A stretch of DNA of 64,000 bases from Clostridia bacterium (GTDB taxonomy: Bacteria > Bacillota > TC1 > UBA5767). Below, one piece after another: positions 1 through 64,000 of the stretch. Location: the NCBI GenBank assembly GCA_016887505.1, contig CP069393.1, forward strand, positions 434,001 to 498,000. The letters run 5' to 3'. How positions within the stretch are numbered: the stretch's first letter is position 1; the number at the start of each line of letters is the position of its first letter. The translations under genes were made by a program, and so were the position numbers. Below the pieces are notes generated by a model that made no database searches, was not told where the DNA came from, and was given only the letters and a program-made list of their open reading frames with translations.

Positions 1-1073
1 CAATACTCCTTTTAGGTACAGGCATTATTGGTTGTTCTAGACAAACTGCTAATTTAGAGGAACAGCCTAGCTACAAAACAGTTGGCGTAGTTGAAATAAA
101 AAATAGATTGGAAGATGATACCTTATCGTACACAGGTATTGTGAAGCCGAGTGTTGAAAAGAAATTGAGCTTCAAAATGGGTGGATACCTCGAACAAATC
201 TATGTCCAGGAAGGGGACTATGTTGAGGCTGGTACAAAATTAGGTAGGATTGATACAAAGGATAATAGTCTACAAAGTGAGAGTCTTGAAAGCCAATCAC
301 AGATAGCCCAAAAGGAAGCTTTGAAGGCCAGTGAAGCCCTTTCCTACTCGAAAACGCAATATGATAGCTATACCGCATTGTTTGAGGAAGGAGCTGTTTC
401 CAAAGTTGCTTTGGATGCAAAAGAATTAGCCTATGAACAAGCAAAGTTAAACTATGAAATTGCGCTAGAAAATCGCAGCCGCATGACCTCAGAAGAAACA
501 AGACTTTATGAAAACATTGCAGATGGGACAATTTATGCAGATCAAGATGGTGTCATAAATAGTATTTTATACGAAGTATCTGAATTCATTGCACCAGGAC
601 AGCCAGTATTTTTGGTAGGCTCTAAAGAACAAAAGATCGTCATTCATGTAACAAGAGAAGATAAAAAGTTATTGGAAATAGGCCAAAAAGTCTATTACAC
701 GATGGATACAGTAGAAAAAGAAGGAAGGATTATCTTTGTCGATGAGGTGCCTGATGCCCAGACATCAACCTACAAGGTTGAAATTGAGATTGAGGAGAAA
801 GAATTAATGAGTGGCGCCATTGTACGTGTTGAAGTAGTAGCTGGAAGTACAGAAGGAATTTGGATTCCAATCCAGTGTATTCAGTCCACTACCATTGATT
901 TTGTCTATGTTATACAAGACGGTAAATCATTAAAGCGGTCAATAAATGTATTAGAAATAAAAGGTGATGAAGCATGGGTGGAAGGATTGGAAGAAAATGA
1001 TAAGCTTGTTGTTTCAGGCATGAAGTCACTCGTTGAAGGTATGTTGGTAAAAACACAGGAATTTGAGGGTTAA
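1..1073 (+). CDS. RND efflux periplasmic adaptor lipoprotein (5' end missing)
   Basis: Membrane-fusion (adaptor) subunit that couples to the RND permease 2 bases downstream. The reading frame is open to the left edge of the window, so the true start lies outside it. The first visible residues, ending in GIIGC at about codons 7-11, look like the end of a lipoprotein signal peptide with its lipobox Cys. The body has the HlyD/AcrA order: a first barrel-sandwich half (FKMGGYLEQIYVQEGDYVEAG), an alpha-helical hairpin, a second half (ADQDGVINSILYEV, APGQPVFLVG), then beta-barrel and membrane-proximal domains. A TTG inside the frame at 108 could be taken for a start, but the upstream lipobox argues against that. 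No outer-membrane channel gene is present. Confidence 0.9.
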   Translation, partial: ILLLGTGIIGCSRQTANLEEQPSYKTVGVVEIKNRLEDDTLSYTGIVKPSVEKKLSFKMGGYLEQIYVQEGDYVEAGTKLGRIDTKDNSLQSESLESQSQIAQKEALKASEALSYSKTQYDSYTALFEEGAVSKVALDAKELAYEQAKLNYEIALENRSRMTSEETRLYENIADGTIYADQDGVINSILYEVSEFIAPGQPVFLVGSKEQKIVIHVTREDKKLLEIGQKVYYTMDTVEKEGRIIFVDEVPDAQTSTYKVEIEIEEKELMSGAIVRVEVVAGSTEGIWIPIQCIQSTTIDFVYVIQDGKSLKRSINVLEIKGDEAWVEGLEENDKLVVSGMKSLVEGMLVKTQEFEG

Positions 1074-1075
1074 TC

Positions 1076-4000
1076 ATGGACAAAGGAATCACGGCCAGGT
1101 CTTTAAAACACAAAAAACTAACCATATTTTTAATTTTTGTAACAATGATTGCTGGTATGTATTCGTATATTTTTCTTCCACGTCAGGAAAGCCCAGATTT
1201 AAATGCGCCAGGCGCTATTGTATTTGTTGCTTTTCCTGGTGGCTCTCCCGAGGAAATCGAGGATTATGTTGTAGGTACGATAGAAGATGGACTTACTGAA
1301 ATTACAGGTTTTGATTATGCTCAAACATATATTAAGTCCAATATGGCTTCTATTATGGTTATGCTTAAAGATGGCGTTGATATAGAAAGCTCGTGGCGTG
1401 AATTGGATGATCTTATTGAAGAACTCAAACCCAATATGCCTTCTGGTGTCACGGAGATAATAACCAATACCGAAATTATGGAAACACCAGGAATGATTTT
1501 CGGCTTGACCGGAGAAAACTATACTTACGAGGAGCTTGCAGATTACGCAGAACTTTTTAAAAAAAGGTTAGCAAAAATTGATGGGGTGACAAGGTTTGAT
1601 ATATATGGAGACCTTGAACAGGAAATTGAAATAAATATTGACCATGCTATATTAGAACAACTTACGATTTCAATGAATGAAATCGTAAATAAGATTAAAG
1701 CAGAAAACGTAACAATGCCAACGGGAAGCATCGACAATGGTGGAAGTAAAATTGAAGTAAGCTTGGATGTGAGGCTTCAAAGTATCGAGGATATACGCAA
1801 TATTGTTGTTATGACTTTTCCGGATGGACGAAATATTCGACTTGCAGATGTCGCGGATGTGCAGTTTAAGACAAATCCTGACAATCCTAGGTTGGGCATA
1901 AATGGAAAGAAAGCCGTTTATTTGGCGGGGTATTTTGAGGATGATTTAAATATTGTCATGGTTGGGGAAAATATTGAGAAGCAAATAGAAGAGCTAGCTA
2001 GGCAACTCCCAGACGATGTTGAGTTTTCTTATATGGTATACCAGCCAGATGAAGTGCGAAAATCAATCAATACCTTCATGATCAACCTTTTGGAAGCAAT
2101 CATTTTCGTAATTTTAGTCGTATTTATCGGTATGGGGTGGAGAAATGCACTTGTGGTATCCACTGCGATTCCGCTATCGATAGCGTTAAGTATGATGGTC
2201 ATGTACTTCTTTGGTGTAAAACTAGAACAGATGTCCATATCTGGCCTGATTATTTCCTTGGGTATGCTGGTCGATAATGCGATCGTAGTAAGTGATTCAA
2301 TCCAATACCATATTGATCAAGGTGAAGAAAATATCCGGGCTGCCATAGTGGGAACTAAAGAAGTAGCCTTTTCAATATTAACTTCCACGCTGACCACAAT
2401 CTTTGCATTTATGCCTTTGCTGCTTCTAGATTCAACAGTCGGTAAGTTTGTTCACGGCGTTCCTTTTGTGGTAACGACCGCCCTAATTGCCTCCTATATT
2501 TGTGCAATCATAACGACACCAGTTATTGCAGCAATGACATTTAAGAAAACCGTAGAAACTAAAAAAAGAAACAACTCAAAGATTAAAAGAATGTTTAAAA
2601 AATTGTTGAATGCCAGTCTTAAAAGAAAGAAACGGACAGTCGTCCTAACTCTACTTTTCGTAGTGGCTTGTTGGTTTTCCGTAATGGGAATGGAAGCAAT
2701 ATTACTACCCAAAGCAGATAAGAACATTATTCAGATCGACTTAAAATCAGAGTTTGCGACGGACATCGACAAAACAGAAAAACTCACAGACCAAACAGTA
2801 GCGCTGCTGCAAGACGTGCCCGAACTCGGTAATTACTATACGGCTGTGGGCAGTAATCTACCAAAGTTCTATTTATCCGTTATGTTTCGCGGTGCCTCAC
2901 CGGATATAGCGCAGATAGCGTATGAATTTGATTTATCTAAAAGTGAAAGGTTCGATGACAAAAAAGAGTTACAGCAATATATTCAGTCCAAATTAAGCCA
3001 AGAACTAATTGGGGGAAGCGCATCAACTTTATTGCTAGAACTTGGAAATTTCTCAAGACCCATTGAAATCAAAATACTGGGTGAAAACCTGGATAGGCTA
3101 GATGAAATTAGGTATTCGCTGATTTCAAAAATGGAGTCTATGGATAGCGTGCTCAATGTTACCAACGATTTTTCGAGCAAGGAATATCAATTTTATGTTG
3201 AAATTGATGAAGCCAAAGCAGGGTATTATGGCTTTAGTAAGTTGGATATCCAGAAGGAAGCGAGCGCAGCTTTGATGGGCATGAGCGTCTCGAATTTACA
3301 TAAAAATGGAAAGGAAACAGCACTAATCGTTAAGAGTGATATCCTAAATCTTGAAGATTTTGAAAATCTAGTAATAAAATCTAGTATGACTGGTAAAAGT
3401 GCCAAGCTAAAAGAATTAGGACAAGTTAAATTGGTACAAGCGTTTCCTATGATTAATCATTATGCTGGAGAAAGATCAATAATACTATCGGCCGATGTAG
3501 GTGCGGATTATTCTGTCCAAAAAGTGGAGGATGAGTTAAAAGAATATATAGATGCTGAAAATTATGATGATGTAAAATTTGAGTTTGGGGGAATGCTGCA
3601 ACGGGTTAGAGAAAGTGTTGTAGATTTAATGAAACTGGGTATTTTTTCATTGCTCATGATTCTTTCCATTTTAATACTTCAGTTTGACTCCTTCCGGCAA
3701 CCGTTGGTTATTCTAGCAACAATACCGATTGCAATGGCTAGTGCTTTGATAGGCCTCTTCATAACGAGCCAGATACTTACTTTTGTGGCTATGATGAGCT
3801 TAATAGCACTTATGGGGATTGTCGTCAATAATGCAATCGTTTTATTGGATGCAATCAATACATTTAGAGATGAGGGAATGGGGGTAGAAGAGGCATGCAA
3901 AGCAGCAGTAGACAGGCGCTACCGTCCCATAACGATTAGTACTATGACTACGGTGATTGGTTTAATACCATTACTGATTTCAGGTGGTGAACTCTTCCGA

Positions 4001-4114
4001 CCTCTAGCCATTGCACTTATGACGGGACTCGGATTTTCGACAATCTTAACCATGGTAGTAGTACCAACAATGTATTGTTTGGTGATGGGCAACAAATCGC
4101 TTGAAACGATGTAA
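1076..4114 (+). CDS. RND-family efflux permease (AcrB/HAE type)
   Basis: Proton-driven inner-membrane export pump of 1012 residues, the normal length for the family. It starts 2 bases after the adaptor stop, so the two are one operon. It has one N-terminal membrane helix (about 17-33), a large external loop, a helix bundle around 340-500, a second external loop and a final bundle around 855-1005. The proton-relay helix reads GMLVDNAIVV, keeping the first Asp of the AcrB Asp-Asp pair and replacing the second by Asn, a variant common in non-AcrB RND pumps. The opening segment PRQESPDLNAP and the PGGSPEEIEDYV motif are typical. Substrate cannot be read from sequence. No TolC partner is nearby, which fits a monoderm cell. 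Confidence 0.93.
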   Translation: MDKGITARSLKHKKLTIFLIFVTMIAGMYSYIFLPRQESPDLNAPGAIVFVAFPGGSPEEIEDYVVGTIEDGLTEITGFDYAQTYIKSNMASIMVMLKDGVDIESSWRELDDLIEELKPNMPSGVTEIITNTEIMETPGMIFGLTGENYTYEELADYAELFKKRLAKIDGVTRFDIYGDLEQEIEINIDHAILEQLTISMNEIVNKIKAENVTMPTGSIDNGGSKIEVSLDVRLQSIEDIRNIVVMTFPDGRNIRLADVADVQFKTNPDNPRLGINGKKAVYLAGYFEDDLNIVMVGENIEKQIEELARQLPDDVEFSYMVYQPDEVRKSINTFMINLLEAIIFVILVVFIGMGWRNALVVSTAIPLSIALSMMVMYFFGVKLEQMSISGLIISLGMLVDNAIVVSDSIQYHIDQGEENIRAAIVGTKEVAFSILTSTLTTIFAFMPLLLLDSTVGKFVHGVPFVVTTALIASYICAIITTPVIAAMTFKKTVETKKRNNSKIKRMFKKLLNASLKRKKRTVVLTLLFVVACWFSVMGMEAILLPKADKNIIQIDLKSEFATDIDKTEKLTDQTVALLQDVPELGNYYTAVGSNLPKFYLSVMFRGASPDIAQIAYEFDLSKSERFDDKKELQQYIQSKLSQELIGGSASTLLLELGNFSRPIEIKILGENLDRLDEIRYSLISKMESMDSVLNVTNDFSSKEYQFYVEIDEAKAGYYGFSKLDIQKEASAALMGMSVSNLHKNGKETALIVKSDILNLEDFENLVIKSSMTGKSAKLKELGQVKLVQAFPMINHYAGERSIILSADVGADYSVQKVEDELKEYIDAENYDDVKFEFGGMLQRVRESVVDLMKLGIFSLLMILSILILQFDSFRQPLVILATIPIAMASALIGLFITSQILTFVAMMSLIALMGIVVNNAIVLLDAINTFRDEGMGVEEACKAAVDRRYRPITISTMTTVIGLIPLLISGGELFRPLAIALMTGLGFSTILTMVVVPTMYCLVMGNKSLETM

Positions 4115-4230
4115 GAAAAGGCTATTAAGCCAAAGAACAGCTATCAATTCGGACAGGATATGGTTAGAAGGTCAAGTCTAGTTGGATAGGGTAAATAATT
4201 CAAAGAAGATGAAAAATGAAGGAGGAGTAC

Positions 4231-4287
4231 ATGATTAAATGGAGAAGTTTAAAGTATACTTCCTCTTACTGCTACCATAATGAATAA
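4231..4287 (+). CDS. leader peptide, 18 residues
   Basis: Short ORF coding for an 18-residue peptide that begins MIKWRSLKYT and ends YCYHNE. The ATG sits 5 bases after GGAGGAG, a near-ideal ribosome site. Its last codons contain one strand of a long-range helix, and a terminator follows 60 bases later. The peptide is too short to be an enzyme and resembles no protein I know. It is judged a leader peptide from position and RNA context only. It contains Trp, three Tyr and one Cys codon but no run of a single amino acid, so drug-type stalling is as likely as amino acid sensing. Confidence 0.5.
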   Translation: MIKWRSLKYTSSYCYHNE

Positions 4288-4350
4288 TAATACAGTCTTT
4301 TCTTCAAATGTCTCCGAACTCCTTTTTGCGCAAGGTAGCAGTGGAAAATA

Positions 4351-4377
4351 AAAGACTCCAAAAGGAGTCTTTTTTTT
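4351..4377 (+). terminator. intrinsic terminator
   Basis: AAAGACTCC, loop AAAA, GGAGTCTTT, followed by a run of T. It lies between the RND permease and the orphan membrane gene and is probably the regulated terminator of the attenuator. Confidence 0.85.
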
Positions 4378-4490
4378 GGAGGCAGTAACCTTGTATAGCA
4401 TAATATGAAAGGGCAAGTGTTTTAACCAAAAACTACCAGGTTGCGTCTTAACAGGATATCTCTGTTTGTTAATAGATAAGGAGAAAAACG

Positions 4491-4847
4491 ATGCTTACAA
4501 AGTCTAGTAAAGCCCAAATACTCATATCAGTACTGGGTGCTGCATGGTCAATTCAATTGGTTCTAAGTGAGCTTATCGTAGGGGATTATTGTCCTAAAGT
4601 TTTCAATATACCAGCATGCTTTCTAGTGCTACTAGCCTATCTAATAGTTCTTGTATCAATAGTTTTGGATCACAAGATTCTGCATGCACTGGGGACAGGA
4701 TTGGGATTATTGCTGGCTATTTGGTTTTCTTCTCGCCAATTTTTGATGATTGCTCAATGCCCAGATTTTCAAGGGCTACCACTGTGTTATCTTTCCTTGG
4801 CTGCTTTTGCCTTGCTTGGGGTGCTCGGGTTTTGTAAAAAAAAATAA
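4491..4847 (+). CDS. small four-helix membrane protein with paired cysteines
   Basis: Orphan 118-residue integral membrane protein. Four hydrophobic stretches are visible (about 8-26, 42-60, 66-84 and 97-113), and it ends in CKKK. Two loops carry similar cysteine pairs: C-P-x6-P-A-C near residues 34-43 and C-P-x5-L-P-L-C near 90-99. This symmetry suggests two disulfides or a thiol-redox role comparable with vitamin K epoxide reductase-like proteins, but I see no clear CxxC redox centre, so function is unknown. The start has a good ribosome site (AAGGAGAAAAACG). It is preceded by the leader-peptide attenuator, and a weak promoter-like AT-rich stretch near 4393-4410 may also serve it. Confidence 0.7.
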   Translation: MLTKSSKAQILISVLGAAWSIQLVLSELIVGDYCPKVFNIPACFLVLLAYLIVLVSIVLDHKILHALGTGLGLLLAIWFSSRQFLMIAQCPDFQGLPLCYLSLAAFALLGVLGFCKKK

Positions 4848-4921
4848 TTTGATTCAAGGTAACCTTATTCAAATAACCATACAGTAAAAAATGTGATGCT
4901 ATGGATGAATAATGGCAATAC

Positions 4922-4956
4922 AAAGGCCACAGTAATTCATTGTTACTGTGGCCTTT
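4922..4956. terminator. bidirectional terminator between convergent genes
   Basis: A perfect 14-base inverted repeat (AAAGGCCACAGTAA and its complement) with a 7-base loop. It separates the membrane protein on the plus strand from the lipoprotein on the minus strand. A/T runs flank both sides. Confidence 0.85.
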
Positions 4957-4986
4957 CATAATTAATATTGTGTTAAAGAACTGCTG

Positions 4987-5727
4987 CTATATAGTCCATT
5001 CTCCATGTACGATGCCTACTAATTCCCAATTCGGATTATCATCATCGAATACTAAAATTAGACTTCCCCAGTCTAAGCCCTCCACGCTAGGATCGAAACC
5101 AGTAAAATGGAATTCTACATATTGGTCGTTCGCATAGACTGTTTCCAAATTGTTCATCATATTTCCACTGCCAATTAGCGTGTTGATGCCAATCAACTCA
5201 GGGTTTAGATAGTCTTCATCATAGACAAATCCACTGTAGTATGTCGAAAAATCACTTGTGATAGGGTCACCACTACCGCTATACGATCCCCAAGTTTGAA
5301 CTGCACTACTGGTGAACATAGTTGGGACAGTGCTGCCAGCATAAAGAATGATATCGTTGTTGGTATCGATATAGGGGTAAGGAGAAAACCGTACGCCTCT
5401 AGTAGGACTTACCTTGGTGTCTAACCCCTGTGAATCTTGGTTGGCAATCATCGACATAACGTCGAGGGCTTCTTGTAGCAGGGTGACGTTTTGTGTTGAA
5501 CTGCGGTTTTCAAGCGATGTTTCCAAATCTTCAACTTTGGTAGTTAAGGAGGTTACAATGGTATCTTTTGCTGCTAACTCTGCTTCAAGTGTTGTTACGG
5601 ATTGTTGGCAGGCTTCAAGGTCAGTGGCAAGTTGTTCTGCGTTATCGCCTGTGGAACTAGCACTACAACCGCTTAGCATAAGTGCAATGGCTGTTATGAA
5701 AATAAAAGCATAGGTTTGCTTCTTCAT
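4987..5727 (-). CDS. secreted lipoprotein with coiled-coil linker, unknown function
   Basis: A 246-residue lipoprotein. The signal peptide starts MKKQTYAF and ends in the lipobox LSGC at about residues 18-21. Residues about 30-80 form a short coiled coil rich in Glu, Leu and Thr (the segment around QSVTTLEAELAAKD). The C-terminal 150 residues look like a globular beta-rich domain with many Tyr, Asp and Asn, ending in LILVFDDDNPNWELVGIVHG. I do not recognise the domain. The ribosome site is GAAAGAGGTGACCC before ATG. It stands alone between a bidirectional terminator and a gene-poor stretch. Confidence 0.8.
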   Translation of the reverse strand: MKKQTYAFIFITAIALMLSGCSASSTGDNAEQLATDLEACQQSVTTLEAELAAKDTIVTSLTTKVEDLETSLENRSSTQNVTLLQEALDVMSMIANQDSQGLDTKVSPTRGVRFSPYPYIDTNNDIILYAGSTVPTMFTSSAVQTWGSYSGSGDPITSDFSTYYSGFVYDEDYLNPELIGINTLIGSGNMMNNLETVYANDQYVEFHFTGFDPSVEGLDWGSLILVFDDDNPNWELVGIVHGEWTI

Positions 5728-6130
5728 GGGTCACCTCTTTCTAATCATTTAGATTTATCTTCTTTCATCATAGCGAGTCTTAGTTTTATAGTCAAATTAA
5801 CCATGCATTCATGATAGAATAAACGCAGGATACTTGTGATTAGCGTTAAATGTGTTCCGACGGTACTGAACTTTGATGATTTAAGTAAGAATTCAGGGAA
5901 TCGGCGGATTAGTCACTAGGTTGCAATCATGACGCAAGAAAGGATTTCATGTTACCGAATAACAAAGCAACTACTTTGAAAAGAAAAGAGCTTTCAAATA
6001 GAAAAGAAAAGTTGATGGATTTGTTCACAGTTCATATTTTAGAACAAGCAAGTATTAAAAACAGGATGAATTTACAAGTTCATTTTATGCAGAAATCCAG
6101 AAGGAACAAAGGATATGGAGGAAACGGCTG
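5728..6130. other. 403-base stretch without a supported gene
   Basis: Spacer between the divergent lipoprotein and the GIY-YIG gene. A 60-codon open frame (5949-6131) overlaps the GIY-YIG start by one base but has a Lys/Asn/Arg-rich, low-information translation and only a weak ribosome site. I do not call it a gene. Confidence 0.5.
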
Positions 6131-6394
6131 ATGCCCTATGTATATATGCTACGGTGCCAAGATGGAACGCTTTATACCGGGTGGACGATGGATATTGACA
6201 AAAGAGTAAAAGTTCATAATGCTGGCAAAGGTGCTAAATACACTAGATCACGCTTGCCTGTAGAATTGGTGTATTATAAGTTCGAGAACGATAAAATATG
6301 GGCGATGAAAGAAGAATACCGAATTAAGCAGTTAACGAGAAAGGAAAAAATGAAGTTGGTAGCGACAATGCCGTCTCCCCTATGCAAGGAGTAG
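6131..6394 (+). CDS. GIY-YIG domain protein, UPF0213 family
   Basis: An 87-residue single-domain GIY-YIG nuclease-fold protein of the YhbQ/YazA group. The N terminus shows the paired motif as YVYML and LYTGWT. The family Arg/His motif (RVKVHNAGKGAKYTRSR) and the later catalytic Glu (KEEYRIKQL) are present, so the fold and active site look intact. Length matches the family (80-100 residues). The ribosome site is GGAGGAAACGGCTG. Members are proposed to be structure-specific DNA nucleases, but the role in this host is unknown. It is monocistronic as far as can be seen. Confidence 0.9.
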   Translation: MPYVYMLRCQDGTLYTGWTMDIDKRVKVHNAGKGAKYTRSRLPVELVYYKFENDKIWAMKEEYRIKQLTRKEKMKLVATMPSPLCKE

Positions 6395-6566
6395 AATAAA
6401 GTGAAATAGCAATAAAGCTAGAAGAAGTGAGATGATGCAATCCCTTAGCTGAATATAAAAGTAGTTTTATCCAAATACTACTGTATTAAAAAGGAAAATG
6501 CACCCGAAGAGTATAAAACGTCTATCCCGTTCAGCCTAGGAAGTAAATTGGTATTGTTTCTTTGTT

Positions 6567-6595
6567 TTGAGTATAGGTAACGTATAAGTTATAAT
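6567..6595 (+). promoter_or_regulatory. sigma-A-type promoter for the PucR-type regulator
   Basis: TTGAGT (6567-6572), a 17-base spacer and TATAAT (6590-6595), 39 bases before the regulator's ATG. Confidence 0.6.
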
Positions 6596-6634
6596 ATTGA
6601 TAAAGACTAACAAACGATGAAAAGGAAGTAACCT

Positions 6635-8239
6635 ATGAAAATTCGAGTAGTGGATTTGTTGTCTCATACATATTTTAAGACATCTAGAGTGTTAGCAGGT
6701 AAGCAGGGTTTAAATAACTATATATCATCAATTCAGGTGGTTGAGAATATTGATGTTACACAGTATTGGCGCGGTGGAGAGCTTGTGATTAGTTCAGGTT
6801 ATAATTTTTTAGACCGCACCGAAGAACACAAGGACCTTATTAAAGGTTTGGTCTTAGCTGGTATAGCTGGTTTGTGTATTACCACCAATAATTTGATTGA
6901 TAATAAGCTTCCGGACACGCTGATGGAAGCGGCGGAAGAATATGAATTTCCGGTCATAACGTTTCCTGCGGGAAAGGTGTTTGGAGAAGTATGTGATTTT
7001 ATGAATAACCATCTCTTTTCTCGACTGACAAACGAGATAAAGAGACGTGATGAGGTGATTCGAGAAATCAATGACTGGATATATAAGGAGGGCCTGCAGG
7101 GCATGCTGAAGGCCTTGTATAAGTGGACTGGCATGAAGACAGCTTTGCTCTATGAAGGGAATGTGCTTTCTTGTCCGCCACTAAGTGACCGAGAGGATGA
7201 GATAATTCGGTGTAGACACTGGATTAATGTACCTGATAATGCATTACTATATAGTAATGTAGGACATTACGTCTATCGTGATAAGAAAGGCGAAGTGGAG
7301 TGGCTAGGTGCTAAAATCTCAACACCCAGCCAGTTTGAAAATTTCGTGATGCTTTTTCAGGAAAATATGGAGTTTACGAAAGATGATGAAATGCTTTTGG
7401 GTGCTTCCTTATCTGCTTGTGCTTTGGAAATTAAGAGACTAAAGGGATTGAGTGAGGAAAAGGCCAAACACCGGGAGAACTTATTTAAAAGTATTATTGA
7501 AAAAGGAATCAGCTATGAAGAGGCACGACATCAGGCGGCACAACTGGGATATAGTTTAGCAAAAAATTCTTCAATTGCTTTAATGAATATTAAAAAGCCT
7601 GCTGTTTCCTTAAGTATGGAGGGGTTTATTCAAAGTTTTAAAGCTATTGTCAAGGAGCTGTTTCCCAGCGCACCATTTTGGGTACAACCTGATGACAAAA
7701 CGATAGTTTTAATACTAAGTGATTCAGATGAAGAGATTATTCGCAGCTTATATCGAAAAATTCAAGGCTTAGATCAGGCTCTTACCTTTACGATTGGAAT
7801 TGGGAAATCTAGGACTTATGATAAAATATGCAAAAGCTATCAAGAAGCGCTTCGAGCTATTGAAATTGGAGAATCATTGGGGGAAGAGGCCAATATCTAC
7901 TTCTTTAATCAATTGGGCTTCTATGGGTTTATCAATGTGGTAGAAGACCGCGAAGTTATGAAAAGCTATTATGAAGACTATATTCTCCCGTTGGAAAGAC
8001 AGTTTAAAGAAGAACATCTTACGGAAATGCTGGATACATTAAGCTTGTTTTTTGAGATGCGCTTTAGCTATGCCAAGACTGCTGAGCAGATGCACGTTCA
8101 TCGTAATACAGTGGATTATCGCATGGCAGCAATAGAAAAGGCCTGTAATATTGATATGCGTAATTATGAGGATAGGTTTAATATGGGGATTGCATTAAAA
8201 CTTCTTCCACTTATACGACATATGAAAGAAGAACTGTAG
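6635..8239 (+). CDS. PucR-family transcriptional regulator
   Basis: A 534-residue regulator. Residues about 5-125 are the PucR N-terminal ligand-sensing domain (VRVDLL-type opening, GELVISSGYNF, GIAGLCITT, PVITFPAG). A middle GGDEF-like/CdaR-type region follows, and the C terminus (about 475-530) is the PucR helix-turn-helix with the signature YAKTAEQMHVHRNTVDYR. Relatives control purine, amino acid or allantoin catabolism and sugar diacid use; the target here is not adjacent. It has its own promoter and is followed by hairpins, so it is a single-gene unit. The start has AAAGGAAGTAACCT before ATG. Confidence 0.92.
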   Translation: MKIRVVDLLSHTYFKTSRVLAGKQGLNNYISSIQVVENIDVTQYWRGGELVISSGYNFLDRTEEHKDLIKGLVLAGIAGLCITTNNLIDNKLPDTLMEAAEEYEFPVITFPAGKVFGEVCDFMNNHLFSRLTNEIKRRDEVIREINDWIYKEGLQGMLKALYKWTGMKTALLYEGNVLSCPPLSDREDEIIRCRHWINVPDNALLYSNVGHYVYRDKKGEVEWLGAKISTPSQFENFVMLFQENMEFTKDDEMLLGASLSACALEIKRLKGLSEEKAKHRENLFKSIIEKGISYEEARHQAAQLGYSLAKNSSIALMNIKKPAVSLSMEGFIQSFKAIVKELFPSAPFWVQPDDKTIVLILSDSDEEIIRSLYRKIQGLDQALTFTIGIGKSRTYDKICKSYQEALRAIEIGESLGEEANIYFFNQLGFYGFINVVEDREVMKSYYEDYILPLERQFKEEHLTEMLDTLSLFFEMRFSYAKTAEQMHVHRNTVDYRMAAIEKACNIDMRNYEDRFNMGIALKLLPLIRHMKEEL

Positions 8240-8240
8240 C

Positions 8241-8299
8241 GAGGTCCCTGGGATTCAGGGACCTCGTTAGGTTATAAAATGGGATTTCAAATCCCTTTT
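8241..8299 (+). terminator. tandem hairpins, terminator
   Basis: A perfect 10-base stem (GAGGTCCCTG, 8241-8250, with 8256-8265) without a T run is followed by GGGAT/ATCCC (8281-8295) with TTTT. Together they probably end the PucR-type transcript. Confidence 0.6.
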
Positions 8300-8720
8300 C
8301 ATGAATCAAAAATGGATGGTTTTTCTTGTAAATATATCGTAATAAAATTATACTGGTATAGCATATATTAGCTCAAATTGTTTTTTGAAGCCGATTATAA
8401 ATACTGCTAGTATAAGAATTACAGCATTTGGCTGAAGAAAAAGCTCAAATTATAAAAAGAAGATGGTTGTGCCAATACATAAAAATACATGGTATGGAAA
8501 GAGGGTATGAATGCTCTTACAAATACTACAAAGCTACAATCCATTTAAGGTGTATCTACCAAATAACTGCTTTGAATAAGTTTGCTTGCTTGGCTGATTT
8601 TTGAAGTTACGTGCTTTTTCTTATTCACCGGATGGTGTATAACACAGCGGATGCTCTTCATTTGGAAGGGCAAATATTCGATAGCTTCAGATGAACAATT
8701 TGGGATATAGGAGTTTTTAC
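8300..8720. other. 420-base AT-rich spacer without a supported gene
   Basis: Between the PucR-type regulator and the DegV gene. I see no frame with a good start plus family signal on either strand. The open minus frame at 8545-8754 overlaps the DegV start and has a non-protein-like translation. Confidence 0.4.
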
Positions 8721-9569
8721 ATGAATGAAATAACTTTATTTTCCGACAGCACATGTGATTTATCTGCTGCTATCTTGGAGAAAAATAATATTAAGATAAT
8801 TCCCTTAAATGTTGAGTTTGGTGAACAATCCTTTAAGGATGGAATAGATCTGAACAGTGAACAATTGTATGGCAAAGTAGAAAAATTGGGATGCCTCCCT
8901 AAAACATCGGCTCCATCACCGGCTGCTTTTTACCAAGCCTTTGAAGGAGAATTGGCAGAAGGCAAAGATGTAGTGTATATAGGTTTATCTTCAACGATAT
9001 CGTCTACTTTTCAGAATGCCAGTATGGCAGCCAAAGAATTGGATATAAGCCGCATCCATGTGATCGATTCCAGAAATCTATGTAGCGCAATAGGATTACA
9101 CGTAATATCTGCGGCAGAGTATATTCGGGAGGGTTTATCTGCAAAGGAAGTAGCAGATAAAGTGCGAAACGATATACCGAAGACTGTCAGCTATTTTATG
9201 GTTGATACGCTAGATTATTTACATATGGGTGGCAGGTGTTCTGGGCTGCAGAGTTTTGTAGGTGGTATTCTTAGGATGAAACCCATTATCAAAGTAGAAG
9301 ATGGGCATCTTAATGTTGTCCATAAGGCGCGGGGGAAAAATAAAGGAATTGAATACTTGGTAAACCGGATACGGGAAGATCAAAATAGAATCAGGGCTGA
9401 AAAAATGATATTAACCCATTCGTTTGGACTCGACTCTATTAGGAAATTAGAAGACAGTTTACGTTGTATTGATATTGGTGGAAGGCATCGAGTGGAACAA
9501 GCTGGTTGTGTGATTTCAAGCCATTGCGGACCTGGTACAATTGGTGTTTTCTATATTCCAAAAGAATAA
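8721..9569 (+). CDS. DegV-family fatty-acid-binding protein
   Basis: A 282-residue DegV protein, the usual family length. The N terminus (MNEITLFSDSTCDLS) carries the conserved S-D-S-T-C-D-L motif. The ligand-site segments GLSSTISSTFQNA, VIDSRNLC and VDTLDYLHMGGRCSG are intact, as is the C-terminal HCGPGTIGVFY. In Firmicutes, DegV/FakB proteins present an acyl chain to the fatty acid kinase FakA; fakA is not in the window. I chose the ATG at 8721 because TAGGAG lies 8 bases before it and the family starts there. A start 30 bases upstream (8691) is possible but has no ribosome site. Confidence 0.92.
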   Translation: MNEITLFSDSTCDLSAAILEKNNIKIIPLNVEFGEQSFKDGIDLNSEQLYGKVEKLGCLPKTSAPSPAAFYQAFEGELAEGKDVVYIGLSSTISSTFQNASMAAKELDISRIHVIDSRNLCSAIGLHVISAAEYIREGLSAKEVADKVRNDIPKTVSYFMVDTLDYLHMGGRCSGLQSFVGGILRMKPIIKVEDGHLNVVHKARGKNKGIEYLVNRIREDQNRIRAEKMILTHSFGLDSIRKLEDSLRCIDIGGRHRVEQAGCVISSHCGPGTIGVFYIPKE

Positions 9570-9719
9570 TATGAAAGTGTATTAAATATATACTGCATGA
9601 ATTCAACGAGTAGTTGGTCATAAAGGTAAAGCATCCAACAAACAGATACAGTGTTGGTTTATATGTTGCTTAAATCAATTATATGACAATAGGAAAAACA
9701 AAAATCCAAGAGGTGTATC

Positions 9720-10406
9720 ATGTTTGTGTTTTACTTTATTTACGGAATTATCATTGGCTCATTTTTAAATGTTTGTATCTACCGTTTGCCTATAGGGCTG
9801 AATCTAGCATATCCAAGGTCCCATTGTCCACGCTGTCAGCATAGCTTAAATGGTTTAGATTTGGTTCCACTATTTAGTTATTTGTTTATTGGGGGAAAAT
9901 GCCGTTACTGTGGTGAAAGCATCTCAATCCGCTATTTTTTGGTTGAACTCTTTACTGGGATTGGATTTTTAGCAGTGGGCTTAACCCAGCCATTTCCATA
10001 TTCGATACTGTATTTGCTATGGATTAGTTTTTTCATTGTAGCAGTGCTAATTCAGTTTGATAACCATGTTCCATCTAAAACGCTAGGAGTAATCGGATTA
10101 ATCTTTTCTCTTAGCACCCTTTACCAACAGAGCTTTTCTCAATTGGGAATGGCTTTATTGGGTGGTGTCCTTGGATTCTTGATTTCACAAATATCTACAG
10201 AAAAAAGAGAACTGGGATATGTTTTTACGTTCATAGCAACTGGAATATTCTATGGATCCTTGAGGTTTTTAGGACTGTATCTTATTTCCCTCATAGCATT
10301 TGAAATGGCAAGGTTAGCTTTTAAGGACGAACAGGGATTAACCCGGGCTAGCCAGGTTAGATATTTGGTCTTTCTTTTTGGGGGGTTGATTCTTGCAGTT
10401 ATATAG
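9720..10406 (+). CDS. prepilin-peptidase-like protein with degenerate protease site (PilD N-methyltransferase half)
   Basis: A 228-residue membrane protein of the PilD/A24 type that opens the pilus locus. The N terminus has the conserved GSFLNVCIYRLP and the four-cysteine zinc module (CPRC near residue 37, CRYC near 61), which in bifunctional PilD belongs to the methyltransferase part. The first catalytic Asp region survives loosely as FDNHVPSK. The second motif, GxGD, is absent where expected (around KRELGYVFTFIATG). I infer loss of protease activity with retained zinc/methylation function. A complementary protein with intact GGGD and no zinc module is encoded at 26254, closing the locus. 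The ribosome site is AGAGGTGTATC before ATG. Confidence 0.8.
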   Translation: MFVFYFIYGIIIGSFLNVCIYRLPIGLNLAYPRSHCPRCQHSLNGLDLVPLFSYLFIGGKCRYCGESISIRYFLVELFTGIGFLAVGLTQPFPYSILYLLWISFFIVAVLIQFDNHVPSKTLGVIGLIFSLSTLYQQSFSQLGMALLGGVLGFLISQISTEKRELGYVFTFIATGIFYGSLRFLGLYLISLIAFEMARLAFKDEQGLTRASQVRYLVFLFGGLILAVI

Positions 10407-10719
10407 CTTTGAATGTTGCTATTTATTTCATAAGTATTTTATTATGCATAATTATTATGATTAATATCTTGAAATTTTATAAATTATTGCTAAACTGGTA
10501 CAGTCGGAACTGAAATGAAATGAAATGGATCATCTTCGCTTGTAGTTGGTCTTTAGAAATGGAAAGCAGTTTCATGCATAGATGAGATAGAAAGCCATTG
10601 CCTACGGCATTTAACGTCAACCATGACGACTATATTGCTCGTTACGGAATACCGATGGAATGTAATAGTGCATGCCATACAAAATTTAGGTTTATATACA
10701 ACCCTTTTTCCAACTATAT
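10407..10719. other. AT-rich spacer before the pilin promoter
   Basis: No gene recognised on either strand. It contains short repeats such as GAAATGAAATGAAATGG but no family signal. Confidence 0.4.
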
Positions 10720-10748
10720 TTGTTTTTAATGCAAAATTAGTGTATAAT
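10720..10748 (+). promoter_or_regulatory. strong promoter of the major pilin
   Basis: TTGTTT (10720-10725), a 17-base spacer and a perfect TATAAT (10743-10748). The start of transcription would fall near 10755, about 205 bases before the pilin ATG. Confidence 0.7.
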
Positions 10749-10754
10749 CGGAAG

Positions 10755-10959
10755 AAATATAATAGGGCACGATGAAAAGCCTATCAAAAAACACCTAATT
10801 TGCCTACATACCAGTATTCCCGATTTTATTTGAACGGGTTACCTCAAAGGAATGGTATTAAAAAAGGGGGGGCCGAGAGCATTATATCAGTTTAGTGAAG
10901 ACAAAAATAATTTGTTTTATTGCAATAGTATTCAAAAAAAGATTCGGGGAGGAATTATT
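10755..10959 (+). promoter_or_regulatory. long structured 5' leader of the pilin mRNA
   Basis: About 205 bases separate the inferred transcription start from the pilin start codon. The leader can form a long stem: ATACC (10808-10812) with GGTAT (10854-10858), and ATTCC (10816-10820) with GGAAT (10849-10853). A CCCG/CGGG hairpin near 10819-10838 is an alternative. A run of seven G follows the stem. I compared it by eye with c-di-GMP class I and II riboswitches and did not find their conserved cores, so it is an unassigned leader. Confidence 0.4.
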
Positions 10960-11337
10960 ATGAACAAGATTTTTTCAAAGTTAAGAAGTAAGAAGAAGGG
11001 CTTTACCCTAATTGAGTTGATTGTTGTTATCGTAATCATCGGTATCCTAGCAGCAGTTATGATTCCACAATTCAGTGGATTTACTGACAAAGCTAAAAGC
11101 ACCCAAGCATTAGTAGATGCTAAGCAAATTGCTACTGCCTATGATGCGCTAAAGCTTGAACAAGGCGATTATTCGGATGTATCAGAAACTGAAGTTGAGA
11201 CTATGTCTGGTGTTACCATTTCTTCTGGTACTAATTCTTTGTCTTTAGAAGATGATGGTGGATTCGAATATGAAATTGATGGCTTTACAGCTGGTAGAGA
11301 TAGCGCTACAGATGGTGTAGCCCTAATTGAAGAATAA
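10960..11337 (+). CDS. pilA: major type IV pilin (prepilin)
   Basis: A 125-residue type IV prepilin. The leader is short and basic (MNKIFSKLRSKKKG), cut before Phe in KKGFTLIEL with the conserved Glu at position +5. The hydrophobic helix follows (IVVIVIIGILAAVMIPQF), then KAKSTQALVDAKQIATAYDA and an acidic beta region. I placed the start at 10960, where GGGGAGGAATTATT gives a strong ribosome site; the longer open frame from 10852 adds an unrelated N terminus. Its own promoter and a following terminator suggest it is expressed above the rest of the operon, as expected for a fibre subunit. Confidence 0.94.
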   Translation: MNKIFSKLRSKKKGFTLIELIVVIVIIGILAAVMIPQFSGFTDKAKSTQALVDAKQIATAYDALKLEQGDYSDVSETEVETMSGVTISSGTNSLSLEDDGGFEYEIDGFTAGRDSATDGVALIEE

Positions 11338-11426
11338 TAATCCATTTGGGTGAAGGCTTTGATTAGAAAGCGATATACCTTTTAGTAGTGATTACTATAA
11401 AGGCTTGTAGTGTAGAATAAATGTTG

Positions 11427-11466
11427 ATAGGCTCTTTTCAGAATTGAACTGAAAAGGGCCTATTTT
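11427..11466 (+). terminator. terminator after the major pilin
   Basis: Long stem ATAGGCTCTTTTCAG with CTGAAAAGGGCCTAT, then TTTT. Probably a partial terminator that lets some transcripts continue into the assembly genes. Confidence 0.75.
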
Positions 11467-11516
11467 ACCCTTTTACGGGATGTTGACTGACAAAATCATG
11501 GGACGAGGAGTAGTAT

Positions 11517-13670
11517 ATGCTAATGAAATATGTTAACGGATTGGATCCCATACTAATAGCGCTTGCTCTGATTCCTGTTGTGGTGATGGGAATAGTATTT
11601 GCATATTTCTTCATTCGCTATGACGTAATGGCTTTAGGAGCAATGCGTAAGGTTTTTTTGAAATACAGCAATAAAGCGAGTGACTTGCCACAAAAGGGAA
11701 GAGCTTATGAAAAATTATTCGTAAATGAGAACAAGGACGTAGAACCAAAGAGTTTTGTTTTAGGACGTGAACGATTGTTGCATATGCTTAACAGTCACTT
11801 TGAAGAGGATCTTTTACCAGAGGTAGAAGTATTCTTTCCAGAACAGTTACTACTAAATATCGAAGGCAATAGGGACGCCTTTAGGCTACTTTACCTAGTT
11901 GCACCTATGTTCGGTGTATTGGGTATAGTACTTCCCATTTTATATAATTCCATAAACGGATTGAGTGATCTATCTGAACCACTAGCAATCGGCGGGGTCG
12001 GTTTCGTATTGTTGGTGCTATTGATGCTGGTATTTACAATGCTTGACCTGGGTGCCCTACGGTCATCGAGAAAGCTATACCAGCATTTTTTGCATGCCTG
12101 CAACGCAGTGCTGCCAGTCATGAGTCAAAATGCAGGACCTGCGTTACTCGTTGAAGCAACGAGAAAGAGCCAACGCAACTATGCGAGTGCGACAAGAGAC
12201 TTAAATCACAGTTTTGAAATAAATGTAAACCGAATGGTTCAGGCCATGGAAAGTTTCACCGAAGGTGGCGTTTTACCAGCCCTACGTGATGCCATGGAAG
12301 AAATGATCAAAGACACCTTGCTAGTGGGTATGCAAAAGACCCATGATGAGATGCAAGGAGCTTTAGAAAAGATTTCTGCTCGAGAAGAACGCGGCGTACA
12401 AGATATGATTGAACGATTCAGCAACTTGTTGAATGAACGAGTAGATAGCTCTATGAGGGCTTTGGCCGATGATATGACTAAAGTCACGACACAACTATCT
12501 GAACAACAAAGACAAGCAATTGCGCATCAAGAGCAGTTTGATGCTTTTCTTAAAAGCAGTATGGAACTAGCAAGAGAAAATATGGAAGCCATGCTTACAA
12601 AGCAAGCTTCTGAACAAATGGCACAGAATGACCTGATCAAACAAAATCTGAAGTTGGCTGCAACTGCACTTGAAGAACAACAACAACAGTTTCTTGCCTT
12701 TCAGAAAGAACAGGCAGAAGAGCTTTCGTCTAGTGTTCAAGAACAGAATACAGCCTTGCAGGGAAGGATTCAGTTGCTAGCCGATTTGCGGGATGAGGAA
12801 AACGAGAGACTGGAAAAAAGTCAGAAAATGGTGGAAGAAGCAGTTCGTATTGAAGAAATTACTTCAGGACAGCTTCATGAAATAGGCACGGCCTTGAGCT
12901 TATTGCAAGAAGGTATTACTAAGTTCTCTAGTGAATCAGAGCGCTCTCACCATAAAACGATGGAGAGTATTACGGAGTTTGCTCAAACCCAAACAAGTTT
13001 TGTTGAAAAACTTGTTAATAGTGAAGAAACCTTGCAAAACTCCTTGAATTTGGGACTAGAACGGTATACCCAAATGGACGAGCTCGTGATGAATATGATG
13101 AATGGCATTACAAAACGGATGAACGATGCTATGGCAGGAGCCGGTAAAGAAATTGCACGTGGCGTAATTGAAGTCACTGAAAGTAATGCTGAGGCAATTG
13201 CTAATCTGACGGAACAAGCACAACAACTAAGAGATGACTATAGTAATTACTTTGGCAAAATGGATGATCAAACTAGAAAAACGCTTGAAGATATGGATTA
13301 CCAAATACAGCTGATTATATCTAGAGTAAATGAAGAAATAGGCAGTATGCTTAAAGAAATGATGGAACAGAATCATGAGAATGCTGCAAACCATAATGAG
13401 GCAACCTTAAGCCTTATGGAGTCCTTTAAAGAACAAGCGGAAAGCATCAGCTTGTATGCCAAAGAGATTAATTTGGACGTAAATGACTTAAAGGATGGAT
13501 TAAAAGAATCTGTTAAGGTCTTCAAAGAGGATACCAACGAATCAGTGCATCAAACTTTGGAAACCTTTGACGCAGGCTTGGCTGAACTGACGGAGCGGTT
13601 GGCCTTAACGACAGAGAGCATTCGGGAAGCGGTTGAAAACTTGCCTAATGCTATTCGTCATGACAATTAG
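11517..13670 (+). CDS. MotA/TolQ/ZorA-like membrane protein with long coiled-coil tail
   Basis: A 717-residue protein in the pilus operon. Hydrophobic segments lie at about 12-34, 118-142 and 155-178, separated by an 80-residue cytosolic stretch that ends in VFFPEQLLLN. Residues about 205-715 are almost unbroken alpha-helical coiled coil rich in Glu, Gln, Met and Leu. A compact membrane part followed by a very long helical tail is the layout of ZorA, the stator-like subunit of Zorya, and more loosely of MotA/ExbB/TolQ. The second and third segments (VAPMFGVLGIV and LAIGGVGFVLL) are only weakly like the ExbB channel motif. I infer a stator-like or force-transmitting role; a structural scaffold is the alternative. 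The ribosome site is GAGGAG. The next gene starts 5 bases after the stop. Confidence 0.6.
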   Translation: MLMKYVNGLDPILIALALIPVVVMGIVFAYFFIRYDVMALGAMRKVFLKYSNKASDLPQKGRAYEKLFVNENKDVEPKSFVLGRERLLHMLNSHFEEDLLPEVEVFFPEQLLLNIEGNRDAFRLLYLVAPMFGVLGIVLPILYNSINGLSDLSEPLAIGGVGFVLLVLLMLVFTMLDLGALRSSRKLYQHFLHACNAVLPVMSQNAGPALLVEATRKSQRNYASATRDLNHSFEINVNRMVQAMESFTEGGVLPALRDAMEEMIKDTLLVGMQKTHDEMQGALEKISAREERGVQDMIERFSNLLNERVDSSMRALADDMTKVTTQLSEQQRQAIAHQEQFDAFLKSSMELARENMEAMLTKQASEQMAQNDLIKQNLKLAATALEEQQQQFLAFQKEQAEELSSSVQEQNTALQGRIQLLADLRDEENERLEKSQKMVEEAVRIEEITSGQLHEIGTALSLLQEGITKFSSESERSHHKTMESITEFAQTQTSFVEKLVNSEETLQNSLNLGLERYTQMDELVMNMMNGITKRMNDAMAGAGKEIARGVIEVTESNAEAIANLTEQAQQLRDDYSNYFGKMDDQTRKTLEDMDYQIQLIISRVNEEIGSMLKEMMEQNHENAANHNEATLSLMESFKEQAESISLYAKEINLDVNDLKDGLKESVKVFKEDTNESVHQTLETFDAGLAELTERLALTTESIREAVENLPNAIRHDN

Positions 13671-13675
13671 GTGAT

Positions 13676-14860
13676 ATGATGTACCGTTTATCGAAAGTCA
13701 TAGAGTCTGTCAAGGAATGGATGTATTTACCAGATGAGTTTCCATTCTTAGATAGAAAAAAAGAACAAGAAACACTCCGAGATACAATAAGAGCAACGAA
13801 AGGATCCAACCGCTCTACGCTAGCTAAAAATCTGAAGCATAGAGACTTGGAAGCACTTCTACTAATGCTGGTAGAACTTGAGGATTCTTTAGAGATTGAA
13901 CAAACTACCGAGATATTGGTAGAACGCATGTCGCCATGGTTGATGCGCTTGTTTACTTCACTCTTTGTAAACCATGAAGATGTTTCGGCTGTGTTGCATC
14001 TATTCCATCGTCTCCACGAAAAGGGCAATGAGCTTGGAGCTGACTATTCAGAGGGTTTGCTAGTTTGGAATTATGGTGGTAGCAATCAAATTGTAGCGGA
14101 TATTGTGCGTGATATCTATTCGAATGAATTGGGATTGAGTGAATTCTATAGGCTCTATTCTATACCTGAAAACAGTAGTTTTGCTTTACACATTGCGTTG
14201 GAATATTTAAAAATAGCAGATAAAGATATCCTATTTTCGCATGGACATTATTTAATCAAGCTAATAAAAACCCAGGAACCTGCGGTCCTAGAAAACTTGC
14301 TACTGAATTATTGGGAGAAATTTTCCATTGCTGATTCACTGACTGAAGTAAATTTGGTCATTTTTGAACAGTTGGGAGAACCATACATTTCTCCGGACTG
14401 GGGTGTATTCCCCAAGGAAATGAAGGATGCTTTTGTACAATGGCACTTTCTTTACCAAATCCGAGTAAAAACCAAAGATTATCCCCAAAAAACAAGGTGC
14501 TTTTCAAAGCTGTATCACCTTATTCGAACGAGTTACGATTGGCCAGGTTACGATAATTTATTCATCATTGATTTTGGAGATTTTGTACTGGTTGATTGCA
14601 CCGATAGAGAAAAAGCCTACTATTGTTCTAGTGAAAGAATTGAATATGAGCTTGCGAAATCCAAGAATGACGGAATTATGCCTGCAATTCTAAAACACAG
14701 CACAGGCTTTATCAGCGCTAGGGATTATATTATTGAAATGAAAGACGACGATTGCATTGAATTAAAGTTTACGGGGATGAGTGGACTCTATATTGAGGAG
14801 TTCATAGGCCTTAAAACGGGTCTTTATCCTGATACGAGAAAAATGGGAAGAACGCAATAG
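13676..14860 (+). CDS. ZorC/EH-signature-like protein of the pilus operon
   Basis: A 394-residue soluble, helix-rich protein with no membrane segment. It is not a standard pilus gene. The C-terminal part has the segment IIDFGDFVLVDCTD followed by KAYYC and, about 30 residues on, ILKHSTGFISARDYI. By eye this parallels the EH-signature end of ZorC (a GDy-x-x-V-E-F segment, an NAcY segment, then a conserved His), with Asp where ZorC has Glu. That likeness, and its position 5 bases after the ZorA-like gene, is the basis of the call. No sequence search was possible, so the homology is a hypothesis. The next gene is pilB. Confidence 0.45.
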   Translation: MMYRLSKVIESVKEWMYLPDEFPFLDRKKEQETLRDTIRATKGSNRSTLAKNLKHRDLEALLLMLVELEDSLEIEQTTEILVERMSPWLMRLFTSLFVNHEDVSAVLHLFHRLHEKGNELGADYSEGLLVWNYGGSNQIVADIVRDIYSNELGLSEFYRLYSIPENSSFALHIALEYLKIADKDILFSHGHYLIKLIKTQEPAVLENLLLNYWEKFSIADSLTEVNLVIFEQLGEPYISPDWGVFPKEMKDAFVQWHFLYQIRVKTKDYPQKTRCFSKLYHLIRTSYDWPGYDNLFIIDFGDFVLVDCTDREKAYYCSSERIEYELAKSKNDGIMPAILKHSTGFISARDYIIEMKDDDCIELKFTGMSGLYIEEFIGLKTGLYPDTRKMGRTQ

Positions 14861-14906
14861 ATAGTACCTTAGAAGGTATAATTTTTAACGAGAAATGGAG
14901 AGGCTT

Positions 14907-16589
14907 ATGAGGATAAACCATAAGAGACTTGGAGAAGTTCTGATGGATGCAGGAGCCATCACAGAAATACAACTGCAAGAGGGGTTGGAAAAATCCAAGG
15001 AAAGGGGCACCCTGCTAGGAGAAACACTAATTGATATAGGATATATTGACGAAAAGACCCTATATCAAGCTCTAGAATTCTTATTTCATGTTCCATATAT
15101 TGACTTAACAGAGACTCCAATCGATAAAAAAGCCAGTAGCTTGATACCTGAAAAATTGGCTAAAAAATATACCTTAATTCCCATTAAGGTAGAGGATAAT
15201 GTCCTTACCGTTGTCATGAATGATCCATTGAACTTCTATGCAGTGGACGATGTAAAAAGAGCAACTGGTTTGCGGGTTGAAGTAGGTATTTCACCGATAA
15301 AAGAAATCAACAATGCTATTGAACGCTACTATGGTAGCGAAAATGCACAAAAGGCGTTTGAAGATTTGAAGAAGGAATATGGCGATTTAGATTTGCTGGA
15401 TTTGAGTTCAATCTCTGCCAATGAAGTTGCCGAGGCACCTGTAGTACGTCTGATCAACTCGATTCTACAGCATGCAATCAACTCCAATGCGAGTGATATC
15501 CATATTGAGCCAACGGCCAAAGAGGTTCGCGTTCGCTTTAGAATTGATGGCAAGTTGCAAGATGTGATGAATTCCGCAATATCGGCCCATTCGGCAATTG
15601 TAACGAGAATAAAAATAATGGGTGAGATGGATATTGCAGAAAAACGCATACCACAAGATGGCCGGGTAGAAACTTCATTGGATGATCGGACAGTTGACCT
15701 TCGTATTTCTATCCTACCTACTATTTATGGCGAAAAGGTTGTTATCCGGATTTTGGGTGGTTCTGCTGGCGCCCTCGATAGAAAATTTCTTGGCTTATCT
15801 GAAGAAAATGAATTGCTATTTGATAAGATTACTAAAAGTCCGAATGGGATTGTATTGGTTTCAGGTCCGACTGGATCTGGTAAAACTACTACCTTGTATA
15901 CCTTACTCAAAGAACTAAATAAACCAGAAGTAAATGTAATCACAGTTGAAGACCCAGTCGAGTACAAATTGGATGGAATCAGTCAAGTACAGGTAAACAA
16001 TAAGGCAGGTCTCACGTTTGCTTCAGGACTACGTTCAATTCTTCGACAAGACCCGGATATCATTATGATTGGTGAGATTCGAGATGCAGAGACTGCGCAG
16101 ATTGCGATCAGGGCATCCATTACGGGCCACATTGTACTAAGCACAATACATACCAACGATGCAGCGTCATCAGTTATCCGTTTGATTGATATGGGTATTG
16201 AATCCTATTTGGTATCATCCTCGGTTGTAGGTGTTGTAGCCCAACGTTTGGTAAGAAAAATTTGTCCTAAGTGTAAGACAGCATATAGACCGAGTCACAG
16301 TGAAATGATGTTGCTAAAAATGAAGGAACCTACTTCCATATATAAAGGAGAAGGATGTCCTGCCTGCAATTTTACAGGCTATAAAGGACGTATTGGAATA
16401 CACGAAGTGCTGGTTTTAACGAAAGAAATTAGAGAACTAATCAATAGAGGTGCGTCTACAGACCAGCTCCAACAGATGGCCATAAGACAGGGTACCATTA
16501 CATTACGACAAAGCTGTGCAGAATTGGTACTGAAAGGTGTTACGACGGTTGAAGAAATGATTAAAGTAACCTATAGTGTTGAAGGCTAG
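14907..16589 (+). CDS. pilB: type IV pilus extension ATPase PilB
   Basis: A 560-residue hexameric ATPase that powers pilus assembly. The N-terminal MshEN/T2SSE-N domain (about 1-150) begins RLGEVLMDAGAIT. The catalytic core has Walker [11 protein letters not shown] near residue 320, the Asp box, and Walker B IIMIGEIRD near 382. A tetracysteine zinc site (CPKC near 452, CPAC near 484) is typical of PilB/GspE and absent from PilT. I prefer the ATG at 14907 because GGAGAGG precedes it at proper spacing; an in-frame ATG at 14895 overlaps that ribosome site. It is followed 30 bases on by pilT. Confidence 0.96.
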   Translation: MRINHKRLGEVLMDAGAITEIQLQEGLEKSKERGTLLGETLIDIGYIDEKTLYQALEFLFHVPYIDLTETPIDKKASSLIPEKLAKKYTLIPIKVEDNVLTVVMNDPLNFYAVDDVKRATGLRVEVGISPIKEINNAIERYYGSENAQKAFEDLKKEYGDLDLLDLSSISANEVAEAPVVRLINSILQHAINSNASDIHIEPTAKEVRVRFRIDGKLQDVMNSAISAHSAIVTRIKIMGEMDIAEKRIPQDGRVETSLDDRTVDLRISILPTIYGEKVVIRILGGSAGALDRKFLGLSEENELLFDKITKSPNGIVLVSGPTGSGKTTTLYTLLKELNKPEVNVITVEDPVEYKLDGISQVQVNNKAGLTFASGLRSILRQDPDIIMIGEIRDAETAQIAIRASITGHIVLSTIHTNDAASSVIRLIDMGIESYLVSSSVVGVVAQRLVRKICPKCKTAYRPSHSEMMLLKMKEPTSIYKGEGCPACNFTGYKGRIGIHEVLVLTKEIRELINRGASTDQLQQMAIRQGTITLRQSCAELVLKGVTTVEEMIKVTYSVEG

Positions 16590-16619
16590 TCTTATTCTTC
16601 TAGAAAGGAAGTGAGAAGA

Positions 16620-17687
16620 ATGTCCGATAATTTTGAAAATGCGCTCCGTTTTGCCGTGGCTGAGGATGCGTCAGATGTGCATTTGACGGTTGGAAAACCG
16701 CCCATACTAAGAATCCGTGGTGAATTGGTGCCATTCGGTGAAGAAATCCTGATGCAAGATGTAATTGAAGAAATTGCACTAAAAATGATGAATGACGAGC
16801 AAAAAGGGAAATTTAGTGAATTTGGTGAAGTTGACTTTTCTTGGTCCAGGCCAGGCTTGAATAGATACCGTGTAAATGTATACCGCCAACGTAGTAGTGT
16901 GGCTGTTGCACTTCGTATGATTCATTCGAATATTCCTCGCTTTGAAGATATTAATCTACCAGATATTCTCAAGACTCTAGCGCTTAAACCGAGGGGCTTG
17001 GTGCTGGTTACTGGACCGACTGGTTCAGGAAAATCTACAACACTTGCCGCGATGGTAGGGTATATTAACAGTCATAGAAAGTGTCATATTCTTACCATTG
17101 AAGAACCCATCGAGTACCTGCACAAGCATCAAAATTGCATGGTGAATCAACGGGAGGTAGGTGGAGATACCACTAGTTTTGCAAAAGCATTGAGGGCGGC
17201 TCTACGTGAAGACCCAGATGTTATCCTAGTGGGCGAAATGAGGGACTTAGAGACTATTTCCACAGCTGTTTCAGCAGCGGAAACAGGACACTTTGTTATG
17301 TCAACATTGCATACCACTACTGCAGCTCAAACAGTGGACAGGATTATTGATGCATTTCCTTCACATCAGCAACATCAGATAAGGAGCCAGCTGTCAACGA
17401 TTTTAGAAGGAATCGTCTGCCAACAATTGATTAAGACAGCAGATGGAAAGGGTATCGTACCGGCTATGGAAATCCTTTTGGTAACGGATGCGGTTAGAAA
17501 CTTAATTAGAGAAGGAAAAACGCAACAGCTAGAAACCGTACTGCAGACCAATATAAACAATGGAATGGTTCCGATGGATTATTCGTTAGCTCAATTGGTG
17601 AAAACCAGAACCATTAGCCTTGAAGATGCCATGGCAAGATGTGTTGATATTAAGGTATTCAAACGATACTGTAATATGGAAATATAG
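16620..17687 (+). CDS. pilT: type IV pilus retraction ATPase PilT
   Basis: A 355-residue retraction ATPase. It starts MSDNFENALRFAV and continues with the PilT-type N domain (DASDVHLTVGKPPILRIRGEL). Walker A GPTGSGKST is near residue 132, and Walker B VILVGEMRDLET near 200 with the PilT signature AETGHFVMSTLHTTTA just after. No zinc cysteines are present, which separates it from PilB. The ATG at 16620 fits AAAGGAAG 8 bases upstream; a GTG at 16611 in the same frame lies inside that site. A retraction motor next to PilB implies dynamic pili (twitching or DNA uptake). Confidence 0.96.
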   Translation: MSDNFENALRFAVAEDASDVHLTVGKPPILRIRGELVPFGEEILMQDVIEEIALKMMNDEQKGKFSEFGEVDFSWSRPGLNRYRVNVYRQRSSVAVALRMIHSNIPRFEDINLPDILKTLALKPRGLVLVTGPTGSGKSTTLAAMVGYINSHRKCHILTIEEPIEYLHKHQNCMVNQREVGGDTTSFAKALRAALREDPDVILVGEMRDLETISTAVSAAETGHFVMSTLHTTTAAQTVDRIIDAFPSHQQHQIRSQLSTILEGIVCQQLIKTADGKGIVPAMEILLVTDAVRNLIREGKTQQLETVLQTNINNGMVPMDYSLAQLVKTRTISLEDAMARCVDIKVFKRYCNMEI

Positions 17688-17712
17688 ATAATATGTGAAA
17701 GGAGTAGCATGT

Positions 17713-18921
17713 ATGAAAGAATATGTATGCAAGGTGAAGCGACCCAATGGAACAATCATACGAAAGTATAAGATTCGAGCAAATTCTAAGCAGGCATTAT
17801 TAGTGAAGCTGAAGCAGAATGATTTGTATTTGCTGGAGTACGAAGAAGTGGTAGCCAAGAAAGATATATTTGGCGGCAACAAGATTCGTCTATCTACGAA
17901 AGATATCGCCATGTTTTGTAGACAACTATCTTCTTTGTTGGCTTCTGGGGTTTCTCTTGTGAATGCGCTAAATATTCTGTATCTTCAGATTGATAAACGA
18001 AATATTAAGAAGAGCATTAAGTTGCTTTATGAGTCAGTACAACGAGGAGACCAATTTTCCGAAAGCATTAAGAAACAATCGGATGTTTACCCGGAAATCA
18101 TGGTACGCATGATTGAAGCTGGTGAAATGAGTGGTAATCTTGACGAGGTAATAACACGTCTGGCTGAGCAATTTGAAAAAGATGTTAAATTAAAAACCAA
18201 AATACAAACGGCAATGACCTACCCAATTATTTTGGTTCTACTTAGTATCTCAGTAATATTAATTCTGGTGACGCAGGTGTTTCCAATATTCTTGGGCTTA
18301 TATGATACTGCTACGGAGGCCCTCCCCTTTCCCACCCAGGTAATGATAGGATTTTCAGATTTTATTCAAAATTATTGGTACGTCATGATTATTGGTGTAA
18401 TCCTAGTAGTCCTTGCGGCCAAAACATTTATTGGAACAGAATACGGTAAACGGAAGTGGCATACACTTTTGTTTAAGTTGCCGGCTGTTGGGAAAACGCT
18501 TACCAAAATTGCAGCTGTTCGATTTTCAAGAACGCTCTCAACCCTGCTTTCTAGTGGAACTACACTGATTCAATCGTTAGATGTAGTTATTAATGTAGTT
18601 GGCAATAGGGTAATTATGGATGACCTTTTGGTTACCAAGGAAGATATTCGAAAAGGTATGATGCTTTCTCAATCGCTTCGGAAGGTGACATATTTACCAC
18701 CGATGATTTATTCAATGGTAGGTATTGGCGAAGAATCAGGTACGATGGAGCATATGTTACTTAAATGCGCAGAATACTATGATGATGAGGTTGATGCTTC
18801 AATTCAAAAACTAGTAACAATGATTGAACCGCTACTGATCATTGTTATGGGTGGAATAGTTGGATTTATTGTAATTTCAATGATTTTACCCATCTTTAAT
18901 ATTTATCAATCTATTGGTTAG
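17713..18921 (+). CDS. pilC: type IV pilus inner-membrane platform protein PilC
   Basis: A 402-residue polytopic platform protein on which PilB and PilT act. It has two T2SSF repeats (about 60-185 and 265-390). Membrane helices are visible near 170-195 (TYPIILVLLSISVILILV), 215-235 and 370-395 (LLIIVMGGIVGFIVISM). The first repeat holds the family segment FCRQLSSLLASGVSL and the second the matching FSRTLSTLLSSGTTL. The ATG at 17713 has AAGGAG 8 bases before it; a GTG 18 bases earlier is in frame but would place the start upstream of that site. Confidence 0.95.
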   Translation: MKEYVCKVKRPNGTIIRKYKIRANSKQALLVKLKQNDLYLLEYEEVVAKKDIFGGNKIRLSTKDIAMFCRQLSSLLASGVSLVNALNILYLQIDKRNIKKSIKLLYESVQRGDQFSESIKKQSDVYPEIMVRMIEAGEMSGNLDEVITRLAEQFEKDVKLKTKIQTAMTYPIILVLLSISVILILVTQVFPIFLGLYDTATEALPFPTQVMIGFSDFIQNYWYVMIIGVILVVLAAKTFIGTEYGKRKWHTLLFKLPAVGKTLTKIAAVRFSRTLSTLLSSGTTLIQSLDVVINVVGNRVIMDDLLVTKEDIRKGMMLSQSLRKVTYLPPMIYSMVGIGEESGTMEHMLLKCAEYYDDEVDASIQKLVTMIEPLLIIVMGGIVGFIVISMILPIFNIYQSIG

Positions 18922-18944
18922 AATTCTAAAGGAGGAACTAAAGG

Positions 18945-19973
18945 ATGAAGCAGAGACTATCCATCGATATAGGCAGTAAAAACCTACATATAGTCCTTGG
19001 TCAATACGCTAAGAATAAGTTAATTGTAAATCAAGCAAATAGTTTTCCTATCCCAGAAGAAGCGGAAAAAGTGGGAAAAGATGTAGCTCCAGAGGTACTA
19101 GAAGAAATTATTGCGGATGCTATGAGGCTGATGAATGTTAAGACAAAGCAATGCATTGTAACGATTAATTCAGAAAATGCAGCAATTAAGGATATTGAAC
19201 TACCCGTTTCAAAAGCCAAAGAAGTTAAACAAATGATTGAAAACGAAATGGTTCAAACGTATCAAACTGCAGGAGATGATATTATTCAGTATCGAAATAC
19301 TGGAAAAATCGAAAAGGAAAACGGTAACACAATGCAACGCTACCGCGTAGCGGCGTTGGATAAATTGACCGTTGAACGCTACTATGAGTTACTGCTTAAA
19401 CTTAAGTTTAAAAAAACCTTTCTTGATTTAAATATTAACGCGATTGATAAACTATTAAATGGTGCTAGTAGAGTCAATGATCATGATATAAGTGAAGAAT
19501 CCGTCCTGCTTTTAGACTATGGCCATAATACAACAACGGCATACGTAAAAGTAAAAGGAGAACCAGTTTTCTTCCGGACTTTGCAGATTGGTTCTGGCGA
19601 AATTGAACAGATTTTGGAACTGGAAACCTTAAAATCTAGATCTGAAATAAGGCAACTGAAAGAAAGAGGTAAATCTTTCTTCTCAGATGATACGGGTATG
19701 GTTAAACTGTTTGATTTGCTTAAACCTTATTTTTATCATTTTCAAGATGAGCTGTCGAAGATATTGAGCTTTTATAGCACCCATGAAAGAATTGGCCATG
19801 TTGATAGAGTATTTTTAATGGGCAAGGGAGCTGAATTAGCAGGATTACCTGAGTATCTTACTGAAAATTTGGGCTTTCCCGTTGAACTGTTCAACAGTGT
19901 GCGTTTCGGTACCGAAGAACTGATTATATCTCCGGCGCATGTTAACGCTGTTGCAGCGTTAATTCGAGCGTAG
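18945..19973 (+). CDS. pilM: pilus assembly actin-like protein PilM
   Basis: A 342-residue cytosolic actin-fold protein that links PilN/PilO to the motor. The first phosphate loop is SIDIGSKNLHIV near residue 5, and a second nucleotide loop, LLLDYGHNTTTAYV, is near 188. The end has the MGKGAELAGLPEYL loop. It lies directly upstream of pilN and pilO, the conserved order. The ribosome site is AAAGGAGGAACTAAAGG. Divergence from PilM of Pseudomonas is large, as usual in Firmicutes. Confidence 0.9.
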   Translation: MKQRLSIDIGSKNLHIVLGQYAKNKLIVNQANSFPIPEEAEKVGKDVAPEVLEEIIADAMRLMNVKTKQCIVTINSENAAIKDIELPVSKAKEVKQMIENEMVQTYQTAGDDIIQYRNTGKIEKENGNTMQRYRVAALDKLTVERYYELLLKLKFKKTFLDLNINAIDKLLNGASRVNDHDISEESVLLLDYGHNTTTAYVKVKGEPVFFRTLQIGSGEIEQILELETLKSRSEIRQLKERGKSFFSDDTGMVKLFDLLKPYFYHFQDELSKILSFYSTHERIGHVDRVFLMGKGAELAGLPEYLTENLGFPVELFNSVRFGTEELIISPAHVNAVAALIRA

Positions 19974-19988
19974 AGAGGATGATGAAAT

Positions 19989-20546
19989 ATGAGAGATTAT
20001 AACTTTTTTGATGGCTATAACAAAAAGAAGGGCTTTCGATTCAATTTCTCTTCGCCGATATTTATTTTTGCTATCGTATTAATTGCCCTAGGCGCATTTT
20101 CTTTTCAGCTGATAACCAAAAATAATGATATGCAGGATAAAATTCAAGCTCAAAACTTAGAGCTGATTGCATTACAAGAACATGAAGCCTATGCAGAATC
20201 AAAAAATTTAGAACAGGTTGTTGCTGTTTTAAAAGAGTATGATCAAAAAGCAGAGAATGTTCTAAATCAATTGACAGCTGCAAATATTATCGATGTTGAT
20301 TTTATGAGTCAAATTGAAGCAGCATTACCTGCAACTTCAAAAACGACAAATTTGAATGTAAATCAAGAAGTTTTTTCCATTATCTGCGAGGTTCCAACCC
20401 GGGAAATTGCTGCAACGCTTTATGATAGCTTACTTGGAACTGGATTATTTGAACGTTTGCAAATTGCTTCCGTTGTGAGTAAACAAGAAGCCAATACATA
20501 TACAGTTAACATAAACGGAAACCTGAAAGCAGGTGAAATTCAATGA
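19989..20546 (+). CDS. pilN: PilN-like alignment protein
   Basis: A 185-residue bitopic protein. A short cytosolic N terminus begins MRDYNFFDGYN, matching the PilM-binding position of PilN. One membrane helix (about 20-38) and a coiled coil (45-90) are followed by a small alpha/beta domain. Identity rests on place (pilM-here-pilO) and topology more than on sequence. Its last codons overlap the next start in ATGA, which means translational coupling with pilO. Confidence 0.8.
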   Translation: MRDYNFFDGYNKKKGFRFNFSSPIFIFAIVLIALGAFSFQLITKNNDMQDKIQAQNLELIALQEHEAYAESKNLEQVVAVLKEYDQKAENVLNQLTAANIIDVDFMSQIEAALPATSKTTNLNVNQEVFSIICEVPTREIAATLYDSLLGTGLFERLQIASVVSKQEANTYTVNINGNLKAGEIQ

Positions 20547-21310
20547 ACAAAAAGAATACTAAAAACAATTGGATGGTAACCAATAAACGAGAAAGATACT
20601 TGCTTATAATTATGAGTATTGCTCTTTTGGCATACGCCTGTTTCCGATTTGTAATTTCCCCTCAAATGTTGAAAGCTGAAAGTTTACAAGCTGAATTAGG
20701 GGAATTGGAAATTCAGATTGCACAAGCTCAAAGCGTAATCGATCGAAGTGAAGAACTACAGGAAGAAGAAAAAGAACTTCGTCAAAGCCTAGCAGACAAG
20801 TACACGGTATTTTTCAAAGAGTTAGACCAAGCTGGAATATTACGCTTGGTTGATGAAAAGATAGCACAATCTAATGCAACCGTTGTGTCTTATATGCCAC
20901 AAGAGGAAATTCTAACTACGGTTTCTGACAGCCAAGCTGAGCAGATGCCATTAACTTATCCATTGAGTGAAATTGCCGACAATTACAAGGAAATTATGGA
21001 TGAAGCAGAAATTTCGGAAGAAGAAATTTCTGACGCAGAGATGGCTGAAAATGAACTAATACCGTCGGTTGTGGTATTATTAAGCTATAATCAGACTACA
21101 TACCCACAGCTTAAAGCCTTATTACAATCCATCAAGGACCTTAATAAAGCCGTGGTTGTGCAAGAAATGGCGATTAGTGGAAGTGAAGGAACGATTGTTG
21201 GAAGTGCAAAACTAGCTTTTTATAAAATTCCAGCACTGGAAGATTTTGAAGAAACATACTTTAAAGAGGCGTCACCCGTAGCCTTCGGTAAACCCAATCC
21301 ATTCGAATAA
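20543..21310 (+). CDS. pilO: PilO-like alignment protein
   Basis: A 255-residue bitopic protein, partner of PilN. One membrane helix (about 20-37), a coiled coil (45-90) and a C-terminal ferredoxin-like domain are separated by an acidic insert rich in Glu (around residues 150-175). It overlaps pilN by 4 bases. No PilP gene follows, as expected when no PilQ secretin is needed. Sequence similarity to PilO is weak, so the call depends on context. Confidence 0.78.
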   Translation: MNKKNTKNNWMVTNKRERYLLIIMSIALLAYACFRFVISPQMLKAESLQAELGELEIQIAQAQSVIDRSEELQEEEKELRQSLADKYTVFFKELDQAGILRLVDEKIAQSNATVVSYMPQEEILTTVSDSQAEQMPLTYPLSEIADNYKEIMDEAEISEEEISDAEMAENELIPSVVVLLSYNQTTYPQLKALLQSIKDLNKAVVVQEMAISGSEGTIVGSAKLAFYKIPALEDFEETYFKEASPVAFGKPNPFE

Positions 21311-21322
21311 GGTGGGATGAAT

Positions 21323-21754
21323 ATGAAAGCTAAAAAAAAGCAAGGAGCAGCCTTGATATTTGTTATGGTGGCCATGCTAATACTGTTCACCATGGTGAGT
21401 GTCGTAGTGAGCGTTTCTCAAGCGAATACAAAGCAAGCCGGAATCCAAGAGAAAAAATTGCAGGCTTATTATGTGGCACGCTCGGGCGCTGAATTGGCCT
21501 ATGAAGTTTTGTTGACGACTACGCCTAGCTTGTTGGACAACTTTGAGAGTAATGTGAATCTAGTTTTGCAGGAAACGGATGTTGATTTTGGTTATGGAAC
21601 GGCTGATATTACAGTTAGTTCCTCAGACCCTGGTGAAACACAAAAGATTTATATTGAATCAGTAGGCAGTTTACCAGACGGAACAACTAGAACGGTCGGA
21701 TTAGAGTTCTACATAAATTATGACGATTATTCAAGCATAACTTGGTCTAAATAG
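21323..21754 (+). CDS. PilX-like minor pilin
   Basis: A 143-residue membrane-anchored pilin-like protein. It starts MKAKKKQGAALIFVMVAML, the pattern of PilX/GspK-type minor pilins, with a Gly-Ala junction but no Glu at +5. The hydrophobic helix is followed by KKLQAYYVARSGAELAYE, also a PilX hallmark. Two in-frame ATGs exist (21317 and 21323); I chose the second because AAGGTGGG sits too close to the first. In other bacteria such pilins sit at the pilus tip and prime assembly. Confidence 0.85.
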   Translation: MKAKKKQGAALIFVMVAMLILFTMVSVVVSVSQANTKQAGIQEKKLQAYYVARSGAELAYEVLLTTTPSLLDNFESNVNLVLQETDVDFGYGTADITVSSSDPGETQKIYIESVGSLPDGTTRTVGLEFYINYDDYSSITWSK

Positions 21755-21779
21755 TGAGAAGGGGAAAGAGGTGTTGTAA

Positions 21780-23147
21780 ATGACAAGACATCGTTATCAA
21801 AAAGGTTTTACAATTGTTGAATTGATGGTAACAATCGTGATTGCTAGTATAGCTATGTCGATTGCATCTTCCTTCCTAAATTTCTCATGGATTAGTCAAA
21901 AGAGAACGGTAGATGAGTATGAAATCCAGTCAGATATCCGTTTGGCTGCAGACACCGTGAATTATGCTATACGAGATGCCTCTGTTACATTTGCTATTAC
22001 GGAAGACGTTTTTAATGAATCAAAAAAGGAAAAGTGGAATTATATCGGCATTGAAGATAATAAGGAAATAGTAGAGTATATTTGGGACCCAGTCAATAAT
22101 ACTCATGACAGAGTTGTATTGCTTCCCGAAAAAGAAAAGATATTTTATAATCTTTATTTTTCGCAAAGTGTTCCTAATACCAAACTGATATCATACCATT
22201 TAGAAGGATACTTTGAAGGAAGCGAATCGGAAAAGGCAATCATCGAATCAGAGCTAGCGGCGGTGAATTCTGTAGCCGTTGAAGATGGTGGTAGCCTCTC
22301 AAACCCTGCGATAGCCTTAGCCTATAGGACCGATCCTAAACCTCAACCAGAAATTGTAACGACTCAAAAAGAAGTTACTATAGTAGTTGCACTCGTTTTA
22401 GATAATTCCGGCAGTATGCGTTTCGATATGGACGGGCATGACCAATGGAACTGGCGGTATGATTCTAGCGAGGTGAGAAATTCGATTCTTGAATCAAAAG
22501 CGAAAGACCTTATTGATCAGTTTGCTGATATTGGTAATGTGAAGGTGAGTATAATACCTTTTGCTAATAATGCCAACGATGTCAGTCCGATGATGGATGC
22601 TACAACACAGAAAGTAGCCTTGAAGAATCTAGTTGACAATTTGTATGGATATGGAGGTACAAATACCGGAGATGGACTACGAAGAGGAGCACATATTATT
22701 AAGGACTATTCAGATGATCATTCAGAGGAAGAAATAGTTAATTATTTGATCCTTTTGACAGATGGGGAACCAACTTTTTATAGCAGTAATTCATACTATA
22801 ATTATTCGCCTCAAGTAGATGATAATAATATACACTACTTATGGGGCTCAGGGTATTCAGATAGTAGTAATATTAGTAATGCAATGAATTATGTAGACTA
22901 TGTTGGACAAAATGTAGTTGTGGGTATGGATGTTGATATCTCTACTTTTGTGATTGGATTTACAGCAGTCGCTGATGAAATAACTAGAGCAGAAGATATT
23001 GCCACAGACTCATGCACCCATGATACAAATACAGCTAGAGCCGGAACATATTACAGGGCAGATAGTGCGGTAGAGTTGGAACGTGTTTTTGGCGAAATAA
23101 CCAACACGATTCTACAAGAAACATGGCATATTTATGGACCATATTAA
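21780..23147 (+). CDS. minor pilin fused to a von Willebrand factor A domain
   Basis: A 455-residue modular prepilin. Class III-type leader and helix: KGFTIVELMVTIVIAS with Glu at +5, so it is processed like the major pilin. Residues about 200-445 form a vWA domain with a complete MIDAS: DNSGSM near 207, Thr in GGTNTGDGLRRG near 300, and TDGEP near 327. Between 25 and 195 lies a pilin-type body. vWA-bearing pilins such as PilB of Streptococcus sanguinis bind host proteins at the pilus tip. By analogy this is a tip adhesin with metal-dependent binding, but its ligand is unknown. The ribosome site is AGAGGTGTTGTAA. Confidence 0.9.
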   Translation: MTRHRYQKGFTIVELMVTIVIASIAMSIASSFLNFSWISQKRTVDEYEIQSDIRLAADTVNYAIRDASVTFAITEDVFNESKKEKWNYIGIEDNKEIVEYIWDPVNNTHDRVVLLPEKEKIFYNLYFSQSVPNTKLISYHLEGYFEGSESEKAIIESELAAVNSVAVEDGGSLSNPAIALAYRTDPKPQPEIVTTQKEVTIVVALVLDNSGSMRFDMDGHDQWNWRYDSSEVRNSILESKAKDLIDQFADIGNVKVSIIPFANNANDVSPMMDATTQKVALKNLVDNLYGYGGTNTGDGLRRGAHIIKDYSDDHSEEEIVNYLILLTDGEPTFYSSNSYYNYSPQVDDNNIHYLWGSGYSDSSNISNAMNYVDYVGQNVVVGMDVDISTFVIGFTAVADEITRAEDIATDSCTHDTNTARAGTYYRADSAVELERVFGEITNTILQETWHIYGPY

Positions 23148-23165
23148 TTATGAGAGGGTGAGCGC

Positions 23166-26100
23166 ATGTTGAAAAAGAAAGGCATGACCCTAGTAGAAAC
23201 GATTGTGGCAATTACCATAGCAGGCATTTTAGCTATTGGAGTAATACCTGCCTTTGGGAGTATCCTACAGATGACATTACGAACGATGGATGTCACTGTG
23301 GGCGCTTTTGATGCGCAAGCTCATATGGAAAGTAATATCTTTGATTTAAAAAATGCCATGCTAGATCCAGCAATCGATGAATTATCCCTCGATGGGGTAT
23401 CAATAGTTGAGTATCAGAATATTTTCGGTAGGTCAGTTGATATGTATCAGCTGGATATGGTTTATCCAGAAAATGAAGCAAAATTTATGAACGTTTCTTT
23501 GTCCAAAAAATTGACAGAGATGCAAGTCCATCAGCTTTTGGTTGCTTCAAATGTACATGTGGAAATTTTAAATAAAACAACCCATGAAGTTGCCGATATG
23601 AAAGATGATCCTAAGCCCCAATTAATTGGCTTGGTTGATGCCAATACAGATCCCAACTGGTATGCCGATTTATACCATTGGTATGCTTCTATGGAAGGAA
23701 ATCCTGAACCAGTATTTCCGGATGACTATGAAGAAATCTATTTTGGTGGCATTTCACCCAGTAATTTGACAGATTTGACTAACTTAGTAAACCGCTACAT
23801 TATGTTTACCGTAGTTCCTGTTGATATACACGGCATTCGTGGAAATGAAGTCAATAGTACAAATGTTATATACGTACTCGGCGAAGAGTGGAAATCAGGA
23901 CTGTTTGCTTGGGTGGATAAGGATAACAATACCAACTATGTCAACACAGATGATGTTAAGGTAGAAAAGAGCTTGATGTGGCCACTGAATCACGGCTTTG
24001 ATTCACTAGTACCCTTCCAAGATCCATCGCAACCAGATCAGACTCTTGATCCGAGTGGTGGTTCCCTATATGTTCCTATGCGCATCGACGTTGCACCTGG
24101 TGATTTGATTGGTCCAATTGATGTAAATGGAACGCAGAAATTAGAATGGTATGTGGATAAGAATGTAAATCTAGCGACTGATATTGAAGTGACGAATTCT
24201 AGCGATATCGATATTACTACTCGTGATGGCGATATTACCCTATACCAATATATCAAAATTGACCCAAGTTCAGGAGATGCTGTAATTGAAGATGGTAGAA
24301 CTAAATTAATTGAAGATGGGCCATCCTTAACTACGAGCGGGGATATTAACTTTGAAACAGAAGGCAGAGGAACAGTTATATTCCAAGAATATTCAAATCT
24401 TGAAGCAGACTCAATATCAGTAATAGCGAATGGCGATATTATCTTATATGGAACAAGCATGGTGGCAGCCGATGATTTGATTTTAGATACGACGAAAGGT
24501 TTGTCATTCCCTGGTGTTCGGAGAATTCTAATTCATGATTCAAATCTTGAGTTTGTAGCAAATGGTCAGTACGGAAAAACTATGCAGCTAATTTCAAAAG
24601 ACGAGATTAGTATTGAAGATACCTCGTTTGAGGGGGATACTACTAAAATTGGTACAGTGACACTTTCGGCACCAGATGAGATTATACTAGACAATGTTGA
24701 CTTTGAGTATGTCGATATTCTAGTCAAAGATCCGGCCGAAATGATAGAAGGCGGTTGGACTGCTGGGTCAACACTTACTGTCGAAGATGGAGAGAGTATA
24801 ACCTTTACAAAAGGTGTTCGCAAAGTAAGCAATCAAGGAAATCTTGTAGTTGGAAATACCGGAAAAATCAAGTTTAGCAATGATATGGATACAGATTTGG
24901 ACAATCCATTACGTCTTGACCTGGTGAAAGGGTCAAACGATGATGAAATCATTATATCTTCGAACTATGGAAGAAACCTAGATTATGCTAGTGCTAGCAG
25001 TGCTTCTACCTTTACCGGAGAAAATGTATACCAAAATGTAGGCTCCAGCAGATATAATATGGAGATGGCGGTAGATTGGAAGAGTGGAACCGGTAATCCA
25101 GTACAGGTTTCAGCTGCCTATGATGGAGAAAACACAATTACCGTTTCTGCGGCCTATTCTTCAATCGAGCCAATATCTGAATTTTACGAACTGAGTGTTC
25201 GTGACAAATATTCAGATAACGAGATTGTAGGAAAGATTAATTTTAGGGTTACTGGGGGAGCAGGCGCGTCTACTGAGGTAGAGATTCTTGGCTCATCCGT
25301 GGAAACCTTTACAGTAACATTCGATAAAAATGGTGGAGATGACAATCCAGTTCCTGGACAAATGTTGGTTCTTGATGGAAGTTCCTTGGGTTCACTACCT
25401 ACTTCACCAAACAAAGTAGACTATATCTTCAATGGATGGAATACGAAAAGGGATGGTAGCGGAAGTGAATTTGATGAGAATACAGTAGTGGAATCCTCAA
25501 TCACTGTATATGCTCAGTATGAATTAATACCCCTTATTTCTTATATAGTAACTTTTGATAAAAATGGTGGAGACAATTATCCTGATCCTATTAATATCGA
25601 AGTATACGAGGGGCTTAAAATTGGTACATTACCGAATCCTCCAACTAGAGCAGCTCATATCTTTACTGGATGGAATACGCGTCCTTATGGTAATGGAGAT
25701 GAAGTTACTTCTAACACCATAGTTACTGAGAGCTTTACATGTTATGCTCAATGGAAAGGCCAGTTAAGTTTTAACGACTTATCCATAGGGGATTATGTTG
25801 AGATTGAAGGATACAATTACCAAAAGGTTTCTGATAGCAAAGTACTAAAACGAACAATGTGGGGGAGTAATCAAGATTGGTGGGATGCAGATACAGTTGC
25901 CTACAATTATTACTACACTATCTCCACACCAGCAGTAATTGATACTGGTTTACTGAGTCGAGATGAGGTACTTGATTTGGATACCTATGCAATTCTAGCG
26001 AATGAGGGAGCATGGTGGACTAGCTCGGCAAAAAATAAGAATCAGGCATATAGGGTACGCAATAACGGAGGAATAACCCAATCTCAAAAATCTACTAATT

Positions 26101-26204
26101 CGGGTGTTAGACCTTATTTGGAACTAGATGTCGATTGGTATACCTTGACAGTCTTGTCAGGCTCTGGCTCTGATAGTGATCCATACATCTTAGACTTGCC
26201 ATGA
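23166..26204 (+). CDS. very large modular prepilin with InlB-type repeats
   Basis: A 1012-residue prepilin-like protein, about eight times the length of the major pilin. The N terminus (KKKGMTLVETIVAITIAGIL) has the processing motif with Glu at +5. A long beta-rich stretch (about 330-600) shows repeated short units such as DITTRDGDITLY and DIILYGTS, like filamentous surface proteins. Residues about 715-865 carry two repeats of the InlB/Listeria-Bacteroides type (each starts TVTFDKNGGD or IVTFDKNGGD and contains GWNTK or GWNTR). The C terminus contains GAWWTSSAKNK and SGVRPYLELD, a pattern seen in secreted DUF6273-like domains. It is probably the tip adhesin or surface-binding tip of the pilus. 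It is followed by a terminator. Confidence 0.85.
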   Translation: MLKKKGMTLVETIVAITIAGILAIGVIPAFGSILQMTLRTMDVTVGAFDAQAHMESNIFDLKNAMLDPAIDELSLDGVSIVEYQNIFGRSVDMYQLDMVYPENEAKFMNVSLSKKLTEMQVHQLLVASNVHVEILNKTTHEVADMKDDPKPQLIGLVDANTDPNWYADLYHWYASMEGNPEPVFPDDYEEIYFGGISPSNLTDLTNLVNRYIMFTVVPVDIHGIRGNEVNSTNVIYVLGEEWKSGLFAWVDKDNNTNYVNTDDVKVEKSLMWPLNHGFDSLVPFQDPSQPDQTLDPSGGSLYVPMRIDVAPGDLIGPIDVNGTQKLEWYVDKNVNLATDIEVTNSSDIDITTRDGDITLYQYIKIDPSSGDAVIEDGRTKLIEDGPSLTTSGDINFETEGRGTVIFQEYSNLEADSISVIANGDIILYGTSMVAADDLILDTTKGLSFPGVRRILIHDSNLEFVANGQYGKTMQLISKDEISIEDTSFEGDTTKIGTVTLSAPDEIILDNVDFEYVDILVKDPAEMIEGGWTAGSTLTVEDGESITFTKGVRKVSNQGNLVVGNTGKIKFSNDMDTDLDNPLRLDLVKGSNDDEIIISSNYGRNLDYASASSASTFTGENVYQNVGSSRYNMEMAVDWKSGTGNPVQVSAAYDGENTITVSAAYSSIEPISEFYELSVRDKYSDNEIVGKINFRVTGGAGASTEVEILGSSVETFTVTFDKNGGDDNPVPGQMLVLDGSSLGSLPTSPNKVDYIFNGWNTKRDGSGSEFDENTVVESSITVYAQYELIPLISYIVTFDKNGGDNYPDPINIEVYEGLKIGTLPNPPTRAAHIFTGWNTRPYGNGDEVTSNTIVTESFTCYAQWKGQLSFNDLSIGDYVEIEGYNYQKVSDSKVLKRTMWGSNQDWWDADTVAYNYYYTISTPAVIDTGLLSRDEVLDLDTYAILANEGAWWTSSAKNKNQAYRVRNNGGITQSQKSTNSGVRPYLELDVDWYTLTVLSGSGSDSDPYILDLP

Positions 26205-26211
26205 TGATTGC

Positions 26212-26242
26212 GATGCTTCCGGTTTTCCGGAAGCATCTTTTG
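26212..26242 (+). terminator. intrinsic terminator after the modular pilin
   Basis: GATGCTTCCGG, loop TTTT, CCGGAAGCATC, then TTTTGTT. An 11-base perfect stem. Confidence 0.85.
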
Positions 26243-26253
26243 TTGAAGGATTA

Positions 26254-27030
26254 ATGAATATAATTCATAATGAATATAACACTAGAAGGGAATGCAGAGA
26301 TATGATATTTTCAGTCATTGGAAGTTTTGTTTTAACATTTGTAATGGTTCAAGCAGCGTACCTGTTTTTGAATAACATGGTATTACTTGAACAGCAGGAT
26401 GAATCATCTTTAGATGACATAGAGTGGGAATATTCGTGGAAAAAGTTTTTTAATCGATTGGGCACGACCCTGTTTAAAAATGATTCATGGCTATTTAAGG
26501 ATTTTAATCGATTGGATCGAATCGTGTTTTATGGTATGGGCTGTATTCTATGTTTGGCGATTTTTGTTAATATTACAGATGGTTCTGCTTGGCTTCACAT
26601 CATGATGGTGCAAATACTCTTGTTTATGAGTGTAATAGATGCCAAAACGCAAGAAATACCGGATGCAATCCATATGGGTTTGTTGCCACTAGTTATGGTA
26701 TATCTTTTACTGTATTCACAAATAGGATGGAAGTTTACGGCAGTGGGTGGGATACTTGCTTTTGTCTTCTTCTTTGTCCTATTTTTATTCGGTGCAATGG
26801 GTGGTGGCGATGTCAAGCTTATTGGAATATGTGGTTTGTATTTGGGCTTTCCTAAAATTTTAATGGGCATATTGGCTGGTATGATGTTTGGCTCAATTGT
26901 TGGCTTAACCTTAATTGCTCTTAAGAAAAAAACGAGAAAAGACCGAATTGCATTTGGACCATATATTGCTCTTGGTATAGTCGTAACACAGGTCTATTTT
27001 TGGGATATAATTTTTTTCTTATATTACTAG
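26254..27030 (+). CDS. prepilin peptidase (A24 aspartic protease) lacking the zinc/methylase module
   Basis: A 258-residue polytopic A24 protease. Both catalytic motifs are present: the first Asp in DAKTQEIPDA (near residue 130) and the second in GAMGGGDVKLIG (near 183). The four-cysteine zinc module of full PilD is absent; instead there is an extra N-terminal helix and a soluble 60-residue stretch. It is the active cleaving enzyme complementing the degenerate paralogue at 9720. Two starts are possible: 26254 (GAAGGA, close spacing) and 26302 (MIFSVIGS). It closes the pilus locus, after a terminator that may lower its level. Confidence 0.88.
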   Translation: MNIIHNEYNTRRECRDMIFSVIGSFVLTFVMVQAAYLFLNNMVLLEQQDESSLDDIEWEYSWKKFFNRLGTTLFKNDSWLFKDFNRLDRIVFYGMGCILCLAIFVNITDGSAWLHIMMVQILLFMSVIDAKTQEIPDAIHMGLLPLVMVYLLLYSQIGWKFTAVGGILAFVFFFVLFLFGAMGGGDVKLIGICGLYLGFPKILMGILAGMMFGSIVGLTLIALKKKTRKDRIAFGPYIALGIVVTQVYFWDIIFFLYY

Positions 27031-27119
27031 GGATAGGCTAAGAATGGATGCTTTGACGATTTGTATTAGATTGAATCGTGTTAGATTGTTACAAAAATAA
27101 ATATGGATGATAAATAAAA

Positions 27120-27153
27120 AATAAGGCTGAGCGATGTATCGCTCAGCCTTATT
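27120..27153. terminator. bidirectional terminator
   Basis: A 16-base perfect inverted repeat (AATAAGGCTGAGCGAT and its complement) between the peptidase on the plus strand and rubrerythrin on the minus strand. Confidence 0.85.
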
Positions 27154-27166
27154 GCGTAGTTATATC

Positions 27167-27706
27167 TTAATAGTTTTCTGAAAGTAATGCATAATGTGCT
27201 TGTGGGTGGTCACATACGGGACAAACTTCTGGAGCCTTTTTACCATAGTGTATATTTCCACAGTTTTGACATATCCACTTGCATTCCATGTCACGCTCAA
27301 ATACTCGTTCTTTTTCAATGTTGTTTAGAAGAGCTAGATAACGTTCTTCATGATGTTTTTCTATTTCAGCGACACCTTCGAAGAGGGCTGCAATATCATC
27401 AAAACCTTCTGCTTTTGCAGTTTCTGCAAATCCCTTGTACATGTCGGTCCATTCATAGTTTTCACCGGCTGCTGCATCTTTTAAGTTTTCAGTAGTACTA
27501 TTCACACCATGAATTAACTTAAACCAGATTTTAGCGTGTTCTTTTTCATTTAAGGCAGTTTCTTCAAAGAATTTTTGAATTTGAACATACCCATCCTTTT
27601 TTGCCTGACTGCTAAAGTAATCATATTTATTTCTAGCTTGTGATTCACCGGAAAAGGCAGTCCATAAATTGGCTTCCGTCTTTGTACCTTTTAATTTTTC
27701 ATCCAT
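27167..27706 (-). CDS. rbr: rubrerythrin
   Basis: A 179-residue cytosolic non-haem di-iron peroxidase that removes hydrogen peroxide in anaerobes. The ferritin-like domain has the ExxH pairs (NEKEHAKIW and IEKHHEERY). A C-terminal rubredoxin-type Fe(Cys)4 site is CQNC near residue 150 and CPVC near 167. I set the start at MDEKLKG, where TAAGGAGAATAAAACA precedes the ATG; the longer frame adds 13 unlikely residues. It lies 13 bases after the upstream flavin reductase, in one operon with its likely electron donor. Confidence 0.96.
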
Positions 27707-27719
27707 TGTTTTATTCTCC

Positions 27720-28319
27720 TTATTTGTTTTTTCTATAGTATGCATATGTCATAGTTTCAGGTGCATCATCGCGACCGTCACCGTCTAAAACATCTGCAAT
27801 ATAAATCGTATGCGTACCAATGTTTATGGTTTTATCGGGAATAACCTTGCATTCAATCCAGCCGGCTGCATCCTTAAGATACGGCATATTATTTGGTGTG
27901 AGCCCGAAATTCATATTCTTAAATTTATCAAATTCACGACCTGAGCGAAATCCGAAGCGGCGTACCATTCTCATGTTGTCTGTACCCAAGATGTTTAGCG
28001 CAAAGTACCCTGATTCATCTATACATTCCTTCGTAAGATTCTCTTTATTGACGGAGATAGCAATAGTAGTAGGGTTGGTTGTAACCTGGAAAGCAGCATT
28101 GGCTACTTGACCGTTTAGTTTTTCGCCTTTACGAGAGCTGATGACATAAAGACCGTAGCTCATCTTGCGGGTTGCCTTTTTTAGATTACTTCCTGGTTTA
28201 TGTTCTTTGGGGATTTCTTCCACAAAACGTTCTGGCCCAACATTACAGACAGGACATTTATCAGGAGGCGCGTCCCCTTCAAAAACATGGTTGCATACTT
28301 CACAACGCCATAATTTCAT
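27720..28319 (-). CDS. rubredoxin-flavin reductase fusion (Hrb-like electron donor)
   Basis: A 199-residue protein. A short rubredoxin-like iron site opens it (CEVC near residue 6 and CPVC near 21), followed by a flavin reductase (split-barrel FMN) domain starting [10 protein letters not shown] and including [15 protein letters not shown]. This is related to high-molecular-weight rubredoxin (Hrb), but Hrb of Moorella has the rubredoxin module at the C terminus, whereas here it is N-terminal. It probably passes electrons from NAD(P)H through FMN and iron to rubrerythrin encoded next to it. The start follows AGAGGTGCTACG; MKRGAT upstream is not needed. Confidence 0.9.
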
Positions 28320-28457
28320 CGTAGCACCTCTTTTCAATGTAGTTTAATTTAGTATATCATAGATAACTTGTGAATTCTTCATTTTGCCTAACTTGAATGA
28401 GAATGTGGATGTAATTTCTGATCAATCATATTGACAGCGCTTTTCTTACAGCAAGTA

Positions 28458-28466
28458 TGTTATAAT
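28458..28466 (+). promoter_or_regulatory. extended -10 promoter element
   Basis: TGTTATAAT 77 bases before the zinc-ribbon gene. A TTGACA at 28431 is 24 bases away, too far for a standard pair, so this would be an extended -10 promoter. Confidence 0.4.
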
Positions 28467-28542
28467 TTTTTAAAGGCAAGTCCTAAATGAGCATAAACTG
28501 AATTATTGTGAGATACTTTTTGAATGAATAGAAGGTGATGTA

Positions 28543-28935
28543 TTGGGTGATAAATTGAGAGTGAGCTGTACAGTTTGTTCCTTTGAAAGAGAACTCAGGG
28601 TAGGCAAAGGCTTATTGTATACCAAACCAGGTTCTTATTTGATTGAGTCAGAAATCGCTAGCAAGCAAATGCAGAATAATTTGTTTCAAAGAATGGAAGG
28701 GCCCTGTGTTGAGGTAAGAGCAAATCGCGAAATTTATCGGTGCGAAAAATGTAATCGAGTGATGGATTGTTTGAGTATCAGCATCGTGAATGGCAAGAAA
28801 AGTTATAAGACAAAGTACCGCTGTCCGAGGTGTAATAAAACGATGACAGTAGTAGAGATGAGAACAGGAGAGTACCCCTGTCCTAACTGTGAAGAAGGCA
28901 AACTATTCGTCGAAAAAGTAGGCACTTGGGATTAA
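28543..28935 (+). CDS. multi-cysteine zinc-ribbon protein, unknown function
   Basis: A 130-residue cytosolic protein of zinc ribbons. Cysteine pairs are seen near residues 9-12 (CTVC), 67-70 (CEKC), 94-97 (CPRC) and 112-115 (CPNC), so up to two or three metal sites. Nothing tells what it binds. The start is TTG after AAGGTGATGTA. It ends 17 bases before the DAHP synthase start, so the two are probably cotranscribed. No functional link is clear. Confidence 0.7.
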   Translation: MGDKLRVSCTVCSFERELRVGKGLLYTKPGSYLIESEIASKQMQNNLFQRMEGPCVEVRANREIYRCEKCNRVMDCLSISIVNGKKSYKTKYRCPRCNKTMTVVEMRTGEYPCPNCEEGKLFVEKVGTWD

Positions 28936-28952
28936 GTGAGAAGGAGAACAAT

Positions 28953-29981
28953 ATGAAATTCACGAAAGTACAAAAGATACCGGAGCCACAGGAAATTATT
29001 GAAAGCATGCCGGTTACGGAGAGCATTAAGAAGATAAAGGAACAAAGAGATAAGGAAATAGAAGCAATCTTCACAGGTAAAGATGACCGGTTCATCTTGA
29101 TTATTGGCCCATGTTCGGCTGATAATCAGGATGCTGTTGTAGATTACATAACTAGATTGGCGACGATACAGGAAAAAGTAAAAGATAAGATTTTGATGAT
29201 ACCAAGAATTTATACCAATAAACCGCGTACTACCGGCCAAGGGTATAAGGGAATGTTGCACCAACCTAATCCTGAAAAAGGAACCGACATGGCCCAAGGC
29301 ATTGTAGCAATCCGAAAGCTACACTTAAGAGCCATCACTGAAACGGGGCTGACTAGTGCTGATGAGATGCTCTATCCAGAGAATCATGTATATTTAGATG
29401 ACTTACTAAGCTATGTAGCAGTAGGTGCAAGAAGCGTGGAGGACCAACAGCATAGATTGGTTGCTAGTGGTATCAATATTCCTATTGGAATGAAAAATCC
29501 TACCAGCGGTGATATTTCAATCATGTTAAACTCCATCCAGGCAGCTCAAGCAGAGTATAAATTTATCTACCGTGGTTGGGAGGTACATACTGAAGGCAAT
29601 CCATTAGCCCATGCTATTTTGCGAGGAGCGGTTGATAAGTTTGGCAACAGTATTGCAAACTACCATTACGAAGATATTAGTACTCTGATCCACGCCTATG
29701 AAAGTAGGAATTTAAAGAATTTGTCCATTATTATTGATACGAATCATTCGAACTCCAATAAAGATTTTAGCCAACAGCCTAGAATTGCTCACGAAGTGAT
29801 TCGAAACTGCCATTATGATTCCTTGTTTAAGAAAGCCATCAAAGGATTGATGGTAGAAAGTTATATAGAAGATGGTAGGCAAGAAATCGGGGCGAATACC
29901 TATGGCCGGTCTATTACTGACCCCTGCTTGGGTTGGGCAAAAACTGAAAAAATGATTTTTGATATAGCGGAAGCACTCTGA
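28953..29981 (+). CDS. aroF: 3-deoxy-7-phosphoheptulonate (DAHP) synthase, class I
   Basis: First enzyme of aromatic amino acid synthesis, condensing erythrose 4-phosphate with phosphoenolpyruvate. It is 342 residues, AroF/G/H type. Active-site segments are LIIGPCSADN, PRIYTNKPRTTG (Lys/Arg of the PEP site), ARSVEDQQHR and GLMVESYIEDGRQ. The start at 28953 follows AAGGAGAACAAT; an upstream frame adds MGLSEKENN without a ribosome site. It has no ACT or chorismate mutase domain. Feedback type cannot be told. It is the last gene before a terminator. Confidence 0.94.
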   Translation: MKFTKVQKIPEPQEIIESMPVTESIKKIKEQRDKEIEAIFTGKDDRFILIIGPCSADNQDAVVDYITRLATIQEKVKDKILMIPRIYTNKPRTTGQGYKGMLHQPNPEKGTDMAQGIVAIRKLHLRAITETGLTSADEMLYPENHVYLDDLLSYVAVGARSVEDQQHRLVASGINIPIGMKNPTSGDISIMLNSIQAAQAEYKFIYRGWEVHTEGNPLAHAILRGAVDKFGNSIANYHYEDISTLIHAYESRNLKNLSIIIDTNHSNSNKDFSQQPRIAHEVIRNCHYDSLFKKAIKGLMVESYIEDGRQEIGANTYGRSITDPCLGWAKTEKMIFDIAEAL

Positions 29982-30045
29982 TAAAAGGTTTTAAAACGAA
30001 AAGAGCACGATTATTGTACGGAATATAATCGTGCATAATCTAGTA

Positions 30046-30077
30046 GCAGGCAGACTCATAGAGTCTGCCTGCTTTGT
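30046..30077 (+). terminator. terminator after DAHP synthase
   Basis: A 12-base perfect stem GCAGGCAGACTC with loop ATA, then TTTGTT. A second 10-base stem (GCACGATTAT, 30005-30034) precedes it. Confidence 0.75.
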
Positions 30078-30133
30078 TAATTAATGAGTCATATTTCGTT
30101 ATAGTCACCAATCATCTCGCTACGAAGTAGATT

Positions 30134-31408
30134 CTAGAGTGAACTATTGGGAATATGTTTTTTGTAAATTTTAAGAATGATTTTTGTACCAATATTTTTG
30201 GATGATTCCACATAATAAGTAAAGGCATCTTCAAAATGCAGTCTCAATCTTTCGATGGTGTTGGCTAAACCGTAATGGGTGTCTGTGCTTAAATGCTCTT
30301 CATCGGATAATGGGGATTTCTTTATGTTTTTAAAGAAACGGTTTAATTGTTCCTCATCCATTCCTGCGCCGTTATCTTCTACGATAATGGTATAGTAATT
30401 TTCTGATTCACGTCCCAGTATTTGAACAACGCCTTCGCGATCTAAAGGTTCTAATCCATGTATTATTGAGTTTTCCACAAATATTTGAAGCGAGAAGAAG
30501 GGAAGCATGAGGCTTTTCAATGTATCTTCTACATCAATCACAAATTTAACACGATCACCAAAGCGGAAGTTTTGTAGATACAAGTATTTTTCTATATAGT
30601 TTAGCTCTTGTTCTAAGGTTACTAGATTGGTTTTATTATGTAGGCTGTAGCGCAACATTTTGGTAAAGGTTTCTAGGATATTTTGTGCACTGTCATATTC
30701 TTCAAGTTCTAGTAATCGAATTATACTAGATAGAATATTGAACATAAAATGCGGATCTACTTGATTCTGCATGGCACTTAGCTTGGCAAAGCGCAAGCTG
30801 TGCTCCAATATGGTTCGTTTCTTTTCTTGCTGGAAGAGAATATCCTGCTTTTTGAGGAGCTCTTCTTCCAAGGTTTCTTTGATATTTTTATCCACGATAT
30901 AATTTGCTAGCATGAAAAGGCTATTGGCTGCGGCGATGATTCTTTCTTTAGAAATAATCATTGTTTCTTCGCGTGCCTTTTTAAAATACTCAGTGTTAAA
31001 CCAAGGCATATTGTAGTCTTGTTCACCTATACTGGGAAAGGTATCATCCTCCAAGTTGTCACAACGTACTTGACCAGCCATTACTGTTCCAACAAATTTA
31101 TCATCAATTATGATAGGAATGATAATGTCGATTAAACCTGCATGGCATTGAAATATGTATGGTTTTTTTTGTTTTAAAGCGCGTAATCCGGCCACTCGAT
31201 TAGAGGCATAACAGCATTTTAGACCACCATCATGGCTATGGATAGATTTGCAAAAAGTGCAGAAGTTTGATCCTTCACCAAGATGTATCCCTTGGGGATC
31301 AGTAAAAACAACACCCATTCCAGTTGCTAGTGCAAAAGATTCTTCAATTTCCTTAAGCGTTTCCTTATCGATGTTGTGTATCTCTGTTACTAACTTCATA
31401 AGAGGCAT
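30134..31408 (-). CDS. PocR-domain histidine kinase (LytS/YesM type)
   Basis: A 424-residue cytosolic sensor kinase. Residues about 12-165 form a PocR sensory domain with the conserved cysteines (CTFCKSIHSH, LKCCYASN, IFQCHAG). PocR is a variant PAS-like domain known from propanediol regulation that senses small organic molecules. A coiled-coil linker follows. The histidine box DPHFMFNILSSI is near residue 222 and the ATPase core near 320-410 (FVENSIIHGLEP, VEDNGAGMDEEQ). It has no membrane helix, so it senses an internal ligand. It starts 1 base after the stop of the response regulator gene. The pair probably controls the divergent Gcv-like cluster. Confidence 0.92.
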   Translation of the reverse strand: MPLMKLVTEIHNIDKETLKEIEESFALATGMGVVFTDPQGIHLGEGSNFCTFCKSIHSHDGGLKCCYASNRVAGLRALKQKKPYIFQCHAGLIDIIIPIIIDDKFVGTVMAGQVRCDNLEDDTFPSIGEQDYNMPWFNTEYFKKAREETMIISKERIIAAANSLFMLANYIVDKNIKETLEEELLKKQDILFQQEKKRTILEHSLRFAKLSAMQNQVDPHFMFNILSSIIRLLELEEYDSAQNILETFTKMLRYSLHNKTNLVTLEQELNYIEKYLYLQNFRFGDRVKFVIDVEDTLKSLMLPFFSLQIFVENSIIHGLEPLDREGVVQILGRESENYYTIIVEDNGAGMDEEQLNRFFKNIKKSPLSDEEHLSTDTHYGLANTIERLRLHFEDAFTYYVESSKNIGTKIILKIYKKHIPNSSL

Positions 31409-31409
31409 A

Positions 31410-32480
31410 CTATCTCTCCTTGCATTTAGCTCTATATGCAGAAGGTGTCAAATCTAGGAATGATTTGAAAGTACGGTTGAAATGGCTAGTGTCATGATAG
31501 CCAACTTCCGTGGCGATTTCGCTAACCTTAAGGTTTGAATTTTCCAAAAGGTGTACAGCATGGTTGATCCTCAATTTATTCAGAAACTGGGGAAAAGACA
31601 TATTTGTTTCTTTGCTAATACATCTTGAAAGATGTGATTCACTAAAGTGAAACTGGTGACTTAATGATTTAAGGGTTATATCCTCTTGAAAATTATTCTG
31701 AATGAAATTAACAATGTTTTTTGTCTGATAGATTGTTGAAGAGTCATGTAGGAGAAGCTTTTCTGATATTGTTTGTTCGCTTTCAAGCAAAAGATTTTTG
31801 ATAGCTTGAATGCTATTTGCATTTTCTAAACGATGTATTGTTTGATTTCTAAATTGGTTGATACTTTCCGTATCAAAACCAATAAGCACCATGGTCCGGC
31901 TGATTTCATTTACGAAATCTTTAAGGCAATATTTGATTACGGATGTACCTTTTGGAGTCATAAGAATAGTTCGCATGAAATCTTGATAGCTTCGCTTGAA
32001 AAGTTTTACATCATAGTGTTGCATGGCACCAATGAGTGTTTTTTCCTCCATTAGAGGGTAGTCTGAAAGATTGTATTGATTGTTACTTATTCCACCTGTC
32101 TGTTGTTGTTGCCTGGTTTTAAGGTATAACTTTTCAATAATCTGAGTAAGCAGATAATCTTTAGCAGGTTTAATAATATATTCATCTGCACCCAAGCGTA
32201 GCGCTTTTTGCGCTAGTTCAAACTCTGCATAGGCTGTGTTGATAATAATCTGAATATTCTTATCGATAGCTTTGATTTCCTCTGTAGCTTGTAAGCCCCC
32301 CATAACAGGCATCTTAATATCCAATATGGCTATATCAATTGGATTATTTTGGACATACTCAACAGCGGATTTACCGTTATTTGCTGCATGTACGATTTGA
32401 AAATGACTATTTTGAGATAAGATTTTGTTAAGGTACTTCATCTCCAACATTTCGTCTTCAGCAATGAGAATTCGGATCAT
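31410..32480 (-). CDS. response regulator, REC plus AraC-type DNA-binding domain
   Basis: A 356-residue YesN-type regulator, partner of the PocR kinase. The receiver domain (1-120) has the acidic pair (EDE near 8), phospho-Asp in AILDIKMPVMGG near residue 55, and the switch Lys in IIKPAKD. The C-terminal AraC/XylS helix-turn-helix pair (about 258-352) includes FSESHLSRCISKETN and VGYHDTSHFNRTFK. Between them lies a 130-residue linker. It is the first gene of the minus-strand operon. Regulated genes are likely on the other side of the divergent spacer. Confidence 0.93.
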   Translation of the reverse strand: MIRILIAEDEMLEMKYLNKILSQNSHFQIVHAANNGKSAVEYVQNNPIDIAILDIKMPVMGGLQATEEIKAIDKNIQIIINTAYAEFELAQKALRLGADEYIIKPAKDYLLTQIIEKLYLKTRQQQQTGGISNNQYNLSDYPLMEEKTLIGAMQHYDVKLFKRSYQDFMRTILMTPKGTSVIKYCLKDFVNEISRTMVLIGFDTESINQFRNQTIHRLENANSIQAIKNLLLESEQTISEKLLLHDSSTIYQTKNIVNFIQNNFQEDITLKSLSHQFHFSESHLSRCISKETNMSFPQFLNKLRINHAVHLLENSNLKVSEIATEVGYHDTSHFNRTFKSFLDLTPSAYRAKCKER

Positions 32481-32927
32481 AGAGTTCCCCCCTTCAGGTG
32501 AATCAATTGCCTAATATTAATGATAACAAAAAAGATGAAAAATTGAAAATGAATTAAAATATATATGGAATAAAATTCAAGTTTTAATTGAAAATTGTGA
32601 GTAAAAAAAACCAATATGCCTACATAAAGGAAACATTCTTTTTTGTCCTAAAATGTCATTTCGTATGCTAAAGAATTAGAAACAGCCAGACTGGAGTAGC
32701 CGTTAATGATATTGATTCTCATCACGCAAAAACATGAATTTGCAATTTGCATGACAAGAATTGCCAATAGTTTCAAGGAAAACGATAAAATCATTGAACT
32801 TTTTATTGCAAAAGATACTTTTTATCATTATTTGTAAGGTTATCTTCATAGGGGATGTATGAATGATAAAGAAGAGTATTATATAGGACAAATAAAATTG
32901 ATTGATGGTTTATTGCTGGAGGAAACG
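32481..32927. promoter_or_regulatory. 447-base divergent control region
   Basis: AT-rich spacer between the two-component operon (minus) and the SDR (plus). It contains overlapping TTGCAATTTGCAT repeats near 32740-32752 and the word CAAGAATTGCCA at 32755-32766, repeated before the gcvPA-like gene. A TTGAAC at 32794 may be a -35 box for the SDR. No gene is supported inside. Confidence 0.4.
32755..32766 (+). promoter_or_regulatory. candidate operator CAAGAATTGCCA, copy 1
   Basis: The same 12 bases occur at 33795-33806. This copy starts 173 bases before the SDR start; the other starts 175 bases before the gcvPA-like start. Equal distance supports a common binding site, perhaps for the AraC-type regulator. 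Confidence 0.4.
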
Positions 32928-33734
32928 ATGGAGATACACAAAAAGAAATTAGACAAGCGAATTGCAATTGTGACCGGGGCCACTAAAGGTAATGGGCTGG
33001 CTGGAGTCATGGGATTAGCCAAGCATGGAGCAAAGGTTTATATGGTGGACAGTGATATAAGTGTACATGAAAGGGCTCATGAGTTAAGAAAACAAGGCTA
33101 TTGCGTTAATGGGATATTGCTTGATGTGTGTGATCAATACGCAGTTAAGGTTGTACTGAATGAGATGGTACATGAAGAAGGAAGAATTGACATCTTATTG
33201 AATAGCGTTCGATTCATAACATTAAAATCATTTATGGAACTGAGTAATACCGAGCGAGATGCACTTTTCGACGAAACGATTAAAGGCGTATGGAATTGTT
33301 CTCGTGCTGTTTATCCGTATATGTTAGAGAAGGATTATGGAAAAATTATTAATATGTCTTTTGCGCCAGAGCTGAAAGAAGTAGACAATATCGAGCCATC
33401 CTATGCTATTGCTAAAGCTGCTATTTGGGGTTTTACCCAAGCTCTGGCCTACGAGGCAGCTAGATATGGTATTAACGTGAATGCAATTTGCCCGGGCCAC
33501 ATTCTAACCCCATCGCTTCAGCAGTGTGTACTAAAATCTAATCCAATAAATCCAAACAAAGAAATAGAAAAACTTGCTACTTCAATACCGCTAGGACGTT
33601 TGGGCTCTATGGAAGAAATCGGAGAACTAGTCGCTTTTTTAGCTAGTGACGAAGCATCCTATTTGGTTGGGACTCAGATATTTATTGATGGTGGGAGCAC
33701 TTTAGCGGAGAACTTCAACATGGCAATGTGCTAA
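32928..33734 (+). CDS. short-chain dehydrogenase/reductase
   Basis: A 268-residue classical SDR. The dinucleotide motif is TGATKGNG near residue 14, catalytic Tyr/Lys are in SYAIAK near 152-157, and PGHILTP follows. The usual NNAG motif is changed to NSVRF. The C terminus has DEASYLVGTQIFIDGG. It reduces or oxidises an alcohol/ketone; the substrate is unknown. The ATG at 32928 has a strong GGAGGAAACG site; a longer frame from 32859 adds 23 residues with no family match. It is the first plus-strand gene after the PocR system. Confidence 0.88.
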   Translation: MEIHKKKLDKRIAIVTGATKGNGLAGVMGLAKHGAKVYMVDSDISVHERAHELRKQGYCVNGILLDVCDQYAVKVVLNEMVHEEGRIDILLNSVRFITLKSFMELSNTERDALFDETIKGVWNCSRAVYPYMLEKDYGKIINMSFAPELKEVDNIEPSYAIAKAAIWGFTQALAYEAARYGINVNAICPGHILTPSLQQCVLKSNPINPNKEIEKLATSIPLGRLGSMEEIGELVAFLASDEASYLVGTQIFIDGGSTLAENFNMAMC

Positions 33735-33794
33735 CAGATATTGTCAAATGCTGAACAAAAAATAACAACTTTTAGAAAACGGTTTGCGATATAG

Positions 33795-33806
33795 CAAGAA
33801 TTGCCA
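33795..33806 (+). promoter_or_regulatory. candidate operator CAAGAATTGCCA, copy 2
   Basis: An exact copy of the word at 32755-32766, in the 235-base gap before the gcvPA-like gene, same orientation. A separate inverted repeat, TGTGCC (33897-33902) with GGCACA (33929-33934), lies closer to the gene. Confidence 0.4.
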
Positions 33807-33969
33807 CAATATGCTAGGAAGTGTCCATAGGAGTACGATTTATTATGGTGAATCTAATATTTAGTTAAGAAATATTCGGAACGATTTTTTGATGTTTGTG
33901 CCGAATCGATAGGGGGGATGGGCTTCTAGGCACAATGCAACCAAAACTAATAAATTGGAGGGAAACTTA

Positions 33970-35358
33970 ATGAGCGGTAAAGGTAATATTGTATATCCTT
34001 ATATTCCTAATTCAGTACCTGAAGTTAGACAGGCAATGTTGGACGAGTTGGGTTTTGAGAGTGAAGAAGATATTTATAAAGAGATACCAGATCGTCTGAG
34101 ATTTCACGGTGAAATGAAGATGCCTGCCCCTATTTTATCTGAGGCAAGATTACAAAGACACGTTGAAAAAATATTCGCAAAAAATGAGAACGTAAAAGAT
34201 AATATTTGTTTCTTAGGTGGTGGTATTTGGAATCACTATGTACCAGCTGTATGTGACACCATTGGTGGACGTGATGAGATTCTTACCTCCTATGTTGGTG
34301 AAGCCTTCTCTGACCATGGCAAATTCCAAATCTTGTTTGAAAGTGAAAGTATGCTGGGAGACTTAACCGGTTTTGAAGCATGTAATACTCCGACCTATGA
34401 TTGGGCGAATGCAATAGCCATCGTTTCAAGAATGGCTTCTAGAACTACAGGCAGAAAAGAAATATTAGTATCTGAGAATATTAGTCCTGATAGAAAAATA
34501 ATTAACGAAAACTATTGCAAACCTGATATTTCAATCGTAGAAGTAAAATATGATTTTGAGAATCGGTGTTTAGATCTTGATGATCTAAGAAGCAAGGTTT
34601 CTGATAAAACAGCCATGGTTTATTTCGAAAATCCATCCTATCTTGGATTCATTGAAACCCAAGGTGCGGAAATTGTTGAGATTGCACATGCTAAAGGTGC
34701 AACAGTGGCAGTAGGTGTAGATCCTACTTCATTGGGCGTATTGGAAGCACCTGGAGATTTCGGTGCAGACTACGCTGTTGGTGAATTACAACCACTAGGT
34801 ATCCACATGTCTTGTGGTGGTGGACTAGGTGGATTCATTGCAACAAAAGATGAAGAAAAATTCGTAGCTGAGTACCCGTCATTATTGTTTGGTGTATTAC
34901 CTACAGTAAAAGAAGGCGAGTATGGATTCGGCCAGGTTGCATTTGAGAGAACTTCCTATGGATCTCGTGAAAAAGGCAAAGACTTTATTGGTACCTGTGC
35001 TGCTTTACATGGAATGATTGCCGCTGTTTATTTGGCACTCATGGGTCCTGCTGGCATGAAAGACCTTGGCTCAACGATCCTACAGCGTATGGCTTATGCC
35101 AAGGCTGAAATTGCTAAGGTTCCAGGCGTAAAAGTATATGATGGATACAACTTCAAAGAATTCGTTGTTAACTTTGATGATTGTGGAAAATCTGTTGCTG
35201 AAATTAACAGACTACTTCTTAAAAAGAAAATTTTTGGTGGCATCGATTTGACAAAATCATTCCCCGAACTAGGAAGTTCAGCATTGTATTGTGTAACTGA
35301 AATGCTTACCAAAGAAGATATTGATGATTTGGTAGTAGCACTGAACGAAATATGTTAG
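33970..35358 (+). CDS. glycine dehydrogenase (decarboxylating) subunit 1-like protein (GcvPA paralogue)
   Basis: A 462-residue PLP-fold protein of the GcvP alpha type. Family features are IPNSVPEVRQAML at the start, FLGGGIWNHYVPAV, ENPSYLGFIE and AVGVDPTSLGVLEAPGDFGADY. Where canonical GcvPA reads roughly YTPYQPEISQG and then MYDG, this protein reads SYVGEAFSDHGK and PTYDW. From knowledge of the family these are substrate-side loops, so the substrate may not be glycine. I chose the ATG at 33970 (GGAGGGAAACTTA before it) over a TTG 15 bases upstream. It forms a complex with the next gene product. No GcvH or GcvT is in the window. Confidence 0.85.
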   Translation: MSGKGNIVYPYIPNSVPEVRQAMLDELGFESEEDIYKEIPDRLRFHGEMKMPAPILSEARLQRHVEKIFAKNENVKDNICFLGGGIWNHYVPAVCDTIGGRDEILTSYVGEAFSDHGKFQILFESESMLGDLTGFEACNTPTYDWANAIAIVSRMASRTTGRKEILVSENISPDRKIINENYCKPDISIVEVKYDFENRCLDLDDLRSKVSDKTAMVYFENPSYLGFIETQGAEIVEIAHAKGATVAVGVDPTSLGVLEAPGDFGADYAVGELQPLGIHMSCGGGLGGFIATKDEEKFVAEYPSLLFGVLPTVKEGEYGFGQVAFERTSYGSREKGKDFIGTCAALHGMIAAVYLALMGPAGMKDLGSTILQRMAYAKAEIAKVPGVKVYDGYNFKEFVVNFDDCGKSVAEINRLLLKKKIFGGIDLTKSFPELGSSALYCVTEMLTKEDIDDLVVALNEIC

Positions 35359-35395
35359 TAGGGTTTAAAAAATTAAAATGGAGGTTGAAGTATAG

Positions 35396-36979
35396 ATGAG
35401 TAAACCATATGTAAGAACGAATTTCCACGAAGCTCGCTGGGATGAACCGATGATATATGAGCTTTCTACTCCAGGTACGAGAGGCATATTAGTTCCTGAA
35501 GTTGAGGATGAAATCGTTGAAGCTGTTGGCGATGTTGCTGCAGCGTTACCTGACAGTGTAAAAAGAAGTGCACCTCTTCTTTTACCGGAAGTAGACCAAA
35601 AACATGTTTTGGCTCACTACATCCATCTGACTCAGGAAGCAATGGGTTCCAACTTAAGTAATGACTTAAGTGAAGGAACCTGCACAATGAAATACAATCC
35701 ACGTTTAAGCGAAGCAATGGCTCTTAATCCTAACTTTGCAGAGGTACACCCAGAACAGCCTGATAGCACCATTCAAGGTACTTTGGAATTGTTCTATAAA
35801 TTTGAACAAATCATGAAGGAAGTTTCAGGGATGGATCGTTTTAGTTTCCAACCTGGTGGTGGTAACCATGCTGTATACTGTGGTGCATCCGTAATGCGTG
35901 CCTACCATGCTTCTAGAAAAGATGACAAGAGAGACACCATTATCACTACAATCTTTTCACATCCATGTGATGCTGCAGCTCCAAATACAGCTGGTTATAA
36001 AGTTGTTACCTTGTATCCGGATGAAAAAGGTATTCCTGATTATGAAGCTTTGAAGAAAGCTGTTGATGAAATTGGTGATCACTTAGCTGGTATCTTTATG
36101 ACAAACCCTGAAGATATTGGTATTTACAATCCTAATATCGACAAGTTTGTTGAAAAAGTTCACTCCGTAGGTGGTTTAGTCTACTACGACCAAGCCAATG
36201 CCAATGCCTTCCTTGGCGTGGTTAGAGCAAGAGAAGCAGGCGTAGATATGTGCCACTTCAATGTACATAAAACGTTTGGTACTCCACACGGTGGTGAGGG
36301 TCCAGCAAACGGAGCTCTTGGCGTTCGCGAATTTTTGACTAAATTCTTACCACTACCGACTATTGAATTTGACGGAGACAAATATTACAGAGATTACGAT
36401 AGACCAGAAAGTTTCGGTAAACTTAGAGAGTATATTGGTACTGCTGGCGTAATCATGAGAGCATATAGTTGGGCTATGATGCATGGCGCAGAAGGTTTAC
36501 GCATGTGTGCAAATATTTCTGTATTGAACAATAACTACCTTGAGAAGAAACTCCTTTCCATCAAGGGTCTTGGAGAAGCATTCCTCGGAAACGGCATTAC
36601 CAGACAAGAACAATGCCGTTACAGTTGGGAAGAGCTTAAAAAAGATACTGGTATTGGTACAGATGATATTAACAAACGAATCAATGACTACGGAATTCCT
36701 TGGTATTGGGCTTCTCACCACCCATGGGTTATTCCAGAGCCTATGACATTGGAACCATGCGAAACGTATAGCAAGTGTGATTTGGAAGAATACTTTATGA
36801 CCTTGAAAGTGGTTGCAGATGAAGCCTATGAAAATCCAGAAGTAGTACTTTCTGCTCCGCATAAGAGCGCATCTCACGACCTTGCTAATCCAGAAGACCT
36901 GGATGATCCAGCAAAATGGGCAATTACGTGGAGAGCATTCTTGAAAAAACACGGCGATAAATATCTAAAAGTAAAATAG
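35396..36979 (+). CDS. glycine dehydrogenase (decarboxylating) subunit 2-like protein (GcvPB paralogue)
   Basis: A 527-residue PLP enzyme subunit, longer than usual GcvPB (about 480). The PLP lysine lies in HFNVHKTFGTPHGGEGP near residue 295; canonical GcvPB has STPHGGGGPG at this place. Early motifs are clear (GSNLSNDLSEGTCTMKYNP, FSFQPGGGNHA). Near the end, the canonical GFHPPTxYFP...MIEPTETESKE region is replaced by YGIPWYWASHHPW and LEPCETYSKCD. Together with the changes in the alpha subunit this marks a distinct paralogue. The ribosome site is TGGAGGTTGAAGTATAG. It sits 37 bases after the alpha subunit. Confidence 0.85.
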   Translation: MSKPYVRTNFHEARWDEPMIYELSTPGTRGILVPEVEDEIVEAVGDVAAALPDSVKRSAPLLLPEVDQKHVLAHYIHLTQEAMGSNLSNDLSEGTCTMKYNPRLSEAMALNPNFAEVHPEQPDSTIQGTLELFYKFEQIMKEVSGMDRFSFQPGGGNHAVYCGASVMRAYHASRKDDKRDTIITTIFSHPCDAAAPNTAGYKVVTLYPDEKGIPDYEALKKAVDEIGDHLAGIFMTNPEDIGIYNPNIDKFVEKVHSVGGLVYYDQANANAFLGVVRAREAGVDMCHFNVHKTFGTPHGGEGPANGALGVREFLTKFLPLPTIEFDGDKYYRDYDRPESFGKLREYIGTAGVIMRAYSWAMMHGAEGLRMCANISVLNNNYLEKKLLSIKGLGEAFLGNGITRQEQCRYSWEELKKDTGIGTDDINKRINDYGIPWYWASHHPWVIPEPMTLEPCETYSKCDLEEYFMTLKVVADEAYENPEVVLSAPHKSASHDLANPEDLDDPAKWAITWRAFLKKHGDKYLKVK

Positions 36980-36990
36980 CATACATTTTA

Positions 36991-37028
36991 AACCGAGGAG
37001 CAGCCATTTATTGGCTGCCCTTCGGGTT
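36991..37028 (+). other. intercistronic stem-loop
   Basis: A long hairpin: AACCG-AGG-A-GCAGCCA pairing with TGGCTGC-CCT-T-CGGGTT, loop TTTAT, no T run. It may set relative mRNA stability between the gcvPB-like gene and the kinase gene. Confidence 0.5.
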
Positions 37029-37051
37029 AATCTAGAAAAGGGTGTGACATT

Positions 37052-38176
37052 TTGGCTAAAAAAATAGGAATTATTGTTAATCCAGTAGCTGGAATAGGTG
37101 GAAGAGTTGGTCTTAAGGGATCTGACGGTGAAGCCATTTTAGCCAAAGCTCTGGAGCTGGGCGCAAAACCTGAATGCCCGAATAAAGCGGTTGTGGCAAT
37201 CAGCCAGTTCAAGGATTTCACAACCGAACCATTGGAAATATATACCTATCCCAAAGAAATGGGGGAAGATGAGGTTCGAGCTGCAGGCTTAGAACCGATT
37301 GTTATTGGTGAAATTGATTCTGGACACACTACTCCGGAGGATACTATCCGAGCAGCAAAAGAAATCTTCGATATAGGCGTAGACCTTATTCTGTTTGCTG
37401 GTGGCGATGGTACCGCTAGAAATATACTAGATGCTGTTGGAGAAAAAACTGCAGTACTCGGTATTCCCGCGGGATGTAAAATTCACTCTGCTGTATACGC
37501 AATAAATCCCAAAACGGCTGGAAAGCTTGTAATGGAGTTTCTAGAAGGCAAGGTTCAAGATGTTAAAGAAGCTGAAGTAATGGACATCGATGAAGATGCT
37601 TTTCGTGAAGGAATATTACGAGCTAGGCTTTATGGTTATATGAGAGTCCCCAATGAAAAAAGGATGGTTCAAAACCTGAAAAGTGGACGCGGATATGGTG
37701 AGGAAGCAGCACTAGATTTGGTTGCACGCTACATTGCTTTCAATCTGGAAAAAGATGTTTTATATATCATGGGAACAGGTTCGACTGTTAGAGGCGTCAT
37801 GAACAAACTAGAGCTTCCTAACACCTTGCTAGGTGTAGACCTTGTATACAATAATGAGGTTTTGGCTAATGACGTTAATGAAACTGAAATACTATCTTAT
37901 TTGGAAAAGTATGATTCAGCACGAATCATAATAACCGTGATTGGCGGACAAGGCTACCTATTTGGTAGAGGAAATCAGCAACTGAGTCCGAAAGTAATCA
38001 GGAAAGTCGGATTGGATAACATAAGAATAATTGCCACAAAGAACAAAATGTTTTCACTATTCGCTCAACCACTTTTAGTTGACACAGGCGACGAGAAACT
38101 AAATGAAGAACTGAGTGGATATGCAAGAGTGACTGTTGGTTATGGTGAGTCTGTAATGTTTAAAGTGCATTCTTAG
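37052..38176 (+). CDS. ATP-NAD kinase family protein (COG3199 type)
   Basis: A 374-residue protein of the ATP-NAD/AcoX kinase group. The N terminus is KKIGIIVNPVAGIGGRVGLKG; the nucleotide motif FAGGDGTARNI is near residue 117. The C-terminal half contains IMGTGSTVRGVMNKL and TVIGGQGYLFGRGNQQ. AcoX-type members occur in catabolic operons (acetoin and amino acid degradation) rather than as the main NAD kinase. Here it follows the Gcv-like subunits and precedes the permease, which fits a pathway-specific role. The substrate is not proven. The start is TTG after GGGTGTGACATT. Confidence 0.88.
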   Translation: MAKKIGIIVNPVAGIGGRVGLKGSDGEAILAKALELGAKPECPNKAVVAISQFKDFTTEPLEIYTYPKEMGEDEVRAAGLEPIVIGEIDSGHTTPEDTIRAAKEIFDIGVDLILFAGGDGTARNILDAVGEKTAVLGIPAGCKIHSAVYAINPKTAGKLVMEFLEGKVQDVKEAEVMDIDEDAFREGILRARLYGYMRVPNEKRMVQNLKSGRGYGEEAALDLVARYIAFNLEKDVLYIMGTGSTVRGVMNKLELPNTLLGVDLVYNNEVLANDVNETEILSYLEKYDSARIIITVIGGQGYLFGRGNQQLSPKVIRKVGLDNIRIIATKNKMFSLFAQPLLVDTGDEKLNEELSGYARVTVGYGESVMFKVHS

Positions 38177-38202
38177 TATGACCAGAGAAGGAGGTTCAAC
38201 GT

Positions 38203-39654
38203 ATGTCAGATAATCTCGGAACGAATCCAGGCGCTGGAACACGTATGGAAGGTGCCGGTAAACTGAAGAAAAGTCTGAGACTGCTCTATGTGTATGCATT
38301 GGCAACGGGAGCAATTCTAACGTTTATCGGATATTGGGATGGCATTTTCTTGACGGGTGCTGGTCCTGCAACATTTTTATCATTTTTCCTAATGACCTTA
38401 ATGGTATTACCTGTAGCGTTTGTTTATTGTGAATTAACAGCTATGTTTCCGAATACAGGTGCCGAACTCGTTTTTAATACGATCGGTTTAAACAAATACT
38501 GGGGTTTCCTATCTGCTTGGGCAATTATGGCAGCCTGGATTGCAGTGCCCCCTGCAGCTGTAATGGGCATTCTAGAGTGGATAAACTATGCATTTCGCTT
38601 GGAAATGAACTTTAGCACAATTGTCACAATCGCAACCATAGTACTTATACTTTATACGGCATTGAGCTTGAGTGACATTAATTTATCTGGACAAATCCAA
38701 ACGTTCATGTTGTTCTCAGCATTGTTTGGTGTTACATTAACAGGAATCATTTTCCTATTTTCCGGACATTGGAGTTTTGCCAACTTTACACCGTTCTTCC
38801 AATCAGCACATGCTGGTGGCGGAAGTGCAGGAACTGGTGGTATTGCCGGCTGGATTATTGGAACTGCCCTGATCGTAACTCCATTTTTCGGCTTTGAAAC
38901 TGTACCTCAACTGGTTGAAGAAGGGGACTTCCCAATTAAAGATACCAGTAAAGCAATCTTGGGTTCTGTATTAACTTGCGGTGCTTTATATGTATTCTTC
39001 TTCTTTGCATTGGCAGGTATGGGAGATTGGGCTACTTTAACTGAAGCTGGAACCAACGCTCCATTCGTAGCCATAAAAGTTATTGAGAGTACCTTAGGCT
39101 GGTATGGATATTCCATATTCTTTGGAGTTACAGCTGTATTGTTCACGATAGGTACCTGTATCCTTGGATTCTGGATTTCCACAGTACGTTTGATGTACGC
39201 TATGGGAAGACAAGGTTTCTTGCCAAAAGTTTTCTCCAAAGTTAACAAACATCAACAACCTATCGTTCCAAACTTAGTAGTACTAGGACTTTCACTAGGT
39301 GCAATCTTCATTATGAATGCTGGTACTTATTTGGAAGACTTTTTCACAGTAATGGCCTTGTCCGTTGCAATTGCTTATACGATTACAATGTTCTCCTCAA
39401 CAAGAATTGCAATCAATCATCCTGAATGGGACCGGCCTTACATTTTAAAAGGTGGTCAAGGATTCAGATGGTTTGCCTTTTTTATTGCTATCGGCATTGC
39501 AATCCTATGTGCTATTGGTCTTCCAATCGGTGCATGGATTAGCTGGGGCTGGTACATGGGCATTGGCGTATTGCTAATTGCTTTTATGGCCGCTTTCCGT
39601 TGGAAAAAAGAACCAGTATGGATGGTAACACCTGACGGCGAAAAAGAATTTTAA
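38203..39654 (+). CDS. amino acid permease (APC superfamily)
   Basis: A 483-residue transporter with about 12 membrane helices. The first helices contain ALATGAILTFIGYWDGIF and VAFVYCELTAMFPNTGAE, the APC pattern with the unwound helix 1 (usually GSGI, here ATGAI). It probably brings in the amino acid handled by the Gcv-like subunits; its substrate is not readable from sequence. The ribosome site is AGAAGGAGGTTCAACGT. It ends the first part of the cluster, followed by a strong terminator. Confidence 0.92.
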   Translation: MSDNLGTNPGAGTRMEGAGKLKKSLRLLYVYALATGAILTFIGYWDGIFLTGAGPATFLSFFLMTLMVLPVAFVYCELTAMFPNTGAELVFNTIGLNKYWGFLSAWAIMAAWIAVPPAAVMGILEWINYAFRLEMNFSTIVTIATIVLILYTALSLSDINLSGQIQTFMLFSALFGVTLTGIIFLFSGHWSFANFTPFFQSAHAGGGSAGTGGIAGWIIGTALIVTPFFGFETVPQLVEEGDFPIKDTSKAILGSVLTCGALYVFFFFALAGMGDWATLTEAGTNAPFVAIKVIESTLGWYGYSIFFGVTAVLFTIGTCILGFWISTVRLMYAMGRQGFLPKVFSKVNKHQQPIVPNLVVLGLSLGAIFIMNAGTYLEDFFTVMALSVAIAYTITMFSSTRIAINHPEWDRPYILKGGQGFRWFAFFIAIGIAILCAIGLPIGAWISWGWYMGIGVLLIAFMAAFRWKKEPVWMVTPDGEKEF

Positions 39655-39677
39655 GATAACAACTCCGTTGCCTGTAT

Positions 39678-39711
39678 GTAGATCTGCTCTTCGGAGCAGG
39701 TCTACTTTTTT
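39678..39711 (+). terminator. intrinsic terminator after the permease
   Basis: GTAGATCTGCTC, tetraloop TTCG, GAGCAGGTCTAC, then TTTTTT. A textbook structure with one G-U pair. Confidence 0.92.
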
Positions 39712-39730
39712 CGATGAAAGCTAGGTTGGT

Positions 39731-40939
39731 ATGAAAGAGAAGAGCCACAGATTCTTGATTGTTACCGTCATGTTTTTAGGACTTATGATGCAAAATATTC
39801 TTTGGTTTGCGCCGGCACCGTTCTTATCTTTAATAGTTGAGGAGTTGGGCATGAATATGGCCCAGGCTGGTCTAAGCATGTCAATAATTGGTCTAATTAC
39901 AGCCATCTCGGGCCTTTTTTTAGGAGGATTCTTCATAAACGTTGGTATCAAGAAAACTTTCAGCATGGCCTTAATTCTGATGTCCATAGGTTCTTTTATG
40001 AATCTGATTGTGAATGGCTTTTGGGCCCTCTTACTGGCTAGAATATTGATAGGGATAGGTTTTGGGTTTTGCCTGCCAGTTGCGGGTACGGTGATTATGA
40101 CTTATTTTACCCAGGAAGAAAGACCTTACTTAAACACGGTAAATTCACTTCTCCCGTACTTAGCAACGGCCATGACTTTTATTTTGACTATTCCGGTATT
40201 CAAATTGCTCGGGTCCTGGCGGATGACTCTAGCGCTACCAGGTGTATTTTCTTTAGGAGCACTATTATTGTGGCTTAAGTATTATTTTGATCAAACCGAA
40301 GCAATGCAAGTAGAGGAACGACTAAATCGCAATATTTTGAGGGAACTTATCAAGAACCGAGAAGTAGTTCTGCTTACCATTGCCGATATCTGTGATATGT
40401 GGAGTTTTCAGTTTGTTACAACCTATATGGCGACATTTTTCTACACAGAAGCATTGCTTTCTCTAGAAAAATCATCATATCTGATGTCCATATTTCCAAT
40501 TGCAGGAATCATTGCCGGGCTCTCCTGTGGCATTGCAATGAGCAAAATCGGGCTCAGAAAACCCTTCACTTGGCCATTGCATCTGACCATATTTATTGGC
40601 ACTACTATGGCCTTGTATTTAACAGGATTTGGCCGGATGTTCGGAATATTCTTGTCAGGATTTGGTAATGCTGGTTGGGCTCCTGCTCTATTTACCATGC
40701 CCATGGAATTTGACGATATGACTCCTGAAAAGGTAGGGGCAGTGTATGCACTAATGCTTTCTGGTGGATTTCTAGCAGCTTTTGTTTCCCCTTTTTTAGG
40801 AGGATATCTAACAAAATTTATGTCGCTGAGAACAGTATTATTTCTGTTTTCAATGCCTTCGTTACTGGCTGCCTTCGTTACTTGGAATATGAAGGAAACT
40901 GGAAGAAAACGGTCAGTAGCCGAGATGCGTTATCGATGA
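39731..40939 (+). CDS. major facilitator superfamily transporter
   Basis: A 402-residue MFS carrier with about 12 helices. Signature parts: PFLSLIVEELGMNMAQAG, LARILIGIGFGFCLP and GGYLTKFMSLR. The closest recognisable type is the CynX/NimT-like or oxalate-type uptake MFS, but I cannot decide. It starts 20 bases after the terminator and leads into two further genes, so it may be a second transcript of the same regulon. The ribosome site (CTAGGTTGGT) is weak. Confidence 0.88.
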   Translation: MKEKSHRFLIVTVMFLGLMMQNILWFAPAPFLSLIVEELGMNMAQAGLSMSIIGLITAISGLFLGGFFINVGIKKTFSMALILMSIGSFMNLIVNGFWALLLARILIGIGFGFCLPVAGTVIMTYFTQEERPYLNTVNSLLPYLATAMTFILTIPVFKLLGSWRMTLALPGVFSLGALLLWLKYYFDQTEAMQVEERLNRNILRELIKNREVVLLTIADICDMWSFQFVTTYMATFFYTEALLSLEKSSYLMSIFPIAGIIAGLSCGIAMSKIGLRKPFTWPLHLTIFIGTTMALYLTGFGRMFGIFLSGFGNAGWAPALFTMPMEFDDMTPEKVGAVYALMLSGGFLAAFVSPFLGGYLTKFMSLRTVLFLFSMPSLLAAFVTWNMKETGRKRSVAEMRYR

Positions 40940-40953
40940 ATTGAGGTGTTTAG

Positions 40954-41511
40954 ATGATGGATAACGATTTTGAAAGAAGTATTGTAGCTGATACCACTAA
41001 GTTGGTGCAAGAATTAATCGAGGTAAGCGCTCTATCGGCGGGGGATCTCTTGGTGATTGGATGTAGCACAAGTGAGATTGACGGCTCAAGAATTGGAAAA
41101 AAATCTGTCCCTGAGTACGGGAAAATCATCATCGAAGCGGTCATGCCATTAATCAAGAAACATGGAATACATTTGGCGACCCAGTGTTGTGAACATTTGA
41201 ATAGAGCCTTGGTGGTCGAAGCAGAGTATGCAGCCTCTAGGGAATTAGAGCGAGTTACTGTAGTTCCACACCCAAAGGCAGGTGGATCATTAAGCAGTGC
41301 CTATTATCGGTATCTCAAGAACCCTGCTATGGTGGAAACGATTGCGGCTGATGCTGGAATAGACATTGGAGATACCTTGATTGGAATGCATCTAAAAAGA
41401 GTAGCGATTCCGTTGCGTTTGTCGGTTAAAAGTATCGGTGCGGCACATGTGACTGCAGCTAAAACGAGACCAAAACTGATTGGCGGAGAACGGGCAAAAT
41501 ATGATATATGA
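40954..41511 (+). CDS. UPF0340/TIGR01440 family protein
   Basis: A 185-residue cytosolic protein of the YwlG family (DUF436). The conserved block LLVIGCSTSEIDGSRIG is near residue 33, CCEHLNRALVVE near 75, and the end has GGERAKYDI. The biochemical function of this family is not established. Length fits. It lies 14 bases after the MFS gene and 39 bases before an SDR; it is usually found near glyA/upp genes in Bacillus, so this location is unusual. The ribosome site is GAGGTGTTTAG. Confidence 0.9.
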   Translation: MMDNDFERSIVADTTKLVQELIEVSALSAGDLLVIGCSTSEIDGSRIGKKSVPEYGKIIIEAVMPLIKKHGIHLATQCCEHLNRALVVEAEYAASRELERVTVVPHPKAGGSLSSAYYRYLKNPAMVETIAADAGIDIGDTLIGMHLKRVAIPLRLSVKSIGAAHVTAAKTRPKLIGGERAKYDI

Positions 41512-41550
41512 TGAGCGTGCTGGACTGTGAATCCATGGGAGGAGAATGAA

Positions 41551-42327
41551 ATGGAAAGACTGAAGGGTAAAGTTGCAATCATATCAGGTGGAGCATTGGG
41601 TATTGGTGAGGCAGACAGTCTGCTGTTTGCAAGAGAAGGTGCAAAGGTAATTATTGGTGATATAAACGTAGAAGCCGGAGAAGCACTAGCTGCAAAAATC
41701 ACAGACGAGGGTTATATCGCCAGCTTCTGTCATTTAGATGTTTCCAAGGAAGAGTCTTGGTTAAAACTATTCTCTTTTTGCAAAGAAAAGTATGGAAAGA
41801 TAAATGTACTCGTGAACAACGCTGGTGTTTCCTTGGGGAAAGATATTGAAGAAACAACCTTGGAAGATTGGAACTGGCTTATGGGAATTAATTCAACAGG
41901 TGTCTTTTTAGGAACCAAATATGCCATTGAAAATATGAAAGACAATGGAGAAAATTGTTCTATTGTTAACCGTTCTTCAATTGATGGACAAGTGGGAGAA
42001 GCTGGCTTAGCAGCGTACTGTGCTTCTAAAGGTTCAGTTACGATTCTAACTAAATCTGCTGCACTTGCTTGTGGCGAAAAAGGATACAAAATCCGGATTA
42101 ATTCAGTACACCCAGGTTATGTACATACATCTTTAACTGAAAAAGAAGCAGCAGATTCTGGCCTAACCAAAGATGAGTATTTTGCAAAGGTTGGAAAAAT
42201 GCATCCTATCGGTTATATTGGTAGACCAATAGACATAGCCTATGCTGACTTATTTCTTGCGTCAGATGAATCCATATTTAGTACAGGATCAGAAATTACG
42301 GTAGATGGTGGTTGGACTGCTCAGTAG
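41551..42327 (+). CDS. short-chain dehydrogenase/reductase
   Basis: A 258-residue classical SDR, second in the cluster. Motifs: SGGALGIGEAD near residue 11, NNAGVSLGKDIEE near 88, catalytic Ser in NRSSIDGQ and YCASK near 153, and SEITVDGGWTAQ at the end. It is more canonical than the SDR at 32928 (NNAG intact). Start at 41551 after GGGAGGAGAATGAA; a GTG 24 bases upstream in the same frame overlaps this site. The substrate is unknown; it probably oxidises a hydroxy intermediate of the pathway. Confidence 0.9.
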   Translation: MERLKGKVAIISGGALGIGEADSLLFAREGAKVIIGDINVEAGEALAAKITDEGYIASFCHLDVSKEESWLKLFSFCKEKYGKINVLVNNAGVSLGKDIEETTLEDWNWLMGINSTGVFLGTKYAIENMKDNGENCSIVNRSSIDGQVGEAGLAAYCASKGSVTILTKSAALACGEKGYKIRINSVHPGYVHTSLTEKEAADSGLTKDEYFAKVGKMHPIGYIGRPIDIAYADLFLASDESIFSTGSEITVDGGWTAQ

Positions 42328-42339
42328 GGTTATTAACTA

Positions 42340-42372
42340 AAATGAGGGCTCCTAGGAGCCCTCATTTCTTAT
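42340..42372. terminator. bidirectional terminator
   Basis: AAATGAGGGCTCC, loop TAG, GAGCCCTCATTT with flanking A and T runs. It ends the SDR on the plus strand, and the minus-strand peptide gene runs into it. Confidence 0.85.
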
Positions 42373-42530
42373 TTATTTGGCAATACAAATAATGCAATAA
42401 AGAATAGAATAAAAATAAGGTTGCGGATCCGAGTACCAAATATGGGTGGCAGTGTAAGATACAAAATTACCAACAATGCCAAAATCAATATTTTAATAAA
42501 TCGTTTAATGTCCGAACGGCTTAAATTCAT
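42369..42530 (-). CDS. 53-residue membrane peptide
   Basis: A small minus-strand gene. The peptide begins MNLSRSDIKRF, has two hydrophobic helices (about 12-27 and 37-50) joined by a turn with PPIFGTRIRN, and ends LFVLPNK. The ATG is preceded by AGAAAGGAATTCC, a fair ribosome site, and the stop lies against the bidirectional terminator. These three facts make it a likely real gene even though it is below usual size limits. Function unknown; a two-helix membrane peptide with a basic N terminus could be a small regulator or a hydrophobic toxin-like peptide. Confidence 0.65.
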   Translation of the reverse strand: MNLSRSDIKRFIKILILALLVILYLTLPPIFGTRIRNLIFILFFIALFVLPNK

Positions 42531-42693
42531 GGAATTCCTTTCTACTTTGAAACATTTGTAGGTTGATTACTTTTATCATAGTATAATATATGAGAATGAA
42601 ATAAGAAAGAAAAAACGATAGTCACTACTGCATCAGGTTGATAACCATATTGTGTGGTACCAAAATCATATATTCGTAAAAAGGAGGAAGCAG

Positions 42694-42744
42694 GTGGAGG
42701 AGTATCGATTAACCTCCCACCATTACCATAAGGAACCTGCCTAA
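42694..42744 (+). CDS. upstream ORF, 16-residue leader peptide
   Basis: GTG-started ORF coding for MEEYRLTSHHYHKEPA, with an excellent ribosome site (AAAAAGGAGGAAGCAG). Its TAA ends 7 bases before the ATG of the flavoprotein gene, which has no ribosome site of its own at a workable distance. I infer translational coupling or re-initiation. The segment also folds: GGTGGAGG with CCTCCCACC, and GCAGGT with ACCTGC further down, so a translating ribosome could open or close alternative hairpins. Confidence 0.5.
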   Translation: MEEYRLTSHHYHKEPA

Positions 42745-42751
42745 ATATTGA

Positions 42752-43408
42752 ATGAAAATTACAGCGATTGTGGGGAGCCAAAGAATCGGTAATTGCATTA
42801 CAGCGGCTGAAATTTTGTTGAAAGGTGCCGAAGAAGAAGGGGCTGAAACAAAATTGATTTATCTAGGCGATAAATCCATTGCACGTTGCCAAGGAGAATG
42901 TCATAGGCAATGCCATCCTGTAGATAAGGAGGGAAAACCAGCGTTCGGTGGTTGGCACCATTGTACGAGAAAGGATGACGCTGCAGATGTATTGCAGACC
43001 ATGGTGGAATCAGATGTATTGGTCATGCTTTCACCTGTATTGTTCGGTAATATGAGTTCACTGCTAAAGACATTAATGGAGCGAACCAATGCATTATGCT
43101 CCTTTGACCAAGATAAGGATTATTCCTTCTTGGCTGGGAAATATGGTGCTGCAATATGTGTTGGAGGTGCAAGGCATGGGGGGCAGGAACGAGTTCTGGC
43201 TGATATTATGCATTACTATTTGGTGACTCAGATGATTCCGGTAGGATTAGGAGAGTATCAGGCACCGCAAGGGCTAGCATTACTAGCAGACCGGCCTGAG
43301 GACGTAAAAAATGATTTATGGTTGGATTATGGCATAAAAAAGGCAGGAGCGGAAAAATATTTGAGATATTATGGCCAAAAATTGGCAAGACTAAGATGTG
43401 CTTTTTAG
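42752..43408 (+). CDS. NAD(P)H-dependent FMN reductase/flavodoxin-fold protein with cysteine cluster
   Basis: A 218-residue flavodoxin-fold flavoprotein. The FMN phosphate loop is VGSQRIGNC near residue 6, and LSPVLFGNMSSLLKTLMERT near 92 is the family segment. A cysteine/histidine-rich insert (CQGECHRQCHP near 45, then HHC) resembles the cluster-binding stretch of iron-sulfur flavoproteins, but the spacing C-x3-C-x3-C is not the usual C-x2-C-x2-C, so cluster binding is uncertain. It probably reduces a quinone or other electron acceptor. Translation seems to depend on the uORF before it. Confidence 0.85.
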   Translation: MKITAIVGSQRIGNCITAAEILLKGAEEEGAETKLIYLGDKSIARCQGECHRQCHPVDKEGKPAFGGWHHCTRKDDAADVLQTMVESDVLVMLSPVLFGNMSSLLKTLMERTNALCSFDQDKDYSFLAGKYGAAICVGGARHGGQERVLADIMHYYLVTQMIPVGLGEYQAPQGLALLADRPEDVKNDLWLDYGIKKAGAEKYLRYYGQKLARLRCAF

Positions 43409-43479
43409 GTTTGTAAAAGGATTGCTAAAATGCTAGGATTAGAGTAATGAATGTAGACGGAAGAGCTGGAGGGAGTTAC

Positions 43480-44889
43480 GTGCGGAGAAGTAGACTGAGT
43501 GTTAAACTTATTTCCATAGTACTAATACTAATGCTTATACCCGTTCTTACTACTTTGCTTCTATATCGCTACAACATGAGCATAGTGGAAAAGGACACGG
43601 TCGAGAAGATGTTCCGTGAGCGATATGCAATATATGATCAGGTTTTCGATCATGTAGAAGTAGCCTATGATGAATATCTAGGAATCGATTATCTTAGTGC
43701 CGGCGTAAAGCAATCGTTAGACCGATATAATGCGCATTTGAGAGTGGTTCGAAAAGACGGGATATTGCTCTTTGATTCCAAATATCCAACAGAAGTTCGC
43801 AATAGCCTAAATATGGAGTATGAGCTTAAGCTGATTTCAGAACAAGGTAATTTGTTTTCTACAAATGGGAAATATATTAGGCCTATAAATGAGGGCAATG
43901 AAGTTGTAGCATATGCCATTATTGTGGATGACCCCAAAGAGATAGAAGATAGCATTTACAGTGAAATGGCTGATTTTTATATGCATCCATTTTACTATGG
44001 CTCAGTGATTTTATTATTGTCGACGATCTTATTGTTGATTGTAATTTATCGGGAAATCCTAAAGCCTGTAAAAGCATTGAGGGTTTCTACTAGACGTATT
44101 GCTGAGGGACAGCTCGATTTTGAAATGAGTTGCGAGACGAACAATGAGCTGGGTGATCTTTGCGATGACTTTAATCTTATGAAGAATAGCCTGATGTCTT
44201 CAATCCAGAGTCGTTTAAAGGAAAAGGAGCACAACCGAATATATGTAAAGAATGTATATGATGATTTAGTGGAGACACTAGATCAGAACGATTTGTCGGA
44301 AGATACGGAATCAGATCCTAATGAGCAACTAGAAAATATTCGAAAGCAAATTAGAGAGCTTTTAGAAGATCTCAGCTTGTACACGCAAGGTAAGGTAACT
44401 AGGATACGACTAAAAAGTGAAATTGTGTCAAGCTACAAGATTATCGAACAATTGAAAAGCAGTAGGGAACAGAACAAGCGAGATAAAAAAAACATATTTT
44501 TGTTAGAACCGTATGAAAATTCTATGTTATATATTGACCGCAAAAAAACGATCAAGCTTTTAGATGGTCTTATAACTAGGATGGATGAATTTACTGGTGA
44601 TCAAACAAAAATATATGTTGAAACTGTATCCGACTTGCTGGACTATACCAAACTACAGTTCAAGGTTTATTGGGCCAAACCCATGGTGATTGAGGAGTTT
44701 ACTGTAGAGGATTTTGTGAACAATGTGTATCGGAAGAATTCCACACCAATTAGGAAGAATTTGGTAGAGGCGCTTCTCTTGCTAGAGGAAATATTGGAAG
44801 AATCATCGGGAGATATGGAAGTATTACAGGGAGATAAGGTTACAGGATTCATTTTACGTGTGCCACGGTATACACCGGGCATTCAGTAA
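43480..44889 (+). CDS. HAMP-domain membrane sensor without a recognisable kinase core
   Basis: A 469-residue protein. The N-terminal helix (about 8-30), an external sensor region (30-165) and the second helix (about 170-190) are followed by a HAMP linker (about 190-245, containing REILKPVKALRVSTRRIAEG). This is the layout of a histidine kinase, but after HAMP there is no His box (no SHELRTP), no N box and no DxGxG. The cytosolic 220 residues are helical and charged. It is either a degenerate kinase or a non-enzymatic signal transducer. The GTG at 43480 has GGAGGGAGTTAC before it; an ATG at 43447 is a weaker alternative. It is followed by a lipoprotein deacetylase gene. Confidence 0.75.
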   Translation: MRRSRLSVKLISIVLILMLIPVLTTLLLYRYNMSIVEKDTVEKMFRERYAIYDQVFDHVEVAYDEYLGIDYLSAGVKQSLDRYNAHLRVVRKDGILLFDSKYPTEVRNSLNMEYELKLISEQGNLFSTNGKYIRPINEGNEVVAYAIIVDDPKEIEDSIYSEMADFYMHPFYYGSVILLLSTILLLIVIYREILKPVKALRVSTRRIAEGQLDFEMSCETNNELGDLCDDFNLMKNSLMSSIQSRLKEKEHNRIYVKNVYDDLVETLDQNDLSEDTESDPNEQLENIRKQIRELLEDLSLYTQGKVTRIRLKSEIVSSYKIIEQLKSSREQNKRDKKNIFLLEPYENSMLYIDRKKTIKLLDGLITRMDEFTGDQTKIYVETVSDLLDYTKLQFKVYWAKPMVIEEFTVEDFVNNVYRKNSTPIRKNLVEALLLLEEILEESSGDMEVLQGDKVTGFILRVPRYTPGIQ

Positions 44890-44908
44890 TGGAAGAAGGG
44901 GACAGAAT

Positions 44909-46006
44909 ATGAAAAACAAAACAAGTATCATCATTTTATTACTGGTGCTGTTCGTTATGGCAGGTTGTGGTAACAAGGAAGTTGCGATTGGTGAAGGAGA
45001 TTTAAACGAAACGCCAGCCGAAGAAGCAATTATCGAACGGGAAATACCAGAGGAAGCACAAGAACCCATACCTATTGACCCGAAAGAACTAATCGACCTT
45101 TCTCTTATGCCGAATGAACTAGGTAAGATTATGGTACTTATGTATCATAATATTGATGAGGTAGAACAAGATTGGGTTAGAACACCAGATAATTTCAGGA
45201 AGGATCTGAATAATCTGTATGAGCAGGGGTATAGACCACTTAGCTTGACTGATTTTGCTACGGGAAATATTACGACTGAACAAGGATATACGCCGGTGAT
45301 TATAACATTTGATGATGCGCAAGAAAATAATATGCGCTATCTAGAAGATGGCACGGTGGATCCAGACTGTGCGGTAGGTATTCTTGTTGCATTCCACGAA
45401 ATGCATCCTGATTTTCCATTAGAAGTAACCTTTTTTGCCGATGGACCTAGTGCCTTTGGATCAAGTGATGAGGAGATAGCTAAGATTAATTATATTATTG
45501 AACAAGGAATGGATATCGGCAATCATACGCAGAACCATGTCAATTTTAAGGATGCAGATGCAGAAAAAATTCAAAAGGAAATTGGCGGACAAGCTCAAAA
45601 CCTCGAATCTTTAATCGACGCCGAAACATATAAGGTTAACACACTAGCTCTTCCTTATGGCTCAAGACCACGTGCTGACGAACTTGAAATTTACTTGCAA
45701 AAAGGCAGTTACGAGGGCGTCTCTTATGAAAACTTGGCAATCTTGAATGTGGGAAGCAATCCAGCATACTCTCCATTTGATGAGCGTTTTGATGCACTGC
45801 ATCTACCTCGAGTTCGAGCTAGCGAAATGAATGTGGATAACGTAGGTATGTATTCCTACCTAGAGTATTTTATAAACCACCCAGAGGCAAAGTTTATAAG
45901 TGATGGCAATGCCCAAATTATAACTGTTCCAGAAGGAAGCGAAAACGTAGTCAGTAATGGCAAGGAGATTTATTTCTACGAACCAGAAGTATCAAGCGAG
46001 GAATAA
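44909..46006 (+). CDS. polysaccharide deacetylase lipoprotein
   Basis: A 365-residue lipoprotein. The signal peptide begins MKNKTSIIIL and ends in the lipobox VMAGC near residues 15-19. The NodB-type fold follows: LMYHNIDE near 70, catalytic Asp pair in ITFDDAQEN near 115, zinc ligands in GNHTQNH near 195. It probably removes acetyl or other groups from cell-wall or exported polysaccharide outside the membrane. The start follows AAGGGGACAGAAT; a frame opening at 44858 overlaps the previous gene. It lies 19 bases after the HAMP sensor, so perhaps it is its target or effector. Confidence 0.9.
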   Translation: MKNKTSIIILLLVLFVMAGCGNKEVAIGEGDLNETPAEEAIIEREIPEEAQEPIPIDPKELIDLSLMPNELGKIMVLMYHNIDEVEQDWVRTPDNFRKDLNNLYEQGYRPLSLTDFATGNITTEQGYTPVIITFDDAQENNMRYLEDGTVDPDCAVGILVAFHEMHPDFPLEVTFFADGPSAFGSSDEEIAKINYIIEQGMDIGNHTQNHVNFKDADAEKIQKEIGGQAQNLESLIDAETYKVNTLALPYGSRPRADELEIYLQKGSYEGVSYENLAILNVGSNPAYSPFDERFDALHLPRVRASEMNVDNVGMYSYLEYFINHPEAKFISDGNAQIITVPEGSENVVSNGKEIYFYEPEVSSEE

Positions 46007-46010
46007 TGAG

Positions 46011-46802
46011 ATGAAAGCAATTTTTAACAAAATGTATCTAGATGGTAGTTTTATCGACACAGATAAAGAGTTGTCGGAGGAAAAATCTGCGACCTACGAT
46101 GTCATGAGAATCATTGGTGGCAAACCATTATTTTTAGATGCCCATATCGATAGGGTGAACCGTAGCCTTGCTAAAATGGGTTATGATAAGGTAGTGGACC
46201 TGCCAAACGTATTGTTTGATTTGATTAAGGTCAATGGGGATGAGACAGTTAGCTGTAATGTGAAGATACTTGCAGGTGGCGATTATCGTCTTGCAATGGG
46301 GTTTGTAGAAAGTGTGTATCCAAACCAATCAGACTACCAAGATGGTGTTCGGCTTACAGCAGCTCGTATAGAGCGTTCTAATCCCGAGGTTAAGGTATGG
46401 CATGACGATTACAAAGAGCGAATCAAGGAATTGGTAGCAGAGAAACAAGTATTTGAAGTCCTTCTTATTAATGGTGAGGACTTGGTGACAGAAGGCTCAA
46501 AATCCAATATATTTTTCATTAAGGATAAAACAGTTCTGACACCGGAGACGAATGTGTTGCCTGGTATTACCAGGCGCTATGCAGAATTAGCGATCGAGAA
46601 TGCAGGATTTGAGTTAAGTAAAAGCAGGATAAGCCAGGCCGATTTGGAAAATATGGATGCAGCTTTTTTAACAGGCACATCGTTGCATATTCTTCCAATC
46701 TGCTGTATAGATTCATTCAAATACGACTCAAAAAACCAAGTTTTACGAGCTTGCATGCAAGCTTTCAGCCAGGTAGTCAACAAAGACCTGTCAATATATT
46801 AA
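46011..46802 (+). CDS. PLP-dependent class IV aminotransferase
   Basis: A 263-residue enzyme of the BCAT/D-amino-acid aminotransferase/aminodeoxychorismate lyase fold. Motifs: a YDVMRIIGGKPLFLDAHIDR opening, the PLP Lys probably in WHDDYKERIKEL near residue 130, and the class signature VTEGSKSNIF with LTPETNVLPGITRR near 160-180. Which reaction it runs cannot be told: D-amino acid and branched-chain transaminase and 4-amino-4-deoxychorismate lyase share this pattern. The ATG at 46011 starts 4 bases after the deacetylase stop. Confidence 0.88.
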   Translation: MKAIFNKMYLDGSFIDTDKELSEEKSATYDVMRIIGGKPLFLDAHIDRVNRSLAKMGYDKVVDLPNVLFDLIKVNGDETVSCNVKILAGGDYRLAMGFVESVYPNQSDYQDGVRLTAARIERSNPEVKVWHDDYKERIKELVAEKQVFEVLLINGEDLVTEGSKSNIFFIKDKTVLTPETNVLPGITRRYAELAIENAGFELSKSRISQADLENMDAAFLTGTSLHILPICCIDSFKYDSKNQVLRACMQAFSQVVNKDLSIY

Positions 46803-46812
46803 GGGGAATAGT

Positions 46813-47358
46813 GTGAGAATAAGACGTGAAGATTGTATATGCATCGCGATAGACATACAAGATAAGCTGGTAGCCGTGATGCATGAGCCACAAGAACTAG
46901 TTAGCGAATCTGTAAAGCTGTTGAAGGGTATGAGAGTACTTGGAATTCCCATCTCGGTGACAGAACAGTATCCTAAAGGATTAGGAAGAACAATAGAACC
47001 AATAATGGAGTTGTTGGGAAAACGCCAAAAATTCATTGAGAAGCGTTCATTTAGCATTGGAGATGAATCTGAGGTGCAACAGATTCTCCATGAAACGCAA
47101 AAAAAGACCGTTATACTTCTGGGCATAGAGGCCCATATCTGTGTATTGCAGACAGTTTTAGATTTACAGCACGATGGCTATCGTTGCGTGATACCAGTAG
47201 ATGCTCTCTCATCACGCAAGCAGCGTGATATGGAGCTTGCTCTAGCTCGCATGCAAAATGCTGGGGCTATTTTGACTACAGTGGAATCAATTCTTTTTGA
47301 ATTATTAGAGAGTTCAGATAGACCTGAATTTAGAGAAATATCTAAGTTAATCAAATAG
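46813..47358 (+). CDS. isochorismatase-family cysteine hydrolase
   Basis: A 181-residue isochorismatase-fold hydrolase. The catalytic triad is visible: Asp in CIAIDIQDK near residue 14, Lys in FIEKRSFS near 78 and Cys in GIEAHICVLQT near 109. Short members of this type act on small amides (nicotinamidase, N-carbamoyl compounds). It starts with GTG after AAGGGGAATAGT, 10 bases past the aminotransferase, so they form one operon. Confidence 0.9.
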   Translation: MRIRREDCICIAIDIQDKLVAVMHEPQELVSESVKLLKGMRVLGIPISVTEQYPKGLGRTIEPIMELLGKRQKFIEKRSFSIGDESEVQQILHETQKKTVILLGIEAHICVLQTVLDLQHDGYRCVIPVDALSSRKQRDMELALARMQNAGAILTTVESILFELLESSDRPEFREISKLIK

Positions 47359-47366
47359 GAGGAAGA

Positions 47367-47930
47367 ATGAACAGGGAAACAGCACATGCATTGCTTACAG
47401 AATATACTGATAAAAAGGGATTATTACAACATGCGTATTCGGTAGAAGCTGCGATGAAGGCATATGCTAAATTCTTCGGTGAGGATGAAGAAGCATATGG
47501 TATCGTTGGCCTACTACATGATTTTGATTACCAGCGTTATCCGACAGAGGAAGAACACCCCTTTGAAGGTGCTAAGATTCTTAGAGGCTTGGGCGTAGAT
47601 GAGGAGTGGGTGAAGGCTATTATGGGTCATGCGGACTATAGTGGTGTTGCGCGTGAATCACAGATGGCCAAGACTTTATTTGCCGTGGATGAGCTTTGCG
47701 GATTCATTATAGCCTGTGCCTTGGTTCGACCATCCAAAAGCCTTGATGACTTGAAGGTGAAAAGTGTTACGAAGAAGTTGAAAGACAAACGTTTTGCGGC
47801 TGCAGTAAGCAGAGAAGATATTCGCAAAGGTGCAGCAGAACTAGGTGTGGAATTGAATGAACATATTTCTTTTGTTATTGAGGCATTACGCCCGGTTCAA
47901 GAATCATTGGACTTGAATATCATGGGCTGA
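47367..47930 (+). CDS. HD-domain phosphohydrolase
   Basis: A 187-residue HDIG-type protein. The metal-binding HD pair is in GLLHDFDYQRYP near residue 47, with an earlier His in LLQHAYSVEAAM near 21 and GHADYSGV near 83. It probably hydrolyses a phosphate ester or nucleotide; the substrate is unknown. The ribosome site is AAATAGGAGGAAGA. It lies 8 bases after the isochorismatase and is the last gene before the tRNA cluster. Confidence 0.9.
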   Translation: MNRETAHALLTEYTDKKGLLQHAYSVEAAMKAYAKFFGEDEEAYGIVGLLHDFDYQRYPTEEEHPFEGAKILRGLGVDEEWVKAIMGHADYSGVARESQMAKTLFAVDELCGFIIACALVRPSKSLDDLKVKSVTKKLKDKRFAAAVSREDIRKGAAELGVELNEHISFVIEALRPVQESLDLNIMG

Positions 47931-47965
47931 GTTATGTCTTAATTACAAAAAAACCTAAAAAACTA

Positions 47966-47994
47966 TTGCTTTTTGAAAGATGACTCTATATAAT
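47966..47994 (+). promoter_or_regulatory. promoter of the tRNA cluster
   Basis: TTGCTT, 17-base spacer, TATAAT. Transcription would start about 33 bases before tRNA-His. Confidence 0.75.
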
Positions 47995-48033
47995 AACACT
48001 TGCGTTAGAGATGACGTGTGGTTTAAGCATTAT

Positions 48034-48109
48034 GGTGGGTGTAGTTCAAAGGTAGAGCGCCAGATTGTGGTTCTGGATGTTGTGGGTTCGAGTCCCATCA
48101 TCCACCCCA
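48034..48109 (+). tRNA. tRNA-His (GTG)
   Basis: Full cloverleaf with anticodon loop TTGTGGT on stem CCAGA/TCTGG. Acceptor GTGGGTG pairs with CATCCAC; the extra 5' G (position -1), a mark of tRNA-His, pairs with discriminator C. CCA is encoded. Confidence 0.96.
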
Positions 48110-48114
48110 AATAT

Positions 48115-48191
48115 GCTCCATTAGCTCAGTTGGCTAGAGCACCTGACTTTTAATCAGGGTGTCCCGCGTTCGAGTCGCGGATGGGGTACCA
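48115..48191 (+). tRNA. tRNA-Lys (TTT)
   Basis: Acceptor GCTCCAT/ATGGGGT, anticodon loop CTTTTAA on stem CCTGA/TCAGG, T arm CCGCG TTCGAGT CGCGG. CCA is encoded. Confidence 0.95.
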
Positions 48192-48195
48192 TAGT

Positions 48196-48280
48196 GCGGG
48201 TGTGGCGGAATTGGCAGACGCGCTAGATTTAGGATCTAGTGGTGAAAACCGTGGGGGTTCAAGTCCCTTCACCCGCACCA
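48196..48280 (+). tRNA. tRNA-Leu (TAG)
   Basis: 85 bases with the long variable arm of class II. Acceptor GCGGGTG/CACCCGC, anticodon loop TTTAGGA on stem CTAGA/TCTAG. CCA is encoded. Confidence 0.95.
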
Positions 48281-48285
48281 CATAT

Positions 48286-48360
48286 GCGGAAGTGGCTCAG
48301 TGGTAGAGCATCGCCTTGCCAAGGCGAGGGTCGCGAGTTCGAATCTCGTCTTCCGCTCCA
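48286..48360 (+). tRNA. tRNA-Gly (GCC)
   Basis: Acceptor GCGGAAG/CTTCCGC, anticodon GCC on stem TCGCC/GGCGA, T arm GCGAG TTCGAAT CTCGT. CCA is encoded. Confidence 0.95.
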
Positions 48361-48366
48361 AATGAC

Positions 48367-48395
48367 TACCTCGGCAGGTTAATCTTGCCGAGGTA
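48367..48395 (+). terminator. terminator of the tRNA cluster
   Basis: TACCTCGGCA and its exact complement with a 9-base loop, then TTGTATT. Confidence 0.8.
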
Positions 48396-48482
48396 TTGTA
48401 TTATGTGTGTTTTTATGTTTTTATATATAAGGACGATATAGATAGTAAAAGAATAAATTGTCAAAGGGTTTAGGAGGATTGT

Positions 48483-49790
48483 ATGTCTGTAAAAGTTGAA
48501 AAATTAGAAAAGAATTTTGTCGGTTTAGAGATAGAGGTTTCCCAAGAGGAATTCGCTAAAGCTTATCAGGCCACTATCAAGAAGATGGGTGGTAAAATGG
48601 AGCTTCCAGGGTTTCGCAAGGGCAAGGCTCCTACAGCTCTGCTGGAAAAGAACATCGGTGTTGAAGCAATTTTAGCTGAAGCTGCAGATGATGTTATTCC
48701 AGGTGCTTATTATAATGCTATTACAGCGGAAGACATTGAGCCGATTGATAGACCGGATGTTGAGCTGATTAAATGTGCAAAAGATGAACCGTTTATCTTT
48801 AAGGCGAAACTGCAGGTTAAACCTGAAGTTACGTTGGGAGATTACAAAGGTTTGGAAGTAAATAAAAAATCAGCTGAAGTTAAAAAAGAGATGATTGATC
48901 ATGAAATTGAAACTATGAGAAATCGTTATGCTAAAATTGAAGACGTAGAAGAGGGCACCTTGGCCCATGGCGATATTGCCTTGATGGATTTTGAAGGATT
49001 TGTTGATGGCGTAGCCTTTGAAGGTGGAAAAGCTGAAAATCATTCATTGGAAATTGGTTCAGGTTCTTTCATACCGGGTTTTGAAGATGGAATGGTTGGA
49101 ATGGTTGTCGGAGAAGAAAAAGACGTAAAGGTAACCTTCCCTGAAGAATATCACGCAGAGAATCTTGCTGGTAAAGAAGCTATTTTCAAGGTTAACCTAA
49201 AGAGCATGAAGAAAAAGTTTTTAGCTGACTTGGATGATGAGTTTGCAAAAGATGTCAGTGAGTTTGAAACTTTGGATGAACTGAAAAAAGATATTGAAGA
49301 TAAAATGAAAAAAGCGTTGGAAGATCAAAGTACCAATTCCTTACGTATGGAACTGATGGAAAAAGCTGCTGAAAATATTGAAGTAGAAATTCCTCAAGTA
49401 ATGATTGATACAAAGATTGATGGATATGTAAAGGATCTTGAGCAACGTTTGTCTCAGCAGGGCGCGACATTGGAGCAATACTTGGAATTCTCTGGCCTGG
49501 ATATGGACAAAGTAAAAGAAGAATACAAACCGAGAGCAGAAGTTCAAGTGAAAATTGATTTGATGTTAGAAGCAGTTGTTAAGGCTGAGAATATCGAAGT
49601 GACGGATGAGGATATCGACGCCGAACTCGAAAAAATGGCTAAGATGTACGGACAAGATATTGAAAACCTCAAAGCATTCTTTACAGCACAAGGAGAAATG
49701 AAGTCCTTGAAGCAAAGTATTGCGTTCGAAAAAGCGATTGATTTGATTCAGTCAGAAGCAAAAATAACAGAAGTTAGTGAAGAAAAATAG
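48483..49790 (+). CDS. tig: trigger factor
   Basis: Ribosome-associated chaperone and prolyl isomerase of 435 residues. The ribosome-docking loop is GFRKGKAPT near residue 44 (consensus GFRxGxxP). The FKBP-type domain (about 155-245) includes MDFEGFVDG and GSGSFIPGFEDGMVGM. The C-terminal arms (about 260-430) are helical. The ribosome site is TTTAGGAGGATTGT. It is first in the conserved tig-clpP-clpX-lon-engB order. Confidence 0.97.
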   Translation: MSVKVEKLEKNFVGLEIEVSQEEFAKAYQATIKKMGGKMELPGFRKGKAPTALLEKNIGVEAILAEAADDVIPGAYYNAITAEDIEPIDRPDVELIKCAKDEPFIFKAKLQVKPEVTLGDYKGLEVNKKSAEVKKEMIDHEIETMRNRYAKIEDVEEGTLAHGDIALMDFEGFVDGVAFEGGKAENHSLEIGSGSFIPGFEDGMVGMVVGEEKDVKVTFPEEYHAENLAGKEAIFKVNLKSMKKKFLADLDDEFAKDVSEFETLDELKKDIEDKMKKALEDQSTNSLRMELMEKAAENIEVEIPQVMIDTKIDGYVKDLEQRLSQQGATLEQYLEFSGLDMDKVKEEYKPRAEVQVKIDLMLEAVVKAENIEVTDEDIDAELEKMAKMYGQDIENLKAFFTAQGEMKSLKQSIAFEKAIDLIQSEAKITEVSEEK

Positions 49791-49818
49791 GATAGATAAA
49801 TAAACTAGTATATAATTG

Positions 49819-49845
49819 GGTACAGGAATCTTGTATTCCTGTACC
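49819..49845 (+). other. stem-loop before clpP
   Basis: GGTACAGGAAT paired with ATTCCTGTACC, loop CTTGT, no T run. A TATAAT at 49811 lies just before it, so it may be a clpP leader hairpin or a weak tig terminator. Confidence 0.5.
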
Positions 49846-49887
49846 TCTTACTATATACGGAATATACGAAGAAAGGTCGTGATTAAT

Positions 49888-50475
49888 ATGGCACCATTGG
49901 TACCGATGGTCGTAGAGCAGACAGGTCATGGCGAGAGATCGTATGATATCTACTCACGGCTGCTAAAAGACAGAATTATTTTTTTGGGTGGACAGATTGA
50001 TGACACAGTAGCAAATCTCTTGATTGCCCAGCTTCTTTTTCTAGAAAGTGAAGATGCCGAGAAAGATATATATATTTATATCAATAGTCCCGGTGGCTCG
50101 ATCACTGCAGGCATGGCGATATATGATACCATGCAGTATATTAAGAACGATGTAGTAACGATATGTGTAGGACTCGCAGCTAGTATGGGTGCATTTTTAC
50201 TTACTGCAGGCACGCAGGGCAAACGTTTTGCGTTACCCAACGCCGAGATTATGATTCACCAACCACTTGGTGGTGCACAAGGACAGGCGACAGATATAGA
50301 AATACAGGCAAAACGTATTGTTAAGATGAAGTCTGACTTGAACCGCATTATGGCTGAAAGAACAGGGCAGCCTGTGGAACAAATTGAAAAAGATACAGAT
50401 AGAGATAATTTTATGACTGCTGAGGAAGCCAAGGCATATGGGTTAATTGATGAAGTCATGAGGAGCAGGGATTAA
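49888..50475 (+). CDS. clpP: ATP-dependent Clp protease proteolytic subunit
   Basis: A 195-residue serine protease that forms the ClpP barrel. The catalytic triad is visible: Ser in [11 protein letters not shown] near 98, His in MIHQPLGG near 123 and Asp in KDTDRDNFM near 172. I set the start at the ATG at 49888, giving [12 protein letters not shown] as in other ClpP. The longer open frame from 49816 includes the leader hairpin and is not expected to be translated. clpX follows 18 bases on. Confidence 0.97.
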
Positions 50476-50493
50476 AAAGGAGAAAGTAAGCAT

Positions 50494-51759
50494 ATGACAT
50501 CGAAAAAAGATGATCAGCTGTTTTGCTCTTTCTGCGGCAAAAGCCAAGCAGAAGTAAAACATTTAGTTGCTGGCCCAGGTGTATTTATTTGCAATGAATG
50601 CATTGAGCTGTGCAATCACATCATGGAGGAAGAATTTGGAGAAAGTATCTCTAATGATTTAGAAATGGGAGAGGTTCTGAAGCCCCAAGAAATGAAAGCT
50701 GCACTAGACGAATACGTTATCGGACAAGACCAAGCAAAAAAAGCGCTGTGTGTTGCCGTATATAACCATTATAAACGTATTGGCAGTAACAAGTCCCAAG
50801 ACTCTGATGTGGAACTTACAAAATCTAATATTTTGCTTGTAGGACCGACTGGAAGTGGTAAAACATTTCTAGCCGTTACTATGGCTAAAATTCTAAAGGT
50901 TCCATTCGCCATAGCAGATGCCACTACATTAACTGAAGCTGGCTATGTTGGTGAAGATGTCGAGAATATTCTTTTGCGCCTAGTACAGGCTGCAGATTAT
51001 GACATTGAAAAAGCGGAAAAAGGAATCATTTATATTGATGAAATAGATAAAATTGCAAGAAAATCTGAAAACCCGTCTATTACAAGAGATGTTTCAGGTG
51101 AAGGTGTTCAACAGGCCTTGTTGAAGATAATTGAAGGCACCGAATCTAACGTGCCGCCACAAGGTGGTCGAAAACATCCTCATCAAGAATATCTAAAGAT
51201 TAACACGGAAAATATTCTTTTTATCTGCGGTGGAGCCTTCCAAGGACTAGAAAAAATTATCGCAAGAAGAGTGAATGCTAAAACGATTGGTTTTGGTGCG
51301 GATATCCAAGAAAAAAGTTTGATGACGAATGATGCTTTGATGGAGAAAATGGAGCCAGAGGATCTTTTGAAATTCGGTCTAATACCGGAATTTATTGGAA
51401 GATTACCTGTATCTGTAGCCCTCAAGGAATTAGACGAAGAAGCATTGATGAACATCTTAACGAAGCCTAGAAACTCTCTAGTAAAGCAATATAAGCACCT
51501 TATGGAATATGAGAATATAGACCTTGTATTTGAAGATGCAGCTCTAAAGGCTATTGCCAAGGAAGCTTTGACTAGAAAAACGGGTGCACGTGGTTTGCGA
51601 GGCATCATTGAAGATGTCATGATGGAAATCATGTACGAAGTTCCGTCTAGAACGGATGTCGTCCAGTGTATAGTCACGGAAGAGACCGTGAAAGAAAGAA
51701 CCAAACCGATTCTTAAGATAAAAGACGGTAAGAAGGAACAATCTGAAGAAATTGCGTGA
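50494..51759 (+). CDS. clpX: ATP-dependent unfoldase ClpX
   Basis: A 421-residue AAA+ partner of ClpP. The N-terminal zinc domain is CSFC near residue 10 and CNECIELC near 35. Walker A GPTGSGKT is near 115, Walker [11 protein letters not shown] near 178, and the ClpP-docking IGF loop KTIGFGAD near 265. Sensor 2 is in [11 protein letters not shown] near 365. The start follows AGGAGAAAGTAAGCAT. A terminator hairpin separates it from lon. Confidence 0.97.
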
Positions 51760-51762
51760 GAT

Positions 51763-51792
51763 AAAAGGACAGCAGTTTTCTGTTGTCCTTTT
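51763..51792 (+). terminator. terminator between clpX and lon
   Basis: AAAAGGACAGCAG pairs with TGTTGTCCTTTT around a TTTTC loop, with the T stretch inside the 3' arm. Confidence 0.65.
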
Positions 51793-51815
51793 CAACTAGA
51801 AATAGAGGTGATGGT

Positions 51816-54185
51816 ATGACTGTAAAAGAAGATATGATATACACCACCATAGATGATGAACAGGATTTGTTGGAAACGATTCCCATGCTACCGCTCCGTG
51901 GTGTAGTGGTGTACCCACACATGGTGATGCACTTAGATGTGGGAAGAGATAAGTCTCTTAAATCTGTGGATTTGGCAATGGATGAAGATAGAAGGATATT
52001 TTTGTCATCACAAATAGATCCCCAGTTAGGAGAACCTCAAAAAGAGGATATTTACGATATCGGGGTAGTGGCGGAAGTAAAACAACTTTTAAGACTGCCA
52101 GGCACAACTGTACGCATATTGGTGGAAGGTGTTACTCGGGCTAGAATGCATCGATTTATAGACGAGAACGATACCTACCAGGCAGAAGTGGAATATCTTT
52201 ACGACCAACATATAGCTGAAGACGATCTCGAACTAGAGGCACTCATGCGTACGGCGATTAAGGACTTCAAGGACTATGCTTTAATCAGCAATAAAATTTC
52301 CAATGACACCATCGCAATTGTGGAAAATTTGAATGATGGTGCTGCACTAGGGGATATTATTGCTTCACATCTAAACATTGCTCTAGAGGACCGTCAGAGC
52401 ATCTTAGAGGCCATTGAAATAAAGAATCGTCTTGAAGTAATCTGCCAAATTCTCGTTCGTGAAAAGCAAGTTGCTGAACTTGAACGAAAGATTGCTGAAA
52501 AAGTTAAGGAACAGATTGACCAGTCTCAAAAAGAATACTATTTGAAAGAGCAAATTAAGGCAATTCAGAACGAGCTGGACGATAAAGATGATAAGGAAAG
52601 CGAAAATGAAGAGCTTTTAGACCGGCTAGAGTCTTCTGGAATGCCAGAAGAAGCCTACGACAAGGTTAAGAAAGAAATTGAACGCCTATATCGTACGCCG
52701 AGTGCAGTAGCAGAAGTATCGGTGATGCGAAACTATATTGACTGGATGTTGGATATTCCTTGGAAGGATAAAAGCCGAGACCGATTGGATTTGACCAAGG
52801 CTAAGAAAATTTTGGATGACGACCATTATGGTTTGGAGAAGCCGAAGGAACGAATCCTGGAATATCTAGCAGTTCGCAAAATGAAGAAGGATATGAAGGG
52901 GCCCATAATATGTTTGGTAGGTCCTCCAGGAACAGGAAAAACTTCACTTGCGAAATCAGTAGCGAGAGCTTTGAATCGTAAATTTGTTAGACTTTCACTG
53001 GGTGGTGTGCATGATGAGGCTGAAATACGCGGACATAGAAAAACCTATATTGGTGCTATGCCAGGACGCATTATACAGTCTATGAAAAAAGCAGGCACTG
53101 TAAATCCAGTAATTTTACTTGATGAAGTAGACAAATTGGGTAGCGACTATAAGGGTGATCCATCTTCAGCACTTCTAGAAGTTTTGGATCCAGAACAAAA
53201 CAACACGTTTTCAGATAACTACATTGAAGTACCCTATGATCTTTCCAAGGTATTGTTCATTACGACTGCGAACGTGGCCCATACTATTCCAAGACCTCTC
53301 ATGGACCGTATGGAAATTATTGAAGTGGATAGCTATACGGAACTTGAGAAACTAGAAATTGCTAAAAGACATCTTGTGACCAAACAACTGAATGAAAATG
53401 GTCTTGAAAAAAGAGACATTAAGATATTGGATGAGGGCTTGGTAAAAATCATCAGCCAGTACACTAGAGAAGCTGGTGTGCGGGGATTAGAACGATCCAT
53501 CGGTACAATATTTAGAAAGTCAGCGAAGCTATTTTTACTTGGTGAGAAGAAAATTGTAGTTGATGAAGCCAAAGTAGAAGAACTACTAGGTGTACCCATG
53601 TACCGAAAGGATGAAATGGCCAAGGAAAGTGAAAAAGGTCTAGTGATGGGCTTGGCTGTAACTTCTGTAGGGGGTACGATTTTACCTGTAGAAGCATCAG
53701 TTATGAGTGGAACAGGAAAGTTACAATTAACTGGTTCACTTGGTGATGTGATGAAGGAGTCAGCTAGCGCTGGTCTTACCTACTTGAGAAGCAATGCAAA
53801 GCAGTATCATCTTCCTGAGAATCTCAATAAAGAGATGGATATTCATATTCACTATCCAGAAGGAGCAATTCCCAAAGATGGACCTTCTGCAGGAGTGACA
53901 ATGGTTACGGCACTTAGTTCAATCTTCTTGGACCGAAAGGTTAGAAAAGATATAGCAATGACCGGTGAGGTAACCATCAGAGGTCGTGTTTTAGCGATTG
54001 GTGGGTTGAAAGAAAAGATATTGGCTGCACATAGAGCAGGTATCAAGACGGTAATTATTCCCAAGGAGAATGAGAAGAACATTGAAGAAATACCTAAAGA
54101 AGTGCAAGAAGATATGAACATCATACTTGCCGAAACGGTAGAAGATGTTCTGGCGGTAGCCTTGGAGAAAGCGAATGATCATTAA
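51816..54185 (+). CDS. lon: ATP-dependent protease Lon
   Basis: A 789-residue LonA. The N-terminal substrate domain begins TIPMLPLRGVVVYPHM. A coiled coil lies near 190-250. The AAA+ module has Walker A GPPGTGKTSL near 368 and Walker B ILLDEVDKLG near 430. The Ser-Lys dyad is Ser in PKDGPSAGVTM near 692 and Lys in GLKEKILAAHRAG near 735. Start at 51816 (AGAGGTGATGGT); a frame opening at 51783 overlaps the terminator. The last codons overlap engB by 11 bases. Confidence 0.97.
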   Translation: MTVKEDMIYTTIDDEQDLLETIPMLPLRGVVVYPHMVMHLDVGRDKSLKSVDLAMDEDRRIFLSSQIDPQLGEPQKEDIYDIGVVAEVKQLLRLPGTTVRILVEGVTRARMHRFIDENDTYQAEVEYLYDQHIAEDDLELEALMRTAIKDFKDYALISNKISNDTIAIVENLNDGAALGDIIASHLNIALEDRQSILEAIEIKNRLEVICQILVREKQVAELERKIAEKVKEQIDQSQKEYYLKEQIKAIQNELDDKDDKESENEELLDRLESSGMPEEAYDKVKKEIERLYRTPSAVAEVSVMRNYIDWMLDIPWKDKSRDRLDLTKAKKILDDDHYGLEKPKERILEYLAVRKMKKDMKGPIICLVGPPGTGKTSLAKSVARALNRKFVRLSLGGVHDEAEIRGHRKTYIGAMPGRIIQSMKKAGTVNPVILLDEVDKLGSDYKGDPSSALLEVLDPEQNNTFSDNYIEVPYDLSKVLFITTANVAHTIPRPLMDRMEIIEVDSYTELEKLEIAKRHLVTKQLNENGLEKRDIKILDEGLVKIISQYTREAGVRGLERSIGTIFRKSAKLFLLGEKKIVVDEAKVEELLGVPMYRKDEMAKESEKGLVMGLAVTSVGGTILPVEASVMSGTGKLQLTGSLGDVMKESASAGLTYLRSNAKQYHLPENLNKEMDIHIHYPEGAIPKDGPSAGVTMVTALSSIFLDRKVRKDIAMTGEVTIRGRVLAIGGLKEKILAAHRAGIKTVIIPKENEKNIEEIPKEVQEDMNIILAETVEDVLAVALEKANDH

Positions 54186-54780
54186 AAGCGCAGAATATAT
54201 CTGTACAGCAGTATATGAAGAACAGTACCCAGAACACGATTTGCCGGAAATTGCTGTAGTCGGACGTTCTAATGTAGGAAAATCGTCTTTGATCAATAGA
54301 ATTGCGAACCGTAAGCATTTGGCCAGAACCAGCGGAAAGCCAGGTAAAACAAGAACCATTAATTTTTTCATGATGAATGAGGCTTTTTATCTAGTGGATT
54401 TGCCAGGTTATGGTTATGCTCAGGTACCCAAAGAAATGAAAAAGCAATGGGGTCAGATGATTAATACGTATCTTGAGCGACGACGCAACCTGATTGCTAC
54501 AGTTCTATTGGTGGATATGCGCCATAAGCCGAGTGTAGAAGACATTCAAATGTACAGTTGGCTTCAGAATACACATCCACAGGTTATCATTGCTTGCACG
54601 AAGGCGGACAAAATTTCAAGAGGAAAATGGCCTCACCATATGAAAATCATTCGCCAAGCGTTGGAGATGCGCAAGACTGATGTGATTATTCCAGTATCTT
54701 CCCTTCACCATGAAGGAGTCGAGCCATTGATGTTGGAAATGGAACATAAATTGGAAGAAGACCAGGCTATAATAAAATAG
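54175..54780 (+). CDS. engB: ribosome-biogenesis GTPase EngB/YsxC
   Basis: A 201-residue GTPase for large-subunit ribosome assembly. G1 VVGRSNVGKSSL near residue 27, G2 Thr in GKTRTINFF, G3 DLPGYGYAQV near 74 and G4 CTKADK near 142 are complete. The start lies inside the end of lon, with an AG-rich ribosome site within lon. The lon-engB order is conserved in Firmicutes. Confidence 0.96.
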   Translation: MIIKSAEYICTAVYEEQYPEHDLPEIAVVGRSNVGKSSLINRIANRKHLARTSGKPGKTRTINFFMMNEAFYLVDLPGYGYAQVPKEMKKQWGQMINTYLERRRNLIATVLLVDMRHKPSVEDIQMYSWLQNTHPQVIIACTKADKISRGKWPHHMKIIRQALEMRKTDVIIPVSSLHHEGVEPLMLEMEHKLEEDQAIIK

Positions 54781-54792
54781 ACAAGGTAACAA

Positions 54793-54825
54793 GCCCAGGA
54801 ATATGTTTACACATTCCTGGGCTTT
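54793..54825 (+). terminator. terminator after engB
   Basis: GCCCAGGAAT and ATTCCTGGGC around a 10-base loop, then TTTCATATTTC. Confidence 0.7.
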
Positions 54826-54989
54826 CATATTTCAATGAGTACGGTGATGCTAGTAGAAGAATGTTGTATTTGAGCAAGGTAGCTTTGAATAATGTAAATG
54901 TTCCCATAGTACAAGGTGTTTCGTTTAGGACATATTCATTCGATGCTGTTGGAAAATTCGAATTAATGCAATATTTTTTCTCCCAAATA

Positions 54990-54998
54990 TGCTATCAT
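54990..54998 (+). promoter_or_regulatory. extended -10 promoter element of pgi
   Basis: TGCTATCAT, an extended -10 (TGnTATnnT), 41 bases before the pgi start. It overlaps an in-frame ATG at 54997, which supports the later start for pgi. Confidence 0.5.
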
Positions 54999-55038
54999 GA
55001 AGTCAAGCAAAAAGGGTATTAAAACAAAAGGAGAAAGT

Positions 55039-56304
55039 ATGATTCGCATTGACAAAAGATACTTAGGGTCTTTTCTAAACCAGAGGACAAAAGCATTGGA
55101 TGAAGAAGTGAAGCAGGCTCAAGCCTCTTTGGAGCAAAAGCAATGCCTCGGAAGTGAGTATACGGGCTGGGTTGAATTAGTTGAATCGAAGGATGAAGAA
55201 CTAATAGAAAAAATGACCAAAATTAGTCAAAACATCCGTGACAATTCGGATGCCTTGCTGGTTATTGGTATTGGGGGCTCCTATTTGGGAGCGAAAGCAG
55301 CATTGAACTTCCTTGGTGGAGATTTTCCAATATATTTTTTAGGGCAAAACTTATCGAGCCATACTTGGTTGCAGGTTCAAGAACAATTGGCAGGTAAGGA
55401 TTTTTATGTGAATTTTATTTCTAAATCTGGTGGGACACTAGAACCAGCATTGGCTTTCCGGTTGGCTCGCGCTCTACTAGAGGAACGGTATAAAGAAAAC
55501 TGGCATCATCATGTGATTGCCACGACAGATGCTAAAAAAGGAAAGCTTAAAGAGTTTGCACAGAAGATGGACATGGAGACATTGGTTGTGCCAGATGATA
55601 TAGGCGGACGATATTCTGTGCTTACACCGGTAGGCCTTTTACCACTTCTGTGTGCTGGTGTGGATGTACATGACTTGTTGGAAGGCGCAAAAAGAGAACG
55701 AGCAGATATTTTGGCTGGACAAAGTGATGCACTTGAATATACCACGATACGCAATGCTCTCTATAGAGCAGGTAAAGCTGTTGAAATAATGGTCACCTAT
55801 AACCCTGCTCTGAACGATTTTTGTGAATGGTGGAAGCAACTTTTCGGAGAAAGCGAAGGAAAGAATGCCCAGGGGTTATTCCCTGCATCAGCTTGTTTCA
55901 CGAGAGACTTACATTCTCTAGGTCAATTTATTCAAAGTGGTACTGATTTTTTAATGGAAACTGTGCTTTGGGTGGATAATGATAGGGAGGACCTAAGGAT
56001 TCCTACCTTTGTTGAAGATACGGATGGTTTAGATTATCTAGCTGGTGAATCTTTGAATTGGATTAATAAAATGGCCTGTGAAGCAACGATGAAGGCCCAT
56101 TTGGCTGGTGGAACTCCAAACCTAAAAGTGGAAGTACCAGCAAGAGATGCCTTTTCATTGGGTGCCTTATTGTATTTCTTTGAATATGCGTGTGGCGTAT
56201 CTGCACTAGTCCAACAGGTTAATCCATTTGATCAACCTGGTGTGGAGGAATACAAGGCAAGTATGAAACAACTACTAGTAAAGGGGAGTAATCATGGTAA
56301 GTAA
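55039..56304 (+). CDS. pgi: glucose-6-phosphate isomerase
   Basis: A 421-residue glycolytic isomerase, short bacterial form. The sugar-phosphate loop is GIGGSYLGAKA near residue 75 with FISKSGGTLE near 125. GGRYSVLTPVGLLPL near 190 contains the family signature 1; QVNPFDQPGVEEYK near the end carries the catalytic Lys. The ATG at 55039 has AAAGGAGAAAGT before it; the ATG at 54997 lies in the promoter. It overlaps the next gene by 11 bases. Confidence 0.95.
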   Translation: MIRIDKRYLGSFLNQRTKALDEEVKQAQASLEQKQCLGSEYTGWVELVESKDEELIEKMTKISQNIRDNSDALLVIGIGGSYLGAKAALNFLGGDFPIYFLGQNLSSHTWLQVQEQLAGKDFYVNFISKSGGTLEPALAFRLARALLEERYKENWHHHVIATTDAKKGKLKEFAQKMDMETLVVPDDIGGRYSVLTPVGLLPLLCAGVDVHDLLEGAKRERADILAGQSDALEYTTIRNALYRAGKAVEIMVTYNPALNDFCEWWKQLFGESEGKNAQGLFPASACFTRDLHSLGQFIQSGTDFLMETVLWVDNDREDLRIPTFVEDTDGLDYLAGESLNWINKMACEATMKAHLAGGTPNLKVEVPARDAFSLGALLYFFEYACGVSALVQQVNPFDQPGVEEYKASMKQLLVKGSNHGK

Positions 56305-57637
56305 TCTGCGTGATGTGGAAACACTAGCATATCGTTCTTATATGAGATTGTACCCAAATATACCGAAGGGGCTAGATAAGAATGTTCGGAAACCAGAGTT
56401 GACCAGACAGCTCTTGAATGATTTGGGTGTTAGGGATAAGACTATGCACAACATCATGATTACAGGCAGTAAAGGTAAAGGTTCCCTGGCCGTCCTTTTG
56501 GCAAAAATTTTGGTGAGTCAAAAAAAGAAAACAGGTCTATTTACCAGTCCTCATCTGCAATTCTTTAAGGAAAGAATTCGTATTGATGGTAAGGCTCTGC
56601 CGGATGAATTAATCCTAGAACAGACTGAGAAATGGGAAAATGCATTAAATAGAATTGAACAAAATATGGATGAAAAAACATATATCGGACCAGTTGGAGC
56701 AACCGCTGCATTGGCAATGCAAGTATTTCAAGCTCAAAATACTGAATATAACGTGGTGGAACTGGGACGAGGAGCTAGATATGATGACGTTAACCAAGTT
56801 TTTGGAGACTATGCCTTAATAAATAAGGTGTTTTTAGAGCATACCGATTATCTTGGAGACAGTATCGAGGAAGTTGCCTATAATAAGGCTGGTGTAATCA
56901 AGGAAGGCATGAAGGGTGTGTTTTGTGCTAGACAGTCACCAGAAGTTCTAGCGGTAATTGAGAAGGAAGCCTTGGAAAAACAGGTGCCATTGTATTTGAT
57001 GGGTAGAGATTTTGATGTTGACAGTGTGCATTTGAGCTTAGCTGGTACCTGCTTCGACTATTATGAAGAGGGAAATCTGGTTTACAAAGATATGGAATTG
57101 GGTTTACTAGGCAAACACCAAGCAGAGAACACAGCTTTGGCTTTGTTCTCTTTACGAAAAATGGGTTGTGTCTTGGATGAAATTGCTATGAGAGAAGGCA
57201 TTCGCAACTTGACTTGGATGGGGAGACTGGAAATTTTAGAAAAAGAACCATTTACCTTATTGGATGGTTGTATTTCTCGCTCTTGCATTGAGCATGTCAT
57301 CCAGATAAGTGAAGAAATTGAATGTACGCCGGTGGTGTGTGTGATTGGAATACCTCAAGAAAAAGACTATATGGGTGTGGTGGCTAGTCTGAAGCATCAT
57401 TTTGATCATCTCATTGTAACCCATGCCAACAATGATTTTTTGAAGTTTTCCAAAGAGCAAGTTGTAAATATTCGAAAACTAGTGAAAGACGTCATTTACG
57501 TACCCAAAGTGGAAGAAGCTAGGGATATGGCAAAAGAATTAGCCGGCAAGAAAGGTAAAATCCTGTATATTGGAACACAGTCTATGATTAAAGATGTGAA
57601 GACAATTTATGGACAATCTACCTTGGATGCATTTTAG
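56294..57637 (+). CDS. Mur-ligase/FolC-like protein with altered active-site motifs
   Basis: A 447-residue protein of the folylpolyglutamate synthase/Mur ligase fold. The ATP loop is TGSKGKGSLAV near residue 55 (FolC: TGTNGKGS), and LFTSPHLQFFKERI near 95 matches FolC. The EVGLGG motif of FolC is VELGRGARYDD here. The C-terminal ligase motif, normally D-S-A-H-N, reads LLDGCISRSCIE. A canonical FolC lies at 61251. So this is a divergent second member whose acceptor is probably not folate. It overlaps pgi by 11 bases, which suggests coupled translation. Confidence 0.8.
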   Translation: MVSNLRDVETLAYRSYMRLYPNIPKGLDKNVRKPELTRQLLNDLGVRDKTMHNIMITGSKGKGSLAVLLAKILVSQKKKTGLFTSPHLQFFKERIRIDGKALPDELILEQTEKWENALNRIEQNMDEKTYIGPVGATAALAMQVFQAQNTEYNVVELGRGARYDDVNQVFGDYALINKVFLEHTDYLGDSIEEVAYNKAGVIKEGMKGVFCARQSPEVLAVIEKEALEKQVPLYLMGRDFDVDSVHLSLAGTCFDYYEEGNLVYKDMELGLLGKHQAENTALALFSLRKMGCVLDEIAMREGIRNLTWMGRLEILEKEPFTLLDGCISRSCIEHVIQISEEIECTPVVCVIGIPQEKDYMGVVASLKHHFDHLIVTHANNDFLKFSKEQVVNIRKLVKDVIYVPKVEEARDMAKELAGKKGKILYIGTQSMIKDVKTIYGQSTLDAF

Positions 57638-57711
57638 ATTCAATAGCAGAAATATTGACATAAGATAGAATATTTCATATTATTAGCCTAGATGTATTTA
57701 AGGAGAAATCT

Positions 57712-58248
57712 ATGACCAAAAGAAGAAGAAAACTTCGTAGAAGAAGAAACTTGGAGATTAGTAGAGAATTTATTGAATTGGCAGAAACGGTAGTACATCA
57801 TCCTGAATATGAGAAAATGAAATATATAAGTCATCATTCAGCTAGCGTATATGCTCATAGCGTAAACGTGGCTTATTACTCTTATAAAATTGCTTGTAAG
57901 TTGGGTTTGGATAAGACGAGTATTGCTAGAGGCGGTTTGTTGCATGATTTTTATTTGTATAAATTTGATGAAAGACGTACTTCAAAGCATTTGCTTGTGG
58001 ATGCCTTTAAACACACTTTAAACCATCCGAGAGAGGCATTGCGCAATGCTGAAAAGTATTATAACTTGAACCAAACAGAGCGCAATATAATAGTAAGTCA
58101 TATGTTTCCTGTGGGGTTGCCAAAATCCCCGGAGGCAATGATCGTATCGATGGTAGATAAGGGCCTAGCCACGTATGAGTATCTGTTGAACTTTAGTCAA
58201 AAACGAGAAGCGCTCTACGAGAGTCGTTTCGTATTTGCCAAAATATAG
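57712..58248 (+). CDS. HD-domain hydrolase
   Basis: A 178-residue HDIG-type protein. The HD pair lies in GGLLHDFYLYKF near residue 80, an upstream His in YAHSVNVAYYSY near 47, and HTLNHPREALRNA near 105 gives another metal ligand. The N terminus is very basic (TKRRRKLRRRR), which may bind nucleic acid or be a membrane/ribosome contact. The ribosome site is AAGGAGAAATCT. It is followed by a terminator, then the valS leader. Confidence 0.87.
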   Translation: MTKRRRKLRRRRNLEISREFIELAETVVHHPEYEKMKYISHHSASVYAHSVNVAYYSYKIACKLGLDKTSIARGGLLHDFYLYKFDERRTSKHLLVDAFKHTLNHPREALRNAEKYYNLNQTERNIIVSHMFPVGLPKSPEAMIVSMVDKGLATYEYLLNFSQKREALYESRFVFAKI

Positions 58249-58278
58249 AGTGCCTTACTTAAAGGCACTTTTCTTTTT
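58249..58278 (+). terminator. terminator after the HD gene
   Basis: AGTGCCTT and AAGGCACT around a 5-base loop, starting right after the stop codon, then TTTCTTTTTAT. Confidence 0.85.
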
Positions 58279-58298
58279 ATAATGTGAAGGAATCTATC

Positions 58299-58327
58299 TT
58301 GACACAAGAGGCCTCATAGTCTATTCT
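58299..58327 (+). promoter_or_regulatory. promoter of the T-box-valS unit
   Basis: Consensus TTGACA, 17-base spacer, TATTCT. Transcription would start near 58334. Confidence 0.75.
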
Positions 58328-58333
58328 AAGAAA

Positions 58334-58568
58334 AAGAAGATAGATTGGTTAAATGCTATGAAAAGGAAGAGTACCTATCACGACTCCTTAAGAGAAGATG
58401 GCCTAGGCTGGAAGTCATCTGAGTACGGTTAGGGAACGTCACCTTGGAGCTGTGTATCTGAATGCTAGTAGGATATACCGGTTGTTCCGTTATAACTTTT
58501 GAGAGGTTGAATCAACAATTAAGGTGGTACCGCGAAGAACTCGTCCTTATGGGAGGTTCTTTTTTTTT
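58334..58568 (+). promoter_or_regulatory. T-box riboswitch (valine-tRNA responsive)
   Basis: Leader of valS. The T-box core AAGGTGGTACCGCG is at 58521-58534, followed by a terminator hairpin (58535-58568) with a run of T. The stem I region has AGAGTACC and a distal loop around GATGGCCTAGGCTGG. The likely specifier codon is GTC (Val) at 58438-58440 in AACGTCACC, in agreement with the gene downstream. Uncharged tRNA-Val would stabilise the antiterminator and allow valS transcription. Confidence 0.93.
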
Positions 58569-58596
58569 ATATGATTTTAGTTGAAGGAGAAGTGTA

Positions 58597-61242
58597 ATGG
58601 ATGATAAAAAGATGATTTCTTCACGATATAACCCAAGTGAAGTAGAAGGAAAATGGTATTCTATCTGGGAGGATAAAGGTTATTTTCACCAAGAGGTAGA
58701 TAAGGATAAGGAACCGTTTAGTATTGTTATGCCACCACCGAATGTTACTGGACAGTTGCATCTTGGACATGCCATGGACAATACGCTGCAAGATATATTA
58801 GTACGCTTTAAACGTATGCAAGGATACAATACCTTATGGGTGCCTGGCACGGATCATGCAGGTATTGCGACCCAGGCCCGTGTTGAGGGTAACTTGGCAA
58901 AAGAGGGTATTAGCAAAAACGATTTAGGTAGGGAAAAATTCTTAGAAAAAGTGTGGGAGTGGAAAGATACCTACCACGAGCGTATAGCGGGCCAGTTGCG
59001 TTTACTAGGCTCTTCCTGTGATTGGCAAAGAGAACGCTTTACGATGGATGAAGGGTGTTCTGCGGCTGTTAGAGAGGCTTTTGTTTCTCTCTATGAAAAA
59101 GGACTGATTTACAAAGGAAAATATATCGTAAACTGGTGTCCTAAGTGCCATACTACCATCTCTGATATTGAAGTAGAGTATGCAGACCATGATAGTTATC
59201 TATGGAATATCCGCTATCAACTAGAAGGCACAGACGAATACATTGTAATCGCGACTACTAGACCAGAAACGTTGCTCGGGGATACGGCAGTTGCTGTTCA
59301 TCCTGATGACGAGAGATATGCAGATATGGTCGGAAAATACTTAATATTGCCAATCGTGGGTAGGAGAATACCCGTGATTGCAGATGACTATGTCGATCCA
59401 GCATTTGGTTCAGGAGCTGTCAAGATTACGCCTGCACACGACCCGAATGACTTTGAGATAGCTGGTAGACATGATTTAGAACAGATTGTAGTAATAGATA
59501 AAAAGGGGAATATGACCGAGTCTACCGGAAAATATGCCGGGATGGACCGTGATGAATGCCGTGAAATGATTGTCAAGGATTTAGAGCAGGAAGGCAATCT
59601 GGTTGGCATAGAGGAATATACCCATAGCGTAGGTGAATGCTATCGCTGTGGTACCGTTATTGAACCGGTAGTATCAAGCCAATGGTTTGTTAAAATGGAG
59701 CCTTTAGCTCAACCAGCAATACAGGCTGTACTAGATGGTAAGATAAAATTCATACCTGAGCGTTTCACTAAGGTATATTTAAGTTGGCTTGAAAATATTC
59801 GTGACTGGTGTATTTCTAGACAACTTTGGTGGGGACACAGGATTCCAGTATGGTATTGTGAAGACTGTGGTGAAGTCATCTGTGCTAGAGAAAATCCCAC
59901 GAGTTGTCCCAAATGTGGTAGTAGTAAACTCAATCAGGACCCGGATGTATTGGATACGTGGTTTTCTTCAGGCCTGTGGCCTTTTGAGACAATGGGTTGG
60001 CCTGAAGAGACACCTGAATTGGAACAATTCTATCCCACTAGCGTATTGGTAACTGGTAGAGATATTATCTTTTTCTGGGTTGCTAGGATGATTTTCACAG
60101 CATTAGAGTTTCAAAAAGAAGTACCTTTCAAAGAGGTATTTATCCATGGACTCATCCTTGATGCACAGGGACGCAAAATGTCTAAATCACTGGGTAACGG
60201 CATCGACCCCTTGGAAATCATTGATGAATACGGTACAGATACTCTCCGGTTTATGTTGGTTACGGGCAACACGCCAGGCAACGACCTTAAGTTTCAGAAG
60301 GACCGTTTGCTGGGCATCCGTAACTTCACAAATAAAATCTGGAATGCGTCTAGATTTCTTATGATGAACTTGGATGATTTTGCAGGCACTGCCCCTAAAG
60401 AAAATGATTTAACACTGGAAGACCGTTGGATTTTGACACAATATAATCTGACAATACAAAAGGTTACCCAATCCTTTGATATGTATGAATTGGGCGAGGC
60501 TGCACAGAGCATTTATGATTTTACCTGGAACTATTTCTGTGACTGGTATATTGAGATGGTTAAACCTAGACTATATGGTAAAGTAAGTGAAACCAGCAGA
60601 CAAACAGCACAGTATGTTTTAAGCAAGATACTTACTGGTACTATGGCTTTGTTACATCCGTTTATGCCATTTATTACTGAAGAAATTTGGCAACACCTGC
60701 CGCACGAGGGAGAGTCTTTGATGATTTCCCAGTGGCCAGAAGCAGATGAGAGTGACATATACAACCGCAGTGTTGTTGATATGGACTACCTGATGACTTC
60801 GGTGAAAGCGGTGCGTAATATTCGAGCAGAGATGAATGTTGACGAACATAAAAAAGTAGAAGTTATTTTGCAAACTGAAGATGAGCAGATTTTCAACATG
60901 TTTGAGGAAAACAAATCAGCTTTCGCCTTGCTAACGAATGCTTCATCTGTTGTAGCCCAACAGGGCTATCACGAGATTGAGGAAGCCGCTTCAAGCATTA
61001 TTACGGGAGTACATATTTATATGCCATTGAAAGGCATGATCGATTATGATGTAGAACGTAAAAGATTGAACAAAGAAAAGAAAAAATTAGATGACGAAGT
61101 AAACCGTTTGGAGAAAAAATTAAGCAATCAAGGATTCTTGGCGAAAGCTCCTGCAAAAGTTGTCGAAATGGAACGTGAAAAGCTTTCTGACTATCAAATA
61201 AAAAGGGATGCTGTGATACGCAGTATCGAAAAGTTAGGATAG
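58597..61242 (+). CDS. valS: valyl-tRNA synthetase
   Basis: An 881-residue class I synthetase. HIGH motif region is PPNVTGQLHLGHAM near residue 48; KMSKS is GRKMSKSLGNG near 527. The editing (CP1) domain has TTRPETLLGDTAVAVHP. A zinc-type cysteine set (CEDC, CPKC near 420-445) is present. The C-terminal coiled coil starts around DVERKRLNKEKKKLDDEV near 810. Start after GAAGGAGAAGTGTA. Controlled by the T-box ahead of it. Confidence 0.98.
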   Translation: MDDKKMISSRYNPSEVEGKWYSIWEDKGYFHQEVDKDKEPFSIVMPPPNVTGQLHLGHAMDNTLQDILVRFKRMQGYNTLWVPGTDHAGIATQARVEGNLAKEGISKNDLGREKFLEKVWEWKDTYHERIAGQLRLLGSSCDWQRERFTMDEGCSAAVREAFVSLYEKGLIYKGKYIVNWCPKCHTTISDIEVEYADHDSYLWNIRYQLEGTDEYIVIATTRPETLLGDTAVAVHPDDERYADMVGKYLILPIVGRRIPVIADDYVDPAFGSGAVKITPAHDPNDFEIAGRHDLEQIVVIDKKGNMTESTGKYAGMDRDECREMIVKDLEQEGNLVGIEEYTHSVGECYRCGTVIEPVVSSQWFVKMEPLAQPAIQAVLDGKIKFIPERFTKVYLSWLENIRDWCISRQLWWGHRIPVWYCEDCGEVICARENPTSCPKCGSSKLNQDPDVLDTWFSSGLWPFETMGWPEETPELEQFYPTSVLVTGRDIIFFWVARMIFTALEFQKEVPFKEVFIHGLILDAQGRKMSKSLGNGIDPLEIIDEYGTDTLRFMLVTGNTPGNDLKFQKDRLLGIRNFTNKIWNASRFLMMNLDDFAGTAPKENDLTLEDRWILTQYNLTIQKVTQSFDMYELGEAAQSIYDFTWNYFCDWYIEMVKPRLYGKVSETSRQTAQYVLSKILTGTMALLHPFMPFITEEIWQHLPHEGESLMISQWPEADESDIYNRSVVDMDYLMTSVKAVRNIRAEMNVDEHKKVEVILQTEDEQIFNMFEENKSAFALLTNASSVVAQQGYHEIEEAASSIITGVHIYMPLKGMIDYDVERKRLNKEKKKLDDEVNRLEKKLSNQGFLAKAPAKVVEMEREKLSDYQIKRDAVIRSIEKLG

Positions 61243-61250
61243 GAATTGCG

Positions 61251-62558
61251 ATGAATTATCAAGAGGCGTTGGAATATTTACTGAATCTAGATGTTTTTGG
61301 TTGGCATCCCGGTTTGGCACGGATTGAAAAACTAATGGAAGTACTGGGCAATCCTGAAAAAAAGATGCGCTTTGTGCATGTCGGAGGAACAAATGGTAAG
61401 GGTTCAACGACAGCGATGCTGATGAGTGTTCTTAAAGCAAATGGATACAAAACAGGAATGTTTATTTCGCCCCATTTGGTATCCTACTGTGAACGAATGC
61501 AAATCAACGGAGAGATGATACCGGAGGAAAGACTAGCTGAATTAACTACCAAGGTCAAGGAAAAAATAAAGGTGATGACGGATCAGGGGTATGAACATCC
61601 GACTGGATTTGAGGTTTCTACTGCAATTGCATTATTGTATTTCTATGAGGAAAAGACAGATATTGCAGTAATTGAAGTGGGACTAGGTGGGGCGATAGAT
61701 TCCACGAATATCATCACCCCCGCGGTTAGCATTATTACAAACGTTACGTTGGACCATATGTTTTATCTAGGTAATACGGTAAAGGAAATAGCGACTGTAA
61801 AAGCAGGCATAATTAAGGAAGGGGTGCCTGTTATTACGGCGAGTGAAGATCCAGATGCCTTGAAGGTTATTCGGACTAGAGCCAAGAAGATGCATGCCCC
61901 ATATCTGCGTATTGGTCGAGAATTGTACTATAATGTCTTAGAATTAAAAGAAACCGGGACCCACTTTTTGGTTAAAGACGACCGAGGATTTTCCATTGAT
62001 TTATGCACCCCCTTGGTGGGAGCCCACCAAGCTGTCAATGGTACGACGGTGATGATGGCAATCAAGATGCTGGAAAAGCAGGGGATGTTTTTTTCAGATA
62101 AAAAAATTCAAGAAGGCTTTAAAAATACATATTGGCCAGCTAGGTTGGAGTTGATTGGAGAAAAACCGAAGATTCTTTTGGATTCAGCACATAACTATGA
62201 TGGTGCCGTCAAACTTCGGCATAGTTTGAACACAATTTATAAGTATAAAAAGCTGATTTATGTGATTGGTATGCTTGCCGACAAACAACGTAGTAAAGTG
62301 CTGGCTAAACTTGGTCCACTAGCGGATAGTATTGTGGTGACCAAGCCCAACAGCCCACGAGCAGGTGATTGGCAAGCGATGTATAAGAAAGCAAAAAACT
62401 ATACCCACGATGTGTATATGGATGAATCAATTGAAAAAGCAGTGGACAAGGCTTTGTCCTTGGCAGGTGAAGACGATCTCGTTTGTATTGCAGGTTCAAT
62501 TTATATGGTTGCATATGCTAGAGAATACATTTTGAATCTTTCGAAAAAATGTATATAA
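61251..62558 (+). CDS. folC: folylpolyglutamate/dihydrofolate synthase
   Basis: A 435-residue FolC. The ATP loop is HVGGTNGKGST near residue 43, followed by MFISPHLVSYCERMQING. The conserved EVGLGGAIDSTN is near 143, and the C-terminal domain motif LLDSAHNYDGA near 310 is canonical. It adds glutamate to folates in the cytosol. It starts 8 bases after valS, an order often seen in Firmicutes (valS-folC). Confidence 0.95.
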   Translation: MNYQEALEYLLNLDVFGWHPGLARIEKLMEVLGNPEKKMRFVHVGGTNGKGSTTAMLMSVLKANGYKTGMFISPHLVSYCERMQINGEMIPEERLAELTTKVKEKIKVMTDQGYEHPTGFEVSTAIALLYFYEEKTDIAVIEVGLGGAIDSTNIITPAVSIITNVTLDHMFYLGNTVKEIATVKAGIIKEGVPVITASEDPDALKVIRTRAKKMHAPYLRIGRELYYNVLELKETGTHFLVKDDRGFSIDLCTPLVGAHQAVNGTTVMMAIKMLEKQGMFFSDKKIQEGFKNTYWPARLELIGEKPKILLDSAHNYDGAVKLRHSLNTIYKYKKLIYVIGMLADKQRSKVLAKLGPLADSIVVTKPNSPRAGDWQAMYKKAKNYTHDVYMDESIEKAVDKALSLAGEDDLVCIAGSIYMVAYAREYILNLSKKCI

Positions 62559-62613
62559 TAAAGTAGAGTAACTTTGGATTGTATCACTTTATGAAGAGAC
62601 AGGAGCGTGAACA

Positions 62614-63249
62614 ATGAAGAGCTTTAAAATACCAGAGGCGACCATTATTCGATTATCCATTTATTCAAGATATCTGAATCGCCTTATTGAACAGGGAATC
62701 ACGACCATATCCTCAAGTGATATTGCGGAAAAGACAGGTGCGACATCTGCTCAAGTACGCAAGGATTTGGCCTATTTCGGGGAATTCGGAACTAGAGGTG
62801 TTGGATACGATGTTGAGAGTTTGTATGATAGTATTGCGGAAATTCTTGGAGTAGATAAAGAATGGAAGTTGATTATCATTGGAGCTGGTAAATTAGGTCT
62901 AGCACTAAGCATGTATGAAGGTTTTCGTGCGAGAGGATTCAAAAATGTAGGAATCTTCGACGTTGATCCCATTAAGATTGGTAAGAAGGCACAGGGGATT
63001 AAAATAATGCATTTGGACCAATTGGAAGATATTTGTAAAGAGCAATCTCCAGATATTGCTGTAATTGCTGTACCGGGTGAACATGCTCAAGATATCGTTA
63101 ATAGAGTAGTGGATGCAGGTGTACGATCTATTCTTAATTTTGCACCTAGAGTGTTAACGACACCGTTAAATGTACAAATTCGAAATGTGGATTTTGCAAC
63201 CAACTTAGAACTATTGACTTACAATATGGCTTCAGAAGACCGCAAATAG
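62614..63249 (+). CDS. rex: redox-sensing transcriptional repressor Rex
   Basis: A 211-residue NADH/NAD-sensing repressor. The N-terminal winged helix contains SSSDIAEKTGATSAQVRKDL near residue 33 and FGEFGTRGVGY near 57. The Rossmann domain has IIIGAGKLGLAL near 90 and FDVDPIKIG near 118. It binds DNA when NADH is low and controls fermentation and hydrogen genes in Clostridia. The ribosome site is AGACAGGAGCGTGAACA. Confidence 0.96.
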   Translation: MKSFKIPEATIIRLSIYSRYLNRLIEQGITTISSSDIAEKTGATSAQVRKDLAYFGEFGTRGVGYDVESLYDSIAEILGVDKEWKLIIIGAGKLGLALSMYEGFRARGFKNVGIFDVDPIKIGKKAQGIKIMHLDQLEDICKEQSPDIAVIAVPGEHAQDIVNRVVDAGVRSILNFAPRVLTTPLNVQIRNVDFATNLELLTYNMASEDRK

Positions 63250-63253
63250 TATT

Positions 63254-63277
63254 GAGACCCACCTTTGGTGGGTTTCA
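63254..63277 (+). terminator. hairpin after rex
   Basis: GAGACCCACC, loop TTT, GGTGGGTTTC, then ATTG. The U run is short, so this is a weak terminator or spacer hairpin. Confidence 0.5.
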
Positions 63278-63294
63278 TTGTAATAGGAGTTTAG

Positions 63295-63867
63295 ATGAAA
63301 CTAATATTAGCTTCCGCTTCACCGCGTAGAAAAGAGATCCTATCTAGTATGGGATACCAATTCCAAGTGGAGCCATCCAACATCGAAGAACGGCAAAATC
63401 CTGAACTGCCACCAAAAGAAATTGCAGCAGATTTAGCCAGACAAAAAGCAGTGGATATTTCTAAGAAATATCCTAATGAAATTGTTTTAGGCGCAGATAC
63501 GATTGTCGTATTGGATGATAAGGTCCTCGGAAAGCCGAAGGACGAAGACGATGCATTTTGCATGTTACAATCCCTTCGTGGCAGAGAACATCAAGTTATT
63601 ACCGGCGTTGCGTTGGTAAAAAACGAAAAAATACATTGTTTCAGTGTTACGACGAAGGTATGGATGATGGATGCTTCCGATGAACAGTTGAAGGCGTATG
63701 TAAGGACCAAGGAACCCTTGGATAAGGCTGGTTCTTATGGCATACAAGGTAAGGGTGCTTTGCTTGTAGAAAAAATTGAGGGAGACTATTTTAATGTGGT
63801 TGGTCTGCCAATACAAAAAATTGCACATGTGCTATCGCAGAAATTTCAAATAGAGGTTATGGGATAA
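63295..63867 (+). CDS. maf: Maf-like nucleotide pyrophosphatase
   Basis: A 190-residue Maf/YceF/YhdE-fold protein, a house-cleaning nucleotide pyrophosphatase (dTTP/UTP type) linked to septum formation. Motifs: LASASPRRKEIL at the start, the acidic site in VLGADTIVVLDDKVLGKP near residue 67, and the conserved GSYGIQGKGALLVEKIEGDYFNVVGLP near 150 (read in two parts). Start after AATAGGAGTTTAG. The next gene starts immediately after its stop. Confidence 0.95.
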   Translation: MKLILASASPRRKEILSSMGYQFQVEPSNIEERQNPELPPKEIAADLARQKAVDISKKYPNEIVLGADTIVVLDDKVLGKPKDEDDAFCMLQSLRGREHQVITGVALVKNEKIHCFSVTTKVWMMDASDEQLKAYVRTKEPLDKAGSYGIQGKGALLVEKIEGDYFNVVGLPIQKIAHVLSQKFQIEVMG

Positions 63868-64000
63868 ATGAATGCATTGACGCTTCTATCCATTGACTGG
63901 ATGGGGCTGTTGGAAAAACTGCAAAATATGAGTCCTCTAGTCGGGTTTATAGCGGCTGGATTAGAGTCATTCCTTCCAGTTTTACCACTTACTGGTATCG
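63868..64000 (+). CDS. membrane protein, VTT/DedA-like (3' end missing)
   Basis: The frame is open to the right edge and begins MNALTLLSIDWM directly after the Maf stop. Residues 24-44 read LVGFIAAGLESFLPVLPLTGI, which resembles the first segment of TVP38/DedA-type (VTT-domain) membrane proteins. Only 44 codons are visible, so the family is a guess. The ribosome site AGAGGTTATGGGATAA lies inside maf. Confidence 0.55.
   Translation, partial: MNALTLLSIDWMGLLEKLQNMSPLVGFIAAGLESFLPVLPLTGI

What the first reader, a model, noticed from the sequence alone, without database searches (positions are those of the whole stretch)
11517..14860. Stator-like (ZorA/MotA) protein with long tail plus ZorC-like partner built into a type IV pilus operon
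Two genes sit between the major pilin and pilB and belong to no standard pilus set. The first has a short membrane part and a 500-residue coiled-coil tail, the shape of ZorA. The second ends in a segment (GDFVLVD, KAYYC, then ILKHSTGF) that by eye follows the EH-signature end of ZorC. ZorB, the MotB-like peptidoglycan anchor, is absent, and no Zorya nuclease or helicase is near. This could be an ion-driven or force-coupling module for pili, or a domesticated phage-defence pair. Homology is inferred by eye only.
Basis: partly seen in the sequence, partly recalled or inferred. Interest (0 to 1): 0.8.

Follow-up and report, generated by a model that had tools for sequence, protein, structure and literature searches.

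The report
Zorya-derived ZorA–ZorC pair in pilus operon
Two genes that resemble half of a bacterial antivirus machine (Zorya) turn out to be a conserved, inherited part of one family of type IV pilus machines, with the ion-motor parts and the DNA-cutting parts missing, which suggests that the pilus reuses the membrane-base-and-long-arm architecture for another job.

Summary
Window 11517-13670 (717 aa) and 13676-14860 (394 aa) lie between the major pilin and pilB. Both are homologous to Zorya ZorA and ZorC. HMMs built only from five genuine ZorABCD loci find them (E 7.6e-14 and 4.6e-11). Profile-profile matches give E 3.8e-23 and 6.8e-24, with reversed and shuffled controls at background for ZorC and the ZorA membrane part. 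A template-free model of the ZorA N-terminus retrieves solved ZorA first, then TolQ/ExbB.

The pair is not Zorya. No ZorB or MotB was found genome-wide, and no ZorD in the window. The Ser/Thr ring that carries ions is gone, the Glu/His of the EH signature is not kept, and the ZorC-like proteins are acidic where real ZorCs are neutral to basic.

The same pair sits beside pilB/pilT in seven other Bacillota loci, and next to pilT on a short contig in an eighth. In a 399-genome sample the five genomes with ZorC-like matches are exactly the five with the most window-like PilB (at least 63% identity). PilB, ZorA-like and ZorC-like trees agree on the two main clades, and the pair evolves at PilN/PilO rates.

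Best reading: a non-conducting ZorA–ZorC module captured as a component of one T4P subclass, probably a scaffold. The mechanism is inferred.

The parts
11517..13670 (+). ZorA-like membrane protein with long helical tail, 717 aa
   Evidence: ORF; genuine-ZorA HMM E 7.6e-14; hhalign E 3.8e-23; Foldseek 8qyh/8qyd
11550..11606 (+). predicted TM1 (residues 12-30)
   Evidence: hydropathy; helix 11-56 in the model
11832..11873 (+). FF.E..L..I...R motif before TM2 (residues 106-119), shared with ZorA (FFSEQQLVDIP in 8qyd)
   Evidence: alignments
11886..11942 (+). predicted TM2 (residues 124-142); lacks the GTFxGL ion-pathway motif of true ZorA
11988..12044 (+). predicted TM3 (residues 158-176); lacks the conserved Ser/Thr of true ZorA
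12135..13667 (+). cytoplasmic helical tail (residues about 207-717), length varies in the family (whole proteins 717-1059 aa)
13437..13667 (+). tail tip (residues 641-717), the best conserved part of the protein, related to the genuine ZorA tail tip
   Evidence: mean pairwise identity 0.52-0.62 against 0.16-0.44 elsewhere; hhalign to ZorA tips E 3.3e-10, reversed 0.019
13676..14860 (+). ZorC-like soluble helical-repeat protein, 394 aa
   Evidence: ORF; genuine-ZorC HMM E 4.6e-11; hhalign E 6.8e-24; AF2 pLDDT 78.6
14555..14668 (+). remnant of the EH-signature segment (NLFIIDFGDFVLVD..KAYYC..); the Glu is Asp or Asn in this family and the His is absent
14717..14737 (+). ARDxIIE motif specific to the pilus ZorC-like family
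   Evidence: mostly invariant columns in alignment A3
9720..10406 (+). prepilin peptidase (PilD)
10960..11337 (+). major pilin (likely true start at 10960, MNKIFSKLRSKKKGFTLIE)
14895..16589 (+). PilB extension ATPase, marker of the T4P subclass that carries the pair
16611..17687 (+). PilT retraction ATPase
17695..21310 (+). PilC, PilM, PilN, PilO (rest of the T4P platform)

Best explanation
SHOWN: the two genes are homologues of Zorya ZorA and ZorC and form a two-gene module co-inherited with one subclass of Bacillota type IV pilus machines. The module lacks ZorB, the ion-binding ring and any nuclease. INFERRED: the ZorA-like protein builds an ExbB/ZorA-type oligomeric base in the membrane that does not conduct ions. 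Its long helical tail reaches into the cytoplasm, and the conserved tail tip docks the acidic helical-repeat ZorC-like protein, which in turn binds or positions the pilus ATPases (PilB/PilT) or the PilM-N-O platform. It would work as a tether, scaffold or gate that sets where or when pili are assembled, not as a motor or a DNA-targeting weapon.
For: Homology of both proteins, with controls. Pair beside pilB/pilT in G112/UBA5755, Parasporobacterium paucivorans, UBA5774, three species of one genus, and UBA2264; beside pilT at a contig end in Desulfosporosinus UBA5188. In 399 phylum genomes the five with ZorC-like matches are exactly the five with PilB at least 63% identical to the window's; the next best PilB is 57%. 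In six pair-less T4P operons examined (L085, L087-L091) and one contig-end fragment (L086), no ORF matches either family. PilB, ZorA-like and ZorC-like trees agree on the two main clades. dN/dS 0.15-0.17, as for PilN/PilO (0.11-0.16). Ser/Thr ring and GTFxGL lost, ZorC-like pI 5.0-5.6 against 7.05-9.4 for genuine ZorC. No ZorB in five pair-bearing genomes. Tail tip most conserved.
Against: No direct evidence of a contact between the pair and any pilus protein; scaffold or gate is inferred from architecture, linkage and losses. Oligomeric state was not modelled. The N-terminal model is of moderate confidence (pLDDT 69). The ZorC-like model did not retrieve ZorC (8r68) among its listed structural matches. 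An ion path using other residues or another partner is not excluded. The T4P subclass is rare and the sampled lineages are not independent.
Confidence: 0.55

Rival explanations
1. Ion-driven force module: the ZorA-like pentamer rotates or pulls using an ion gradient and couples force to the pilus, as MotA/ExbB/ZorA do.
For: Fold and membrane topology are ExbB/ZorA-like. PilN and PilO are short bitopic proteins with MotB-like topology that could stand in for ZorB (sequences; the analogy is mine).
Against: The TM2 Thr, the GTFxGL motif and the TM3 Ser/Thr of ZorA are absent in all nine family members. No MotB plug or ZorB in the genome. The PilN/PilO TM segments of four loci show no Asp. PilB/PilT already supply ATP-driven force.
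Confidence: 0.1
2. Phage-defence pair that uses the pilus, or pilus-targeting phages, as the trigger; a reduced Zorya.
For: Both proteins descend from, or share ancestry with, Zorya parts; Zorya recruits ZorC/ZorD through ZorAB (PMC11890865, PMC12904381).
Against: No nuclease or helicase of the ZorD family in the pilus loci examined and no ZorB. ZorC-like proteins are acidic. Not scattered like a defence gene: tied to one PilB clade, with constraint equal to PilN/PilO.
Confidence: 0.15
3. A hitchhiking relic of a Zorya system that landed in a pilus locus and is decaying.
For: Decayed copies exist: only a ZorC-like fragment with a stop in G186 and a short fragment in G423.
Against: Nine intact loci in several lineages, dN/dS about 0.15, trees that agree with PilB, linkage kept although gene order and strand changed.
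Confidence: 0.05
4. Unrelated coiled-coil pilus scaffold; the ZorA match is compositional and the ZorC match is by eye only.
For: Single-sequence searches are weak: no Pfam family, no EH_Signature hit, and coiled-coil proteins also score. The full-length reversed ZorA control gives some signal (E 1.9e-4, 40 columns).
Against: The match holds for the membrane part alone (E 9.3e-17; controls E 0.18-0.5) and for the ZorC-like protein (E 6.8e-24; controls 0.26-0.74). HMMs from genuine Zorya loci find both. A template-free model retrieves ZorA first.
Confidence: 0.03

Closest known systems
Zorya type I (ZorA, ZorB, ZorC, ZorD; PDB 8QYD, 8VVN, 8R68)
   Same: ZorA-type membrane base with long helical tail and conserved tail tip; adjacent ZorC-type partner; same gene order A then C.
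   Different: No ZorB, no ZorD, no ion-binding ring, EH-signature Glu/His not kept, acidic ZorC-like protein, fixed in a type IV pilus operon and not in a defence locus.
ExbB / TolQ / MotA stator family
   Same: Predicted three-TM ExbB-like topology; Foldseek hits after ZorA.
   Different: Long tail; no ExbD/TolR/MotB partner; PF01618 not detected in this genome.
Type IV pilus platform proteins PilM/PilN/PilO and known regulators
   Same: Same operon, same evolutionary rate and inheritance pattern.
   Different: No sequence relation; the pair is absent from the standard Bacillota T4P operons examined.

Membership tests
Zorya type I defence system | ZorA homologue with MotA/ExbB-type membrane core and long cytoplasmic tail | tested here: met
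Zorya type I defence system | ZorB (MotB-like, peptidoglycan-binding, Asp in TM) | tested here: not met
   MotB plug absent in the genome; ZorB profile finds none in five pair-bearing genomes while the control G047 hits at 3e-113; the Parasporobacterium hit is flagellar MotB next to MotA and FliM
Zorya type I defence system | ZorC homologue with EH signature | tested here: inconclusive
   homologous by profile-profile and HMM but no Pfam EH_Signature hit, unlike genuine ZorC; Glu/His not kept
Zorya type I defence system | ZorD helicase/nuclease | tested here: not met
   no ZorD match in the window or in eight pilus loci; positive control found
Zorya type I defence system | conserved Ser/Thr ring for ion flow in ZorA | tested here: not met
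   joint alignment; role of the ring from PMC11890865
Zorya type I defence system | anti-phage activity | not testable with these tools
   needs plating assays
MotA/TolQ/ExbB (PF01618) | match to PF01618 above cut-off | tested here: not met
   no match in the genome; no PF01618 among hits
MotA/TolQ/ExbB (PF01618) | ExbB-like fold of the membrane part | tested here: met
   Foldseek: ZorA at E 3.7e-4, then TolQ and ExbB chains, most at prob 0.9 or more but only E 0.05-0.3; moderate-confidence model
MotA/TolQ/ExbB (PF01618) | pentamer around a B-subunit dimer | not tested
Type IV pilus component | genetic linkage and co-inheritance with T4P genes | tested here: met
Type IV pilus component | required for pilus assembly or function | not testable with these tools
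   needs deletion mutants

The most novel reading that the evidence does not exclude
The ZorA-like oligomer encloses the transmembrane helices of the PilN-PilO pair where ZorB would sit, making a 5:2 stator-like but non-conducting (or force-sensing) complex that links pilus tension to its cytoplasmic tail and the ZorC-like adaptor: a mechanosensor or clutch for type IV pili built from antiviral parts, or the pilus form from which Zorya arose.
Probability: 0.1. Interest if true: 0.92.

Novelty: new variant of a known kind. Interest (0 to 1): 0.72.

Why it matters
It shows that the ZorA-ZorC half of an antiviral machine exists as a stable, inherited part of a pilus machine without the ion motor or the nuclease. 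That isolates the ZorA-tail/ZorC link as a module of its own, suggests that ZorC docks on the ZorA tail tip, and gives a naturally ion-dead ZorA for comparison. It also adds a previously unlisted component to a T4P subclass, and raises the question of which came first, the pilus module or the defence system.

Tried and rejected
Single-sequence searches in Pfam, the PDB and plasmids gave nothing usable for the second gene. The first genome-contig scan with one protein found no relative; the 4-member alignment found five. Searching the nearest relatives found nothing, because those genomes lack this pilus subclass. Foldseek of the ZorC-like model gave only weak helical-repeat matches in PDB and none worth using in viral proteins. 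The Nature 2025 Zorya paper is not in the library, so the ion-ring argument rests on the Nat Commun paper and on the alignment with genuine ZorAs. Literature searches for a Zorya-pilus link found none. The coiled-coil-artefact idea was tested with reversed and column-shuffled profiles and rejected. The weak ZorB match in Parasporobacterium proved to be flagellar MotB. The ILKHSTGF resemblance to ZorC was rejected. Organism name of the window was not established.

Full report
WHAT IS THERE. The window is part of a 2.56-Mb single-contig genome, by its relatives and gene content a Bacillota bacterium. Its pilus operon runs pilD (9720-10406), pilin (likely start 10960), the two genes in question, then pilB, pilT, pilC, pilM, pilN, pilO and minor pilins. 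The two genes are 5 nt apart and 34 nt before pilB, so co-transcription with pilB is likely. A promoter-like scan of the region found no more sites than shuffles give.

HOMOLOGY OF THE FIRST GENE. NCBIfam and PADLOC single-sequence hits to ZorA are weak and fall in the coiled-coil tail, so by themselves they could be compositional. Four family members aligned give a PDB hit to ZorA 8qyd at E 4.1e-12, and to the 280-residue ZorA chain 8qyh at 2.6e-4, which covers the membrane part. Genuine Zorya loci with ZorA, ZorB, ZorC and ZorD in order were found in other Bacillota (L074-L078). Profile-profile comparison with those ZorAs gives 99.5%, E 3.8e-23; for residues 1-310 alone E 9.3e-17. Reversed and column-shuffled controls give E 0.18-0.5 for the N-terminal part. 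The reversed full-length control does show some coiled-coil signal (E 1.9e-4 over 40 columns), so the tail alone should not be trusted, but the N-terminal result stands. A template-free AF2 model of residues 1-310 (pLDDT 69) retrieves 8qyh and 8qyd first, then TolQ and ExbB chains.

HOMOLOGY OF THE SECOND GENE. Pfam, NCBIfam, PADLOC and the PDB give nothing for this sequence. The family profile compared with genuine ZorC gives 99.6%, E 6.8e-24 over 327 columns; controls E 0.26-0.74. An HMM of five genuine ZorCs finds the window protein at 4.6e-11 among 199 ORFs and the other pilus copies at 2.2e-15 or better; the same test for ZorA gives 7.6e-14 for the window. One pilus copy hits PADLOC ZorC1 at 2.2e-6. 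None of the pilus copies tested hits Pfam EH_Signature, while three genuine ZorCs do at 1e-11 to 4e-14. The Glu of the signature is Asp or Asn here and the His has no counterpart. The AF2 model (pLDDT 78.6) is a helical repeat with a small beta segment; Foldseek found only generic repeat proteins.

IT IS NOT ZORYA. ZorB: none in G000, G112, G210, G257 or G422; positive control 3.4e-113. The Parasporobacterium match is flagellar MotB beside MotA and FliM. MotB plug and MotA_ExbB families are not found in the window's genome. ZorD: none in the window or eight pilus loci. Ion path: in the genuine ZorAs aligned here, TM2 carries GTFxGL and TM3 carries Ser/Thr; Ser/Thr of ZorA form the polar ring around the ZorB Asp (PMC11890865). 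Neither feature is present in any of nine pilus copies. Charge: pilus ZorC-like pI 4.98-5.62; genuine ZorC 7.05-9.40, which speaks against DNA binding (inference).

LINKAGE TO PILI. The pair was found at G112/UBA5755, three species of one genus (G210, G257, G422; genome sizes suggest Dehalobacter, a guess), Parasporobacterium paucivorans, UBA5774, UBA2264 and Desulfosporosinus UBA5188. All lie beside pilB/pilT; in UBA5188 the contig ends inside pilT. UBA2264 and UBA5188 are the same loci as G481 and G463. Gene order and strand differ between lineages, yet the linkage is kept. In 399 sampled phylum genomes, 100 have a PilB at E <= 1e-160. The five with PilB at least 63% identical to the window's (G000, G112, G257, G186, G210) are exactly the five with a ZorC-like match (G186 is a decayed fragment); the next PilB is 57%. 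These five are three lineages, so they are not five independent events. Six pair-less pilus operons (G015, G181, G255, G341, G047, G127) and a contig-end fragment (G304) contain no ORF that matches either family. G047 and G127 carry a genuine Zorya elsewhere and a standard T4P without the pair. The same-genus genome G001 has a T4P with PilB only 46% identical and no pair, so the window's cluster probably arrived as a unit (inference).

RATES. PilB, ZorA-like and ZorC-like trees agree on the two main clades, (three-species genus + UBA2264/UBA5188) and (window + UBA5755/Parasporobacterium). Window-to-UBA2264 identity: ZorA-like 26%, ZorC-like 24%, PilM 28%, PilN 25%, PilO 21%, PilB 62%. dN/dS within the three-species genus is 0.15-0.17 for the pair, 0.11-0.16 for PilN/PilO, and 0.02-0.06 for PilB/PilT. 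The pair therefore behaves like a platform protein under purifying selection.

MECHANISM. The tail tip (residues 641-717) is the best conserved part (52-62% mean pairwise identity; mid tail 16-25%), and tail length varies from lineage to lineage. The tip is related to the genuine ZorA tip (E 3.3e-10; reversed 0.019). The simplest reading is a membrane base, a spacer of variable length and a docking tip, with the ZorC-like protein as docked adaptor. Which pilus protein it touches is unknown. In Zorya, ZorAB is proposed to recruit ZorC and ZorD (PMC11890865, PMC12904381); retention of A and C alone argues that the A-C contact is the conserved core (inference).

NOVELTY. Searches of the held library found no description of a Zorya-like pair in pilus operons; the library lacks most subscription journals. 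The 2011 survey of Gram-positive T4P (PMC3244431) contains none of the terms MotA, ExbB or coiled. I file it as a new variant: known protein families in a new, ion-dead, ZorB-less combination, in a new cellular setting.

Noticed in passing
L037:3280-3984, L038:14643-15320, L049:19263-20006, L080:6553-7290: A sigma-factor-like gene (about 225-247 aa) sits in several pair-bearing pilus loci; not found in the window's pilus region.
   Followed up: partly
window 21780-23147: A prepilin-like protein with a von Willebrand A-like domain (DNSGSM) in the pilus operon, possibly a tip adhesin.
   Followed up: no
window 23166-26204: A 1012-aa protein with a prepilin-like N-terminus and InlB-type B repeats by eye, also in the pilus operon.
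   Followed up: no
window 26254-27030: A second prepilin-peptidase-like gene at the far end of the pilus operon.
   Followed up: partly
L074, L075, L076, L077, L078: Genuine type I-like Zorya loci (ZorA, ZorB, ZorC, ZorD) in Bacillota, with short ZorA (527-660 aa) and ZorC of about 395 aa.
   Followed up: partly
L040:9344-9694 (G186) and L096:2814-3098 (G423): Decayed remnants of the ZorC-like gene: next to intact pilB/pilT in G186, and roughly 15 kb or more from a standard pilB/pilT operon in G423.
   Followed up: partly

Follow-up and report, generated by a model that had tools for sequence, protein, structure and literature searches.

The textbook glycine cleavage reaction requires a lipoyl carrier. 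In the 64,000-nucleotide stretch of a Clostridia bacterium genome analyzed here (the window), two genes resembling the subunits of glycine decarboxylase P-protein occur in a cluster that, as the initial annotation had observed, encodes none of GcvH, GcvT and Lpd. What does such a pair do, and on which substrate does it act? The initial annotation proposed that a GcvP-type step serves here to break down an amine or some other amino acid. The features of the locus are as follows.

30134..31408, minus strand: sensor histidine kinase with a PocR domain, divergent from the operon (PF10114, 144 bits; PF06580; PF02518)
31410..32480, minus strand: response regulator with AraC-type HTH, divergent from the operon (PF00072 and PF12833)
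32859..33734, plus strand: SDR1, a short-chain dehydrogenase/reductase (UcpA-like, under the family cut-off)
about 33970..35358, plus strand: PA', a GcvPA-like subunit of 462 aa (NF001696, 436.9 bits; homology to 1wyt_A; PLP lysine absent)
35396..36979, plus strand: PB', a GcvPB-like PLP subunit of 527 aa (NF003346, 502.7 bits; residue table; trees)
37052..38176, plus strand: K, a protein of the NAD-kinase/diacylglycerol-kinase fold with GGDGT (PF01513, PF20143)
38203..39654, plus strand: APC-family amino acid permease (PF13520)
39678..39705, plus strand: terminator-like hairpin in the gap between the permease and MFS genes (12-bp stem, then a T-run; consensus match only)
39731..40939, plus strand: MFS carrier (PF07690)
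40954..41511, plus strand: DUF436/UPF0340 protein (TIGR01440, 227.6 bits, above cut-off)
41527..42327, plus strand: SDR2, a short-chain dehydrogenase/reductase (profile matches)
42340..42367, plus strand: terminator-like hairpin closing the gene cluster (12-bp stem, then a T-rich tail; consensus match only)

All genes of the cluster were found where the initial annotation had placed them, including the permease and the PocR two-component system of what it described as a catabolic cluster. An alternative TTG start of PA', at 33955, is present in the ORF list. The position of SDR1 next to the module is conserved in relatives, and the PocR-domain histidine kinase is also retained in close relatives (L004, L007 and L010). 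As in PocR/AraC-regulated catabolic operons, a PocR sensor and an AraC-type DNA-binding domain lie beside a small-molecule catabolic operon; unlike in those systems, the two domains in the window are on separate proteins, the PocR domain on the histidine kinase and the AraC-type domain on the response regulator.

The pair shares with split GcvPA/GcvPB (e.g., that of Thermus thermophilus, 1wyt) the order of the two subunits, full-length homology and location of the PLP lysine on the B subunit. This lysine (K292 of PB') and the PLP-N1 aspartate (D265) are invariant across 65 PB' sequences. The reported losses of P-protein signatures proved real: compared with canonical P-proteins, including the copy in the same genome, PYQPEISQG is replaced by VGEAFSDHG, STPHGGGGP by GTPHGGEGP, GFHPPTIYF by GIPWYWASHH and EPTETESKE by EPCETYSKC. 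Yet both subunits pass the NCBI GcvPA and GcvPB models (cut-offs of 364 and 441 bits, respectively), and these automatic models name the pair glycine dehydrogenase. Columns conserved in canonical proteins are retained at 38 of 115 positions in the A subunit and 78 of 197 in the B subunit. Unlike GcvPA/GcvPB, PA'PB' carries other conserved residues in place of the lost motifs (T95, D240, R403, E405, R408, H441 and P449), of which R403, E405, R408 and H441 are specific to the PB' family. The structure model of PB' had a mean pLDDT of 68, a quality insufficient for use.

In phylogenetic trees, the 65 PB' sequences were split by a branch with support of 100 from all sampled canonical P-proteins, both split and fused, among them those of Thermus, Deinococcus, E. 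coli and Synechocystis. PA'PB' is thus a separate clade, with approximately 38% identity to the split canonical proteins, and is best read as its own subfamily within the P-protein superfamily. In addition, the genome contains a complete canonical gcvT-gcvPA-gcvPB set and gcvH at another locus, so the pair is neither inside the canonical clade nor the only GcvP of its genome. These data support the view that it is not a standard glycine dehydrogenase.

A further difference from GcvPA/GcvPB is that PA'PB' has a constant kinase partner, is not bound to GcvH, GcvT and Lpd, and occurs without lipoyl machinery. The PA'-PB'-K module was detected in 26 of 398 genomes of the phylum and also in Synergistota, actinobacterial, alphaproteobacterial and haloarchaeal records; single genomes carry as many as three copies. 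Culturable carriers include Sedimentibacter saalensis, Hespellia stercorisuis and Vagococcus elongatus. K accompanies PA'-PB' in 23 of 30 independent PB' groups and is absent from G073, G197 and G280. Distances among PB' and among K proteins were correlated (r = 0.79), and none of 2000 permutations reached this value.

K matches PF01513 (59.9 bits) and PF20143 (55.3 bits), and its GGDGT motif is invariant in 30 aligned sequences. The predicted model of K resembled NADK and DAGK chains over approximately 130 residues (Z of about 9-11), and its fold neighbors include lipid kinases as well as NADK. K thus shares a nucleotide motif and predicted fold with NAD kinase and diacylglycerol kinase DgkB, but differs from them in its length (374 aa), a glycine-rich N-terminal segment, NPVAG(x)GG(x)VGLKGSDG, genomic pairing with PLP enzymes and lack of a match to any NCBIfam model. 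The AcoX-type label given in the initial annotation was not confirmed, the domain matches of K being those of NAD kinase. Acetoin dehydrogenase genes (acoABC), to which AcoX is linked, are not present in the window's cluster. We considered K as a substrate-specific kinase, which is disfavored by the Hespellia operons, whose K proteins are 68% alike while PB' is only 48% alike. Because K is so similar next to a distant PB', it probably acts on a shared rather than substrate-specific compound.

With regard to the substrate, glycine riboswitches were found upstream of PA' in seven loci (L009, L013, L014, L110, L031, L113 and L118), which is a further likeness to the canonical genes, and PA' is the first substantial gene after the riboswitch. 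This arrangement occurs in at least three lineages, mostly with an ON-type platform. In L031 and L110, the 5' arm of the terminator begins in the conserved AAGGACAG segment, the 3' strand of P1 of aptamer 2; such an overlap is shared with glycine-ON switches. In L140, K itself is located within a canonical gcv operon headed by a riboswitch. No glycine riboswitch was found in the window, but most PB' copies behind riboswitches belong to the window's clade, and its PB' agrees with them at most family-variable motif positions. Since the riboswitches directly precede operons of the same family, mostly in this clade, and several such operons adjoin canonical gcv genes, glycine is the best candidate and, judging from these sequence contexts, the likeliest substrate or inducer of the module.

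Lipoyl dependence was first suggested by the LipS1/LipS2, LplA, Lpd and gcv genes that adjoin the module in several lineages; canonical glycine cleavage genes flank it in L009/L105, L107, L110, L114, L141 and L021. It is countered by three genomes, G074 (99% complete; the source of the riboswitch locus L118), G319 (94%) and G032 (94%, with 7% contamination), that have PB' and K, yet no GcvH match above approximately 24 bits; canonical GcvPB and LplA/LipB were likewise not found in them. Their modules belong to subclades other than that of the window, in whose subclade GcvH and canonical GcvPB were missing only in G402 and G406, MAGs that may be incomplete. A strong GcvH match was present in 20 of 23 good module-bearing genomes compared with 197 of 267 in the phylum, i.e., it was not clearly more common. 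The three genomes make dependence of the family on the lipoyl-H carrier, and hence a lipoyl-dependent GcvP-type step, unlikely. As the module occurs in lipoyl-free genomes, glycine itself would be a better reason for its proximity to gcv and lipoyl genes.

We therefore favor, at a probability of about one half, the reading that PA'PB' and K form a catabolic module linked to glycine and operating without the lipoyl-H carrier. It is supported by the separate clade, intact PLP site, PA'-PB'-K linkage, lipoyl-free carriers of the module and upstream glycine riboswitches in several lineages. In this module, glycine would be imported by the APC permease, which adjoins 8 of the 30 PB' groups, and would form an aldimine with PLP on PB'. 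PA'PB' would then generate a glycine-derived carbanion in the manner of P-protein and pass it to an acceptor other than the lipoyl disulfide. With a proton as acceptor the product could be methylamine, and with a carbonyl compound, an amino alcohol or hydroxy amino acid; the SDRs and K may subsequently process the product or supply a cofactor. The window's operon is probably induced by the divergent PocR system rather than a riboswitch. Counted against the glycine module were the missing riboswitch in the window, the location of the lipoyl-free genomes outside its subclade, the several paralogs per genome, which could correspond to several substrates, and the three genomes without K.

A rather unlikely alternative is that glycine is the product of PA'PB', set free when the enzyme splits a beta-hydroxy or beta-keto amino acid or a hydrolyzed N-acyl derivative, with riboswitches and gcv neighbors responding to this product. 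Such a role could account for the SDRs (16 of the 30 groups) and M20 deacylases (7 groups) next to the module, formamidase-like genes near the module in L124 and L014, paralogs with different neighbors in Vagococcus, Hespellia and G413, and adjoining canonical gcv genes. However, no upstream substrate recurs across lineages, and the position of PA' as the first gene after riboswitches fits control by substrate better than control by product. The initial proposal, in which the substrate is an amine or another amino acid with no tie to glycine, is improbable. Deep divergence, motif loss, the PocR sensor of a riboswitch-free window and multiple paralogs would agree with it, and its premise of a non-standard pair is upheld by the tree; a different substrate is opposed by the glycine riboswitches preceding the same operon in relatives, and the usual lipoyl-type step by the lipoyl-free genomes. 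Least probable is a second lipoyl-dependent glycine P-protein borrowing GcvH, GcvT and Lpd of the genome, perhaps under other conditions: the NCBI scores, the gcvH, gcvT and LplA genes of this genome and the gcv and lipoyl genes near other modules are compatible with it, but the motifs common to all canonical forms are lost and three genomes carry the module without GcvH, canonical GcvPB or a lipoate ligase.

Glycine cleavage or the reductive glycine pathway has been inferred in uncultured genomes from such genes (e.g., PMC10327494). PA'PB' relatives probably belong to a distinct system that is linked to glycine but carries the wrong name, and for genomes with PA'PB' only, these pathway assignments are probably wrong. 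In the part of the literature searched, which was limited by license, no description of PA'-PB'-K was found; papers on Thermacetogenium, Dehalobacteriia and Formimonas dealt with canonical genes only or did not contain the system in their text. Tentatively, the module may degrade glycine by an additional route, separate from both the glycine cleavage system and glycine reductase, with a lipoyl-independent, possibly folate-independent PLP enzyme and a dedicated kinase, induced by glycine, present in several bacterial phyla and haloarchaea, and misnamed glycine dehydrogenase. If a P-protein relative no longer needs the lipoyl carrier, this would illustrate rewiring of the best-known glycine-splitting family, and K provides a directly testable handle on the pathway. 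Single neighbors offered additional leads, including LacZ in L119/L128, a CobD/HisC-like gene by a K paralog and pyrrolysine mtbB in L127; hydroxylysine, threonine-phosphate and methylamine routes were weighed from these, as leads only.

The cluster at 32928-42327 was found intact, with every gene that the initial annotation had described. Pfam and NCBIfam assign to it two short-chain dehydrogenases/reductases (SDR1 and SDR2), a GcvPA-like and a GcvPB-like protein (PA' and PB'), an NAD-kinase-like protein (K), an APC permease, an MFS carrier and a DUF436 (UPF0340) protein; a PocR-domain histidine kinase and an AraC-type response regulator are encoded divergently from it. Intergenic gaps are 15-77 bases, except for about 235 bases ahead of PA', and terminator-like hairpins lie 3' of the permease gene and 3' of SDR2. 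Both PA' and PB' exceed the NCBI cut-offs for glycine dehydrogenase, and databases would therefore call them by that name. The window also holds a T-box leader (58349-58551) and a cluster of four tRNA genes (48035-48357), which bear no relation to the PA'-PB'-K module.

The proposed divergence of this pair from canonical, lipoyl-H-dependent P-proteins was borne out by phylogeny. One branch (SH-aLRT support 100) parted 65 PB' sequences, including that of the window, from 30 canonical GcvPB sequences. In a tree extended by split forms from Thermus and Deinococcus and by the fused forms of E. coli, Synechocystis, Phaeobacter and Arthrobacter, every added sequence joined the canonical side, with support again 100. 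PB' retains K292, D265, H291 and T293, but only 78 of the 197 columns conserved in canonical GcvPB; the corresponding figure for PA' is 38/115. Newly fixed throughout the family are T95, D240, R403, E405, R408, H441, P449 and T451 in PB', and D115 and G341 in PA'. Such a residue pattern marks a functional enzyme whose active site differs, rather than a decaying one.

The source genome, a single 2.56-Mb contig that is 99% complete (completeness values here and below are estimates), encodes a second GcvPB with 38% identity to PB'. It belongs to a canonical gcvT-gcvPA-gcvPB operon downstream of a tandem glycine riboswitch; one gcvH is located elsewhere, and a lipoate ligase is also present. With this canonical set, PA'/PB' is therefore an extra and not the sole P-protein of the cell.

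PA'-PB' occurs at 39 loci of named genomes, in 26 of 398 phylum genomes and in eight plasmid records (Rhodococcus, Gemmobacter, Sphingomonas, Paracoccus, Antarctobacter, Roseicitreum and Natronosalvus), almost always adjoined by K. Of 30 independent groups, 23 have K beside PB', 16 an SDR, 8 an APC permease, 7 an M20 deacylase and 4 DUF436, and several have gcv genes there; distance matrices of PB' and K correlate with r = 0.79. Some genomes carry several modules (three in Vagococcus elongatus; two each in Hespellia, G402 and G413), and each copy inspected has its own K. Since the K proteins of the two Hespellia modules are closely related despite divergent PB', whatever K serves is probably shared by all copies. 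A broken PA'-PB'-K with frameshifts or stops was seen in a genome of the same order (L129, 7264-10964). In two unrelated families, a beta-galactosidase gene lies directly 5' of SDR-PA'-PB' with no adjoining K (L131, 13155-17700; L132, 1227-8191). At L127 (11998-13144), mtbB (dimethylamine methyltransferase, TIGR02368), ending at the pyrrolysine position and accompanied by a PYLIS_2 element, directly follows SDR-SDR-PA'-PB'-K, together with a corrinoid protein and an MttB-family gene.

According to published work, most glycine riboswitches regulate genes for glycine cleavage or transport (PMC6944388). Rfam aptamers of this class lie directly 5' of PA' at seven loci (L009, L013, L014, L110, L031, L113 and L118), PA' being the first gene downstream when chance open frames below 70 codons are discounted; at L114 the order is riboswitch, transporter, module. 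A covariance model built here added, in 87 loci, no PA' operon beyond the Rfam set and its duplicates. In L031 and L110, terminator stems of 15 and 20 bp, respectively, start within a conserved segment, AAGGACAG, that supplies the 3' strand of aptamer 2's P1; ligand binding should thus prevent termination, and both read as ON switches. The same arrangement is visible in L014, L013, L009 and L113, where a simple stem search is less clear. L118 has a single aptamer. Four aptamers, i.e., two tandem riboswitches in succession, precede one PA' operon in L014 (7656-8248), L009 (7759-8244) and L110 (12685-13185).

The genome of L118, G074 (99% complete, 1% contamination), and two others, G319 (94%) and G032 (94%, 7% contamination), contain PB' and K, and in none of the three was there a GcvH match above about 24 bits, a canonical GcvPB or an LplA/LipB-type ligase. 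The weak GcvH matches, which in G074 lie inside a frame of 1160 residues and in G319 cover model residues 21-75, probably reflect biotinyl domains. G244 (92% complete) lacks GcvH and canonical GcvPB and has a ligase. Within the window's own subclade, GcvH and canonical GcvPB were likewise not found in the metagenome-assembled, perhaps incomplete, genomes G402 (two modules, one of them L012) and G406 (L018). The lipoyl route is thus not used in at least some carriers, and the PA'-PB' family as a whole cannot require lipoyl-H; by homology, the window's own pair would also be independent of it.

In several lineages the module appears to be glycine-responsive; in others it lies next to glycine genes. 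Because, in addition, the window PB' falls in the clade holding most riboswitch-led copies and matches these at the majority of variable motif positions, glycine is the likeliest substrate of PA'/PB'. The P-protein carbanion would then pass to an acceptor other than lipoyl. The simplest would be a proton, giving methylamine; an aldehyde or keto acid would better account for the paralogs and SDRs. K may be the source of NADP for the SDRs or the kinase of a shared product, and the PocR two-component system of the window would stand in for the riboswitch as sensor.

K, which has an NADK/DAGK fold, also occurs in other settings. At L140 (6853-17735), it closes a canonical gcvT-H-PA-PB-(dehydrogenase)-LipS1-LipS2-LplA-Lpd operon headed by a tandem glycine riboswitch (LipS1/LipS2, LplA and Lpd of neighbor loci were named by eye from sequence or homology among loci, mostly not by curated models); PA'PB' lies elsewhere in that genome. 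A K paralog with 38-42% identity to the window's K (L138, 8677-10745; L137, 8668-10727; L147, 7992-10068) occurs coupled with a HisC/CobD-like aminotransferase in two genomes of one genus and, beside hydG, on a plasmid of Peptoclostridium acidaminophilum; this is a second case in which the kinase family is paired with a PLP enzyme. At L139 (176-3469), K is flanked by deoC and a pyrimidine-nucleoside phosphorylase gene.
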